Below, one piece after another: positions 1 to 32,812 of a DNA stretch of 32,812 nt. Below the pieces are notes generated by a model, which saw only the letters and a list, made by a program, of their open reading frames with translations, did no database searches and had not been told where the DNA came from. Each line of letters starts with the position of its first letter. Position 1 is the first letter of the stretch. A program made the translations under genes and the position numbers. Source of the stretch: a virus; the IMG/VR virus record IMGVR_UViG_3300021077_000037, positions 1 through 32,812 of that record; one strand, given 5' to 3'.

Positions 1-55
1 ATCAATGCGTCATCAGTGAAATAACCACCCACAAATGAACTGGTGTAAGTCAAAT
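1..55. repeat. Terminal direct repeat, left copy (circular-contig overlap)
   Basis: These 55 bases recur exactly as the last 55 bases of the window. Joining the copies closes the genome to about 32,757 bp and restores an intact tail-fibre frame across the join: 1,706 nt on the left plus 577 nt on the right make 761 whole codons. 55 is a common assembler k-mer length, so the repeat is best read as an assembly overlap of a circular or circularly permuted genome, not a biological terminal repeat. Confidence 0.93.
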
Positions 56-1706
56 TGGAGCACTTTACTTTGGCAGCGGTTCCATGTAATGGGTCAACGT
101 TTGAGGCGTAGAAATAGGTTGGGTTACTTGGGTCAATGATTGCCATGTGGCCCACATTAACACCGGCCCATGAAGCAGAAGCAACCAAGGTCATTGTGCT
201 AATTTGATACTTTAAAAAGTCGGCTGGAGAATTGGCGGATACGATATACAAATACGTTCCATCAGTACAGATAGATGCTTGTGCTCCAAAATTGATCGAG
301 GACGCATAATAATTGTAATTGGTTATGTCAGCAAGAGAAAATTGACGAATGGTTGAACCATCGGCAAAAACGACATATAACCATGTGCCATCTGTACACA
401 TTGACATTCCGTTTGAATACCCGGTTTGCTGTTTGGTCCAGTTTGCTGTCGAGTTTGTGAAATCACCGGTATCAACATTGCGTATTTGCAAAAGTGCATA
501 GGCATTACTGCCATCTGTTTTCTGGCCTACCATGTAAATGCTTCCACTGTAATACAAGGTTGCGTGGAATGTTTTCATTCCCGTATCAACCTGTTTGAGA
601 ATATTGATACGATAAGATGAGGTCAAAGAAGTATCCAATGGTTCAATCATCAAGGCCCCGTATTGACTTCCTCCGGCCAATGAGGCAGCACTAACCAGAG
701 TTCCACTGATGTTTAGTTGAACATCATAATTTGTCCCGCCAAGCTGTAATCCATTAGGAGCATAGGATGCTGATTTAGCATATGAAGCACTGGTGACACT
801 TACCGCTACGCTGGAAGTGGAGGCATAGGAGGCTGAGGTAGCAATACTTGCCGATTTGGCTACACTTGCGGTTCCAAACAATGAAGCAGTAATTGACGAA
901 CAACTTATTCCGTTGGAAGTAATGGCCACCGATGAAGTATTGGTGGTTCCTCCCACAAAGAGATAAAGATTTCCGTTGGGAGTGGAATTACCAATATAGA
1001 AATTGTTACCAGAACTTGCGGTATAATAAGCATATCCTTCATTGGGTCCACCAATCGTCCCGACGAATTGACTTGAATTTATGCCCACATCAACGAAATA
1101 CCCGCTGCTGGAGATAGTTCCTTTATCGTTGAGAACAATAAAATCCGTGGACGCACTATTGCTGCTGGTGACATTCTGGATGGAAATCTGCGCATAGTTC
1201 GGGATGTTGACCACCACGTTGATTGGAGCTTGGGACGAACCAGTGACTAATAGATTGCTTGTGGTAATAAATGTGCTGATAACATTGCTCCCACTGAAAT
1301 AACTTGCAGTGGCTGAAAGAGTAGAGAAACTGGCACTTGAAACAGTTCCGATGACGTTGGAAGCGGTGGTAAATGATGAGGTCAAGGCATATGAAGCACT
1401 GGTGACACTCAATGCGGTAACAGCAACACTTGACGTTGAAGCATAGGAGGCTGATGTAGCTGTTGCTGAAGTTGTAGAAATGCTTGCGGTTATTGCCCAA
1501 CTCGAAGTGATGGGATACGTTGAGGCAGTCGTTAGTGTTGTTCCTGCATTTCTACTATTAATTGCATAGGATGCGGTGTTGGAATAACTTGATGTTCCAA
1601 TTAATGAACCTGACGCAACCAATGTTGTATTAGCTGGAAAAATAATGGTGGATGCCGTATTTACAATTTTCCCGGTTGGATTTATTGTTAGTGTTTGAAC
1701 GCTCAT
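1..1706 (-). CDS. Large tail fibre / adhesin, N-terminal part (continues across the circular junction)
   Basis: The ATG at 1706 follows a GAAGG-like site and lies 25 bp after the upstream fibre gene. The frame is open to base 1 and continues at 32757, ending with TAA at 32181, for 760 residues in all. The N-terminal third is rich in Ser/Thr/Ala with ASYAxTASY-type repeats typical of fibrous tail proteins. The segment encoded by about 1-600 contains CTDGTWLYVVFADG and CTDGTYLYIVSANS, strands resembling beta-propeller blades. About 17 residues (LTTASTYPITSSWA and flanks) are shared with the upstream 830-residue fibre. The role is probably host-surface recognition at the distal tail. No catalytic motif was recognised. 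Confidence 0.85.
   Translation of the reverse strand, partial: MSVQTLTINPTGKIVNTASTIIFPANTTLVASGSLIGTSSYSNTASYAINSRNAGTTLTTASTYPITSSWAITASISTTSATATSASYASTSSVAVTALSVTSASYALTSSFTTASNVIGTVSSASFSTLSATASYFSGSNVISTFITTSNLLVTGSSQAPINVVVNIPNYAQISIQNVTSSNSASTDFIVLNDKGTISSSGYFVDVGINSSQFVGTIGGPNEGYAYYTASSGNNFYIGNSTPNGNLYLFVGGTTNTSSVAITSNGISCSSITASLFGTASVAKSASIATSASYASTSSVAVSVTSASYAKSASYAPNGLQLGGTNYDVQLNISGTLVSAASLAGGSQYGALMIEPLDTSLTSSYRINILKQVDTGMKTFHATLYYSGSIYMVGQKTDGSNAYALLQIRNVDTGDFTNSTANWTKQQTGYSNGMSMCTDGTWLYVVFADGSTIRQFSLADITNYNYYASSINFGAQASICTDGTYLYIVSANSPADFLKYQISTMTLVASASWAGVNVGHMAIIDPSNPTYFYASNVDPLHGTAAKVKCSNLTYTSSFVGGYFTDDAL
1495..1544. repeat. 50-bp repeat shared by the two fibre genes, copy 1
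   Basis: This 50-bp block matches 2600-2649 with one mismatch. It encodes TTLTTASTYPITSSWA in both large fibre genes. The near-identity at DNA level, against much looser similarity around it, suggests recent duplication or recombination between the two genes. Confidence 0.85.
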
Positions 1707-1731
1707 AAATTTATTTTATTAACCTTCATAG

Positions 1732-4224
1732 TTATGCTGGACCCGCTAAATATAAAGCAGTTACATCTGATTGAGATAAAACTTTAGAATAAACTCGTGC
1801 GTCATCAACATACATTGTTCCGTGATGATTATAATCACTATCATACCGAGAGTTTATGACCCAATATGTTGTAGATTCATTAAAGCCAACCGAAGCTATT
1901 GAAGAAGATGCACTCTGAAGCACACCATCCATATACATTAATATGATATTCTGAGTTCTATCTACAGTTGCTACTAAATGATGCCATGCCCCCGTTATTC
2001 CGGTGTTAGTTGATGCAAACGATATGTTGGAATTGGCATCCGCCACTTGTAAAAAAGCTTTGGATGTTTCTGGGTCCAGGAAAATTAAAATTCCAGAACT
2101 GTTTTGAATGTAAGCTCCCAAAAACCCAGGGTAATTTCCATCGGTTGATATTTTGTTTACCCATATACACAACGATATATCTCCCAACATGTGAATTTTT
2201 GTCCCAAGTGAAACCCAAGAGCCTGTTGTCAATGACAAGGCGGAACTATTACTCCCAACATATGAGTTCGTTATCCAAGAATATCCAGACCCTAGTATTA
2301 ACCCATGTCTTCGATAATTACTATAATCAGTTATATTACTTCCAGTTATATTGTCAAATTTCCACCATCCCTGAAGGTCAGCATCAACGAACTGGGAATT
2401 AAGGGTATAACTTGCGGTTGAAGCATAACTTGAACTTATATTGGATAATATTCCCGATTGGCTGTTATATGTCATTGGAACAATGGAGATATATTCACTG
2501 CCAGAGATTCCATTAACAGTTAAACCATAATATTGAGAACTATCTGTATCATAATAGGTTTGTATTTGGTTGTTATTAGACACATAACTAGCACTTACAG
2601 CCCAACTCGAAGTGATAGGATACGTTGAGGCAGTCGTTAGTGTTGTTCCACCACCCCCACCATTCAAGGCGAATGATGCGGTCAATGAATAACTTGACGA
2701 TATTGCATTGGTGACACTCCCACTATTGATAACATAACTTGCAGTCGAAGCATAAGAGGCTGAAGAAGGAACATATTCAACTCCATTGCGATATACTTTG
2801 TCGGTTATGTTAATGCTGCCACTAATATCAACCGCATATCTTCCATCTGGGAAAAGATTACGAATTCCAACAACTCCATTTGGGTGAAGTGAATTTAAAC
2901 AAATAAATCCATAGGTGTTTCCTTGGCCCTCACCATCAATAAACACATTGTCGGAGGCATCAATGCTAATATTTGGTCCGGCATTATCCAAAGTAATGGA
3001 TGAACCATAACCACTGGCATTGAAAGTTCCACTAATATCCATCGAATATTGAGGACTGGTTTGATTAATACCAATTTGATGATTAACTGTATCATCAGTA
3101 ATGTCAGGATAATTGCTTCCAGTTCCACCCCCGCCATTCATAGCAAATGATGCTGTCAAAGCATAACTTGAAGATATTGCTTTACTTGCGGTATAAGGTA
3201 AATTATTATATTTTAATGAACCGTTGAAATTGACATCGCCGTCAAATGACCCAGAGCCATATTTGACTGCAAATGCTGGACCGGGTCTGGTTGTGTCATC
3301 TCCGTTGTCAATTAGTTGACCAACCCAGAACGAAGATGATGGAGACATGTCAAAATCAAAATCGTTGTAGGGACAACGTACTGTGCCTCCACCTTGTCCC
3401 AGAACAAACAATTGATTAAGATACCCGACCGAGCCTCCATCATTTGCATTGTCAACCACCCGGAAAGTAGATTGACTTAAACTATAATCTGGATTATCAT
3501 TCAGTTCAAAGTAAAATCCAGAACCATAATCGTAAAATTTGGTATTAGGAATAACATTCAATTCACCAATAGTTAATTGTTTTGAATAACTTGATGTTGA
3601 AGCATAAGATGCTGAAATTGATGGGCTTGATGGAGCGTAAGAAGCACTTATTGCTTGACTGCTGGTTATTTGATAAGTTGACCCGGTGATTAGACTGGTT
3701 CCCCCGCCATTTATGGCATACGAAGCAGTCAGAGAATAACTTGAAGAGATTGCGTTGGTAACACTTCCACTATTCAACGTATAGGAGGCAGTTGAAGCAT
3801 AACTTGCGGTTCCGTTTGTTCCACGAACATACCGAGCATCGCTGGCCACGGTTGAATAAGCCACTTGTCCGGCAATTCCCGTGGAACCCGTGGGAACAAT
3901 TACACAACTCCAACCATTGATGGTCTGTCCATTGGTCTCATTGACTTGGATGTATTCAACTGGGTCCACCATTCCCGGAACATAAATCAATGGATTATTC
4001 TTATTCGCATTCGTCCATTTTATGCGATAAGTTCCCGGTGCCAGATTATAAAACCATTCAACCCCATCAGTACCAGAATAAGAAGAGGTATGTCCATAAC
4101 TTGCGGTTGGCTGACTGGCTGAACCGGAGAAATATGGAGGATACAATGCCTGCAAATCCATCTTGCTCCCAACCAAAGGTTGAGTCATATCCGTCGTTGC
4201 CAATGGAAAGAAAAGTGTGGTCAT
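1732..4224 (-). CDS. Tail fibre with C-terminal LamG/concanavalin-like lectin domain
   Basis: An 830-residue protein. The N-terminus (about 1-130) is probably the tail attachment region. The middle has at least four copies of a SASYASTASY / SSSYxLTASFAMNGGG type repeat, separated by segments ending in SPQYSMDISG and GRYAVDISG, a motif common in fibre shafts. The C-terminal ~200 residues, starting near LQGWWKFDNITGS and including ISLCIWVNK, WHHLVATVDR and MYMDGVLQS, look like a LamG/concanavalin A-like jelly-roll that usually binds glycans. The start overlaps the stop of the upstream gene (ATGA), implying translational coupling. It probably works with the following 760-residue fibre in receptor binding. 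The lectin call is from motif pattern only. Confidence 0.8.
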   Translation of the reverse strand: MTTLFFPLATTDMTQPLVGSKMDLQALYPPYFSGSASQPTASYGHTSSYSGTDGVEWFYNLAPGTYRIKWTNANKNNPLIYVPGMVDPVEYIQVNETNGQTINGWSCVIVPTGSTGIAGQVAYSTVASDARYVRGTNGTASYASTASYTLNSGSVTNAISSSYSLTASYAINGGGTSLITGSTYQITSSQAISASYAPSSPSISASYASTSSYSKQLTIGELNVIPNTKFYDYGSGFYFELNDNPDYSLSQSTFRVVDNANDGGSVGYLNQLFVLGQGGGTVRCPYNDFDFDMSPSSSFWVGQLIDNGDDTTRPGPAFAVKYGSGSFDGDVNFNGSLKYNNLPYTASKAISSSYALTASFAMNGGGGTGSNYPDITDDTVNHQIGINQTSPQYSMDISGTFNASGYGSSITLDNAGPNISIDASDNVFIDGEGQGNTYGFICLNSLHPNGVVGIRNLFPDGRYAVDISGSINITDKVYRNGVEYVPSSASYASTASYVINSGSVTNAISSSYSLTASFALNGGGGGTTLTTASTYPITSSWAVSASYVSNNNQIQTYYDTDSSQYYGLTVNGISGSEYISIVPMTYNSQSGILSNISSSYASTASYTLNSQFVDADLQGWWKFDNITGSNITDYSNYRRHGLILGSGYSWITNSYVGSNSSALSLTTGSWVSLGTKIHMLGDISLCIWVNKISTDGNYPGFLGAYIQNSSGILIFLDPETSKAFLQVADANSNISFASTNTGITGAWHHLVATVDRTQNIILMYMDGVLQSASSSIASVGFNESTTYWVINSRYDSDYNHHGTMYVDDARVYSKVLSQSDVTALYLAGPA
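2600..2649. repeat. 50-bp repeat shared by the two fibre genes, copy 2
   Basis: Partner of 1495-1544 with a single base difference. It lies in the SASY-repeat region of the 830-residue fibre, just after a GGGGG linker. Confidence 0.85.
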
Positions 4225-4838
4225 ATCTGGACATTTGGTTGAGAGTTAGAAGGCCATTGATTCCCTTCAAGTCTTACAAATGGCCCGGCACCCGTTATCT
4301 CTGGTGGTTGATATTGTATTCGGCTTATCTGGCAAATGATTGAGAATGATAATACATATTGGTCAATCAAGTATTCTGTCTGATGTCCCGGCACCATTCC
4401 ATCGTACAGCACTGGGTTATAAGCCACCCACGGAGGAAGAGCAATAGCTCGAATGATGTCTCGGGCTTCTTCCACTTGATTATAAAATGGACGAATGGGT
4501 CCAACCGTATTGGTAAGAGTTGAATTGCGAGGTTGAGTCATGGCCTTACCACGCTCAACTGATACCAAAAAGGAACGTTTGACATAGCCAGTTTGTTCGG
4601 GCATTTCGCCATATGGCTCTTCCGATGAAAATGCAATAAGACAGCGAGGACCAATCAGATTGTTGGAACCAATTTCAATTTTCTCGTTGACATCCTCGAC
4701 TACCAGTGCCACTCCTCCTTGAGAAGTCGCCCAAGAATTCAGATAATTAGCCAACGAATTACACATGTGGGAAATACTTGTTCCCACTTGAGTTTCAGTC
4801 CCACTGCCGACGAGAGAACCTGATGTGTAGATTGACAT
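4221..4838 (-). CDS. Putative head-tail joining or tail terminator protein
   Basis: A 205-residue protein directly downstream of the DUF1320-like connector (2 bp gap) and coupled by ATGA overlap to the first fibre gene. In Mu-like gene order this slot after gp36 is held by gp37 (DUF1834), a joining/terminator protein. The N-terminal region, with a helix-like CNSLANYLNSWATSQ stretch, then VALVVEDVNE and LIGPRCLIAFS, fits the alpha/beta fold of tail terminators. No diagnostic motif was seen, so the function rests on size and position. Confidence 0.45.
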   Translation of the reverse strand: MSIYTSGSLVGSGTETQVGTSISHMCNSLANYLNSWATSQGGVALVVEDVNEKIEIGSNNLIGPRCLIAFSSEEPYGEMPEQTGYVKRSFLVSVERGKAMTQPRNSTLTNTVGPIRPFYNQVEEARDIIRAIALPPWVAYNPVLYDGMVPGHQTEYLIDQYVLSFSIICQISRIQYQPPEITGAGPFVRLEGNQWPSNSQPNVQI

Positions 4839-4840
4839 GA

Positions 4841-5260
4841 TTAATAGATGCTTGCATTGATAGGACTACATTGACGAGAAACCACGATGGGAGGGAATTC
4901 TCGTCTAAAATTGGCATCCAGTGGCAAATTACCAGCCCCAATATCCATTAATGTTTCCCGCCACAGTTTAGCCAATGGAGTTCCCGGGTTCTTCTCCTCG
5001 GGTGTAAGTCGGCGTTTATAGAGACTTTCAACCGAAAAGGCTATCGCAGCTTGCTTTATTTTCTGGGGCGGAGTTACAAATGGTGTCTGATAAATGGAAC
5101 ACACATAGGCATCAGCTTGGTCGGAAGAATTTTGAAGAATTGTATTCAAGACATTGCTGGACTGAATACCATTAAATCCTTCCGTCCAGTCATCCACCAT
5201 TAATCTTAAATTGACCTCATCAATTACCGATAACAGATCGTTATACACGATGTACGCCAT
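4841..5260 (-). CDS. Mu gp36-like (DUF1320) head-tail connector
   Basis: A 139-residue protein with a helical N-terminus (YNDLLSVIDEVNLRLM) and a region KQAAIAFSVESLYKRRLTPE followed by LAKLWRETLMDIGAGNLPL. This matches the pattern of DUF1320 proteins: a helical body, then the 'IA.Y.L..R' and 'L..I..G...L' stretches. DUF1320 proteins act as adaptors closing the capsid portal. Position after capsid and capsid-associated genes fits Mu gp36. The C-terminus has a Cys (SRQCSPI) not obviously typical of the family. Confidence 0.58.
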   Translation of the reverse strand: MAYIVYNDLLSVIDEVNLRLMVDDWTEGFNGIQSSNVLNTILQNSSDQADAYVCSIYQTPFVTPPQKIKQAAIAFSVESLYKRRLTPEEKNPGTPLAKLWRETLMDIGAGNLPLDANFRREFPPIVVSRQCSPINASIY

Positions 5261-5278
5261 AAGTTATGTTTCTGCCAA

Positions 5279-5686
5279 TTATGCTGAGGCAACCACGAAA
5301 ATAACATTGGAAGCCGAGTTCACTGCTTGAGCATAGATACCAGCAAAGGTATTGTTCCAATTGATGACCGTGGGGACACCGTTGGGACTGGCGGCGGAAG
5401 CAGAGGGAATGTTTCCAAGGTTATTCACGGCTCCAATACCAGCATAAGAGGTACTGATTGCCAAGTTGATTGACCCGGTGGTACTGGTGTTCTCAATATA
5501 AAAAACACTTGCCGTTCCGAAGCCGGAACCAGTAAGTGCCAATTGATAGGCACCGGTGTTGATAAGGACGCTTTGGGCGAGCACAGTGGAACCTACTGGA
5601 GTAAGACTTGCTCCACCAGCTTCGTTGAATCCCAACCCGTTAATGTTTCCGACGACGGAGGCGTTATATGTTAGAGTGTTGGCCAT
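5279..5686 (-). CDS. Small capsid-associated or decoration-type protein
   Basis: A 135-residue protein rich in Gly, Ala, Ser, Thr and Asn, with no charged clusters and predicted to be all-beta (strands such as SVLINTGAYQLALTG and NVIFVVASA). It follows an intrinsic terminator that separates it from the capsid/decoration pair, so it may be transcribed at a different level. The slot between major capsid and DUF1320 connector suits a capsid decoration protein or a minor structural subunit. A tail-tube role cannot be excluded, since no tube protein was identified elsewhere. Its 5' leader is long and A/C-rich with a GGAAAC about 30 nt upstream. Confidence 0.55.
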   Translation of the reverse strand: MANTLTYNASVVGNINGLGFNEAGGASLTPVGSTVLAQSVLINTGAYQLALTGSGFGTASVFYIENTSTTGSINLAISTSYAGIGAVNNLGNIPSASAASPNGVPTVINWNNTFAGIYAQAVNSASNVIFVVASA

Positions 5687-5719
5687 AAATTTGTTTGATT
5701 GTTTTGTTTTGTTTCCTAC

Positions 5720-5764
5720 AAAAAATCCCCAGTGGTGGTTTCTTTTTAAGGACCACCACCGGGG
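5720..5764 (-). terminator. Rho-independent terminator after the capsid/decoration genes
   Basis: On the minus strand a 13-bp stem (5764-5752 pairing with 5739-5727, one G-T wobble, CCCCGGTGGTGGT arm) closes a 12-nt loop and is followed by A and six T residues (5725-5720). This is a textbook intrinsic terminator 22 bp after the stop of the 129-residue gene. It likely sets a 3' end for abundant capsid mRNA and lowers expression of the downstream connector and fibre genes. Confidence 0.88.
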
Positions 5765-5785
5765 TGTAAGGTTTGTTTTTCTGAA

Positions 5786-6175
5786 TTACATCAAGACAGA
5801 CAGTCCGTAGGTTCCCGTTCCACCAGCGGTCTGGCTTGCGGAAATGCGGAGATACTGCTTGGCAGTAGGAGTTCCATAATTCAACTGAACCGAGGTCGCA
5901 GACGAAGCTGAGATGACGGGCTGATTGAATGCGGATACGTTGCTCCAAGTTGAATTATCTGACGACTCTTGGACATAGACAGACAATCCACCAGCCGTAG
6001 GAGCAGACCAAACATAAAGCAGGGTGTTCTGTACGGTAGGATAAGGATATGCATCGTTGAAATTAACCGATGAGTTGGCCGAGGTATAAGAGGCACTGGT
6101 CACATAGTTGGCGTCAGTCAACAGCAAGCTGTTAAATGGTGCCGAACTGTTTGAGGCGGTAATTGAAGTAGCCAT
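5786..6175 (-). CDS. Putative capsid decoration protein
   Basis: A 129-residue protein directly downstream of the major capsid gene, in the position of Mu gp35 or lambda gpD-type decoration proteins. It is Ser/Thr rich and beta-rich: VWSAPTAGGLSVYVQESSDN, then QYLRISASQTAGGTGTYGLS, which looks like an Ig-like or jelly-roll beta-sandwich with a strand pattern of 'W....Y....S....L.I.A...GGTG'. It has an AAGGA site about 11 nt before the ATG and ends at a strong terminator. Assignment is from position and composition. Confidence 0.55.
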   Translation of the reverse strand: MATSITASNSSAPFNSLLLTDANYVTSASYTSANSSVNFNDAYPYPTVQNTLLYVWSAPTAGGLSVYVQESSDNSTWSNVSAFNQPVISASSATSVQLNYGTPTAKQYLRISASQTAGGTGTYGLSVLM

Positions 6176-6198
6176 AAGATTGTTTTTCCTTGTTTTTT

Positions 6199-6234
6199 AT
6201 ACGTGAGTCACCGTTTTACCGATGACTCACATAT
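6199..6234 (-). other. Hairpin in the capsid-decoration intergenic gap
   Basis: An 8-bp perfect stem (GTGAGTCA 6203-6210 with TGACTCAC 6223-6230) is extended inward by CG/CG after a 1x1 mismatch and outward by A-T pairs. It begins about 10 nt after the capsid stop codon. It lacks a U-tract on either strand, so it is not a classic terminator. A 3' stabilising or RNA-processing hairpin for capsid mRNA is more plausible. Confidence 0.65.
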
Positions 6235-6242
6235 GATTATTG

Positions 6243-7199
6243 TTAGGCGTTGTTTTCTGTGTTAAGGATGCTGTCCGTCAGAATGATCGGATAACCTTCG
6301 CATTCAAGCGGTGGCGGTGACCATGCCGGAATACCTGATTTGGCACCAGCGGGTTGATAGTTGATGGACGAGCGTGACTTCTGGAGAGAAGAGTGCGCCA
6401 AACGGTTCATAAACCATGTGAAACCTGCCCGACGAGTAAGTGGAACCGTGACCAAAAGGTCTGCTCCGAGTTTATCCGTCATTGGAGCCGCTTGAGAAAT
6501 ACCAGTGATACCATAGACTGCGTTTGCCGAAGCAACCGACAAGCCAATGAAGCAACTGATGTTGGAGACCCAAGCGAAAAACCCACCGTTTCCGTTATCA
6601 GCGGAAATCCACTGACGTTGGAATGGAGGAAATGCGATTTCACCATGCTTGCCCACGCTGTAGGATACACCCTGTGTATTCAGCCAGAGACCATAAGCCG
6701 TGGTTGTATTGGCCGCTGCCGAAGCAGTCACCGGAGTCTGGCCCGGGTTAGACCCGTAGGAAGACAACAGTTGAGAACGCAGACCAACGAATCCTTGAGA
6801 ACTTCCCGTCACGGAGGCCAAACCGTAATAAGTTTGGTTACCGATGAGGTTAATCACTGATTGGAGGGCACCTTGTCCTTCTTGGTAGAGAACATCGCCG
6901 GTGACACCATCGTCAGCCTTGTAAGCGAGTTCATCAACCTTGATGTGGACATCAATGGGGAACATCTCGTGAACCTGTTGGTTATACACGCTCTTGGACC
7001 CCGTGATGCCTTGGTTCAACTGACGAAACTGTGCAGTTGGAAGAGCAATACGAGAGAGCGTCTTATAGGTTGTGCCAGCACGAACGATAACTGGGATTTG
7101 AGAGAACTCGGGGGCGTAGATAGTTACTTCTTCCACCAAACCCGTCAACGCATCGTTACCATTGCGGGTCAGTACGTCGAAAAGAGTTAAATTTGCCAT
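6243..7199 (-). CDS. Major capsid protein
   Basis: A 318-residue protein immediately downstream of the protease-scaffold gene, as gpT is in Mu-like phages. The N-terminus (LTLFDVLTRNGNDALTGLVE, then APEFSQIPVIVRAGTTYKTLSR) resembles the N-arm/E-loop region of HK97-fold capsids in which 'PE....P......GT.Y......LP' is common. The rest is mixed alpha/beta with a long G/S loop and a C-terminal region naming a central axial domain (LTRRAGFTWFMNRLAHS). Strong GGA site 10-14 nt before ATG. The cleavage site for the protease, if any, was not identified. Confidence 0.75.
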   Translation of the reverse strand: MANLTLFDVLTRNGNDALTGLVEEVTIYAPEFSQIPVIVRAGTTYKTLSRIALPTAQFRQLNQGITGSKSVYNQQVHEMFPIDVHIKVDELAYKADDGVTGDVLYQEGQGALQSVINLIGNQTYYGLASVTGSSQGFVGLRSQLLSSYGSNPGQTPVTASAAANTTTAYGLWLNTQGVSYSVGKHGEIAFPPFQRQWISADNGNGGFFAWVSNISCFIGLSVASANAVYGITGISQAAPMTDKLGADLLVTVPLTRRAGFTWFMNRLAHSSLQKSRSSINYQPAGAKSGIPAWSPPPLECEGYPIILTDSILNTENNA

Positions 7200-7227
7200 A
7201 ATATTTGTTTTCCTTTATAGGTTGAGA

Positions 7228-8523
7228 TTAGGCGTTTTTCAGCATTGAGTCAAATGCCGAAATAGCTTTTTCACGACTTGGTTTGGTGCTGGGCTGTGCC
7301 GAAAGAACCCGCATCGTGGAATTCATTGGAACAGTCTTGGGCATCTTGGTCACAATTGAGCGCAGGACGCCGAGGTCAATTGTATTGATGTCTTCCGCCG
7401 AGAGAGGAAGAACTTTTCCTTCCTTGCTGGCTTGTTCGACCAAAGACTTGCGTTCAAATTCGCTGGCTTTGGCAACCGTTTGAATTTTCTCGGCCTTGAA
7501 TGCTTGAAGTTCATCTTTCAATGACTTAAGTTCGGCGGAGAATTGCTTGAGTCCACCTTCCTCGGTGTTCTCTTTCTTGGTGATTTGACCGGGCTGTTCA
7601 GCCTCCAAGCCCTTGTATTCGGCAAGAAAAGCAAACAACACCCTCTCGGTGTCAGACTTTTCCAACCCCAGCTTGGTGGCTAATTCAGCGGCCATCTTTT
7701 TTACGATTGTATCGTTCATTGTATTATAATGAGGTATTTGAGCTTTGTATGCATCAGGAAATGACGCACTCAGACTCGTGGTTTTGGTTGTTGTGTCTTC
7801 TGCCGATTCTTTTGAATCGTCGGAAATCTTTTGGTCTGCCGAACAACGGGCACACATGCAATCAGGATGATGCAAAATGCCATATTCGTCCGGAGTAGCA
7901 CTCAGGTCTTTGATTTCGGCCTTCTCGTGCTCTTCAAGTTCCTTGGTTTTCTTCAAGGCTTCTTGGTCATCAATTGCCATTGGTTCAATCTCGGCGTCCA
8001 GTGGCTTGACTTCTTTTTCGGCTGACATTTTAGTAATCATATCATCAAATTTCTCAGTTGAATAAAATTTCAATCCGTACACCGCTCCGGTGGGAGTAAG
8101 TGCGGCGGAATGTAATCCAATCACACTTCCATGTTTATCCACCAATGCTGTGGGAGACAAATCTTTGTAATTCCTTGCATTTTTTTCTCCCAATGGAGTC
8201 CATTCAAGGTCTTCTAAATACAATCCGTCACCTTGCTTGATGACTGGTGTACCATAGGCAGCAATTGATTTGGGCTTCCCGGGCACATATTCTTTACTGC
8301 CCGGCACTGTGCAATGGTCGAAATCCAAAGGTACATCCACATTTCTGCCCGCTTTCAGTTGATTGGCCGAGAAAACACTCAAGGTTCTCTCATCCAAGTA
8401 CACTGGTCCATCCACCGTATCATTTTTACCCCAAGACATTATTTTAATTGCTTTGGGTAATGACTTTCCTCCCAATGCACCATTGGAAATCTCCGTGTTT
8501 AAAGCTTTCAGTGTGTAGCCCAT
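7228..8523 (-). CDS. Mu gpI-like capsid maturation protease fused to scaffold
   Basis: A 431-residue protein. The N-terminal ~150 residues match the Mu I-type protease pattern: VDVPLDFDH (His70), LEDLEWTPLG, then YKDLSPTALVDKHG with Ser123, then HSAALTPTGAVYG. The C-terminal half (about 285-431) is charged and helical, with a likely coiled coil around residues 325-360, and should be the scaffold. In between lies HPDCMCARC (about residue 218-227), a compact Cys/His cluster I do not know in this family. A Met at about residue 267 (MNDTIVKKM) could start a scaffold-only product as in Mu gpZ, but it lacks an obvious ribosome site. Confidence 0.78.
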   Translation of the reverse strand: MGYTLKALNTEISNGALGGKSLPKAIKIMSWGKNDTVDGPVYLDERTLSVFSANQLKAGRNVDVPLDFDHCTVPGSKEYVPGKPKSIAAYGTPVIKQGDGLYLEDLEWTPLGEKNARNYKDLSPTALVDKHGSVIGLHSAALTPTGAVYGLKFYSTEKFDDMITKMSAEKEVKPLDAEIEPMAIDDQEALKKTKELEEHEKAEIKDLSATPDEYGILHHPDCMCARCSADQKISDDSKESAEDTTTKTTSLSASFPDAYKAQIPHYNTMNDTIVKKMAAELATKLGLEKSDTERVLFAFLAEYKGLEAEQPGQITKKENTEEGGLKQFSAELKSLKDELQAFKAEKIQTVAKASEFERKSLVEQASKEGKVLPLSAEDINTIDLGVLRSIVTKMPKTVPMNSTMRVLSAQPSTKPSREKAISAFDSMLKNA

Positions 8524-8530
8524 GTCAAAA

Positions 8531-8962
8531 TTACATGTTGAATGGAGATATGAGCGAATACCTTACACAACGCAGAGTTCTCTCACCGGGCTGCTTCTGA
8601 ACTGCATTGTAATTATTATTTACCATCATATACACTTCCTGAACGGCATAGGTGCCATTGGGTAGTGGATTGTAAAGAGTAACCACCGTACCGGGTTGTG
8701 GCCATGTTATTGCTCGGTCATCCATAACATCAAGCTCCATCAGATCGCCGTCGTTCAAAAGAATTTGCCCAACCGTATGGCCAGTTCCATTCTCCCACTT
8801 GATTTCTTCAATCATCTTGGAGGGACGAGCATTCTTGACAATGACGCCGGGATAAAGTCCATCAGTACCGAGGGCGACGGCACTTGGCAACACCGAGTTC
8901 ATTCCCACGGCATAAGTCGCCATTCCAAATTGTGGGGGCCATTGATTCTGGGTAGAAGGCAT
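8531..8962 (-). CDS. Unknown small structural-module protein
   Basis: A 143-residue protein 7 bp upstream of the protease-scaffold gene. It looks beta-rich (YPGVIVKNARPS, ITWPQPGTVVTLYNP, YAVQEVYMMVNNN) and neutral, without a signal peptide. The position, after the inserted sigma-like gene and before the protease, suggests a head or head-completion protein. I recognise no family. The leader to 9027 is AT-rich and carries no clear Shine-Dalgarno site. Confidence 0.6.
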   Translation of the reverse strand: MPSTQNQWPPQFGMATYAVGMNSVLPSAVALGTDGLYPGVIVKNARPSKMIEEIKWENGTGHTVGQILLNDGDLMELDVMDDRAITWPQPGTVVTLYNPLPNGTYAVQEVYMMVNNNYNAVQKQPGERTLRCVRYSLISPFNM

Positions 8963-9027
8963 AGGTTATAAAATTGTTGGTTGCTTAATTCACCCAAATA
9001 ATTACCCGTCCGAATAACTTTTAGAAA

Positions 9028-9648
9028 TTAATCTAAAGAAAGAATAGAATCATGCATCTTTTCAAGCACATAATACACCTGACTGGTCTTGCTTTTGCTC
9101 TTCTTGGCAATGTCTTTCACATAGGAATTATACTCGCATTGAAACTCCTCGGGGTGTTCAATACAACGAATAACCATATCTTTAATCTTTTTCTCTTGTG
9201 CCCCAGTTATGTTGTTAAAGATACATTTGTGGGATAAGAGTATGGTTTTAAGTTCATCCCATTTGTCCATGTCCACGTGAAACTCATACAGGGAAGAAAC
9301 CCCGAAAAGAGCCTCTTCATTATTCACATCCTCAATGAAAATAAGTTTCTTTTTGTCTCGTTTCTCTTGATTTTCACTGCGAATTTTATTGAATAAGTAC
9401 CTCGACATCAATATGTAAAGAGCCGCCTTGCAGGTTCCTTTGGTGTTATCATACTTCAAAGGCAACTCAATGCAGGAATGAGACATTAGGTCTTGGATGG
9501 TATCGGGTATATCATTGGATTTCACGCCATATTTGGTACACAATGATGCCGCATAATAGCGGAATATGTCATATAAATGGGTGGCAAAGAAATCAGAATC
9601 TTGGTTTTGGCACCACAATTGGAGGGATTCTTCTAATTTAGGGATCAT
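9028..9648 (-). CDS. Sigma-factor-like protein inserted in the head module
   Basis: A 206-residue protein. Residues ~45-100 (DIPDTIQDLMSHSCIELPLK YDNTKGTCKAALYILMSRYLFNKIRSENQEK, read as two pieces) fit sigma region 2: a helix with a DxxQDxM motif, a 'fD.tKG..ka...i..ry......R' core-binding/-10 helix and a basic tail. The C-terminus (VKDIAKKSKSKTSQVYYVLEKMHDSIL) resembles a region-4 helix-turn-helix. This would make it a group-4-like sigma that directs host polymerase. It overlaps the gpG-like gene by 4 bp (ATGA). Its place inside the head operon is odd. A different helical DNA-binding protein is the main alternative. Confidence 0.55.
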   Translation of the reverse strand: MIPKLEESLQLWCQNQDSDFFATHLYDIFRYYAASLCTKYGVKSNDIPDTIQDLMSHSCIELPLKYDNTKGTCKAALYILMSRYLFNKIRSENQEKRDKKKLIFIEDVNNEEALFGVSSLYEFHVDMDKWDELKTILLSHKCIFNNITGAQEKKIKDMVIRCIEHPEEFQCEYNSYVKDIAKKSKSKTSQVYYVLEKMHDSILSLD

Positions 9649-10184
9649 AAAACAAATGGATTTCCATTATCAAAAGTCATGCGGGTTAAAGGAATCGTTT
9701 GATAAGGCAATTGTCCTCGGCTCAATAGATTTAATTGTCGGGTAATGACTCGGAATAAATCCCGTTCTGCTGCTGGCACCAGTCTATGGGTATAAGGATT
9801 GCCACCGACGTTATTGATGGGCCAGAAGTTACGTGGGGGCAAATTCTTATTTTTATTGCCGAACGCAATTGCTTCCGCATAGGCATTCCTTGTGTATATG
9901 TCAATGGAACTCCCGTGTGGAGGACTTACCTTGATGGATTGTTTCAATTTCCCTGTACGATTAAGTGTAGGATTGGATGAACCCTCTTTTTTGGCATAAG
10001 AATTACTCAATTTGGGCCAGGTTTTTTCCTGATAGGTCTTGTTTCCATCAAACAAACTCAAGGTCTGTCGTTGGAATTCCTTGCCCATGGATGACAATAA
10101 TTGCCGCCTGCCAGTCGTTAAGGCATTGATTATGCTCCGGATTGATGGGCGAACATCATCCCTTACTATTGTCACTCTGAACAT
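9645..10184 (-). CDS. Mu gpG-like virion morphogenesis / tail completion protein
   Basis: A 179-residue protein from ATG 10184, which has AAGGAA five bases upstream; longer upstream frames would overlap the portal gene by 170 bp. It follows the phage virion morphogenesis (Mu gpG, P2 gpS) pattern: a basic helical N-terminus, TWPKLSNSYAKKEG, then LNRTGKLKQSIKVSP, then YAEAIAFGNKNKNLPPRNFWPI, matching 'W..L....A..k......L..TG.L..SI......YA..HQ.G.....PAR.FL'. Family members complete the tail or head-tail junction. It lies directly after portal as in Mu-like modules. Confidence 0.68.
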   Translation of the reverse strand: MFRVTIVRDDVRPSIRSIINALTTGRRQLLSSMGKEFQRQTLSLFDGNKTYQEKTWPKLSNSYAKKEGSSNPTLNRTGKLKQSIKVSPPHGSSIDIYTRNAYAEAIAFGNKNKNLPPRNFWPINNVGGNPYTHRLVPAAERDLFRVITRQLNLLSRGQLPYQTIPLTRMTFDNGNPFVL

Positions 10185-11826
10185 CTGGTTCCTTGGGTTG
10201 TTCCTCGGCAGGAATTTCTTTTTTATCCGATGGAACTTGTTCTTCAGTCGCTGAGAATTCCAGTTTAAACCCGAATTTCTCCGACAATGCTTCCAGCGAG
10301 TCTGGCGATGGTTTAATTCCGGCATTGCTCAGGTTCAGGATTGATGAACTCAAATCCTTCAAATCAGACTCGGAATCACCACCCCAAACAATGTTGGGCA
10401 TATTTCCCTTGATGCCATTAATCTGGAGAAGTTGCTTGAACAATCCAAATCGAAGAACATTATTCAAATGTTTCTGGTCATAATTGATGATGTCTTTGCG
10501 GACTTGGGATTGCAAAGAATCTTTCCCAGTTCCCAATCCACCAGTTGAACTCTTGGAGTCAAGGGTCTGCCCAACCAGCAATAAACTAATCTGGTCATTG
10601 CACATTTCTACGAATATCTTATGTGCTTCTGCCGCATTGCTGTAATTCATCTGTTCCAACCCAATCACGGCATCCTTATTCACTGCAATCATGTTTAAAA
10701 TGCCATTGACATCGCTGAAAGTTTGAACCATCTGGTTAACAGTATCAATTTGAGAAGTATCCACTTTAGCCGTGATGAATGGAAGCCCATATTTCTGTAA
10801 ACATTTGAGGAATACATCAACCCCGAGTTGAGACATGATTGCCCACCAGAGGATTGGTTTCCCCAGACCACCGAAATTATCCCGAGACACACCTTGAAGG
10901 AGGTTGCTGCGGGAAATGATATGACGATTGGGGTCGGGAGACTGCATGTAAGCAAAACTGTAATTGACCAGACCATTGTCGAACACCGACCAAAAACGAA
11001 GGTTTGGTTCCCACGAATCGGGGTCATAAATGGTATCTTCTGGTTTGCCCGTCAGGGATTGCATCAATGGCAGTCCTCCATTGGGAATTCCGGTCAATGC
11101 CGGTTGATTGCCTGTGTAAATTGGACCCTGTGGAAGATAAGGAAGACGATAGGTAATCAATTGATAATCCACTGGGAGCAATTGCTTGATCTTGTACCGA
11201 AGATTGAATTCATTGTTGCCACCAAAATCCTCTTGAGTGACGGCTTCAAAATTCTTTTCCACTACCGCCACTGGAAATACAACATCATTCATAATGTGAA
11301 TGAGAATTTCGTCAAATTTGGAATATTCGCTCAATATTTGTTTGATGGCCTTGGCGGCAATCACATCATCCGTATTCTTTTTGTCGAAGGGAATAATATC
11401 AAATGGTTCACTGATGGTTGCCAGCTTGCGTTTGCCCCATTGAGAAGCCACGATACCCGTGCCCGTGAAGAAATCACGATAAAACGTGAACAACATGGTC
11501 ATATCACCACGCTCGGCTGCCCGGAAGGCACCTTGGACCTTCTTGAAGTCAAAGTGCTCGCTGATATTGGCGGGTTGGCTCCAACCACTGGCACGCTCTT
11601 TGATGTGCTTGGGCACTTGAATACCATATGGCTCCATGGCCTTGACCATCTGTTGGGTTGTGATTTGACCTCCCGGATAGGGCACTGATGCGTTGGCAAG
11701 AACATTCCCACCCACTTGTCCCGTGCGGGAGGAGGGCAGGAATAGGTTCACTACTCGGTTCATCAAGGTTAGTTTTGAGGCTTCATTGGCATTCATAATT
11801 TTTTTCACCATTTCTTTAATGGGCAT
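10156..11826 (-). CDS. Portal protein, Mu gp29-like (DUF935)
   Basis: Up to 556 residues. DUF935 features are visible in order: an N-terminal region with YGIQVPKHIKERASGW, a central GLGKPILWWAIMSQLGVDVFLKCLQKYGLPFI, then NDQISLLLVGQTLDSKS and a GLGTGKDSLQSQVRKDII YDQ-type segment matching 'I.k.iLGQTLTt......sra.g.vh..vr.di...D'. The C-terminal tail is acidic/proline-rich and disordered. Twelve subunits would form the DNA entry vertex. The start is uncertain: 11826 overlaps the preceding gene by 22 bp, whereas ATG 11796 has a GGTGA eight bases upstream. Confidence 0.82.
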   Translation of the reverse strand: MPIKEMVKKIMNANEASKLTLMNRVVNLFLPSSRTGQVGGNVLANASVPYPGGQITTQQMVKAMEPYGIQVPKHIKERASGWSQPANISEHFDFKKVQGAFRAAERGDMTMLFTFYRDFFTGTGIVASQWGKRKLATISEPFDIIPFDKKNTDDVIAAKAIKQILSEYSKFDEILIHIMNDVVFPVAVVEKNFEAVTQEDFGGNNEFNLRYKIKQLLPVDYQLITYRLPYLPQGPIYTGNQPALTGIPNGGLPLMQSLTGKPEDTIYDPDSWEPNLRFWSVFDNGLVNYSFAYMQSPDPNRHIISRSNLLQGVSRDNFGGLGKPILWWAIMSQLGVDVFLKCLQKYGLPFITAKVDTSQIDTVNQMVQTFSDVNGILNMIAVNKDAVIGLEQMNYSNAAEAHKIFVEMCNDQISLLLVGQTLDSKSSTGGLGTGKDSLQSQVRKDIINYDQKHLNNVLRFGLFKQLLQINGIKGNMPNIVWGGDSESDLKDLSSSILNLSNAGIKPSPDSLEALSEKFGFKLEFSATEEQVPSDKKEIPAEEQPKEPDVQSDNSKG

Positions 11827-12056
11827 GTTTCATGTTTCTGTTTAACCTTCTGTGCAATTACACAGGAGCACAGTCTGCACTGGTCAAGGATTCCTTTATT
11901 CAACTCTGTACAGGAATTGCATATCTCTGTTCGGTTTGAAGCAGTGACGCTGTCCACTAATTCAATCCCGAAGAAATTCTTTGATATACCAACCATACCT
12001 TTAACCATTTGGGTAGGAGTTGGCACTATTACTTTGTTTTTACAATTACATCCCAT
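11805..12056 (-). CDS. Small zinc-ribbon protein (DUF6171-like)
   Basis: An 83-residue protein from ATG 12056, one base after the stop of the cysteine-rich gene. It starts MGCNCKNK and ends with ICNSCTELNK..QCRLCSCVIAQKVKQ..TCPLKKW. The paired CxxC motifs, the 'C.LCgC....K....CP..KW' ending and the length match small zinc-binding proteins found in tail regions of many phages. It sits between the tail module and the portal. The function is unknown; it may fold on zinc and act as a tail or assembly accessory. Confidence 0.65.
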   Translation of the reverse strand: MGCNCKNKVIVPTPTQMVKGMVGISKNFFGIELVDSVTASNRTEICNSCTELNKGILDQCRLCSCVIAQKVKQKHETCPLKKW

Positions 12057-12057
12057 A

Positions 12058-15000
12058 TTAACACCAAAAGTAATGAAATCTACAAGCCCCTCCATTACAA
12101 CTACTTATTGCATTTGCGTAGAAAGTCCATGGCTGCGACGGGTTGCTAAATGTATAACCATAGTTCCCCGGTAACGGCGGGCGAGTCAATGATGGATATG
12201 TTATTCCCGTGGGCAATGCAGGAGCACCTGACGGGATTGAACATCTTGCTTCTACTTGTGGCGGATAAGCATAAATATAATGAACCGTTTCACTTTCATC
12301 AGTATAATCGTCTTTACAACTTCCGTCGTCTTGGTCACACGCAATGGATACGCCTAAGTTGGAACAAGGACAAGTTGGAGTTTGATATAACAAATCGTTG
12401 ATTGCCATTTCCACGTCCATTTGTTCAAGTGAACCGAATATGCTATCAGCAAGATAGGTATCAGTAAACCACACTGTCTTTCCATTTGGAAAACTTTCTC
12501 CGTTTGGACTCATACAGAATACTTGTTCGGTGCAATTAGAAAATGGAAGACAATCTGTTTGGCATGTTCCCGGCGTTTCACTTCCAGTGCGGAAACTATA
12601 CTTCCAACTATTGTATCTATATTCCATCTTGCTTGAATTGTCATTCCACGTAAAATCTGGAGCACCATGAGACATAGCATAATAAGCCGACCCCAATGAT
12701 GCCGTTGGAGGAAATGAAATATAGAAATTACTATCATCCACTCTTTGGACACTGCAACTGTTAATCACTTTGGTCATTGAACGATTGAATAGGTCAATAG
12801 CATCGTGGCTTCTTAAATTGGTTTGCGGTGCCAGAAAATAAACATTGGAGCCACTTACTGAAGCACTAACGGAAAAAGTCAATACCACTTGCTCCCGCCC
12901 ACAAATACCGAAGGCATTTGGGAAACGGCATATTCCAGCAAGTCCAAAATTTCCTAAAACATCTTGGTCTTTGTATTGGTCTTTAAAAGCATGTGTATAG
13001 TCACTTGGCAAATCCGCAACTTTGGGTCCAAGGGTTATGTTGTTTCCACCGTCTTGAGAACATCCAGTATAGATGCCGTCATTACTATCACTAAATGCTA
13101 TCAGCAATGATGAACTTGGCGTTAATCCTTCGATTGCCCCTAATGTTTGTAAATCACCAGTCAGACATTGAATGGTAGTTTCATCGACCAAAACCCTATC
13201 GCTTCCACATGGGCGGAAGAAATTATATGACGGAAATGGAACACGAGTAATGGCACACTTTACCATTGTTAATCCGTTTGTATGGTTGATTTCAGAGCCG
13301 ATGCTTGCGCCTTTTGGAATAGCATTAGCTTGAAAGTTATTAATCCAATGCGTTGTACACATTGGAAGTATTGTTGACATTTGCGGGCCGTCAGTCATCC
13401 CCGGTTCGGAGATTGACGAATCGGCTAACGTGCCACCATAACGGTAGGTATATTGTTGATAAGGCGGTGTAGCCCCGCAATCAATGTCTGTTGGTGTCTC
13501 GCAAAACCTAATGTCCCGAAGATAGAAATCAAACCAACCCCAACCAATGCCGTAATAACTTGGAGGAGTTGGAAAGAATGGTTGCTTTATTATTGCCCCG
13601 GCACCATTGAATATTAATGGCTGACCAAGAATTGTCCCGTCATAGTTCGTATTGTCCAAACTGGAAGCCCATTGACCATTGTATCCGGGTTTCCATGTCC
13701 AAGAATAACTGTTGGGGTCTTTCCAAGGCATTTGGTTATATCCTATAATTGAACCCGAGGATGAGCCAGTGCTTGCAAATATTGGACTGCGATAATCATC
13801 AACCGTTCCGGTAACTGTAAAACTTAATGGTGATACTTCATATTGAACCTGCCGACGTTGAACCAGTGGCATAAATGATGTCCAAGAATCTGTTCTCCAT
13901 GGATAGGTTGCATTATCTGTCAAATCCCAATAGGTCAACAAATATTTTAAATCAGTCACCAAATCTGCCGAAGTCAATGGTTTTGACAAAGCAAGATTGC
14001 CCGAAAATAATATGGTATTAATGGCCGTGAACCCATTAGTGTACAGATATTGAACATTGGAATCGAAATTCCAAACATAACTTGTAATTCCTTTTGACCA
14101 ACTAATTTTGATGTCAACGGTTTCAACTACTCCAGACTCGGTATTTGAATAACTTACTTCACCCGAATAATTGTTTTGGTCGGTTACTTCAGGGAATAAT
14201 GGAACACTGGTTCCGGTATATTCACTGTTCCAATTTGCAATATAATCAGTTAATGAACCAAGTCCTTCAGGAATTGTGACGGAACTGCTACAATGACAAT
14301 CTGGACTAAATCCGTCCAACACACTCGACATGCCATGGTCATAATACTGGTCAGGTGGATTGGTTGTATAAGTCAAACAATTTGTGCCTGCGTCGTAAGT
14401 TGAACCTTGTGGATTGGTATTCCGCCAGCCTGCCCCATGGTCATTATGATAAGTGTGATACTCGACCCATTTTATCCCATCTCCAGTATTTAATGGGCAC
14501 GGTGAATTATATTGCGGTTCAGACTCCCAATAATCATCGGTATAAGCAACCGTTCCATCCAATATTCCTGAACCTGAATTAACAGTTAAGCTTCCCGACA
14601 TTGAAGCTTTTCTTTCTTCAATGTCGCCCTCGTTACCACCAGAGTCATTCGTGGTTCTATCGTAAATAACATTAATATCCAATTTGCAATATTTGGTTTG
14701 GTCTGGAGAATTGCTTGTTACAACAGTTGGACAACTGTCAGGACTTGTCCATCCAAGAGTTCCATACCACATTCGGTTTGCTGCCACGCCTTTCCAACCA
14801 TAGTTGGAACACTGATTGTAGGATGAACTGCCACCCAAAGACCAAGATTGTGCCAACAACATATCTGTTGGATTACCTTGCCATTGTTCCATCCCGTTAT
14901 CAAAAGCAGACATCCAATTGCTGCCACTGCCAGCACCATTATATTCAATGGTACAGTCACAAGCACCGCCACCGTTTCTATCGCCTGACAATGGCGTCGG

Positions 15001-15120
15001 AGTTGGACTTGTGCTGTTGTAATACAGAAACTTTACATCATTGATATGCTTGTAGTTCTGGCACGGGCCGAAGAAAACCTTATTCAGGGAGGCAGAACTG
15101 CATGTGGATTGATAGCCCAT
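12058..15120 (-). CDS. Giant cysteine-rich tail protein (probable tip/adhesin)
   Basis: A 1,020-residue protein from ATG 15120, with GGGAAG upstream and one base after the preceding stop. I count about 33 cysteines, including close pairs (CDC near residue 50, CHC in PDCHCSSS, TCPC, and C-terminal SSCNGGACRFHYFWC). Most is beta-rich, Gly/Ser/Asn/Tyr/Trp-heavy and without repeats I could align. Cytoplasmic phage proteins rarely have so many cysteines, so zinc binding, an Fe-S type site or disulfides formed outside the cell are possible. Neighbours are tail genes, supporting a tip, baseplate hub or host-binding role. I do not recognise the family. Confidence 0.7.
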   Translation of the reverse strand: MGYQSTCSSASLNKVFFGPCQNYKHINDVKFLYYNSTSPTPTPLSGDRNGGGACDCTIEYNGAGSGSNWMSAFDNGMEQWQGNPTDMLLAQSWSLGGSSSYNQCSNYGWKGVAANRMWYGTLGWTSPDSCPTVVTSNSPDQTKYCKLDINVIYDRTTNDSGGNEGDIEERKASMSGSLTVNSGSGILDGTVAYTDDYWESEPQYNSPCPLNTGDGIKWVEYHTYHNDHGAGWRNTNPQGSTYDAGTNCLTYTTNPPDQYYDHGMSSVLDGFSPDCHCSSSVTIPEGLGSLTDYIANWNSEYTGTSVPLFPEVTDQNNYSGEVSYSNTESGVVETVDIKISWSKGITSYVWNFDSNVQYLYTNGFTAINTILFSGNLALSKPLTSADLVTDLKYLLTYWDLTDNATYPWRTDSWTSFMPLVQRRQVQYEVSPLSFTVTGTVDDYRSPIFASTGSSSGSIIGYNQMPWKDPNSYSWTWKPGYNGQWASSLDNTNYDGTILGQPLIFNGAGAIIKQPFFPTPPSYYGIGWGWFDFYLRDIRFCETPTDIDCGATPPYQQYTYRYGGTLADSSISEPGMTDGPQMSTILPMCTTHWINNFQANAIPKGASIGSEINHTNGLTMVKCAITRVPFPSYNFFRPCGSDRVLVDETTIQCLTGDLQTLGAIEGLTPSSSLLIAFSDSNDGIYTGCSQDGGNNITLGPKVADLPSDYTHAFKDQYKDQDVLGNFGLAGICRFPNAFGICGREQVVLTFSVSASVSGSNVYFLAPQTNLRSHDAIDLFNRSMTKVINSCSVQRVDDSNFYISFPPTASLGSAYYAMSHGAPDFTWNDNSSKMEYRYNSWKYSFRTGSETPGTCQTDCLPFSNCTEQVFCMSPNGESFPNGKTVWFTDTYLADSIFGSLEQMDVEMAINDLLYQTPTCPCSNLGVSIACDQDDGSCKDDYTDESETVHYIYAYPPQVEARCSIPSGAPALPTGITYPSLTRPPLPGNYGYTFSNPSQPWTFYANAISSCNGGACRFHYFWC

Positions 15121-15121
15121 C

Positions 15122-16228
15122 TTAATGACTTCCCGTGTATGGCAATTGAGCCAAATTGAATGTATCCGTTGTCCAAGCATCCATCCAGTACGTCTTGGTG
15201 GAACTGCCACCAACACAAACCGACATTTGAACCAATGGGTTTATTGGTTGCCAGAAAGTTTGATTTGCCAACGAACCACTTACCATGACCATGCTGGAAG
15301 ATGGTATGGTTGGGTTCATCGGATAATAGTAATTCAATGTATTTCGTGAACTGCTAATTGAACCGCTGGCTATTGAAGGAACTGCTGTAGTATTGAGGAA
15401 TATACCCGCACACAGGGCAGGAAATCTCGATGAACTGTCCACGGTGAATGGAACTGAATATGTTTTGTTGAAATCCACGAACACGACATCATTCACCGCA
15501 TAAGATGATGATTCGGCATAGGTGCCTTTCCAATTCCATCCCCCACCACCCCCGGTTGAGATAATGTCACTATTGACATATTGCCGAATGAGTAATTGCT
15601 TGATGCTGGAACTGGTATAAGCGTCCACCAGACCAATGGGAATATGCGTGGAATCAGCCGTGGGGAATGAAGTCCATGACGGAGATGGGTTACCAGTGCT
15701 TGAGCCAGTGGGATTACTTCCATATCTCAAGATATAACTCGGTGGGGTTGCCGAGCCACTGTTCTCAATCCAGAACCAAATGGGATTTAATGATTGACTG
15801 GTGGGCAACAGTATATCAGCCGAAGCCGTGTGAATGTTATACGTATTGGCATAAGCATAGGTTTCAAAGCCATCACAGCCTTGAACATATGAGGAGGTAC
15901 TAACCGTTGAAGTAAATACATAACCCCCACGCACTCTTACCGTTCTCCAATAAGTATCATTGGAATTCAAGGTTCTTCTAAAAGTCAATGGCAACACATA
16001 AATCTTGAAGGGATACAAATCAAACCCCAATTTATTGCGATCAATCAATTTATGGAATTGGGTGGCCATTTGGTTCATGGCCTGATTGGTTTTGTTTACA
16101 TTTGCCGCCAAATCCGTGGTATGTTTCCAGAGATGATGAACATTATCTTTCTCCCGAGGACTCTGGAGATACGATGCCTCATGCATCGGAGGAATGGTGA
16201 TGTTTTGACCAGTAGAGCTAATATCCAT
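15122..16228 (-). CDS. Tail protein with possible carbohydrate-binding segment
   Basis: A 368-residue protein. The N-terminal 60 residues contain a helix (HHLWKHTTDLAANVNKTNQA), the rest is beta-rich. A GGGGG linker precedes WNWKGTYAESSSYAVNDVVF, whose 'W.G.Y..s..Y..nDvV.....Y' layout resembles the CBM5/12 chitin-binding-like fold found in tail tips. It lies between the 352-residue tail protein and the cysteine-rich protein with 1-bp gaps on both sides, so they are co-translated and probably part of one tail substructure. The function is otherwise unknown. Confidence 0.62.
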   Translation of the reverse strand: MDISSTGQNITIPPMHEASYLQSPREKDNVHHLWKHTTDLAANVNKTNQAMNQMATQFHKLIDRNKLGFDLYPFKIYVLPLTFRRTLNSNDTYWRTVRVRGGYVFTSTVSTSSYVQGCDGFETYAYANTYNIHTASADILLPTSQSLNPIWFWIENSGSATPPSYILRYGSNPTGSSTGNPSPSWTSFPTADSTHIPIGLVDAYTSSSIKQLLIRQYVNSDIISTGGGGGWNWKGTYAESSSYAVNDVVFVDFNKTYSVPFTVDSSSRFPALCAGIFLNTTAVPSIASGSISSSRNTLNYYYPMNPTIPSSSMVMVSGSLANQTFWQPINPLVQMSVCVGGSSTKTYWMDAWTTDTFNLAQLPYTGSH

Positions 16229-16229
16229 A

Positions 16230-17288
16230 TTAGGTTCCCAAATAGATTGCTCCCTGCAAACTTCCGGTCTGCAAGGTCTGAAGCTCAGTGCTATACCATT
16301 GTGGGTCCCAGATTCCCAATGGCAATGCCATCCACGTGCTGGTGACTTTATACCAAGTACGGTTCAATTGCTGTACATCCGCATATCTCAACCAAGACAA
16401 ACCAAAAGGAAATTGATCTAATCCTGCTGGATTGGGATAAAGGTTCTTATTATTACCTGCCACTTCGGCAAAAATATTCTTTTCAGTTGTTTGATCGGTC
16501 CAATATTGGGATGGAATAAAATCAAATGGATTCTCCGTGTATCCTCCCATGTTGATGGGTTGTGGACCCCAGTAATAACGACTGTATATGATTTTGAAAC
16601 CAGACAGATAAAATGAATCTTCTCCCTTGGATTTCTTAAATAGCAATTCCAACGCTTCACCCCGTTGATTACCGTGAAAGGGATAACTGCTATTGCTACC
16701 AGTGGGCAAGGTACTGACAAGGTTTTGATAAGTGGTTTGGGCATCAGGATTGTCAGTCACTTCGGCATTACGAACGATTTGACGGCCAAAAAAGGTTAAA
16801 TCACTGTACCGAGGATGTTTTTCGGCTGAAGGATTGAATTCAACTGTCTGAATATCAAACTCTTCCGGAGGATTGGCGAAAGATTGGGCTTCACTGGTGA
16901 CTGATACTTTCCACAATAGTCCCATCGTCTTTGGGATTACGGAAGCATTGGTGGCTAATACTCGGGAGACATTGTCAAATGAATCAACCATTTGATACCC
17001 ACGAGCATATTGTGTTTGAATATATCGGGTGGTCCAATAGTCAGCAATCCATGAGTGTTGAATGGTACATTGGTCGGAGAACTCCAAGGAGGGAGAATCG
17101 GTTGACTCTTCAAGGACGTTGAATAAAGAATCATTCCCGCCAAAGTAATCAGCAATGTCTTGCAGGGAAAGCGTTCCATCCACATAATTAATTCCCACAA
17201 AACTAACTGCGGTGGCCGGAGTTCCAGCATCAAAAGTGAAACCACCATCAGCCCTGTCCCAACAACTGGGTAAAAGTAAATCACTCAT
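16230..17288 (-). CDS. Unknown tail-module protein
   Basis: A 352-residue soluble protein, rich in aromatic residues (many Trp and Tyr), mixed alpha/beta, with no signal peptide or membrane segment. One base separates it from the next gene and three from the Ig-like gene upstream. In siphovirus order the gene after the tape measure is often the distal tail protein, and the length fits, but I see no diagnostic motif. Confidence 0.6.
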   Translation of the reverse strand: MSDLLLPSCWDRADGGFTFDAGTPATAVSFVGINYVDGTLSLQDIADYFGGNDSLFNVLEESTDSPSLEFSDQCTIQHSWIADYWTTRYIQTQYARGYQMVDSFDNVSRVLATNASVIPKTMGLLWKVSVTSEAQSFANPPEEFDIQTVEFNPSAEKHPRYSDLTFFGRQIVRNAEVTDNPDAQTTYQNLVSTLPTGSNSSYPFHGNQRGEALELLFKKSKGEDSFYLSGFKIIYSRYYWGPQPINMGGYTENPFDFIPSQYWTDQTTEKNIFAEVAGNNKNLYPNPAGLDQFPFGLSWLRYADVQQLNRTWYKVTSTWMALPLGIWDPQWYSTELQTLQTGSLQGAIYLGT

Positions 17289-17291
17289 ACA

Positions 17292-17822
17292 TTAATTAAT
17301 TTGGAAAGTTATCACCGAGGAAGTAGTTGTTCCCGATGGATTGGCACAGGAACAATATAATTGATAAGACCCCGTTTGACTTACCGAACAAGTCAAATTA
17401 GGTGTCAATGACCCACTGAATTTGCTTCCTGAATAGGATGCCGTGGTCGGGAGAGCATAATAACTTGAAGTATTGGGATTGGATACATACCACTGATATT
17501 GAATGACTGTTTCCGCTGAGGCACTTACCACGAAATAGGATGCTGATGGATGAGTCACCGTGGAAGAAGTTGGTTGAACCCCAATCTGTGGCGGATAAGT
17601 CAACTGTGGCAAAGCATTGACAGCAGCGGCATAGATTGATGAATAGGGTATCCATACACTGGCGGTATAGATTTGGCAATAAATACCATCTTGAGTGGCA
17701 GTGACAAAGCGTCGAGTATAGCCAGCATAAGAGGTATCGGCGAAGAATTGACGTTGTTGTGGGGCGGAAGGAGTCAAGGATGACGTTCCGGCATAGGATA
17801 TTTGAATTGGGATTACAGTCAT
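17292..17822 (-). CDS. Ig-like domain tail protein
   Basis: A 176-residue protein. Residues ~80-176 form an Ig-like domain pattern: PPQIGVQPTSSTV, then SASAETVIQYQWYVSN, then TGSYQLYCSCANPSGTTTSS, i.e. 'P.I..QP.s..V..G....v.A.g....YQWY......TGsY.C...N..G...S...' as in I-set/Ig-like domains on phage tails and capsids. The first ~75 residues are a separate beta-rich part. It follows the tape measure by 3 bp. Such domains generally give weak, non-specific surface adhesion. Confidence 0.65.
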   Translation of the reverse strand: MTVIPIQISYAGTSSLTPSAPQQRQFFADTSYAGYTRRFVTATQDGIYCQIYTASVWIPYSSIYAAAVNALPQLTYPPQIGVQPTSSTVTHPSASYFVVSASAETVIQYQWYVSNPNTSSYYALPTTASYSGSKFSGSLTPNLTCSVSQTGSYQLYCSCANPSGTTTSSVITFQIN

Positions 17823-17825
17823 AGA

Positions 17826-19823
17826 TTAAGGTAGGTTAGGCATTGCTGAACGGGCACCCATAGCAACCAATTGGGCACCACCAATGTTTCCAGATTGAGA
17901 CATAGCCATTATTTTCAGGATGGCATCCAGTTTCTTCCAGATGTTCAAAGTATTGAAACTAATGTCCTCAAGATGTTTATCCGGTCTTGGACCACCCATC
18001 ACGAAGCCAAGTTTTTCGAAGGAAGTATGTTCAAGATTGCCATGTCCAAGTGGAAGCCACTTGAAGGTTGGGATATGACTCAACAAAGTCAACATAGGAT
18101 TAAGATAATTAATCAATTCTGCCAGATCGGCACCCAGTCTTAATACCCAATAAGTTATTTCTTCGAGGGCAACAATAAGTGGAGAAGCACCCTCGACGAT
18201 TTCCGCCCACAAAGCTTTCCATTCCATTCCAATGGCACTTCCTTCACGGGATATTTTTTCGGATGCCCAAGCCGATTTCTCCATTTGTTTGGCCGCATGT
18301 TCAGCGTCTTTCATGGCTGACTTGAACTCTTCACTCATGTTGATGAGTTGTTGTCCTTCCTGACCAAACATTCCAGTACGGGCAGCATTGATAAATGAAT
18401 TGGCATCACCGCTATAACCTGATTGGTAGAACTTGGTCAGGTCCGGGGTCTTCATACCAATGGCTCCGAAGGCATGATTGACTTGGGCTTGGTCACGAAT
18501 TGATTGTCCTTCTCGGGCAGATTGACGATATAACTCGGCAGTTTCTTTAATCGCTTCCCGCATTGAGAGCAAGGATACAATTATGGCACCAATAGCGGCT
18601 CCCAATAGACCAAACTTGCTTACCACTCCCAACAGCATTCCTCCTTCTTTACCAAGACCGGCTTTGCCGAGATGATGCATAAGTGTATGAGGCAATCCTC
18701 CGTGGGGCATTCCTTTAAACATATTTGACATATGTTTGCTTAACATTCGGTATGAGTGTCTCATTTCAAGACCCATTCGGGAAATACCTCCAAGAGAAAA
18801 CAATGGAGGAGTGGCACCCAAACCCAATCCAGCACCAGTTGAGGTTTCAAGCATATGACCTCCGGGCATATGACCTGCTTGTAACATACGTATCTTATTC
18901 TGGACAGCCATTGCTTCCAGCATCTTGGACTTCATTTCGGATATTTTCTCGTTAATCAACTTCCTCTCTGTATCCGCATACCATTTCTCCGATTTTGATT
19001 TTCCATAACCCATACGCAAAGTAGGAATAACACTTTCTCGCACATTCTGCTTGATATTCTCAATTACCCCAGGCGGGATAGTTCCTTGACCAATCAGAAC
19101 CTCGCTATGTGCCAGTGACTGCATTTTCAACATCAGAAACTCTAATCTCTTTTTGTAATGAGTTTCCAAATCCGACATAATCTTTCTGGATTTTGAAGTG
19201 GAGAAAGAAGCCGCACTGTAAAAACCATGAGTTTGTGCCGAACCTTCTCCCGTGGATTCCGGTCCCAATGGTACTGATATATTTTCTTTCGCAAATTTAT
19301 TAAATTTATTAAATAAATTAAATGGAGTCCCCGCTGGAGTTTTAATGGCATTGACAAGTTTCAGTCCTCCGGACAAAGAACCGAATGGATAACCAGTCTC
19401 CCAGCCAGCCTTCTTCCCAAGTTGCATTGCCATTAATCTTGTGGCATTCAAATTGCTTACCTGACCACCAAAAGATTCTCCTCCCAATGCTCCTCCACGA
19501 GAAACCAGATACGGTGGCTTGGATATACCAACCTGTGAAGCGGGAATATTTGGAATACTTTGATAGCGCTGAGTAAATGATACTGCCTTATTGAGAGCGG
19601 CAATCTTGGAAGTCAATAATGCCAGTTGAGCATTGATGGCTACTGTGGAAATGGTTGCTACATTGGAATAAGCTCCCGCTGATGGAACATTGGGTACAGA
19701 CATACTACCAGCACCAGACCCCCGACGTTGAAGATTGGTGAGCAGTTTATCAACTTGAGTGAGCTTCTTGATGGATTCATCAAGATTTGAGAATTGGAGT
19801 CTATAGTCAATTAATCCAGCCAT
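17826..19823 (-). CDS. Tape measure protein
   Basis: A 665-residue protein starting like many tape measures (LIDYRLQFSNLDESIKKLTQ), long and helix-rich, Ala/Gly/Met/Ser-rich in the middle, with one strongly hydrophobic segment (LLGAAIGAIIVSLL, about residues 400-420) flanked by amphipathic helices (REAIKETAELYRQSAREG). The upstream neighbour is the frameshifted chaperone, the classical partner. At roughly 1.5 angstrom per residue the tail would be about 100 nm, which is knowledge-based and not measured. AAGGA lies 8 nt before the ATG. No murein-hydrolase motif was found. Confidence 0.8.
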   Translation of the reverse strand: MAGLIDYRLQFSNLDESIKKLTQVDKLLTNLQRRGSGAGSMSVPNVPSAGAYSNVATISTVAINAQLALLTSKIAALNKAVSFTQRYQSIPNIPASQVGISKPPYLVSRGGALGGESFGGQVSNLNATRLMAMQLGKKAGWETGYPFGSLSGGLKLVNAIKTPAGTPFNLFNKFNKFAKENISVPLGPESTGEGSAQTHGFYSAASFSTSKSRKIMSDLETHYKKRLEFLMLKMQSLAHSEVLIGQGTIPPGVIENIKQNVRESVIPTLRMGYGKSKSEKWYADTERKLINEKISEMKSKMLEAMAVQNKIRMLQAGHMPGGHMLETSTGAGLGLGATPPLFSLGGISRMGLEMRHSYRMLSKHMSNMFKGMPHGGLPHTLMHHLGKAGLGKEGGMLLGVVSKFGLLGAAIGAIIVSLLSMREAIKETAELYRQSAREGQSIRDQAQVNHAFGAIGMKTPDLTKFYQSGYSGDANSFINAARTGMFGQEGQQLINMSEEFKSAMKDAEHAAKQMEKSAWASEKISREGSAIGMEWKALWAEIVEGASPLIVALEEITYWVLRLGADLAELINYLNPMLTLLSHIPTFKWLPLGHGNLEHTSFEKLGFVMGGPRPDKHLEDISFNTLNIWKKLDAILKIMAMSQSGNIGGAQLVAMGARSAMPNLP

Positions 19824-19853
19824 TTGAAATCCTTATATTAGCTAATAAATATA

Positions 19854-20117
19854 TTATATCTTCCAAACATTACAAACTTCTTTATACAATTTATCACTCT
19901 CTTGTCCGGTGGGGGTATGTTCCAGTCTTATTCCAGAGAACCGATTGATGGCGTCATTCTGCATAATCCATGAGTAGATAATCCATCCCAAATCCATGGG
20001 CAATTCGTACTGTATGTATGTCAATGTATATTGAGGGAAGGATTGATGTATGCGGAAACAGTAGTCAAACACTACACCAAATCCTTCCGGTTTGGATTTA
20101 GCGCAGGTTATGCCTGT
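19854..20117 (-). CDS. Tail-assembly chaperone -1 frameshift extension (gpT-like)
   Basis: An open frame, -1 relative to the upstream chaperone, entered at the A9 slippery tract and ending 30 bp before the tape measure. It has no ATG at its beginning. Read from ACA at 20117 it adds 87 residues (TGITCAKSKPEGFGV...), giving a fused product of 343 residues. The lambda G/GT chaperone pair has the same geometry: short form, fused long form, tape measure next. The extension starts inside the slippery site, so its boundary is inferred. Confidence 0.82.
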   Translation of the reverse strand, partial: TGITCAKSKPEGFGVVFDYCFRIHQSFPQYTLTYIQYELPMDLGWIIYSWIMQNDAINRFSGIRLEHTPTGQESDKLYKEVCNVWKI

Positions 20118-20126
20118 TTTTTTTTA
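20101..20126 (-). other. Programmed -1 ribosomal frameshift site
   Basis: The mRNA reads GAT AAA AAA AAA CAG GCA TAA in frame 0, an uninterrupted run of nine A three codons before the stop. Slipping back one base enters an 87-codon open frame that reaches the tape measure. A small CAGG-CATAA-CCTG hairpin lies right after the run. No upstream Shine-Dalgarno-like stimulator was checked. Confidence 0.8.
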
Positions 20127-20884
20127 TCTTCGTCTTCTGGTGTATTATCTGCCACTTGAGATTTGGCTTGTAGAGTAATACCAATATGTTTCAAAATAGC
20201 CCCGACCAGCAATTCGGCATCATCGAGGTCATACTTGCAGCCAATCTCTTCCACGGCTGTGGATGTGAATAACGCTGCATCCTTGCTGACCAGTTTGCAG
20301 CAATCAATACAGGGGCGAGTGAATTGATAAATCAACTCAAATTGTTTCTCATCGGGTACTGCCAATGCCATCAAACAATCAATATCTTTAATGCTGCCCA
20401 TCAAGGTCTGATAGATTGGTGAGGAGGTCTTCTTAAATATCATCCAATCACCAGCAACCAGTTTGCGGAGAGTGACAGTTTCATTCTTAAGTTTGACTTC
20501 GAGGGTAGTGGAATTGAATGCGGTCTCAATGATGTCCGGCAATGGTTCACGTTCGGCACGGTCATAGGCGACTTGCTTGGCAAACTCTTCTTTTAGTTTG
20601 GGATTATTCTCAAGCATTTGTTCAACCTGAATGGGTGCTTGGGTCATAATCTTGTCATATTGCTCCTTGGTCAACCTCTGCGGGGCACTGATAGTGGTCG
20701 GAGGAGTAGATACAGGTGCCGCACTCGATGTTACAGGAGTAGTTGGTACAGGTGCCACAGCCACTGGGATAGGTGCCTTAAACCTTTCCATAATGGATTT
20801 GACTTGGTCAATCTCTGCCGAGGTCAGATTGGCCACCGGTGCTGGTTGAGGAGGAGTTACTTGAGGTAGGTTATTGGTATTCAT
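20108..20884 (-). CDS. Tail-assembly chaperone, short form (gpG-like)
   Basis: A 258-residue protein. Residues 1-75 are a Pro/Ala/Thr/Val-rich disordered region; residues ~75-250 hold a helical core with LEVKLKNETVTLRKLVAGDW (beta strands) and cysteines (PCIDCCKL). The C-terminus is acidic/lysine (EDEDKKKQA) and carries the frameshift run. Long-tailed phage chaperones keep the tape measure soluble and coat it during tail assembly. The long N-terminal disordered region is not usual for the family. It lies 6 bp after the terminase gene. Confidence 0.7.
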   Translation of the reverse strand: MNTNNLPQVTPPQPAPVANLTSAEIDQVKSIMERFKAPIPVAVAPVPTTPVTSSAAPVSTPPTTISAPQRLTKEQYDKIMTQAPIQVEQMLENNPKLKEEFAKQVAYDRAEREPLPDIIETAFNSTTLEVKLKNETVTLRKLVAGDWMIFKKTSSPIYQTLMGSIKDIDCLMALAVPDEKQFELIYQFTRPCIDCCKLVSKDAALFTSTAVEEIGCKYDLDDAELLVGAILKHIGITLQAKSQVADNTPEDEDKKKQA

Positions 20885-20890
20885 AAATGT

Positions 20891-22273
20891 TTAGAAATAA
20901 GAATATTGCCTTGCGGGGGCAGTTATTCTAAAAGCGTTGGTTACATTGCCCGAGTTGGGGTTACTCATAGCAATGAAGACTGCGTCAGCGATGTCGGGAC
21001 TATGGATGCCTCGGGAACGCATATCATCTTTGGATTCAAGTTTAAGTTTTCCTTTATCATTGATGATCTGTTTACGAGACAATATTTGCAGCCTGAATTC
21101 AGGATTGTTGGGAAGAATCGCCGAGCAGTTCTTTATTCTTTTAATTCCTTCAAACCATGCCTCGGCAATACAAGATGCATATTGGTCATTCTCCGGAGTC
21201 TTTCCTCCATGATATTCGTTTACGGTCCATCCCAAATCCTTGAGGCGGGATACAAATCCAATTCCCATACCATCAGCATCCAGACTTACTTTATCCTGAG
21301 TAATGCCGTGTGATTTGGCCAAAGCATTGAGATGCATGGCTATCTTGTCGCAGGCACGCATTACTTCTTTCTCTTTCCATTCTTCGATGATTTCTACTTT
21401 ATTGCCGATTCTCAATGCGATAACATTGCTATCACCACCAGCAGCCACATCAATTCCGACGTGTTTATCATTTCCCATTTCTTTGGGCGGGAATTCATAG
21501 CATCTATTGAGTTCGGGGAGAGAAATCAATCCATTCTCAATCTGACTGGCAAATTCAGCATAAATTGAAGATAACACCAATGGATGATTGGAACCCCATG
21601 CTTGCTCAAAGGTCTCAATATCTTTTTCGTCAAGCCACCAGCCATCCTTTTTCAGGCAATCTTTCTTGCGGAGAACAAAATGCTTGAAGGGCTTCATCGT
21701 ATTGGGTTCGGTGCAAGCGGAATAGAAGAATCCTTCTGGGGACAATGGACTGCCCATTATAAGCAAATATGTTGCATTACAACGACTTATAGCCATAAAA
21801 ATTGAATCATCAACCCCAGCAGCCTCATCTACAATAGCGATGAGGGGTCTCCCGGGTTGTTCGTGCCAGCCTTGGGCGGTTCCTTCATTTGAAGTAGCAA
21901 AGCCAATGTAGCGAGTTTCTCCATTGACTTTGATGCTATTATCAAGGAATTCCCAGTTGGGGAACAGATGGGCATATTGTTTAAGATACGGGATAAGTTG
22001 TTTGACAATCTGGCGATGAGTAGCCGAGGTTGAGATGACCAGTCCATTAAGCATTTCGATACTGTAGAGGATGGTAGTTACTGCTACTACACTGGATTTA
22101 CCCACTTCATTGGCACACCGAAAGCATACTTTTGTTTTAGGTGCCGAGAACAAAGAATCCATCACCGACGCTTGGGTGGGATGCAGATTCATCTTGAGGC
22201 GATATTTGGCATAAAGAGAAGGTTTTTCTCTCATCGCCTTCACCGCTTCAATCTGTTCATTGGTGTATGCCAT
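20891..22273 (-). CDS. Terminase large subunit
   Basis: A 460-residue DNA-packaging motor. The ATPase half has a Walker A variant CANEVGKSS (residues 53-61), Walker B LIAIVDE (144-150, catalytic Glu150) and coupling motif LLIMGSP (170-176). The nuclease half has the RNase H-like acidic residues GIDVAAGGDS (Asp275), LDADGMGIG (Asp332/334) and HSPDIADAV (Asp427/430). The length is normal. It docks on the portal and packages from a concatemer. Cut mode cannot be told, but a circularly permuted assembly fits headful packaging. Confidence 0.92.
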   Translation of the reverse strand: MAYTNEQIEAVKAMREKPSLYAKYRLKMNLHPTQASVMDSLFSAPKTKVCFRCANEVGKSSVVAVTTILYSIEMLNGLVISTSATHRQIVKQLIPYLKQYAHLFPNWEFLDNSIKVNGETRYIGFATSNEGTAQGWHEQPGRPLIAIVDEAAGVDDSIFMAISRCNATYLLIMGSPLSPEGFFYSACTEPNTMKPFKHFVLRKKDCLKKDGWWLDEKDIETFEQAWGSNHPLVLSSIYAEFASQIENGLISLPELNRCYEFPPKEMGNDKHVGIDVAAGGDSNVIALRIGNKVEIIEEWKEKEVMRACDKIAMHLNALAKSHGITQDKVSLDADGMGIGFVSRLKDLGWTVNEYHGGKTPENDQYASCIAEAWFEGIKRIKNCSAILPNNPEFRLQILSRKQIINDKGKLKLESKDDMRSRGIHSPDIADAVFIAMSNPNSGNVTNAFRITAPARQYSYF

Positions 22274-22290
22274 TATCTATGACCTCTATT

Positions 22291-22770
22291 TCATGGCTTG
22301 ATCTGCTTAAGTATCTCTTGGATGTCATCCGAGTTAAGGACCGCAGTATTATTATTCACCACCACTTGAGGAGTTTCACCACGGGAGTATGCTCCTCCTT
22401 CGGTCTTGAGGAATACTTCGATTGCTTTCGTACTTTCGGGGACAATACCAGACTTGGCATTAATGAATAACTTATCCGCCAACTCCTCGGCTTGTTGAGA
22501 CAGTTTCTTTTTTATAGCCTGATGTAGTGGAGGACCAGTAATACCCCTCTTATTTCTTACTTCACCTTTCTTGGCAGGTTTAAGTGCTGCCAAAGTATTT
22601 GGGTGATGTCCTTTCTTATACTTTACGGGTTTAGCGTCCATCAAAACCACTGACCCTGACGCTACGGCTGCATTAGAGCCACTTTTATCATTCAGGAGTA
22701 CCGGAGTGGCGGACACATCGACAGAATGCGTTGTAGGGCAAATAGAAGAAGTTATGGTAATAGTGTCCAT
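22291..22770 (-). CDS. Terminase small subunit-like protein
   Basis: A 159-residue protein immediately before the large terminase. A disordered N-terminus leads into KYKKGHHPNTLAALKP and then a basic helical region with AIKKKLSQQAEELADKLFIN and STKAIEVFLKTEGG, similar to DUF5681-type proteins ('GNP.GRPKG......L......LA..li..a..G...Aik.ll') that sit next to terminases. It should bind the packaging site and present DNA to the large subunit. No helix-turn-helix was obvious. Confidence 0.65.
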   Translation of the reverse strand: MDTITITSSICPTTHSVDVSATPVLLNDKSGSNAAVASGSVVLMDAKPVKYKKGHHPNTLAALKPAKKGEVRNKRGITGPPLHQAIKKKLSQQAEELADKLFINAKSGIVPESTKAIEVFLKTEGGAYSRGETPQVVVNNNTAVLNSDDIQEILKQIKP

Positions 22771-22788
22771 AAATGAGACAATATATGT

Positions 22789-22995
22789 TTACGTTTCGGA
22801 GGGTTCAAGTCCCTCATTTGTCAATTTCAAGCCAGAAGTTGAATAGGGTGGGGTGGATAACATGGCATGTGTCCAACAGAGGGGTTGATGGTCAATGAAG
22901 TATATGTATTTGGGGTCATAAAGGTAGGGCCAGCCATTGGATTTGCATTGGGGGCATTCCTGTAACAACGAATTTTGTTTGAGTGCCGAAGTCAT
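22789..22995 (-). CDS. Small Cys-containing unknown protein
   Basis: A 68-residue protein from ATG 22995, two bases after the stop of the preceding small gene. It has CPQCKSNGWPYLYDPKYIYF and CWTHAML; the CxxC plus a later C..H could bind zinc. It lies in a run of six tightly spaced small genes between the sigma-like gene and terminase. The function is unknown. Confidence 0.5.
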   Translation of the reverse strand: MTSALKQNSLLQECPQCKSNGWPYLYDPKYIYFIDHQPLCWTHAMLSTPPYSTSGLKLTNEGLEPSET

Positions 22996-22997
22996 GT

Positions 22998-23174
22998 TCA
23001 ATCTACCTTTACATCGGGCACCAAGAATTCCCGAGATGTGGGAATGGGTGCATGGAGTCCTACATCCAGTCGCCAGCCATCGGGTTGACCATTGGAGTTG
23101 AAGATGGTTATCTTGGTGTCATTGGTATCCATGAGGAAACCACGGACATAATCGAGCAGGGTTTCTTTGGTCAT
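22998..23174 (-). CDS. Small unknown protein (58 residues)
   Basis: ATG 23174 lies 5 bp after the preceding stop and TGA is two bases before the next ATG, so it is packed like a real operon member. Starts MTKETLLDYVRGFLMDTND, then strands TKITIFNSNG and WRLDVGLHAP. The frame is fully open with coherent codon use. No family recognised. Confidence 0.6.
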   Translation of the reverse strand: MTKETLLDYVRGFLMDTNDTKITIFNSNGQPDGWRLDVGLHAPIPTSREFLVPDVKVD

Positions 23175-23179
23175 AGATA

Positions 23180-23410
23180 TTAATTTGTCACCGACCCCGT
23201 GGTTGGAATGGTTATCTTCTTCAGTTTGGGCAAGACAATGGGTGAGGCTTCTGGCTGTGGTTGGGAAGCTGCTTGCTTGCGACGAATAAGTTCGCCCGAG
23301 AGAACGGAAAGATTGGCTTCAATCATTTGTCGTTGCATAGCATTGGAGAAAAATGCAGATTGAAGTTCGGCTTCCGTGAGTTCAGTGATTTGTTTGGGTT
23401 CTTGATTCAT
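23180..23410 (-). CDS. Small helical protein
   Basis: A 76-residue protein overlapping the upstream gene by 4 bp (ATGA). A charged helix (TELTEAELQSAFFSNAMQRQ and on) is followed by a Pro/Gln linker and a beta-like tail. Length and heptad-like leucines suggest a short coiled coil. No family recognised. Confidence 0.55.
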   Translation of the reverse strand: MNQEPKQITELTEAELQSAFFSNAMQRQMIEANLSVLSGELIRRKQAASQPQPEASPIVLPKLKKITIPTTGSVTN

Positions 23411-23673
23411 TTTGGTGTATAATTTTTAAGATTGAAGTAGCTCATATCATACCAACCTTTTCTTCGATTGTATACTGAACAGTGCCATAAATAAACTCCA
23501 TCCAGTCGTTCCCGAGCCAGTTTACCATCATCATAGGCAGTCCAGAGCACCACTCCTTTGCATTTATTGCACCGACGCAGTTGACGATTGATTTCTCTCG
23601 CTCCACACCGAGGACAGTAACGCCAATCAGCTTGCTCTTTGGTGTGAGTAAACCCATCAAATATCTCTTTCAT
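23407..23673 (-). CDS. Small zinc-ribbon protein
   Basis: An 88-residue protein with YCPRCGAREI and RRCNKCKGVV, two CxxC knuckles 15 residues apart, typical of a zinc ribbon. The remainder is aromatic and basic. The role is unknown; zinc ribbons of this size in phages often bind nucleic acid or regulate transcription. It overlaps its upstream neighbour by 17 bp. Confidence 0.6.
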   Translation of the reverse strand: MKEIFDGFTHTKEQADWRYCPRCGAREINRQLRRCNKCKGVVLWTAYDDGKLARERLDGVYLWHCSVYNRRKGWYDMSYFNLKNYTPK

Positions 23674-23821
23674 TTGGCAATTTCTCCTTCAATACTTCCA
23701 ATATTTGCTCCCATGTAAGGAACTTGGGCAATGGTCGGTTGGGTTCTCCGAATAAAGATAGGAACATCTCGATCTGATGTTTATCTTCTTCGGTTAATTG
23801 AGATGGGTTGAATTGTTTCAT
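23657..23821 (-). CDS. Small acidic protein (54 residues)
   Basis: Starts at ATG 23821: MKQFNPSQLTEEDKHQIEMF, then FGEPNRPLPKFLTWEQILEV. Helical and amphipathic; no family recognised. Its start overlaps the stop of a possible 25-residue frame (ATGA) and its end overlaps the zinc-ribbon gene by 17 bp, a packed arrangement that supports it being real. Confidence 0.55.
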   Translation of the reverse strand: MKQFNPSQLTEEDKHQIEMFLSLFGEPNRPLPKFLTWEQILEVLKEKLPNERDI

Positions 23822-23895
23822 GGGTACACAGAAATACGTAAAGACCGTCCGGAGTTCTCCTCCGACACCATAGATTCAACCGCAAAGTATTCCAT
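23818..23895 (-). CDS. Possible 25-residue leader peptide gene
   Basis: The frame MEYFAVESMVSEENSGRSLR ends with a TGA that overlaps the next ATG (ATGA). This may be a translational-coupling leader. The frame is short and the start ambiguous (an in-frame TTG lies 11 codons upstream), so it may be chance. Confidence 0.3.
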   Translation of the reverse strand: MEYFAVESMVSEENSGRSLRISVYP

Positions 23896-23970
23896 ACGAA
23901 ATTGATAGTATTTGTGTTTCAAATTGTAACAAGAATAAGTATATCCCAAAATAATGAAAGCATAATGTTT

Positions 23971-24912
23971 TTACAACGGGCATAGAGTTCCGTGGTCTTT
24001 ATACCACGAGAATTGCTTCGCATGGGAATTCTTGATGCGGGTCAGGATCAGCCTGAGTTTGGGATACGTGGTCGAAGTCTTTTCCCTCAGAGCATTAAAA
24101 AATAAATGCTTTCCCTTGTTCGTCTGATTATCCCGAATTAGACTTATAGCCGAGTCCAGTCCGGATACATCACTCATGACATTGACAATGGTATTGTATG
24201 CTTCGGGGTAATGCTTGTAGTTGACACATACCTTCTCGGGAGAAGATTTAAGAAAGTCAATGAACAACTTATAGTATTCCGAATAATCCAAATCTGGCTT
24301 GTCAGTATAACTAAGTTCCTTGATGGGTGTATGGGGTTGATCGTCGGAAGGGTCAAGAGCATCCAGCGAACTGTGTTTGCGATAATCAACGGTCAATTGC
24401 TTGCTAAGAGCCATGTAATAATATTTAATCACCGTCGAAAAATACCCGAAGGCATGACCCTTGGATGAGTTATACTTTCCGATAGACAAACTGAGTTTGG
24501 TCATGGCCATGTTATGAAGAGTAACATAGTCTTCCCCATCGACTACTTTGTTCCAAGCTGCCCGGAACCGATTAAGGACGCATTCCACCAGCTTCGAAAA
24601 TGGATTATGCAGGCGTTCTTCCCAGATTTTGTTGCGTAAGTTGGCATCCTCAGTGGAGTTATACAGATCAATAACTTGGTCAAGCTCAATTGGGAAATAA
24701 TGGTTGGATGGAGAAGTCTGTGTTGTAATCATAGTAACTTGTTTCAAGAGTTTGGCTTTGATACGGCGTTGGCGTTCATGTTCATTGCGCTTGGCCTTGT
24801 ATTCAGGATTTTGCTCCCGAAGACGTTTTCGTTCTTTCCACGCTTGATTATTTCGGCACCATTCCCGTTGGTAATCTCGTTTCTTTTGTCTTTGTTCGGG
24901 GGTTAGTAACAT
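23971..24912 (-). CDS. T4 gp55-like late sigma factor
   Basis: A 313-residue protein from ATG 24912 (an upstream TTG is in frame). Residues ~100-175 match phage late sigma/gp55-like proteins: HNPFSKLVECVLNRFRAAWN, then DYVTLHNMAMTKLSLSIGKY and NSSKGHAFGYFSTVIKYYYM, i.e. 'kL...i....l...fD..KG.AFsYF...i.y...'. This is the region that contacts core polymerase and melts the -10 box. The first ~60 residues are basic and helical (KKRDYQREW, ERKRLREQNPEYKAKR), like the DNA-binding tails seen near HNH-type proteins, which is not usual in gp55. It is followed by about 75 bp before the next possible gene. Confidence 0.65.
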   Translation of the reverse strand: MLLTPEQRQKKRDYQREWCRNNQAWKERKRLREQNPEYKAKRNEHERQRRIKAKLLKQVTMITTQTSPSNHYFPIELDQVIDLYNSTEDANLRNKIWEERLHNPFSKLVECVLNRFRAAWNKVVDGEDYVTLHNMAMTKLSLSIGKYNSSKGHAFGYFSTVIKYYYMALSKQLTVDYRKHSSLDALDPSDDQPHTPIKELSYTDKPDLDYSEYYKLFIDFLKSSPEKVCVNYKHYPEAYNTIVNVMSDVSGLDSAISLIRDNQTNKGKHLFFNALREKTSTTYPKLRLILTRIKNSHAKQFSWYKDHGTLCPL

Positions 24913-24924
24913 ATCTTTCAACTT

Positions 24925-25119
24925 TTAATTTTTTAATGCCGCCCACTTCAACGCATTAACGCTTATCGCCCGACTCGGACGTTGAAGCCAAAGCAATAGG
25001 CGGGGTGATAGTTTATTTGGCATCTGGGTCAAACCACGCCGTTGAAGTTCTACTGCCACGTTACGTAATTGCTTCACGAGTTCGTAATCAGTTGCATTCT
25101 TTGCTTCTTGAGGTGTCAT
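24925..25119 (-). CDS. Small unknown protein (64 residues)
   Basis: Begins MTPQEAKNATDYELVKQLRN and continues as helical, basic sequence. The frame ends 12 bp before the sigma-like gene, consistent with an operon. No family recognised. Confidence 0.45.
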   Translation of the reverse strand: MTPQEAKNATDYELVKQLRNVAVELQRRGLTQMPNKLSPRLLLWLQRPSRAISVNALKWAALKN

Positions 25120-25188
25120 GTTATTCCGGTTTAGTTGATTTTGACTTATACATAGCTACAGAAAATATGTTAGTCGAAAAAATGTGAG

Positions 25189-25527
25189 TCACCATTCTTC
25201 CTCATTATTAACGACTCGTTTCTCCGGCAGGGTAAGCTCCGCATTGAACCCATTGATGGTCTGCTGGAACTTGACATAGAGCTGGCGACCACTTTGGAAC
25301 ATGGATTGGTAATCAGACCGGGGCAGTGTCATCTGGGGCTTGACCACCACGCAATAGATGTATGGTTTCTGCGTCCACGGCTTAACGAACAATTGAAGCC
25401 CTCCACGGGTCCACCGGTATTCGGTGACGAGGAACGGGTTGACGTTGTGGGTGGTGCCTTCAAGCATTTGGTCAATTTTCTCGACGGAACCATTGAAATG
25501 GGTGGGAATGGAACAGGTGTATTTCAT
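25189..25527 (-). CDS. Unknown protein downstream of the initiator
   Basis: A 112-residue protein starting at ATG 25527 (an earlier ATG 33 bp upstream would run into the tandem repeat and is less likely). Beta-rich with TRGGLQLFVKPW and YIYCVVVKPQ, ending acidic (VNNEEEW). Its place next to the replication initiator suggests early expression. It may interact with DNA or the initiator, but this is a guess. Confidence 0.55.
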   Translation of the reverse strand: MKYTCSIPTHFNGSVEKIDQMLEGTTHNVNPFLVTEYRWTRGGLQLFVKPWTQKPYIYCVVVKPQMTLPRSDYQSMFQSGRQLYVKFQQTINGFNAELTLPEKRVVNNEEEW

Positions 25528-25540
25528 AATTAGTTTGGGA

Positions 25541-25566
25541 GTCTCAAGTCTCAGTCTCAAGTCTCA
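25541..25566. repeat. Two 13-bp tandem repeats
   Basis: GTCTCAAGTCTCA occurs twice in direct succession, giving four TCTCA units spaced 7, 6, 7. They lie in the gap between the initiator stop and the start of the next gene, where a protein-binding or regulatory role is possible. Confidence 0.7.
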
Positions 25567-25576
25567 GTAGGTTGAG

Positions 25577-26596
25577 TTATAAAGCATTTTTATTGACGGG
25601 ATGGTCCATGGAGCCTTTGAATGTTATAGAAACTCCTATACGGTCACCGGGGATGGTTAACGCCCCATTTAATTCATTCCATACACGGTCAAATTCGTCT
25701 GCCATATTAAGGGGTTGGGCTGCTGCCGCCGTTTGGCGGGATGTAGCAAGCCCCGCTTCATAATCTCGCATGGAGACACTTGAAGTATGAACCAAAGAAG
25801 GTGAAACCAGACAGGCATTAAATGAAGTAACCAAATCCATTGAATTTACTTTAGTCACCGAAATTGAATCCACCGACCTTGAAGTAGGAACCAAGGGCTT
25901 CATAGTATCAGCCAGTCCAGTGGATTTTTTCCATATATTGGTTTGACGTTCAATGATTGTTTTTGTCTCCTGATTTATTTTATTGTAAATTGAACTGGAA
26001 GACCCGAAGTCATTGAAGTAATCCCCAAACAAAGATACCGAGCCAGACTTTTGTAAGTTAGGTTCAAGGTCAGTGCTGCCAGAATTAAGTAATAAGACAG
26101 AATCTTTTTTTTCTTCTTCTTTCTTAAAATCTTTTTTTTCTATCTTCTTTTTAGGTTCATGCCATGAACACTCTCTGTTCATGGCATGAACACCTACCTG
26201 TTCATGGCATGAACACTCTCTGTTCATGGCATGAACATAACTCGATTTGGGTCTGCGTTGTTTCTGCTTGGATTTTACGGATTTATTGTTCATGGCATGA
26301 ACAATCCATGCTACAAATTGGTCATACGAAAACTCTATTGTAATGGCTTTCTGGACCCCCGTCTTTTTGACAAACGGCCATACATTCAAGATTTTACTGA
26401 CTAACCCGACTGAAATACCAGTCTCTTTGGATAATTGTCGAACATGGAATACCCATCCTCGTCCCTCGTTTGCTTTGGTCAAATTGCTCTGATAAAGCAT
26501 TTTATCCAGAAGAACGTATTCGGAAGTGGTTAAAATAGCCAGCCATTCAAGCTGTGCTCGATTGTGTCGTTTTTCAGTATTTGATTTTACGCTCAT
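25577..26596 (-). CDS. Replication initiator, O-like winged-helix protein with internal origin
   Basis: A 339-residue protein. Residues ~15-85 look like a winged-helix DNA-binding domain (EWLAILTTSEYVLLDKMLYQ; WVFHVRQLSKETGISVGLVS, where the recognition-helix motif is SKETGISVGLVSKIL). Residues ~100-145 carry VHAMN repeats because the gene holds five 17-bp palindromes here. They are followed by a Lys/Glu-rich stretch and a disordered Ser/Thr/Asn-rich region, then a helical C-terminus (ADEFDRVWNELNG). The layout matches lambda O: DNA-binding N-domain, origin iterons inside the gene, then an AT-rich tract, C-terminal partner-binding region. With no polymerase or helicase in the genome, it should recruit the host replisome. 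Sequence identity to O was not tested. Confidence 0.7.
   Translation of the reverse strand: MSVKSNTEKRHNRAQLEWLAILTTSEYVLLDKMLYQSNLTKANEGRGWVFHVRQLSKETGISVGLVSKILNVWPFVKKTGVQKAITIEFSYDQFVAWIVHAMNNKSVKSKQKQRRPKSSYVHAMNRECSCHEQVGVHAMNRECSWHEPKKKIEKKDFKKEEEKKDSVLLLNSGSTDLEPNLQKSGSVSLFGDYFNDFGSSSSIYNKINQETKTIIERQTNIWKKSTGLADTMKPLVPTSRSVDSISVTKVNSMDLVTSFNACLVSPSLVHTSSVSMRDYEAGLATSRQTAAAAQPLNMADEFDRVWNELNGALTIPGDRIGVSITFKGSMDHPVNKNAL
26104..26152. other. Purine/pyrimidine AT-rich tract (likely DNA unwinding element)
   Basis: A nearly pure A+G run on the minus strand (poly-A with scattered G) lies directly next to the iterons, on the side toward the C-terminal codons. In lambda the AT-rich tract flanks the O iterons on the same side. 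Low thermal stability makes this the probable first melting site. Confidence 0.65.
26154..26303. repeat. Five palindromic origin iterons
   Basis: TGTTCATGGCATGAACA (8-bp arms around a G) occurs exactly at 26176, 26199, 26221 and 26287; a near copy with C as the centre and G first starts at 26154. Spacings are 22, 23, 22 and 66 bp, i.e. two or six helical turns, so the sites face the same side of the helix. They lie inside the initiator gene and are adjacent to the AT-rich tract, the standard composition of a replication origin. Confidence 0.85.
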
Positions 26597-26604
26597 AATT
26601 TCCC

Positions 26605-26775
26605 TTATTTTCTTGATGCTTCAAATTCTTGGGTTTTGCTGCGGACGTATTGTTTAACATCTTCATGGATAACCTCGGGCATCAAAAAGCTGGTCATGAT
26701 GTAGCCCATAGCTTTCTTCTTATTTCTGTATTTCTTGTTTTCAGCCCTTCTTTGTTCAAGTGTTTTCTTTACCAT
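26605..26775 (-). CDS. Small basic protein (56 residues)
   Basis: ATG 26775 opens a 56-codon frame: MVKKTLEQRRAENKKYRNKK, then YIMTSFLMPEVIHEDVKQYV. Stop 8 bp before the initiator start. A strongly basic N-terminal helix and a second helix suggest nucleic-acid or protein binding. Being the first gene of the minus operon, it may regulate the initiator or its promoter. No family recognised. Confidence 0.55.
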   Translation of the reverse strand: MVKKTLEQRRAENKKYRNKKKAMGYIMTSFLMPEVIHEDVKQYVRSKTQEFEASRK

Positions 26776-26794
26776 ATGTTAGTTTGATTGATTG

Positions 26795-26807
26795 TTATAC
26801 CGTATAA
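26795..26807. promoter_or_regulatory. 13-bp palindrome in the minus-operon leader (possible operator)
   Basis: TTATAC-C-GTATAA, a perfect 6-bp dyad around one base, 20 bp upstream of the 56-residue gene. It overlaps a weak -10-like TATAAC. A repressor-sized target at this point would control the initiator operon. No matching -35 is convincing. Confidence 0.4.
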
Positions 26808-26847
26808 GTATAATACTGAAATTGAAAAATACTAAAATATTTGATAT

Positions 26848-26881
26848 AAAAAATCCCCGATAGAATTGCTTCTATCAGGGA
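26848..26881 (-). terminator. Intrinsic terminator on the minus strand, upstream of the initiator operon
   Basis: TCCC/GGGA plus GATAGAA/TTCTATC arms (one C-A mismatch) around a TTGC loop, followed on the minus strand by six T. It can stop minus-strand transcripts before the initiator operon, so either a short RNA ends here or incoming read-through is cut. Confidence 0.75.
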
Positions 26882-26886
26882 GTGAA

Positions 26887-26923
26887 ATCGAGCTTTGTTG
26901 GGAGCGTAAACCAACTGCTCGAT
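26887..26923 (-). ncRNA. Possible small structured RNA ending at the terminator
   Basis: On the minus strand a two-part hairpin (ATCGAGC/GCTCGAT with inner GTTGG/CCAAC) is followed by 5 unpaired bases and then the terminator. TTGAAC (26952-26947) with 17 bp and TATTAC (26929-26924) could be a promoter, but transcription would begin within the hairpin, so the transcript start is uncertain. The hairpin could also be a protein site. Confidence 0.35.
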
Positions 26924-27023
26924 GTAATATATGTATGGTTCCAAATGTTCAAAATATTTTTTAACTATTTTTTACGTTTTAATATTTTTAAATCATAGTT
27001 ATATCTGTAACAAAAACTCCTAT

Positions 27024-27191
27024 ATGAAGAAACAAACCCAAAAATCGCAGAGCATAAACATCTCTTCTGAGCTATGTGAACGCATTCGTAAACATCTAAA
27101 CCCCAATGGTATAACCATCAAGTGGTGGTGTGAAGACAAATTGATTGCCGCACTGGAAGCCGATGAGAAACTCTCCAAGAAAAAGGTGTAA
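27024..27191 (+). CDS. Small ribbon-helix-helix-like protein
   Basis: A 55-residue protein starting at ATG 27024 (an upstream frame would cross the AT-rich control region). The first ~15 residues are polar (MKKQTQKSQS), then INISSELCERIRKHL, NGITIKWWCEDKLIAALEAD, consistent with a beta-strand and two helices of an Arc/MetJ-type DNA-binding protein. One base separates it from the next gene. It may be an early regulator. Confidence 0.5.
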   Translation: MKKQTQKSQSINISSELCERIRKHLNPNGITIKWWCEDKLIAALEADEKLSKKKV

Positions 27192-27192
27192 C

Positions 27193-27672
27193 ATGGACAT
27201 CACCCCCGACCTCCTGCTTCGGCTCAATAACACTTTCAAAGGCATATGTTCCCGCTGTAGCGACCCCCGGAACCGGCACTATGGTGCCCGGGGCATCTCG
27301 GTTGACAAACGGTGGGAAAAGAACCCATTGGTCTTTATCGTCTTTTGTTTAAAGAATGGCTGGAAACCCGGACTGGAAGTGGACCGGATTGATAACGATA
27401 AAGATTATACCCCCAAAAATGTTCAATTTGTGTCACACTGTATAAATTTAGCCAATAGAGGTCATGGAAACCTCAAAACTGGCTTTGGAGGAAGAACTTA
27501 CAAATTACCGCTGAATATATCTTTTGCCAAATCCCGCAAATACCGCCAGAAGCCCTATTGCGTGGTTGTTAAGAGGGAGGGGCGTACTTTCAACGTTGGG
27601 TCGTTCAAAACGCTCCCAGAGGCCGTCAGAGCACGGGACGAGGCCCTTAGACGCATTGATGATAAGCAATAA
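27193..27672 (+). CDS. HNH-like endonuclease with AP2 DNA-binding domain
   Basis: A 159-residue protein. The N-terminal half has the pattern of the phage HNH/AP2 family: SRCSDPRNRHYGARGISVDKR, then LEVDRIDNDKDYTPKNVQFV, 'W...NG...GL..DRiDN.g.Y.peN.r.v'. The C-terminal AP2-like region is YCVVVKREGRTFNVGSF and VRARDEALRRI. Such nucleases are typically mobile endonucleases. No interrupted gene was identified around it, so it is free-standing. Confidence 0.68.
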   Translation: MDITPDLLLRLNNTFKGICSRCSDPRNRHYGARGISVDKRWEKNPLVFIVFCLKNGWKPGLEVDRIDNDKDYTPKNVQFVSHCINLANRGHGNLKTGFGGRTYKLPLNISFAKSRKYRQKPYCVVVKREGRTFNVGSFKTLPEAVRARDEALRRIDDKQ

Positions 27673-27676
27673 GCAT

Positions 27677-27943
27677 ATGGACACACCATCCATGCCTGCA
27701 ACGAACATGAGCCTTAATCTGGAACTCCTACGAAAGAAGAAAGTGGCTCTCTGTGGCCAGAGTGTCACCGTTGAGCAATTCTCGGTCAAGGATGATCTGG
27801 CAGCAATTCTTTCCTTGAGTTTGAAAGGGGAGACGGTGAACAAAAAAAGTATCCTGATCGAGAAAATGAAGACTGCCCTGCCCTTTGTGAGTGAGGAAAT
27901 CAAACCATTTGCGGAAGCAATCTTACAAATCTACCAAAAGTAA
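27677..27943 (+). CDS. Unknown small protein (88 residues)
   Basis: ATG 27677 lies 4 bp after the HNH-AP2 stop. It is helical and mixed-charge (SLNLELLRKKKVALCGQSVT, KKSILIEKMKTALPFVSEEI). No motif recognised. Longer upstream frames overlap the HNH gene and are unlikely. Confidence 0.5.
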   Translation: MDTPSMPATNMSLNLELLRKKKVALCGQSVTVEQFSVKDDLAAILSLSLKGETVNKKSILIEKMKTALPFVSEEIKPFAEAILQIYQK

Positions 27944-28219
27944 AACTCCCACCACAAGGCAGGAGTTCATCCATTGCCATTGCCGCCGAGGAGAAAAACG
28001 GGGGTTTAATGGCAATGGAAATTGGAAAAGTGAAGCAAAGGAAAAAAATGCTGAACATCCATGCTTCACTCACTGGTGCGTCATTGATAATACCATTGCG
28101 GTCTATCTCGGCACCAGATTAAAATTGATGAGGTCCAGAACATTGCTCCGTTCATCAGCATCAATATTCAAGACCTCCATTGAGAGTCATTCTCTCGTTG
28201 CCGATAACTATACACAACC
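27944..28219 (+). other. 276-bp interval dense in inverted repeats, no clear gene
   Basis: Perfect arms: TCCATTGCCATT/AATGGCAATGGA (27970-27981, 28008-28019); AGTGAAGCA/TGCTTCACT (28029-28037, 28062-28070); CTGGTGC/GCACCAG (28073-28079, 28111-28117) with inner GATA/TATC and ACC/GGT pairs; ATTGATG/CATCAAT; GAGGTC/GACCTC; GAGAG/CTCTC (28182-28196). The first pair is very unlikely by chance. Possible coding: an open frame 27891-28223 (110 codons, ends with ATGA over the HNH start) and a 37-codon frame from 28009; neither has a convincing start. It could be a structured leader RNA or a regulatory site for the next gene. Confidence 0.6.
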
Positions 28220-28531
28220 ATGACCAAAAATACAAAGATATTGACACCCAAGGAAAAAAGAAAAAAAGACCGGGAATTTTCCAAATTAATTCATGCTCGT
28301 GATAACCGAACCTGTCAACGTTGTGGACGCACCAATTGTAAGATTGATGTATCCCACTGCATACCAAGAGAAGTGTTGGCAACCCGGTGGCTGGAAGAAA
28401 ATTGTGTATCCCTTTGCGTCAAATGCCATAAATTTGGGTCAAAATCATGGCACAAAAATCCACTTTCGTCGTATCAATGGTTTCGGGAAAAGTATGGTGA
28501 AGAGAGAATCCAATTCTTATTGTCTTTTTAA
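28220..28531 (+). CDS. HNH endonuclease, NinG-like
   Basis: A 103-residue protein. Zinc-binding CQRCGRTNCK and CVKCHKF surround SHCIPREVL and TRWLEENCVSLCV. The 'C..Cg......SH.ipr.....l..d..N....C..CH' layout fits HNH nucleases of the lambda NinG type, which act in phage recombination. A basic N-terminus (KEKRKKDREFSKLIHARD) may bind DNA. It converges on and overlaps the minus-strand gene by 4 bp. Confidence 0.7.
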   Translation: MTKNTKILTPKEKRKKDREFSKLIHARDNRTCQRCGRTNCKIDVSHCIPREVLATRWLEENCVSLCVKCHKFGSKSWHKNPLSSYQWFREKYGEERIQFLLSF

Positions 28532-28842
28532 AGCAAGTCTTTGGAAGAATTGACCAAATTGATGATGAAGCCCGGAAACATCGCTTGTGCTTTACGGATG
28601 GCTTGCTGGTCATGCCATTCTTGAGGTTTATCGTCATGGTATATGGTCCGGACAAATGACTTGGTACGAGAGCGAAGCGATTGAACGACGGTATCCATTT
28701 CTTTTTTCTTCAGTTTGAAATCATCAATTCCCTTGTACATATTATGGTTAAAAATAATGACATTACTTTTTATATTTTGATACATTGGATTGGTCGGGAC
28801 CACATTGAAATCGGCTTCCAATTCGGAAAATGGATTATTCAT
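28528..28842 (-). CDS. Unknown protein with leaderless-type promoter
   Basis: A 104-residue protein, helix-rich with a lysine-rich middle (KLKKKEMDTVVQSLRSRTKS) and no recognised domain. TTGAAT-17-TATTAT lies so that transcription would start at or within a base of its ATG. It is the only minus-strand gene in the block of plus genes and faces the HNH gene tail-to-tail. It is probably an early regulator, but nothing in the sequence proves this. Confidence 0.55.
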   Translation of the reverse strand: MNNPFSELEADFNVVPTNPMYQNIKSNVIIFNHNMYKGIDDFKLKKKEMDTVVQSLRSRTKSFVRTIYHDDKPQEWHDQQAIRKAQAMFPGFIINLVNSSKDLL

Positions 28843-28849
28843 GATGAAG

Positions 28850-28878
28850 ATAATACCGTTCTTTCCCTACCTATTCAA
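28850..28878 (-). promoter_or_regulatory. Sigma-70-like promoter, transcription start at the ATG
   Basis: TTGAAT (28878-28873), 17 bp, TATTAT (28855-28850), then 7 bases to ATG 28842. The expected start is at the initiation codon itself, so the message should be leaderless. Confidence 0.6.
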
Positions 28879-28895
28879 GTTTTTATAATCCTACC

Positions 28896-29094
28896 CCAGT
28901 ATTAATAATTAAGAAGAAAAGAAGAAATATAAAAGAAGTTTGAATAACAATATCCGAAGGACCAGTATTAATTATTTCTTTTTTCTGCTTAAGAAGAAAG
29001 AAGAACAAATATATTGCTTTTACTCTTCAAATTCTAAACTCCGAAGGAGAACTCAATTCTTAAAGTACTTTAATGATTAATGTCTTAATACTGG
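28896..29094. repeat. Three copies of TTAATACTGG (possible operators)
   Basis: The 10-mer is in plus orientation at 29085-29094 and in reverse orientation at 28962-28971 and 28896-28905. The 29085 copy overlaps the -10 of a minus promoter; the 28896 copy is just upstream of the promoter for the 104-residue gene. The two reverse copies are each followed by pyrimidine-rich AAGAAG-type stretches, so the block may be partly duplicated. Confidence 0.55.
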
Positions 29095-29125
29095 CATTAT
29101 ACACCCCTATGCCAGTGGTTGTAAA
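29090..29125 (-). promoter_or_regulatory. Strong sigma-70-like promoter inside an inverted repeat
   Basis: TTTACA (29125-29120), 18 bp, TATAAT (29101-29096) on the minus strand. The dyad ACTGGCAT/ATGCCAGT (29090-29097 and 29109-29116, 11-nt gap) covers the spacer and -10, making a likely operator. The transcript would have about 245 nt without any ATG before the 104-residue gene. Confidence 0.6.
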
Positions 29126-29279
29126 GATATTTTAATCGTTTTCGGGGTTATTTTAATTCAATTCTCCGATAGATTGATATTCAAGGCCGAATCAAGTTTC
29201 TTTAATTATAATTTAAACTGATATGGGGAGGTATTTATTTTATTTCTTGATGCCTCAAATGTGGACACCAAAATGGAAT

Positions 29280-29308
29280 TTGACAAATTATGTACAAGGT
29301 GGTATATT
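29280..29308 (+). promoter_or_regulatory. Sigma-70-like promoter for a 37-residue gene, leaderless type
   Basis: TTGACA (29280-29285), 17 bp, TATATT (29303-29308). Six bases separate the -10 from ATG 29315, so transcription should begin at the start codon. Confidence 0.65.
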
Positions 29309-29314
29309 GGTGGC

Positions 29315-29428
29315 ATGAATAAGAACGATATTGTGGATGCTCTCCAAGACCGAAAAGGACAACACATCCATCTTACTTGGTCACGGGTCGCCAAGATTTT
29401 GGTCAATTCCCCGGGGATTTCTCTTTGA
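29315..29428 (+). CDS. Small protein (37 residues) from a leaderless-type promoter
   Basis: The frame MNKNDIVDALQDRKGQHIHL, then WSRVAKILVNSPGISL, is open from the A at the predicted transcription start to TGA. Coherent amino-acid composition, helical, mildly basic. No family recognised. The promoter match is the main reason to believe it. Confidence 0.5.
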   Translation: MNKNDIVDALQDRKGQHIHLTWSRVAKILVNSPGISL

Positions 29429-29462
29429 TTTTCAACCACTTACAGAAATCTTCAAATTTTAA

Positions 29463-29491
29463 TTGACATAACGTACCAGATAGTACATAAT
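29463..29491 (+). promoter_or_regulatory. Sigma-70-like promoter before the 116-residue gene
   Basis: TTGACA (29463-29468), 17 bp with GTACCAGATAGTAC dyad inside, CATAAT (29486-29491). Nine bases lie between -10 and ATG 29501, so the leader is only about 2-3 nt. The GTAC dyad in the spacer is a possible operator. Confidence 0.68.
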
Positions 29492-29498
29492 TATTGAC

Positions 29499-29530
29499 AT
29501 ATGAAACACGAAACTACAAATCCAAACCTA
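29499..29530 (+). repeat. 32-bp direct repeat at gene starts, copy 1
   Basis: From two bases before ATG 29501 through codon 10 this matches 29878-29909 with one mismatch (Thr to Ile codon). Confidence 0.88.
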
Positions 29531-29851
29531 CCATTGACTACCCATAAATTGGCTCATCAGTTGCGGGAACGTCAAATCCATCATGCTATTGATATGGCAC
29601 CGGCAAAAGAAATAGGAATTGCGAAATTCCGTCAAATCGTTTCGTCACTTTCAGATGAAGAAATAATTATGTCCTATCTCACTGATTCCAGAACTCAGGC
29701 ATTGCTCCATGTGGATTGTGACTATGCTTATATCCAAGAGCAGTGTGACCGTGGAAGAATATATTCGTTTTCTGATTTTGACGAGATATTGTCCCATGGA
29801 TGCTTTTGGTTTGCCAACCGTTTGGCAAATCTGGTTCTTTTCGAGAAATAA
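29501..29851 (+). CDS. Unknown early protein (116 residues), paralogous N-terminus
   Basis: Starts MKHETTNPNLPLTTHKLAHQ, then helical sequence with KFRQIVSSLSDEEIIMSYL and a Cys pair around DCDYAYIQEQCD. No domain recognised. Its first 30 bases recur at the start of the next gene with one difference. First gene of a plus-strand set of four running to 30880. Confidence 0.6.
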   Translation: MKHETTNPNLPLTTHKLAHQLRERQIHHAIDMAPAKEIGIAKFRQIVSSLSDEEIIMSYLTDSRTQALLHVDCDYAYIQEQCDRGRIYSFSDFDEILSHGCFWFANRLANLVLFEK

Positions 29852-29877
29852 TTCACTTTCGGGCAACTGATTAAAAA

Positions 29878-29909
29878 ATATGAAACACGAAACTATAAAT
29901 CCAAACCTA
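29878..29909 (+). repeat. 32-bp direct repeat at gene starts, copy 2
   Basis: Matches 29499-29530 with one mismatch. The promoter of copy 1 is not duplicated here, so what is repeated is the translation-start region and first ten codons. Confidence 0.88.
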
Positions 29910-30386
29910 ACATCAAATGGAAATGATATGATGACCGCACACGACCTCCGAGTCCGACAAAAAAGATTGGAAGCGCTATCCAACCACATTAACACCCTGT
30001 GCCAAGATGAATGGAAAGACTTCCCATATGAATGCACGCCAGACTTCTTGGACAAGGAAGGTATTACTGACGAGGAATTGGCATCGTTTGCCGAAGACCG
30101 CCACAGTATTGATGACCGAGTAGCAGAGATTGCCGATGACGTGCCCCAAGCCCACGAATGGACACAAGAGGAAGTTACGGAATTAGCGTTCCGAAACCTT
30201 GATGTCCGGAGGATTGACATCAAGGCAAGAGTACTGTTAGATAGTCGGTGTTTGCTGCGTCTCGATGGAACATTGATCGTTCAATTTTATGTCCAATACC
30301 CGGATGGAGATGGCGATGTGATGGAAGAATGGATTGAGCAGCAATTTCCTTCCGTTCATGAGTTCATTAAATGTTGCTGGGCGTAA
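29880..30386 (+). CDS. Unknown acidic protein (168 residues)
   Basis: Shares the N-terminus MKHETINPNL with the upstream gene, then diverges. It is strongly acidic and helical (DKEGITDEELASFAEDRHSI, VAEIADDVPQAHEWTQEEVT), with a C-terminal beta part (LRLDGTLIVQFYVQYPDGDG). Acidic small early phage proteins often inhibit host DNA-binding proteins by mimicking DNA; that is a possibility only. No family recognised. Confidence 0.6.
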   Translation: MKHETINPNLTSNGNDMMTAHDLRVRQKRLEALSNHINTLCQDEWKDFPYECTPDFLDKEGITDEELASFAEDRHSIDDRVAEIADDVPQAHEWTQEEVTELAFRNLDVRRIDIKARVLLDSRCLLRLDGTLIVQFYVQYPDGDGDVMEEWIEQQFPSVHEFIKCCWA

Positions 30387-30425
30387 CATTATGGTGTCGT
30401 ATTCAGTCACTCAATTTTACAAAAT

Positions 30426-30638
30426 ATGAATCTTAAATCACAACTTAACCAAGAACAATGTCTCCGCAAGCAGGCATATCGTCGGGGTTACAAATTGGTC
30501 AAATATCGTCGGGATAACCGCTGGTATAATCAATATGGTCCCTACGCTTTGACGGAACTCCCCATGGGTCAGATAAAACGGTATGGATTAACCATTGAGG
30601 AAGTGGAGACCATATTGAAGGGGATGGCATTGGTATGA
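30426..30638 (+). CDS. Small basic protein (70 residues)
   Basis: MNLKSQLNQEQCLRKQAYRR, then GYKLVKYRRDNRWYNQYGPY: basic, with Arg/Lys/Tyr clusters that suggest nucleic-acid binding. Its stop overlaps the next start by ATGA. Confidence 0.55.
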   Translation: MNLKSQLNQEQCLRKQAYRRGYKLVKYRRDNRWYNQYGPYALTELPMGQIKRYGLTIEEVETILKGMALV

Positions 30639-30880
30639 TAATCAATTCTTCCCACATCTATGAACAACTGGCTCGGAGGACGATGGAGAGAGCGATAGAG
30701 TCAGGCCCAGTTCCATTGGCCAATAAACCCGTGATAACATTGACGGCGGAACAAAAGAAGAAATTGTGGAAGACATTGCTGACCAGTCCCTTGACCAAGG
30801 CCCGCATCCGCACACGTAATCCTCGTCAATGGGTCCGGGTTGTCAAACTGCTCAACAAGCACGGTGTGCAGTGGCATTAA
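30635..30880 (+). CDS. Small basic protein (81 residues)
   Basis: Coupled by ATGA overlap to the preceding gene. Basic helices (AEQKKKLWKTLL, KARIRTRNPRQWVRVVKLL). Last gene of the plus block; it faces the peptidase gene tail-to-tail, 35 bp apart, with no clear terminator between. Confidence 0.55.
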   Translation: MIINSSHIYEQLARRTMERAIESGPVPLANKPVITLTAEQKKKLWKTLLTSPLTKARIRTRNPRQWVRVVKLLNKHGVQWH

Positions 30881-30915
30881 ACCACTCTACATCGTTTGTG
30901 GGGCATCTTGATTGA

Positions 30916-31728
30916 TTATGACTGCACTGCTGCCAAATCCGTAATCAAACGCCCAATATCAAACCCAGAGGGTGCTAGACCTGTATTGGCAATCCAATCA
31001 GGAGAAATGACCGCATATGCCTCCTCCAATTGAGTATTGACCCATTCTTTAGTTGCCAGTTGGATTGCTCCCCATGTCACCACCCCGAAGCCACTGGCAT
31101 CATAGCCAATAATTGGGAAAGCATGACCTCCAATGTAATCATTTGAAGTAGGAGACCATTCTTTTTGTTCATTGAATGAGTCCATATCCGCCTGAGTAAG
31201 GTTTGCTCCAGTGTACACTGCGCCGAATAACCAAGTGGCAATCTTCAGGTGATTGAGATTCTGAGGATTAATGGAAACAAATGCTCCAATCTTTCTACCA
31301 GCAATTCCATTTCTCTGCCAATACTTCAAGACATCCAGTTCATTGGCTCCATTATCGGTGGGGTTATTTCCATATTCATCTGTTTTTGAGGCATCATATC
31401 CAGTAATGGAACTATATGCGGATAGGATTTGGTCATCAGTGGGAATGAATAATGAACTCGCATTACTGGTCCAGAGCATTTCCATGTGACCGGCACCAGC
31501 ACAAGTACAATCACCAACCAAATCATTCTTCATCATCCCCCACGAGCCACTGGGTATATGTTGACCCCAATTGATGGAGTCGGGAGGAGTTAAAATTGGA
31601 GACAGATACTTCGCCAATTTCAACGTGCGACTATCGTGTCTTACTGGGGTTCTGCCGAGTTTTAGGTTCATGCAATCAATGGTTAAAGCCATCATTTTGA
31701 TGGACTTCCACAAAATCGTCCCATTCAT
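30916..31728 (-). CDS. Papain-like (C1-type fold) cysteine peptidase
   Basis: Up to 270 residues. Key motifs: WGMMKNDLVGDCTCAGAGHM (Cys in GDC or TC as nucleophile, helix start), GGHAFPIIGYD (catalytic His), GVVTWGAIQLATKEW (Trp/polar third residue), then EEAYAVISPDWI. They match a widespread phage/bacterial papain-fold group with 'NDxxGDC..AG.AH ... GGHA...vGYD...g.vtWG'. Position after the holin-like gene suggests a lysis endopeptidase, but tail-associated or protein-processing roles are also possible. Starts at Met12/13 or Met20 would remove a poorly supported N-terminus. Confidence 0.72.
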   Translation of the reverse strand: MNGTILWKSIKMMALTIDCMNLKLGRTPVRHDSRTLKLAKYLSPILTPPDSINWGQHIPSGSWGMMKNDLVGDCTCAGAGHMEMLWTSNASSLFIPTDDQILSAYSSITGYDASKTDEYGNNPTDNGANELDVLKYWQRNGIAGRKIGAFVSINPQNLNHLKIATWLFGAVYTGANLTQADMDSFNEQKEWSPTSNDYIGGHAFPIIGYDASGFGVVTWGAIQLATKEWVNTQLEEAYAVISPDWIANTGLAPSGFDIGRLITDLAAVQS

Positions 31729-31740
31729 CCCAATTCCGAG

Positions 31741-31769
31741 TTGACACTTGGTCGGGGATATAATATAAT
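31741..31769 (+). promoter_or_regulatory. Perfect-consensus sigma-70 promoter, plus strand
   Basis: TTGACA (31741-31746), 17 bp, TATAAT (31764-31769): the best promoter in the window. It points rightward into the antisense strand of the holin-like gene. Nine bases lie between -10 and ATG 31779. The GATATAATATAATATC dyad around the -10 could bind a repressor. Confidence 0.8.
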
Positions 31770-31778
31770 ATCGGTCGT

Positions 31779-31859
31779 ATGAAAACAGAATTAATCACCA
31801 TAGTCATCATCTTCATCCTTATCCTGATCTCGGTCGGGGTGTACTTTTCCTTTTTTTAA
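31779..31859 (+). CDS. Putative 26-residue transmembrane peptide antisense to the holin-like gene
   Basis: The frame begins MKTELITIVIIFILILIS and ends VGVYFSFF, TAA at 31857-31859. One continuous hydrophobic helix after a short charged head resembles phage superinfection-exclusion or small membrane-toxin peptides. It lies opposite the last 23 codons of the holin-like gene. Caution: the antisense of an Asp/Lys-rich tail naturally encodes hydrophobic residues, so the composition alone proves nothing; the consensus promoter with a near-leaderless start is the real support. Confidence 0.5.
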   Translation: MKTELITIVIIFILILISVGVYFSFF

Positions 31860-32081
31860 GTCGAGGTACAAACGACGCTTATACAATAGTGAGTAAACCG
31901 CCGCCGCTAGAGCTAGCAGCAGGATTATGAATGAGATGACTGGGGTTATTATCCCCATGATATGCAGCACCCATTGAGAGACCACAAGGATTGGACCAGT
32001 CATTGTGGACCGGAAGAACTCGTGCAGAGTCGGGAAGACCGATTTCAAGAAATCTAGGATGGATGTTAATATTCCTTGCAT
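31791..32081 (-). CDS. Holin-like membrane protein
   Basis: A 96-residue protein from ATG 32081, which has GGAAT nine bases upstream; a start 75 bp earlier would add a poorly supported N-terminus. A helix (ILTSILDFLKSVFPTLHEFF) precedes a hydrophobic segment (IITPVISFIILLLALAAAVY) and a very charged C-terminus (KKGKVHPDRDQDKDEDDDYG). One or two membrane spans, small size and a charged cytoplasmic tail are holin traits. It follows the fibre genes and precedes the peptidase, the usual lysis cassette place. Confidence 0.6.
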   Translation of the reverse strand: MQGILTSILDFLKSVFPTLHEFFRSTMTGPILVVSQWVLHIMGIITPVISFIILLLALAAAVYSLLYKRRLYLDLKKGKVHPDRDQDKDEDDDYGD

Positions 32082-32180
32082 AATATCATTCCGTGTAAGT
32101 AATGTGATCTTAATATTAAATATTGCATGATAGTACCAACCAATTTGAGTCCACATCCCATGAGTATAAATGTATAATAC

Positions 32181-32812
32181 TTATGCCAAACTCGCACTTG
32201 TCCAATTGGTTCCGTTGTAAATGTACAAAATATTCGTTGACGCATTCATTTGCATATAGGCCGAGCCTACATTTGCGACCGGAGTTAATGCTTTAGTTGA
32301 ACTTGAATACGGCAACTGAAACAATGTTGCTGCGACCACGGAACTTGCTGACAGAGTGCTAGCTACATTCAAGTATGAACATCCAACGTCACCATAAACG
32401 TCCAAAGCATAACGAGGATTGTTGTTATTGACCCCCATGCGGTTATAGTAGGGAGCAATTTGATAAAGATTCTGGTCATTGTTATACCAATTGGTGATGA
32501 ACATTTTACCATTGTTTGTAAGCATCAATTCATTCGGAGCACAATAGAAGTCAAAGTAATATCTTAATGGAACATTTAGATTTCCGTTTTGATATACCAC
32601 GAAATATCCATTCGGGCTACCGTTGTAAATGTTTGTTCCATCCCCCCAAATACCATATGAAACATCGGCAGATTGAGTCGTGAACGTAAAGCTAGAGGTA
32701 TTGAATACTGTAATAATTCCTAGAGACTCATTACCAAGATACAAATTTCCATTTTGAATCAATGCGTCATCAGTGAAATAACCACCCACAAATGAACTGG
32801 TGTAAGTCAAAT
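32181..32812 (-). CDS. Large tail fibre / adhesin, C-terminal part (joins the gene at 1706)
   Basis: Continues the 760-residue fibre across the junction: the codon ending the right edge corresponds to base 53 on the left and is in the same frame. Contains a further propeller-like strand (IWGDGTNIYNGSPNGYFVVY), then NPRYALDVYGDVGCSYLNVA, a motif typical before fibre tips, and an Asn/Thr/Tyr-rich end (MNASTNILYIYNGTNWTSAS). Stop TAA at 32183-32181, 99 bp upstream of the holin-like ATG at 32081. Confidence 0.85.
   Translation of the reverse strand, partial: LTYTSSFVGGYFTDDALIQNGNLYLGNESLGIITVFNTSSFTFTTQSADVSYGIWGDGTNIYNGSPNGYFVVYQNGNLNVPLRYYFDFYCAPNELMLTNNGKMFITNWYNNDQNLYQIAPYYNRMGVNNNNPRYALDVYGDVGCSYLNVASTLSASSVVAATLFQLPYSSSTKALTPVANVGSAYMQMNASTNILYIYNGTNWTSASLA
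32758..32812. repeat. Terminal direct repeat, right copy
   Basis: Exact copy of bases 1-55. See the left copy; together they close the genome. Confidence 0.93.

Follow-up and report, generated by a model that had tools for sequence, protein, structure and literature searches.

The window analyzed here, a viral DNA stretch of 32,812 nucleotides (IMG/VR record IMGVR_UViG_3300021077_000037), contains on its minus strand a gene for a 339-aa protein, within which five copies of a palindrome are followed in the coding direction by an A-rich tract. The features of this locus are listed below.

26605-26775, minus strand: gene for a 56-aa basic protein, directly upstream of the 339-aa gene; no Pfam hit above the cut-off
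25577-26596, minus strand: gene for a putative replication initiator of 339 aa, as translated
26287-26303: iteron 1, exact, the first in the coding direction; codon 98, encoding VHAMN
26221-26237: iteron 2, exact; codon 120, encoding VHAMN
26199-26215: iteron 3, exact; codon 128, in the other frame, encoding CSCHE
26176-26192: iteron 4, exact; codon 135, encoding VHAMN
26154-26170: iteron 5, one end mismatch (on one strand) and the opposite centre base; codon 143, encoding CSWHE
26104-26152, minus strand: A-rich tract, putative DNA-unwinding element; 35 A, 9 G, 5 T and 0 C on the coding strand
Initiator residues about 20-100: putative winged helix (from a model of residues 1-105)
Initiator residues 98-148: part encoded by the iteron array
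Initiator residues 148-165: Lys/Glu-rich stretch encoded by the A-rich tract
Initiator residues 166-339: C-terminal part, to which no fold was assigned

The palindrome is 17 bases long (TGTTCATG-S-CATGAACA), and its five copies, four exact and one with a single end mismatch, lie within 26154-26303 at start-to-start distances of 22, 23, 22 and 66 bp. All of them are inside the 339-aa frame (26596-25577, minus strand), 290-440 bp past the gene start, and no further site was found in the whole window, even when three mismatches were allowed. In 100 shuffled sequences we observed a mean of 0.25 matches and a maximum of two, compared with 10 strand matches in the real sequence. Thus, search and shuffles confirmed the copies and spacings that had been described in an earlier reading of the letters (hereafter, the sequence-only reading). 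The same reading stated that the iterons encode VHAMN repeats, which holds for three of the five (codons 98, 120 and 135); the other two (codons 128 and 143) use a second reading frame and give CSCHE and CSWHE. Because the iteron nucleotides are the same while the encoded peptides differ, the conserved unit is the DNA and not the protein. It was right, however, that protein linker and candidate origin are the same DNA.

The 49-bp A-rich tract, whose presence beside the array was also borne out, directly follows the array in the coding direction and ends 1 bp from the nearest copy (35 T, 9 C, 5 A and 0 G on the plus strand). Ranked by duplex instability, its best 50-bp segment fell into the uppermost 0.5% of such segments genome-wide, and the tract also holds a homopyrimidine/homopurine run of 23 nt, the longest one in the genome. 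Upstream of the array-bearing gene, the stop codon of the 56-aa gene lies 8 nt before the initiator ATG, and the two genes probably form one operon. A terminator-like hairpin with a 12-bp stem and a T-run (26854-26881, minus strand) was also observed upstream of this operon, on the operon's own strand and in the divergent region, and might possibly be a leader attenuator.

Analysis of the whole record revealed that 55 bp are identical at both ends (1-55 and 32758-32812) and that a 763-aa tail-fibre-like reading frame spans the joint of the ends. Based on this terminal overlap and the frame reading across the junction, the 32.8-kb record probably represents a complete circular genome of 32,757 bp. 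Profile searches verified the Mu-like head that the sequence-only reading had proposed (Portal_Mu, E = 2e-35; Mu-like protease, E = 7e-21; Mu gp36, E = 1e-7). The Mu-like character was found in the head only: no DDE transposase or MuB-type ATPase was matched in the genome, and thus the phage could not be assigned to the Mu-like transposable phages. Pfam and PHROG scans of the genome recognised no helicase, helicase loader, primase, polymerase, transposase or integrase, and the canonical P-loop was absent from the likely real open reading frames of at least 150 aa, the sole motif match being in an open reading frame antisense to another one. As many genes of the genome had no match, divergent orphan replication enzymes may hide among them. 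Nevertheless, because the genome is probably complete and no other replication protein was recognised, the 339-aa protein is the only visible candidate for an initiator. The nearest named phages were Akkermansia phages, with 28-32% identity in terminase and capsid; apart from this distant head and terminase kinship, the phage appears, as judged by sequence comparison, to have no characterised relatives.

For comparison, the lambda O/ori region (NC_001416, 38686-39585) was measured with the same tools as the window. The lambda origin occupies the middle of O and consists of iterons and an AT-rich tract that is required for unwinding, a process that needs only two iterons and the adjoining tract (PMC7466680). 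Lambda has four annotated iterons within codons 117-139 of 299, at a pitch of 20/24/23 bp and in three different frames, followed by a coding-strand A-rich stretch (30 A in 60 nt). Its counterpart in the window has a pitch of 66/22/23/22 bp, covers codons 98-143 of 339, and is likewise followed by a coding-strand A-rich tract. Hence, the two loci agree in the order of their parts and in where these lie in the gene, in pitch, in the changes of frame and in A-rich tract polarity, and both carry palindromic iterons about two helical turns apart in mid-gene, which in lambda follow the DNA-binding domain. This side-by-side measurement supported the lambda O/ori architecture claimed earlier. Among the marks of an embedded origin, the window shows an inferred initiator gene with several palindromic iterons, repeated roughly every 20-24 bp, and an A/T-rich tract directly beside them. 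On the other hand, a helicase-loader gene (P or equivalent), which lambda has adjacent to O, was not recognised next to the array. The lambda iteron sequence is unrelated to that of the window, with four copies versus five here, and similarity between lambda O and the 339-aa protein was undetectable (BLASTP E = 0.92, covering the Lys/Glu stretch only).

Overall, we consider it likely that the array and the A-rich tract are the replication origin of this phage, of lambda O/ori type and located within the gene that codes for its initiator. Based on this layout, we infer the following course of events. The putative N-terminal DNA-binding domain would bind the five palindromes as dimers; since the palindromes are spaced about two helical turns apart, the DNA would be wrapped into an O-some-like complex. 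Wrapping would strain and melt the adjoining A-rich tract, where replication would start. The C-terminal part might then recruit the host helicase and its loader, a step that we propose since neither was recognised among the genes of the phage. The best reading is a self-contained theta origin with its own initiator, which would depend on the host for replisome loading.

Several results spoke against an origin. First, the 339-aa protein matched no family in Pfam or PHROG, including Phage_rep_O, and no profile of Rep_3 or DnaD-like initiators, so no family or significant sequence match linked it to lambda O, Rep_3 or DnaD, whose folds the sequence-only reading had suggested for comparison. No homologues were found in viral contigs, phages or plasmids, in the loci around related terminases and capsids, or in 296 Bacteroidota genomes (the last search being run without a positive control). 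On sequence grounds, the protein is not a member of the lambda O family, and it is unplaced by family. The iteron pair was not found in viral contigs, and a k-mer scan detected no similar arrays in related phage loci. Second, the fold evidence was of low confidence. The single-sequence model of residues 1-105 (pLDDT 62) showed the order helix-strand-helix-helix-strand, which fits a winged helix, and the Foldseek matches included many winged-helix regulators (FNR, MarR, ArsR and CodY types), none of which was significant (best E of 0.09 among solved structures and 0.047 among viral structures); the full-length model (pLDDT 34) was uninformative. The proposed winged-helix protein thus agreed with the predicted topology and lacked a significant structural match, and the model is somewhat suggestive of such an N-terminal domain, which counts in favour of an initiator. 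Finally, the GC-skew minimum expected at 26.2 kb did not appear; this position was unmarked, with the extremes at 19.5 and 7.4 kb, and no DnaA-box cluster was found beside the array. As an origin marker, GC skew was uninformative. The AT and purine skews turned at 26.8-27.0 kb, where the gene strand also switches.

The only serious rival to an origin is an operator, in which the protein itself or a host regulator would bind the intragenic palindromes and, as a roadblock or in autoregulation, switch the early operon off. Tandem palindromes at a 22-bp pitch are operator-like as well, and GTTCATGSCATGAAC pairs in actinobacteria and intergenic arrays in Bacteroidales provide examples. However, all five sites are located 290-440 bp into the gene, the divergent promoter region (26.78-27.02 kb) contains none of them, no promoter-like site was found over the array, and an operator leaves the adjacent A-rich tract unexplained. 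An operator is thus unlikely in our view.

The array might also serve as a centromere-like partition site of a plasmid-like phage, with the 339-aa protein as centromere-binding adaptor. Centromere arrays are typically tandem palindromes, and no integrase was recognised in a genome that appears complete; however, neither a ParA-like or other P-loop ATPase nor a match to a partition family was found, which makes this explanation very improbable. We give equally little credit to a role of the repeats in mRNA, as a nested hairpin acting in attenuation or stability. The coding-strand RNA of the array indeed has a folding energy of -61 kcal/mol (z = -7.7 versus shuffles), but any set of perfect palindromes folds in this way, a search for terminator-like sites gave none at the array, and RNA pairing requires neither that each copy is itself palindromic nor that a pitch of about two turns is kept. 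Least probable of all is a recent functionless tandem duplication that a disordered linker of the protein would accommodate. The spacers of the four close copies (CTCTC/CCTACC/CTCTC) are similar to one another, and these copies probably did arise by duplication; but one spacer now differs in both length and sequence with the palindromes unchanged, the palindrome is kept in both frames, and the isolated copy, 49 bp off the cluster and with an unrelated spacer, is still an exact palindrome.

The same palindrome core also occurs in bacteria. In a few Bacteroidales metagenome-assembled genomes (G001-G005), the core WTCATGSCATGAW was present at 26-101 sites per genome, whereas its reversed control was absent. 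The sites were grouped between genes, 2-7 per array and strictly with a 22-bp pitch (loci L006, L007, L009, L011, L014-L018 and L020-L025). Of 295 Bacteroidales genomes sampled, only one had such arrays, which have the appearance of a dispersed repeat restricted to a genus or of an array for cooperative protein binding. In actinobacteria (L008, L010, L013, L019 and L027), a single GTTCATGSCATGAAC pair at 22-bp pitch was observed, which in three of the five loci stood just before a gene that is NmrA-like by eye; this pair is probably a two-dimer operator. The shared palindrome was considered as a clue to the host and set aside, as it occurs in few genomes only and Akkermansia-like phages are what the head and the terminase indicate. 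We treat the shared core as a convergence of winged-helix-type binding sites and not as host evidence.

With regard to other phages, the closest named ones by terminase were the Akkermansia phages Chantilly and Chambord, the former also by capsid. In Chantilly, both the portal (E = 3e-51) and the protease are Mu-like, and the gene that immediately precedes dnaB (L029, 24136-24906, minus strand) contains embedded GRAACCR repeats with a period of 12 bp and, after them, a purine-rich tract; Chambord has a homologous gene before dnaB (L028, 15495-16256, plus strand). Thus, like the window, these phages possess an initiator-like gene, in their case unannotated, with embedded repeats and a purine-rich tract, a candidate origin. 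Since their repeats keep to one reading frame and lack palindromic symmetry, the arrangement is analogous to that of the window and not the same, and the encoded protein is unrelated to the 339-aa protein. Both phages also encode DnaB, an integrase and recombination genes, whereas no helicase or integrase was recognised in the window. The sequence-only reading found the layout unfamiliar in a phage with a Mu-like head. This surprise is weakened, because Chantilly combines a Mu-like portal and protease with gene-embedded repeats; a Mu-like head without transposase annotation and a repeat-bearing initiator-like gene already coexist in public records. As a second yardstick for embedded origins, the rep gene of TP901-1 gave no direct repeats at the settings used. 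In SPP1, oriL is located in gene 38 and, unlike the window, the phage encodes its own loader and helicase. Judging by description, the proposed origin also resembles those of SPP1 and other replisome-organizer phages in having an initiator at a discrete origin. The SPP1 initiator binds such an origin and passes on to helicase loading (PMC5615212).

Accordingly, the embedded-origin design is known, and what is most likely new is that a novel, unrelated protein carries it. If the origin is real, the lambda-style placement of an origin in the initiator gene would recur in a lineage distant from the lambdoid phages, there with an unrelated protein, and an embedded origin would work with an apparently minimal set of replication genes. 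A bolder version, which we find possible and rather doubtful, is that the 339-aa protein is the first member of a new family of initiators with gene-embedded origins, which arose independently of lambda O, in a complete phage with no other replication gene, where a single protein would open the origin and capture the host helicase directly. In either case, the locus offers one testable 200-bp module for a phage that, beyond its distant kinship with Akkermansia phages in head and terminase, has no characterised relatives.

Two further groups of proteins were observed elsewhere in the genome. Those encoded at 23971-24921 and 9028-9648 (both minus strand) have the look of phage late sigma factors by eye (YxxxKG...F motifs) and matched no family. 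The tail-fibre-like protein at 1732-4224 (minus strand) contains many SASYASTASY-type repeats and a terminal laminin-G-type lectin domain (E = 3e-14).

Follow-up and report, generated by a model that had tools for sequence, protein, structure and literature searches.

The HEARO (omega) RNA is found in association with IscB. The available text of PMC12197685, PMC5931967 and PMC2984593 describes CfrI of cyanophage S-PM2 as an antisense RNA of ~225 nt that links psbA to a homing endonuclease gene, and that of PMC5869508 and PMC12197685 describes OOP of phage lambda as an RNA of 77 nt that overlaps cII by 52 bases. Here we describe a gap of 276 bases (27944-28219) between two plus-strand genes of a phage, the second of which encodes an HNH protein. 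The gap is filled with hairpins, and it may well, with close to an even chance, encode a structured non-coding RNA of ~265 nt on the minus strand, antisense to the spacer between the two genes. The features are as follows (energies in kcal/mol).

7228-8523: head maturation protease
20891-22273, minus strand: large terminase subunit (TerL)
27677-27943, plus strand: up89, upstream ORF of 88 aa without known relative
27936-28200, minus strand: proposed structured RNA of ~265 nt, both ends inferred
27943-27968, minus strand: H1, terminator-like hairpin of 11 pairs, then TACTTTTGGT; -14.9 on minus vs -8.7 on plus
27970-28019, no strand assigned: H2, perfect 12-bp arms; -26.7 on plus, better than -22.8 on minus
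28029-28070, no strand assigned: H3, perfect 9-bp arms; -12.9 on plus, -14.6 on minus
28073-28117, no strand assigned: H4, perfect 7-bp arms; -16.1 on plus, -15.6 on minus
28130-28177, minus strand: H5, 16-nt arms, 81% Watson-Crick complementary; -19.8 on minus, -11.6 on plus
28182-28196, no strand assigned: H6, 5-bp hairpin, weakest of the six, which would come first in the minus-strand RNA
28207-28235 (approximate), minus strand: weak promoter-like site, TTGTAT-17-TATAGT, 8 of 12 positions matched; TATAGT ends at ~28207, just before H6
28220-28531, plus strand: HNH gene, NinG/Rap-like, 103 aa (PHROG 5034, E 1.4e-11)

The window, that is the whole stretch of DNA analysed, is record IMGVR_UViG_3300021077_000037 over its full 32,812 bases. 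Its first and last 55 bp (1-55 and 32758-32812) form a perfect direct repeat, by which the record looks complete and which suggests a complete genome. The best-ranked matches of TerL include Akkermansia phages (identity 27-30%). A TerL alignment used as query gave at least 507 relatives from 599 stretches examined in IMG/VR (the best 80 were retained), and two Akkermansia loci from 74 stretches in genomes. Among the IMG/VR matches listed, the best-segment identity of the TerL relatives is only 34-38%, so close kin were not found in the searchable data. As homologue queries, TerL alone (in IMG/VR and in genomes) and a TerL fragment led nowhere. The phage is unclassified and has no close relatives in the data that could be searched. 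Elsewhere in the genome, many degenerate repeats of 20-56 nt, several of them 63 nt apart, lie at 753-3819, partly inside an ORF (1732-4224) that ends in a Laminin_G_3 domain; together they are probably a repetitive tail protein. Two successive plus-strand ORFs open with a near-identical 36 nt (29499-29534 and 29878-29913; MKHET-NPNL), as if one gene start had been copied.

The boundaries of the gap given in the first-pass annotation are exact: the stop of up89 is at 27943 and the start of the HNH ORF at 28220. No locus in IMG/VR and no phage record matches up89, which finds a PHROG only at E 0.39. The HNH ORF scores 20.6 bits against Pfam HNH, marginally below the cut-off of 21.4. A minus-strand ORF of 104 aa (28528-28842) converges on the HNH gene, the two ends overlapping by 4 bp. 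The gap itself matches no known RNA or protein family. Its ORFs of 110, 37 and 57 aa reach at best E 0.27 against PHROG and match no Pfam family at E<=1; codon-usage scores are mixed, with no consistent frame, a weak test given that HNH itself scores -0.04 and the neighbour 27193-27672 only 0.04. The idea that a small hydrophobic ORF on the minus strand (27900-28073) encodes a type I toxin was rejected, as the ORF has no family match. The search of the 276 bases against Rfam that the annotation had proposed matched no family, and none reaches its gathering threshold anywhere in the window; at E<=10, the region 27900-28300 has seven matches, all far below their own thresholds and none credible. 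HEARO, the omega RNA of IscB, is absent from these seven, and a group I intron carrying the HNH gene was rejected on its absence from the Rfam covariance-model matches.

The hairpin structure of the gap is real and rare. Both of the long inverted repeats noticed at the outset, a perfect 12-bp pair (27970-27981 / 28008-28019) and a 9-bp pair (28029-28037 / 28062-28070), are present, and the statement that the former is far beyond chance holds, no such pair being seen in 2000 shuffles. Counting perfect arms of at least 7 with spacers of 3-60, the gap has five (shuffle mean 0.89), matched in 4 of the same 2000 shuffles; its two arms of at least 9 are matched in one. The earlier count of at least six inverted repeats packed into the gap is borne out by six hairpins, beyond chance in shuffles. 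The packing is thus as described, but the nesting is not: once folded, the hairpins follow one after another, and what looked like nesting is alternative pairings or shifted registers of the CCATTGCCATTGCC arm. Folded as RNA, 27940-28219 gives z -5.71 on the plus and -5.65 on the minus strand, with 0/200 shuffles as good on either. H3-H6, taken without H1 and H2, still score (z -3.83 and -3.62, 0/200 shuffles each), so the signal is not owed to one hairpin. By both-strand sum, the window starting at 27931 (-6.83 / -8.15) ranks second among 467 windows of 140 nt, the sole higher one starting at 26111 within a palindromic array. The gap is not alone in this genome: four of 232 other 276-nt windows equal or exceed it in arms of 7 or more, two of them holding 12-bp arms too. 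The repeat search placed further long arms in a palindromic repeat array at 26151-26318. Within it, at 26154-26306, lie five TGTTCATGGCATGAACA-like palindromes with spacings of 22, 23, 22 and 66, inside a minus-strand ORF (25577-26596); the array is iteron-like, and perhaps an origin inside an initiator gene.

Three features speak for the minus strand: the H1 terminator, the continuity of H1 and H5 through G-U pairs, and the promoter-like site. On the minus strand H1 is an unbroken 11-pair stem with a T-rich tail, whereas on the plus strand the stem is broken twice and lacks a T tract; the terminator-like hairpin therefore exists on one strand only. A 3' intrinsic terminator is accordingly found, as a sequence match, at 27968-27943 on the strand antisense to the HNH gene. 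The window has 26 terminator-like sites, in two sets of 13, and these totals are not above chance (13 vs 13.7 and 13 vs 14.6 in shuffles); the longest two stems belong to H1 and to a site at 26881-26854, both on the minus strand. H5 is nearly continuous on the minus strand via G-U pairs and interrupted on the plus. The gain on the minus strand is 6.2 kcal/mol for H1 and 8.2 kcal/mol for H5. Over 27944-28202 the fold has z -6.08 on minus and -4.88 on plus (0/200 shuffles each), and H5-H6 alone have -3.6 and -2.39; the whole-gap z (27940-28219) is equal on the two strands, and the plus strand gives the better fold for H2 and, by a small margin, for H4 and H6. Promoter-like sites matching 8 of 12 or better occur often, with 9 rows in 801 nt of minus strand (~1 per 90 nt), so the one upstream of H6 is not significant alone. 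The first-pass annotation had offered three guesses, a structured RNA, a leader that regulates the HNH gene and the remnant of a mobile element. The structured RNA survives as the best of these, but with its strand changed, for the three features place it probably opposite to the HNH gene.

We infer from these features how such an RNA would be made and act. Transcription would start near 28200 at the weak sigma-70-type site, the RNA would fold as six serial hairpins from H6 to H1, and it would end at the intrinsic terminator made by H1. It would be antisense to the spacer of a plus transcript joining up89 to the HNH gene. Its most likely action would be in cis, either by pairing with the up89-HNH transcript, making this a target for RNase III, or through interference with transcription, and the outcome would be that HNH expression is separated or damped. 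As a variant, a longer antisense transcript may have its start upstream of 28528-28842, a minus-strand gene, and use the same terminator. Between that ORF and H1 there is no terminator-like site on the minus strand, so transcription of the ORF could continue through HNH in antisense.

Searches for the element elsewhere gave no credible homologue. By blastn the gap has no homologue in phages and plasmids, and among 87 loci no credible match (best E 0.70). The remnant of a mobile element that the annotation had envisaged finds no backing here, as neither phages nor plasmids nor the fetched relatives gave a DNA match. A covariance model of H3-H1, weak in that it was built from one sequence given twice, recovered only the window itself credibly among 88 sources (L007 and L008 left out; next best E 2.2); in two sets of whole records, of 7 and 19, it gave no match at E<=1. 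Exact arm patterns run over IMG/VR gave no hit for H2 or H1 and 10 contigs for H3. These 10 share neither DNA nor any of 13 tested proteins with the window, and the model reaches at best E 1.5 there; they are judged chance, not relatives.

The main competitor to the minus-strand RNA is an intercistronic RNA on the plus strand, within the up89-HNH mRNA, that would serve in processing or stability or would, as a leader, restrict translation of HNH. We consider this possible but rather unlikely. Both neighbouring genes are on the plus strand, the plus-strand fold is as rare as given above (z -5.71), and the strongest hairpin, H2, has its better fold there; moreover, the H2 loop holds GAGGAG and an H2 arm holds the start of the 37-aa ORF (28009-28122). 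H1 and H5, however, are interrupted on this strand, and no ribosome-binding sequence is seen beside the HNH ATG, although such a sequence is present in only 8 of the 36 ORFs listed, so the phage makes little use of them. Loci of HNH relatives also speak against it: a structured region upstream is found in 0/8, with z from -1.01 to +1.86 over both strands. The eight amount to about three independent cases (L002-L004 have the same protein; L022, L045, L061 and L066 have near-identical proteins), and their gene starts are approximate, the start of the match being used for L002-L004, in which no start codon was found, and that of L005 being doubtful. A structured leader as a general trait of this HNH family is rejected on this result, and the leader proposed for the HNH gene in particular, lacking both a ribosome-binding sequence before the ATG and a structured counterpart in the relatives, is without specific support.

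That the gap is a decayed gene remnant, for example a second copy of up89 disrupted by frameshifts, in which the hairpins are incidental or later, appears improbable. A frameshift-tolerant alignment of the gap against up89 scores 39, a score reached by 3/200 shuffles, 6/1000 windows drawn at random from the fetched loci and 1/230 genome windows, and its best stretch, 28103-28200, resembles the up89 C-terminus. The likeness is suggestive, not convincing: the aligned stretch is short, and as the likeness was first picked by eye the fractions overstate it. Codon scores show no consistent frame, weak as that test is, and H1-H3, the strongest part of the structure, would be left unexplained. Lower still do we rate a DNA element, a protein-binding, replication or recombination site at which the palindromes act as DNA, and we regard it as very unlikely. 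The gap does fold as DNA (z -5.94, 0/200 shuffles as good), and the genome has another palindrome array; yet the hairpins vary in sequence instead of repeating one site, an origin has its better candidate in the iteron-like array at 26154-26306, and the subset of proteins searched includes no integrase.

Among these readings the minus-strand antisense RNA remains the best explanation. The structure is well supported and the product putative; if transcribed, the gap would give a defined object with ends, hairpins and a terminator. About 1 kb away, at 26854-26923 on the minus strand between divergent genes, a hairpin is followed by a terminator-like stem of 12 pairs with TTTTTT, the longest in the window; the fold of 26780-26960 on this strand has z -5.71, and the stretch is a candidate for a second small RNA or a leader terminator. 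Because of this second structured minus-strand stretch, the phage may run a layer of antisense RNA over its plus-strand early genes. In its broadest form, we would thus have an undescribed class of phage structured non-coding RNA, with six serial hairpins and a terminator, antisense beside an HNH endonuclease gene, together with such a layer; this is a speculation that we think unlikely to hold in full.

The locus would resemble HEARO, the omega RNA with IscB, in having a structured RNA beside an HNH gene, but no HEARO match was found at E<=10, and the 103-aa HNH protein here finds its matches in NinG/HNH families. With OOP of lambda, as with sar of P22, the proposed RNA would share the plan of a small RNA read leftward from a promoter of its own (here a weak candidate) to a terminator hairpin, antisense in a rightward early operon, as laid out in the available text of PMC5869508 and PMC12197685. 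The comparison is of layout, not sequence, and unlike the 77 nt of OOP the gap RNA would have ~265 nt and six hairpins. CfrI differs, in what the cited sources relate, in having been detected as RNA, whereas the gap RNA is predicted from sequence; the antisense partners of CfrI are psbA and the endonuclease gene, whereas here no psbA and no intron were found, and the proposed RNA in its short form would extend over just a few bases of up89. Like CfrI (available text of PMC12197685 and PMC2984593), the gap RNA would be phage-encoded, antisense and located between a gene and an endonuclease gene. Compared by layout, not sequence, CfrI would be the nearest arrangement described in these sources, and the gap RNA may tentatively be counted with the known phage cis-antisense small RNAs. 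If it is transcribed, a phage without close relatives joins the few cases of antisense RNA beside a phage endonuclease gene.
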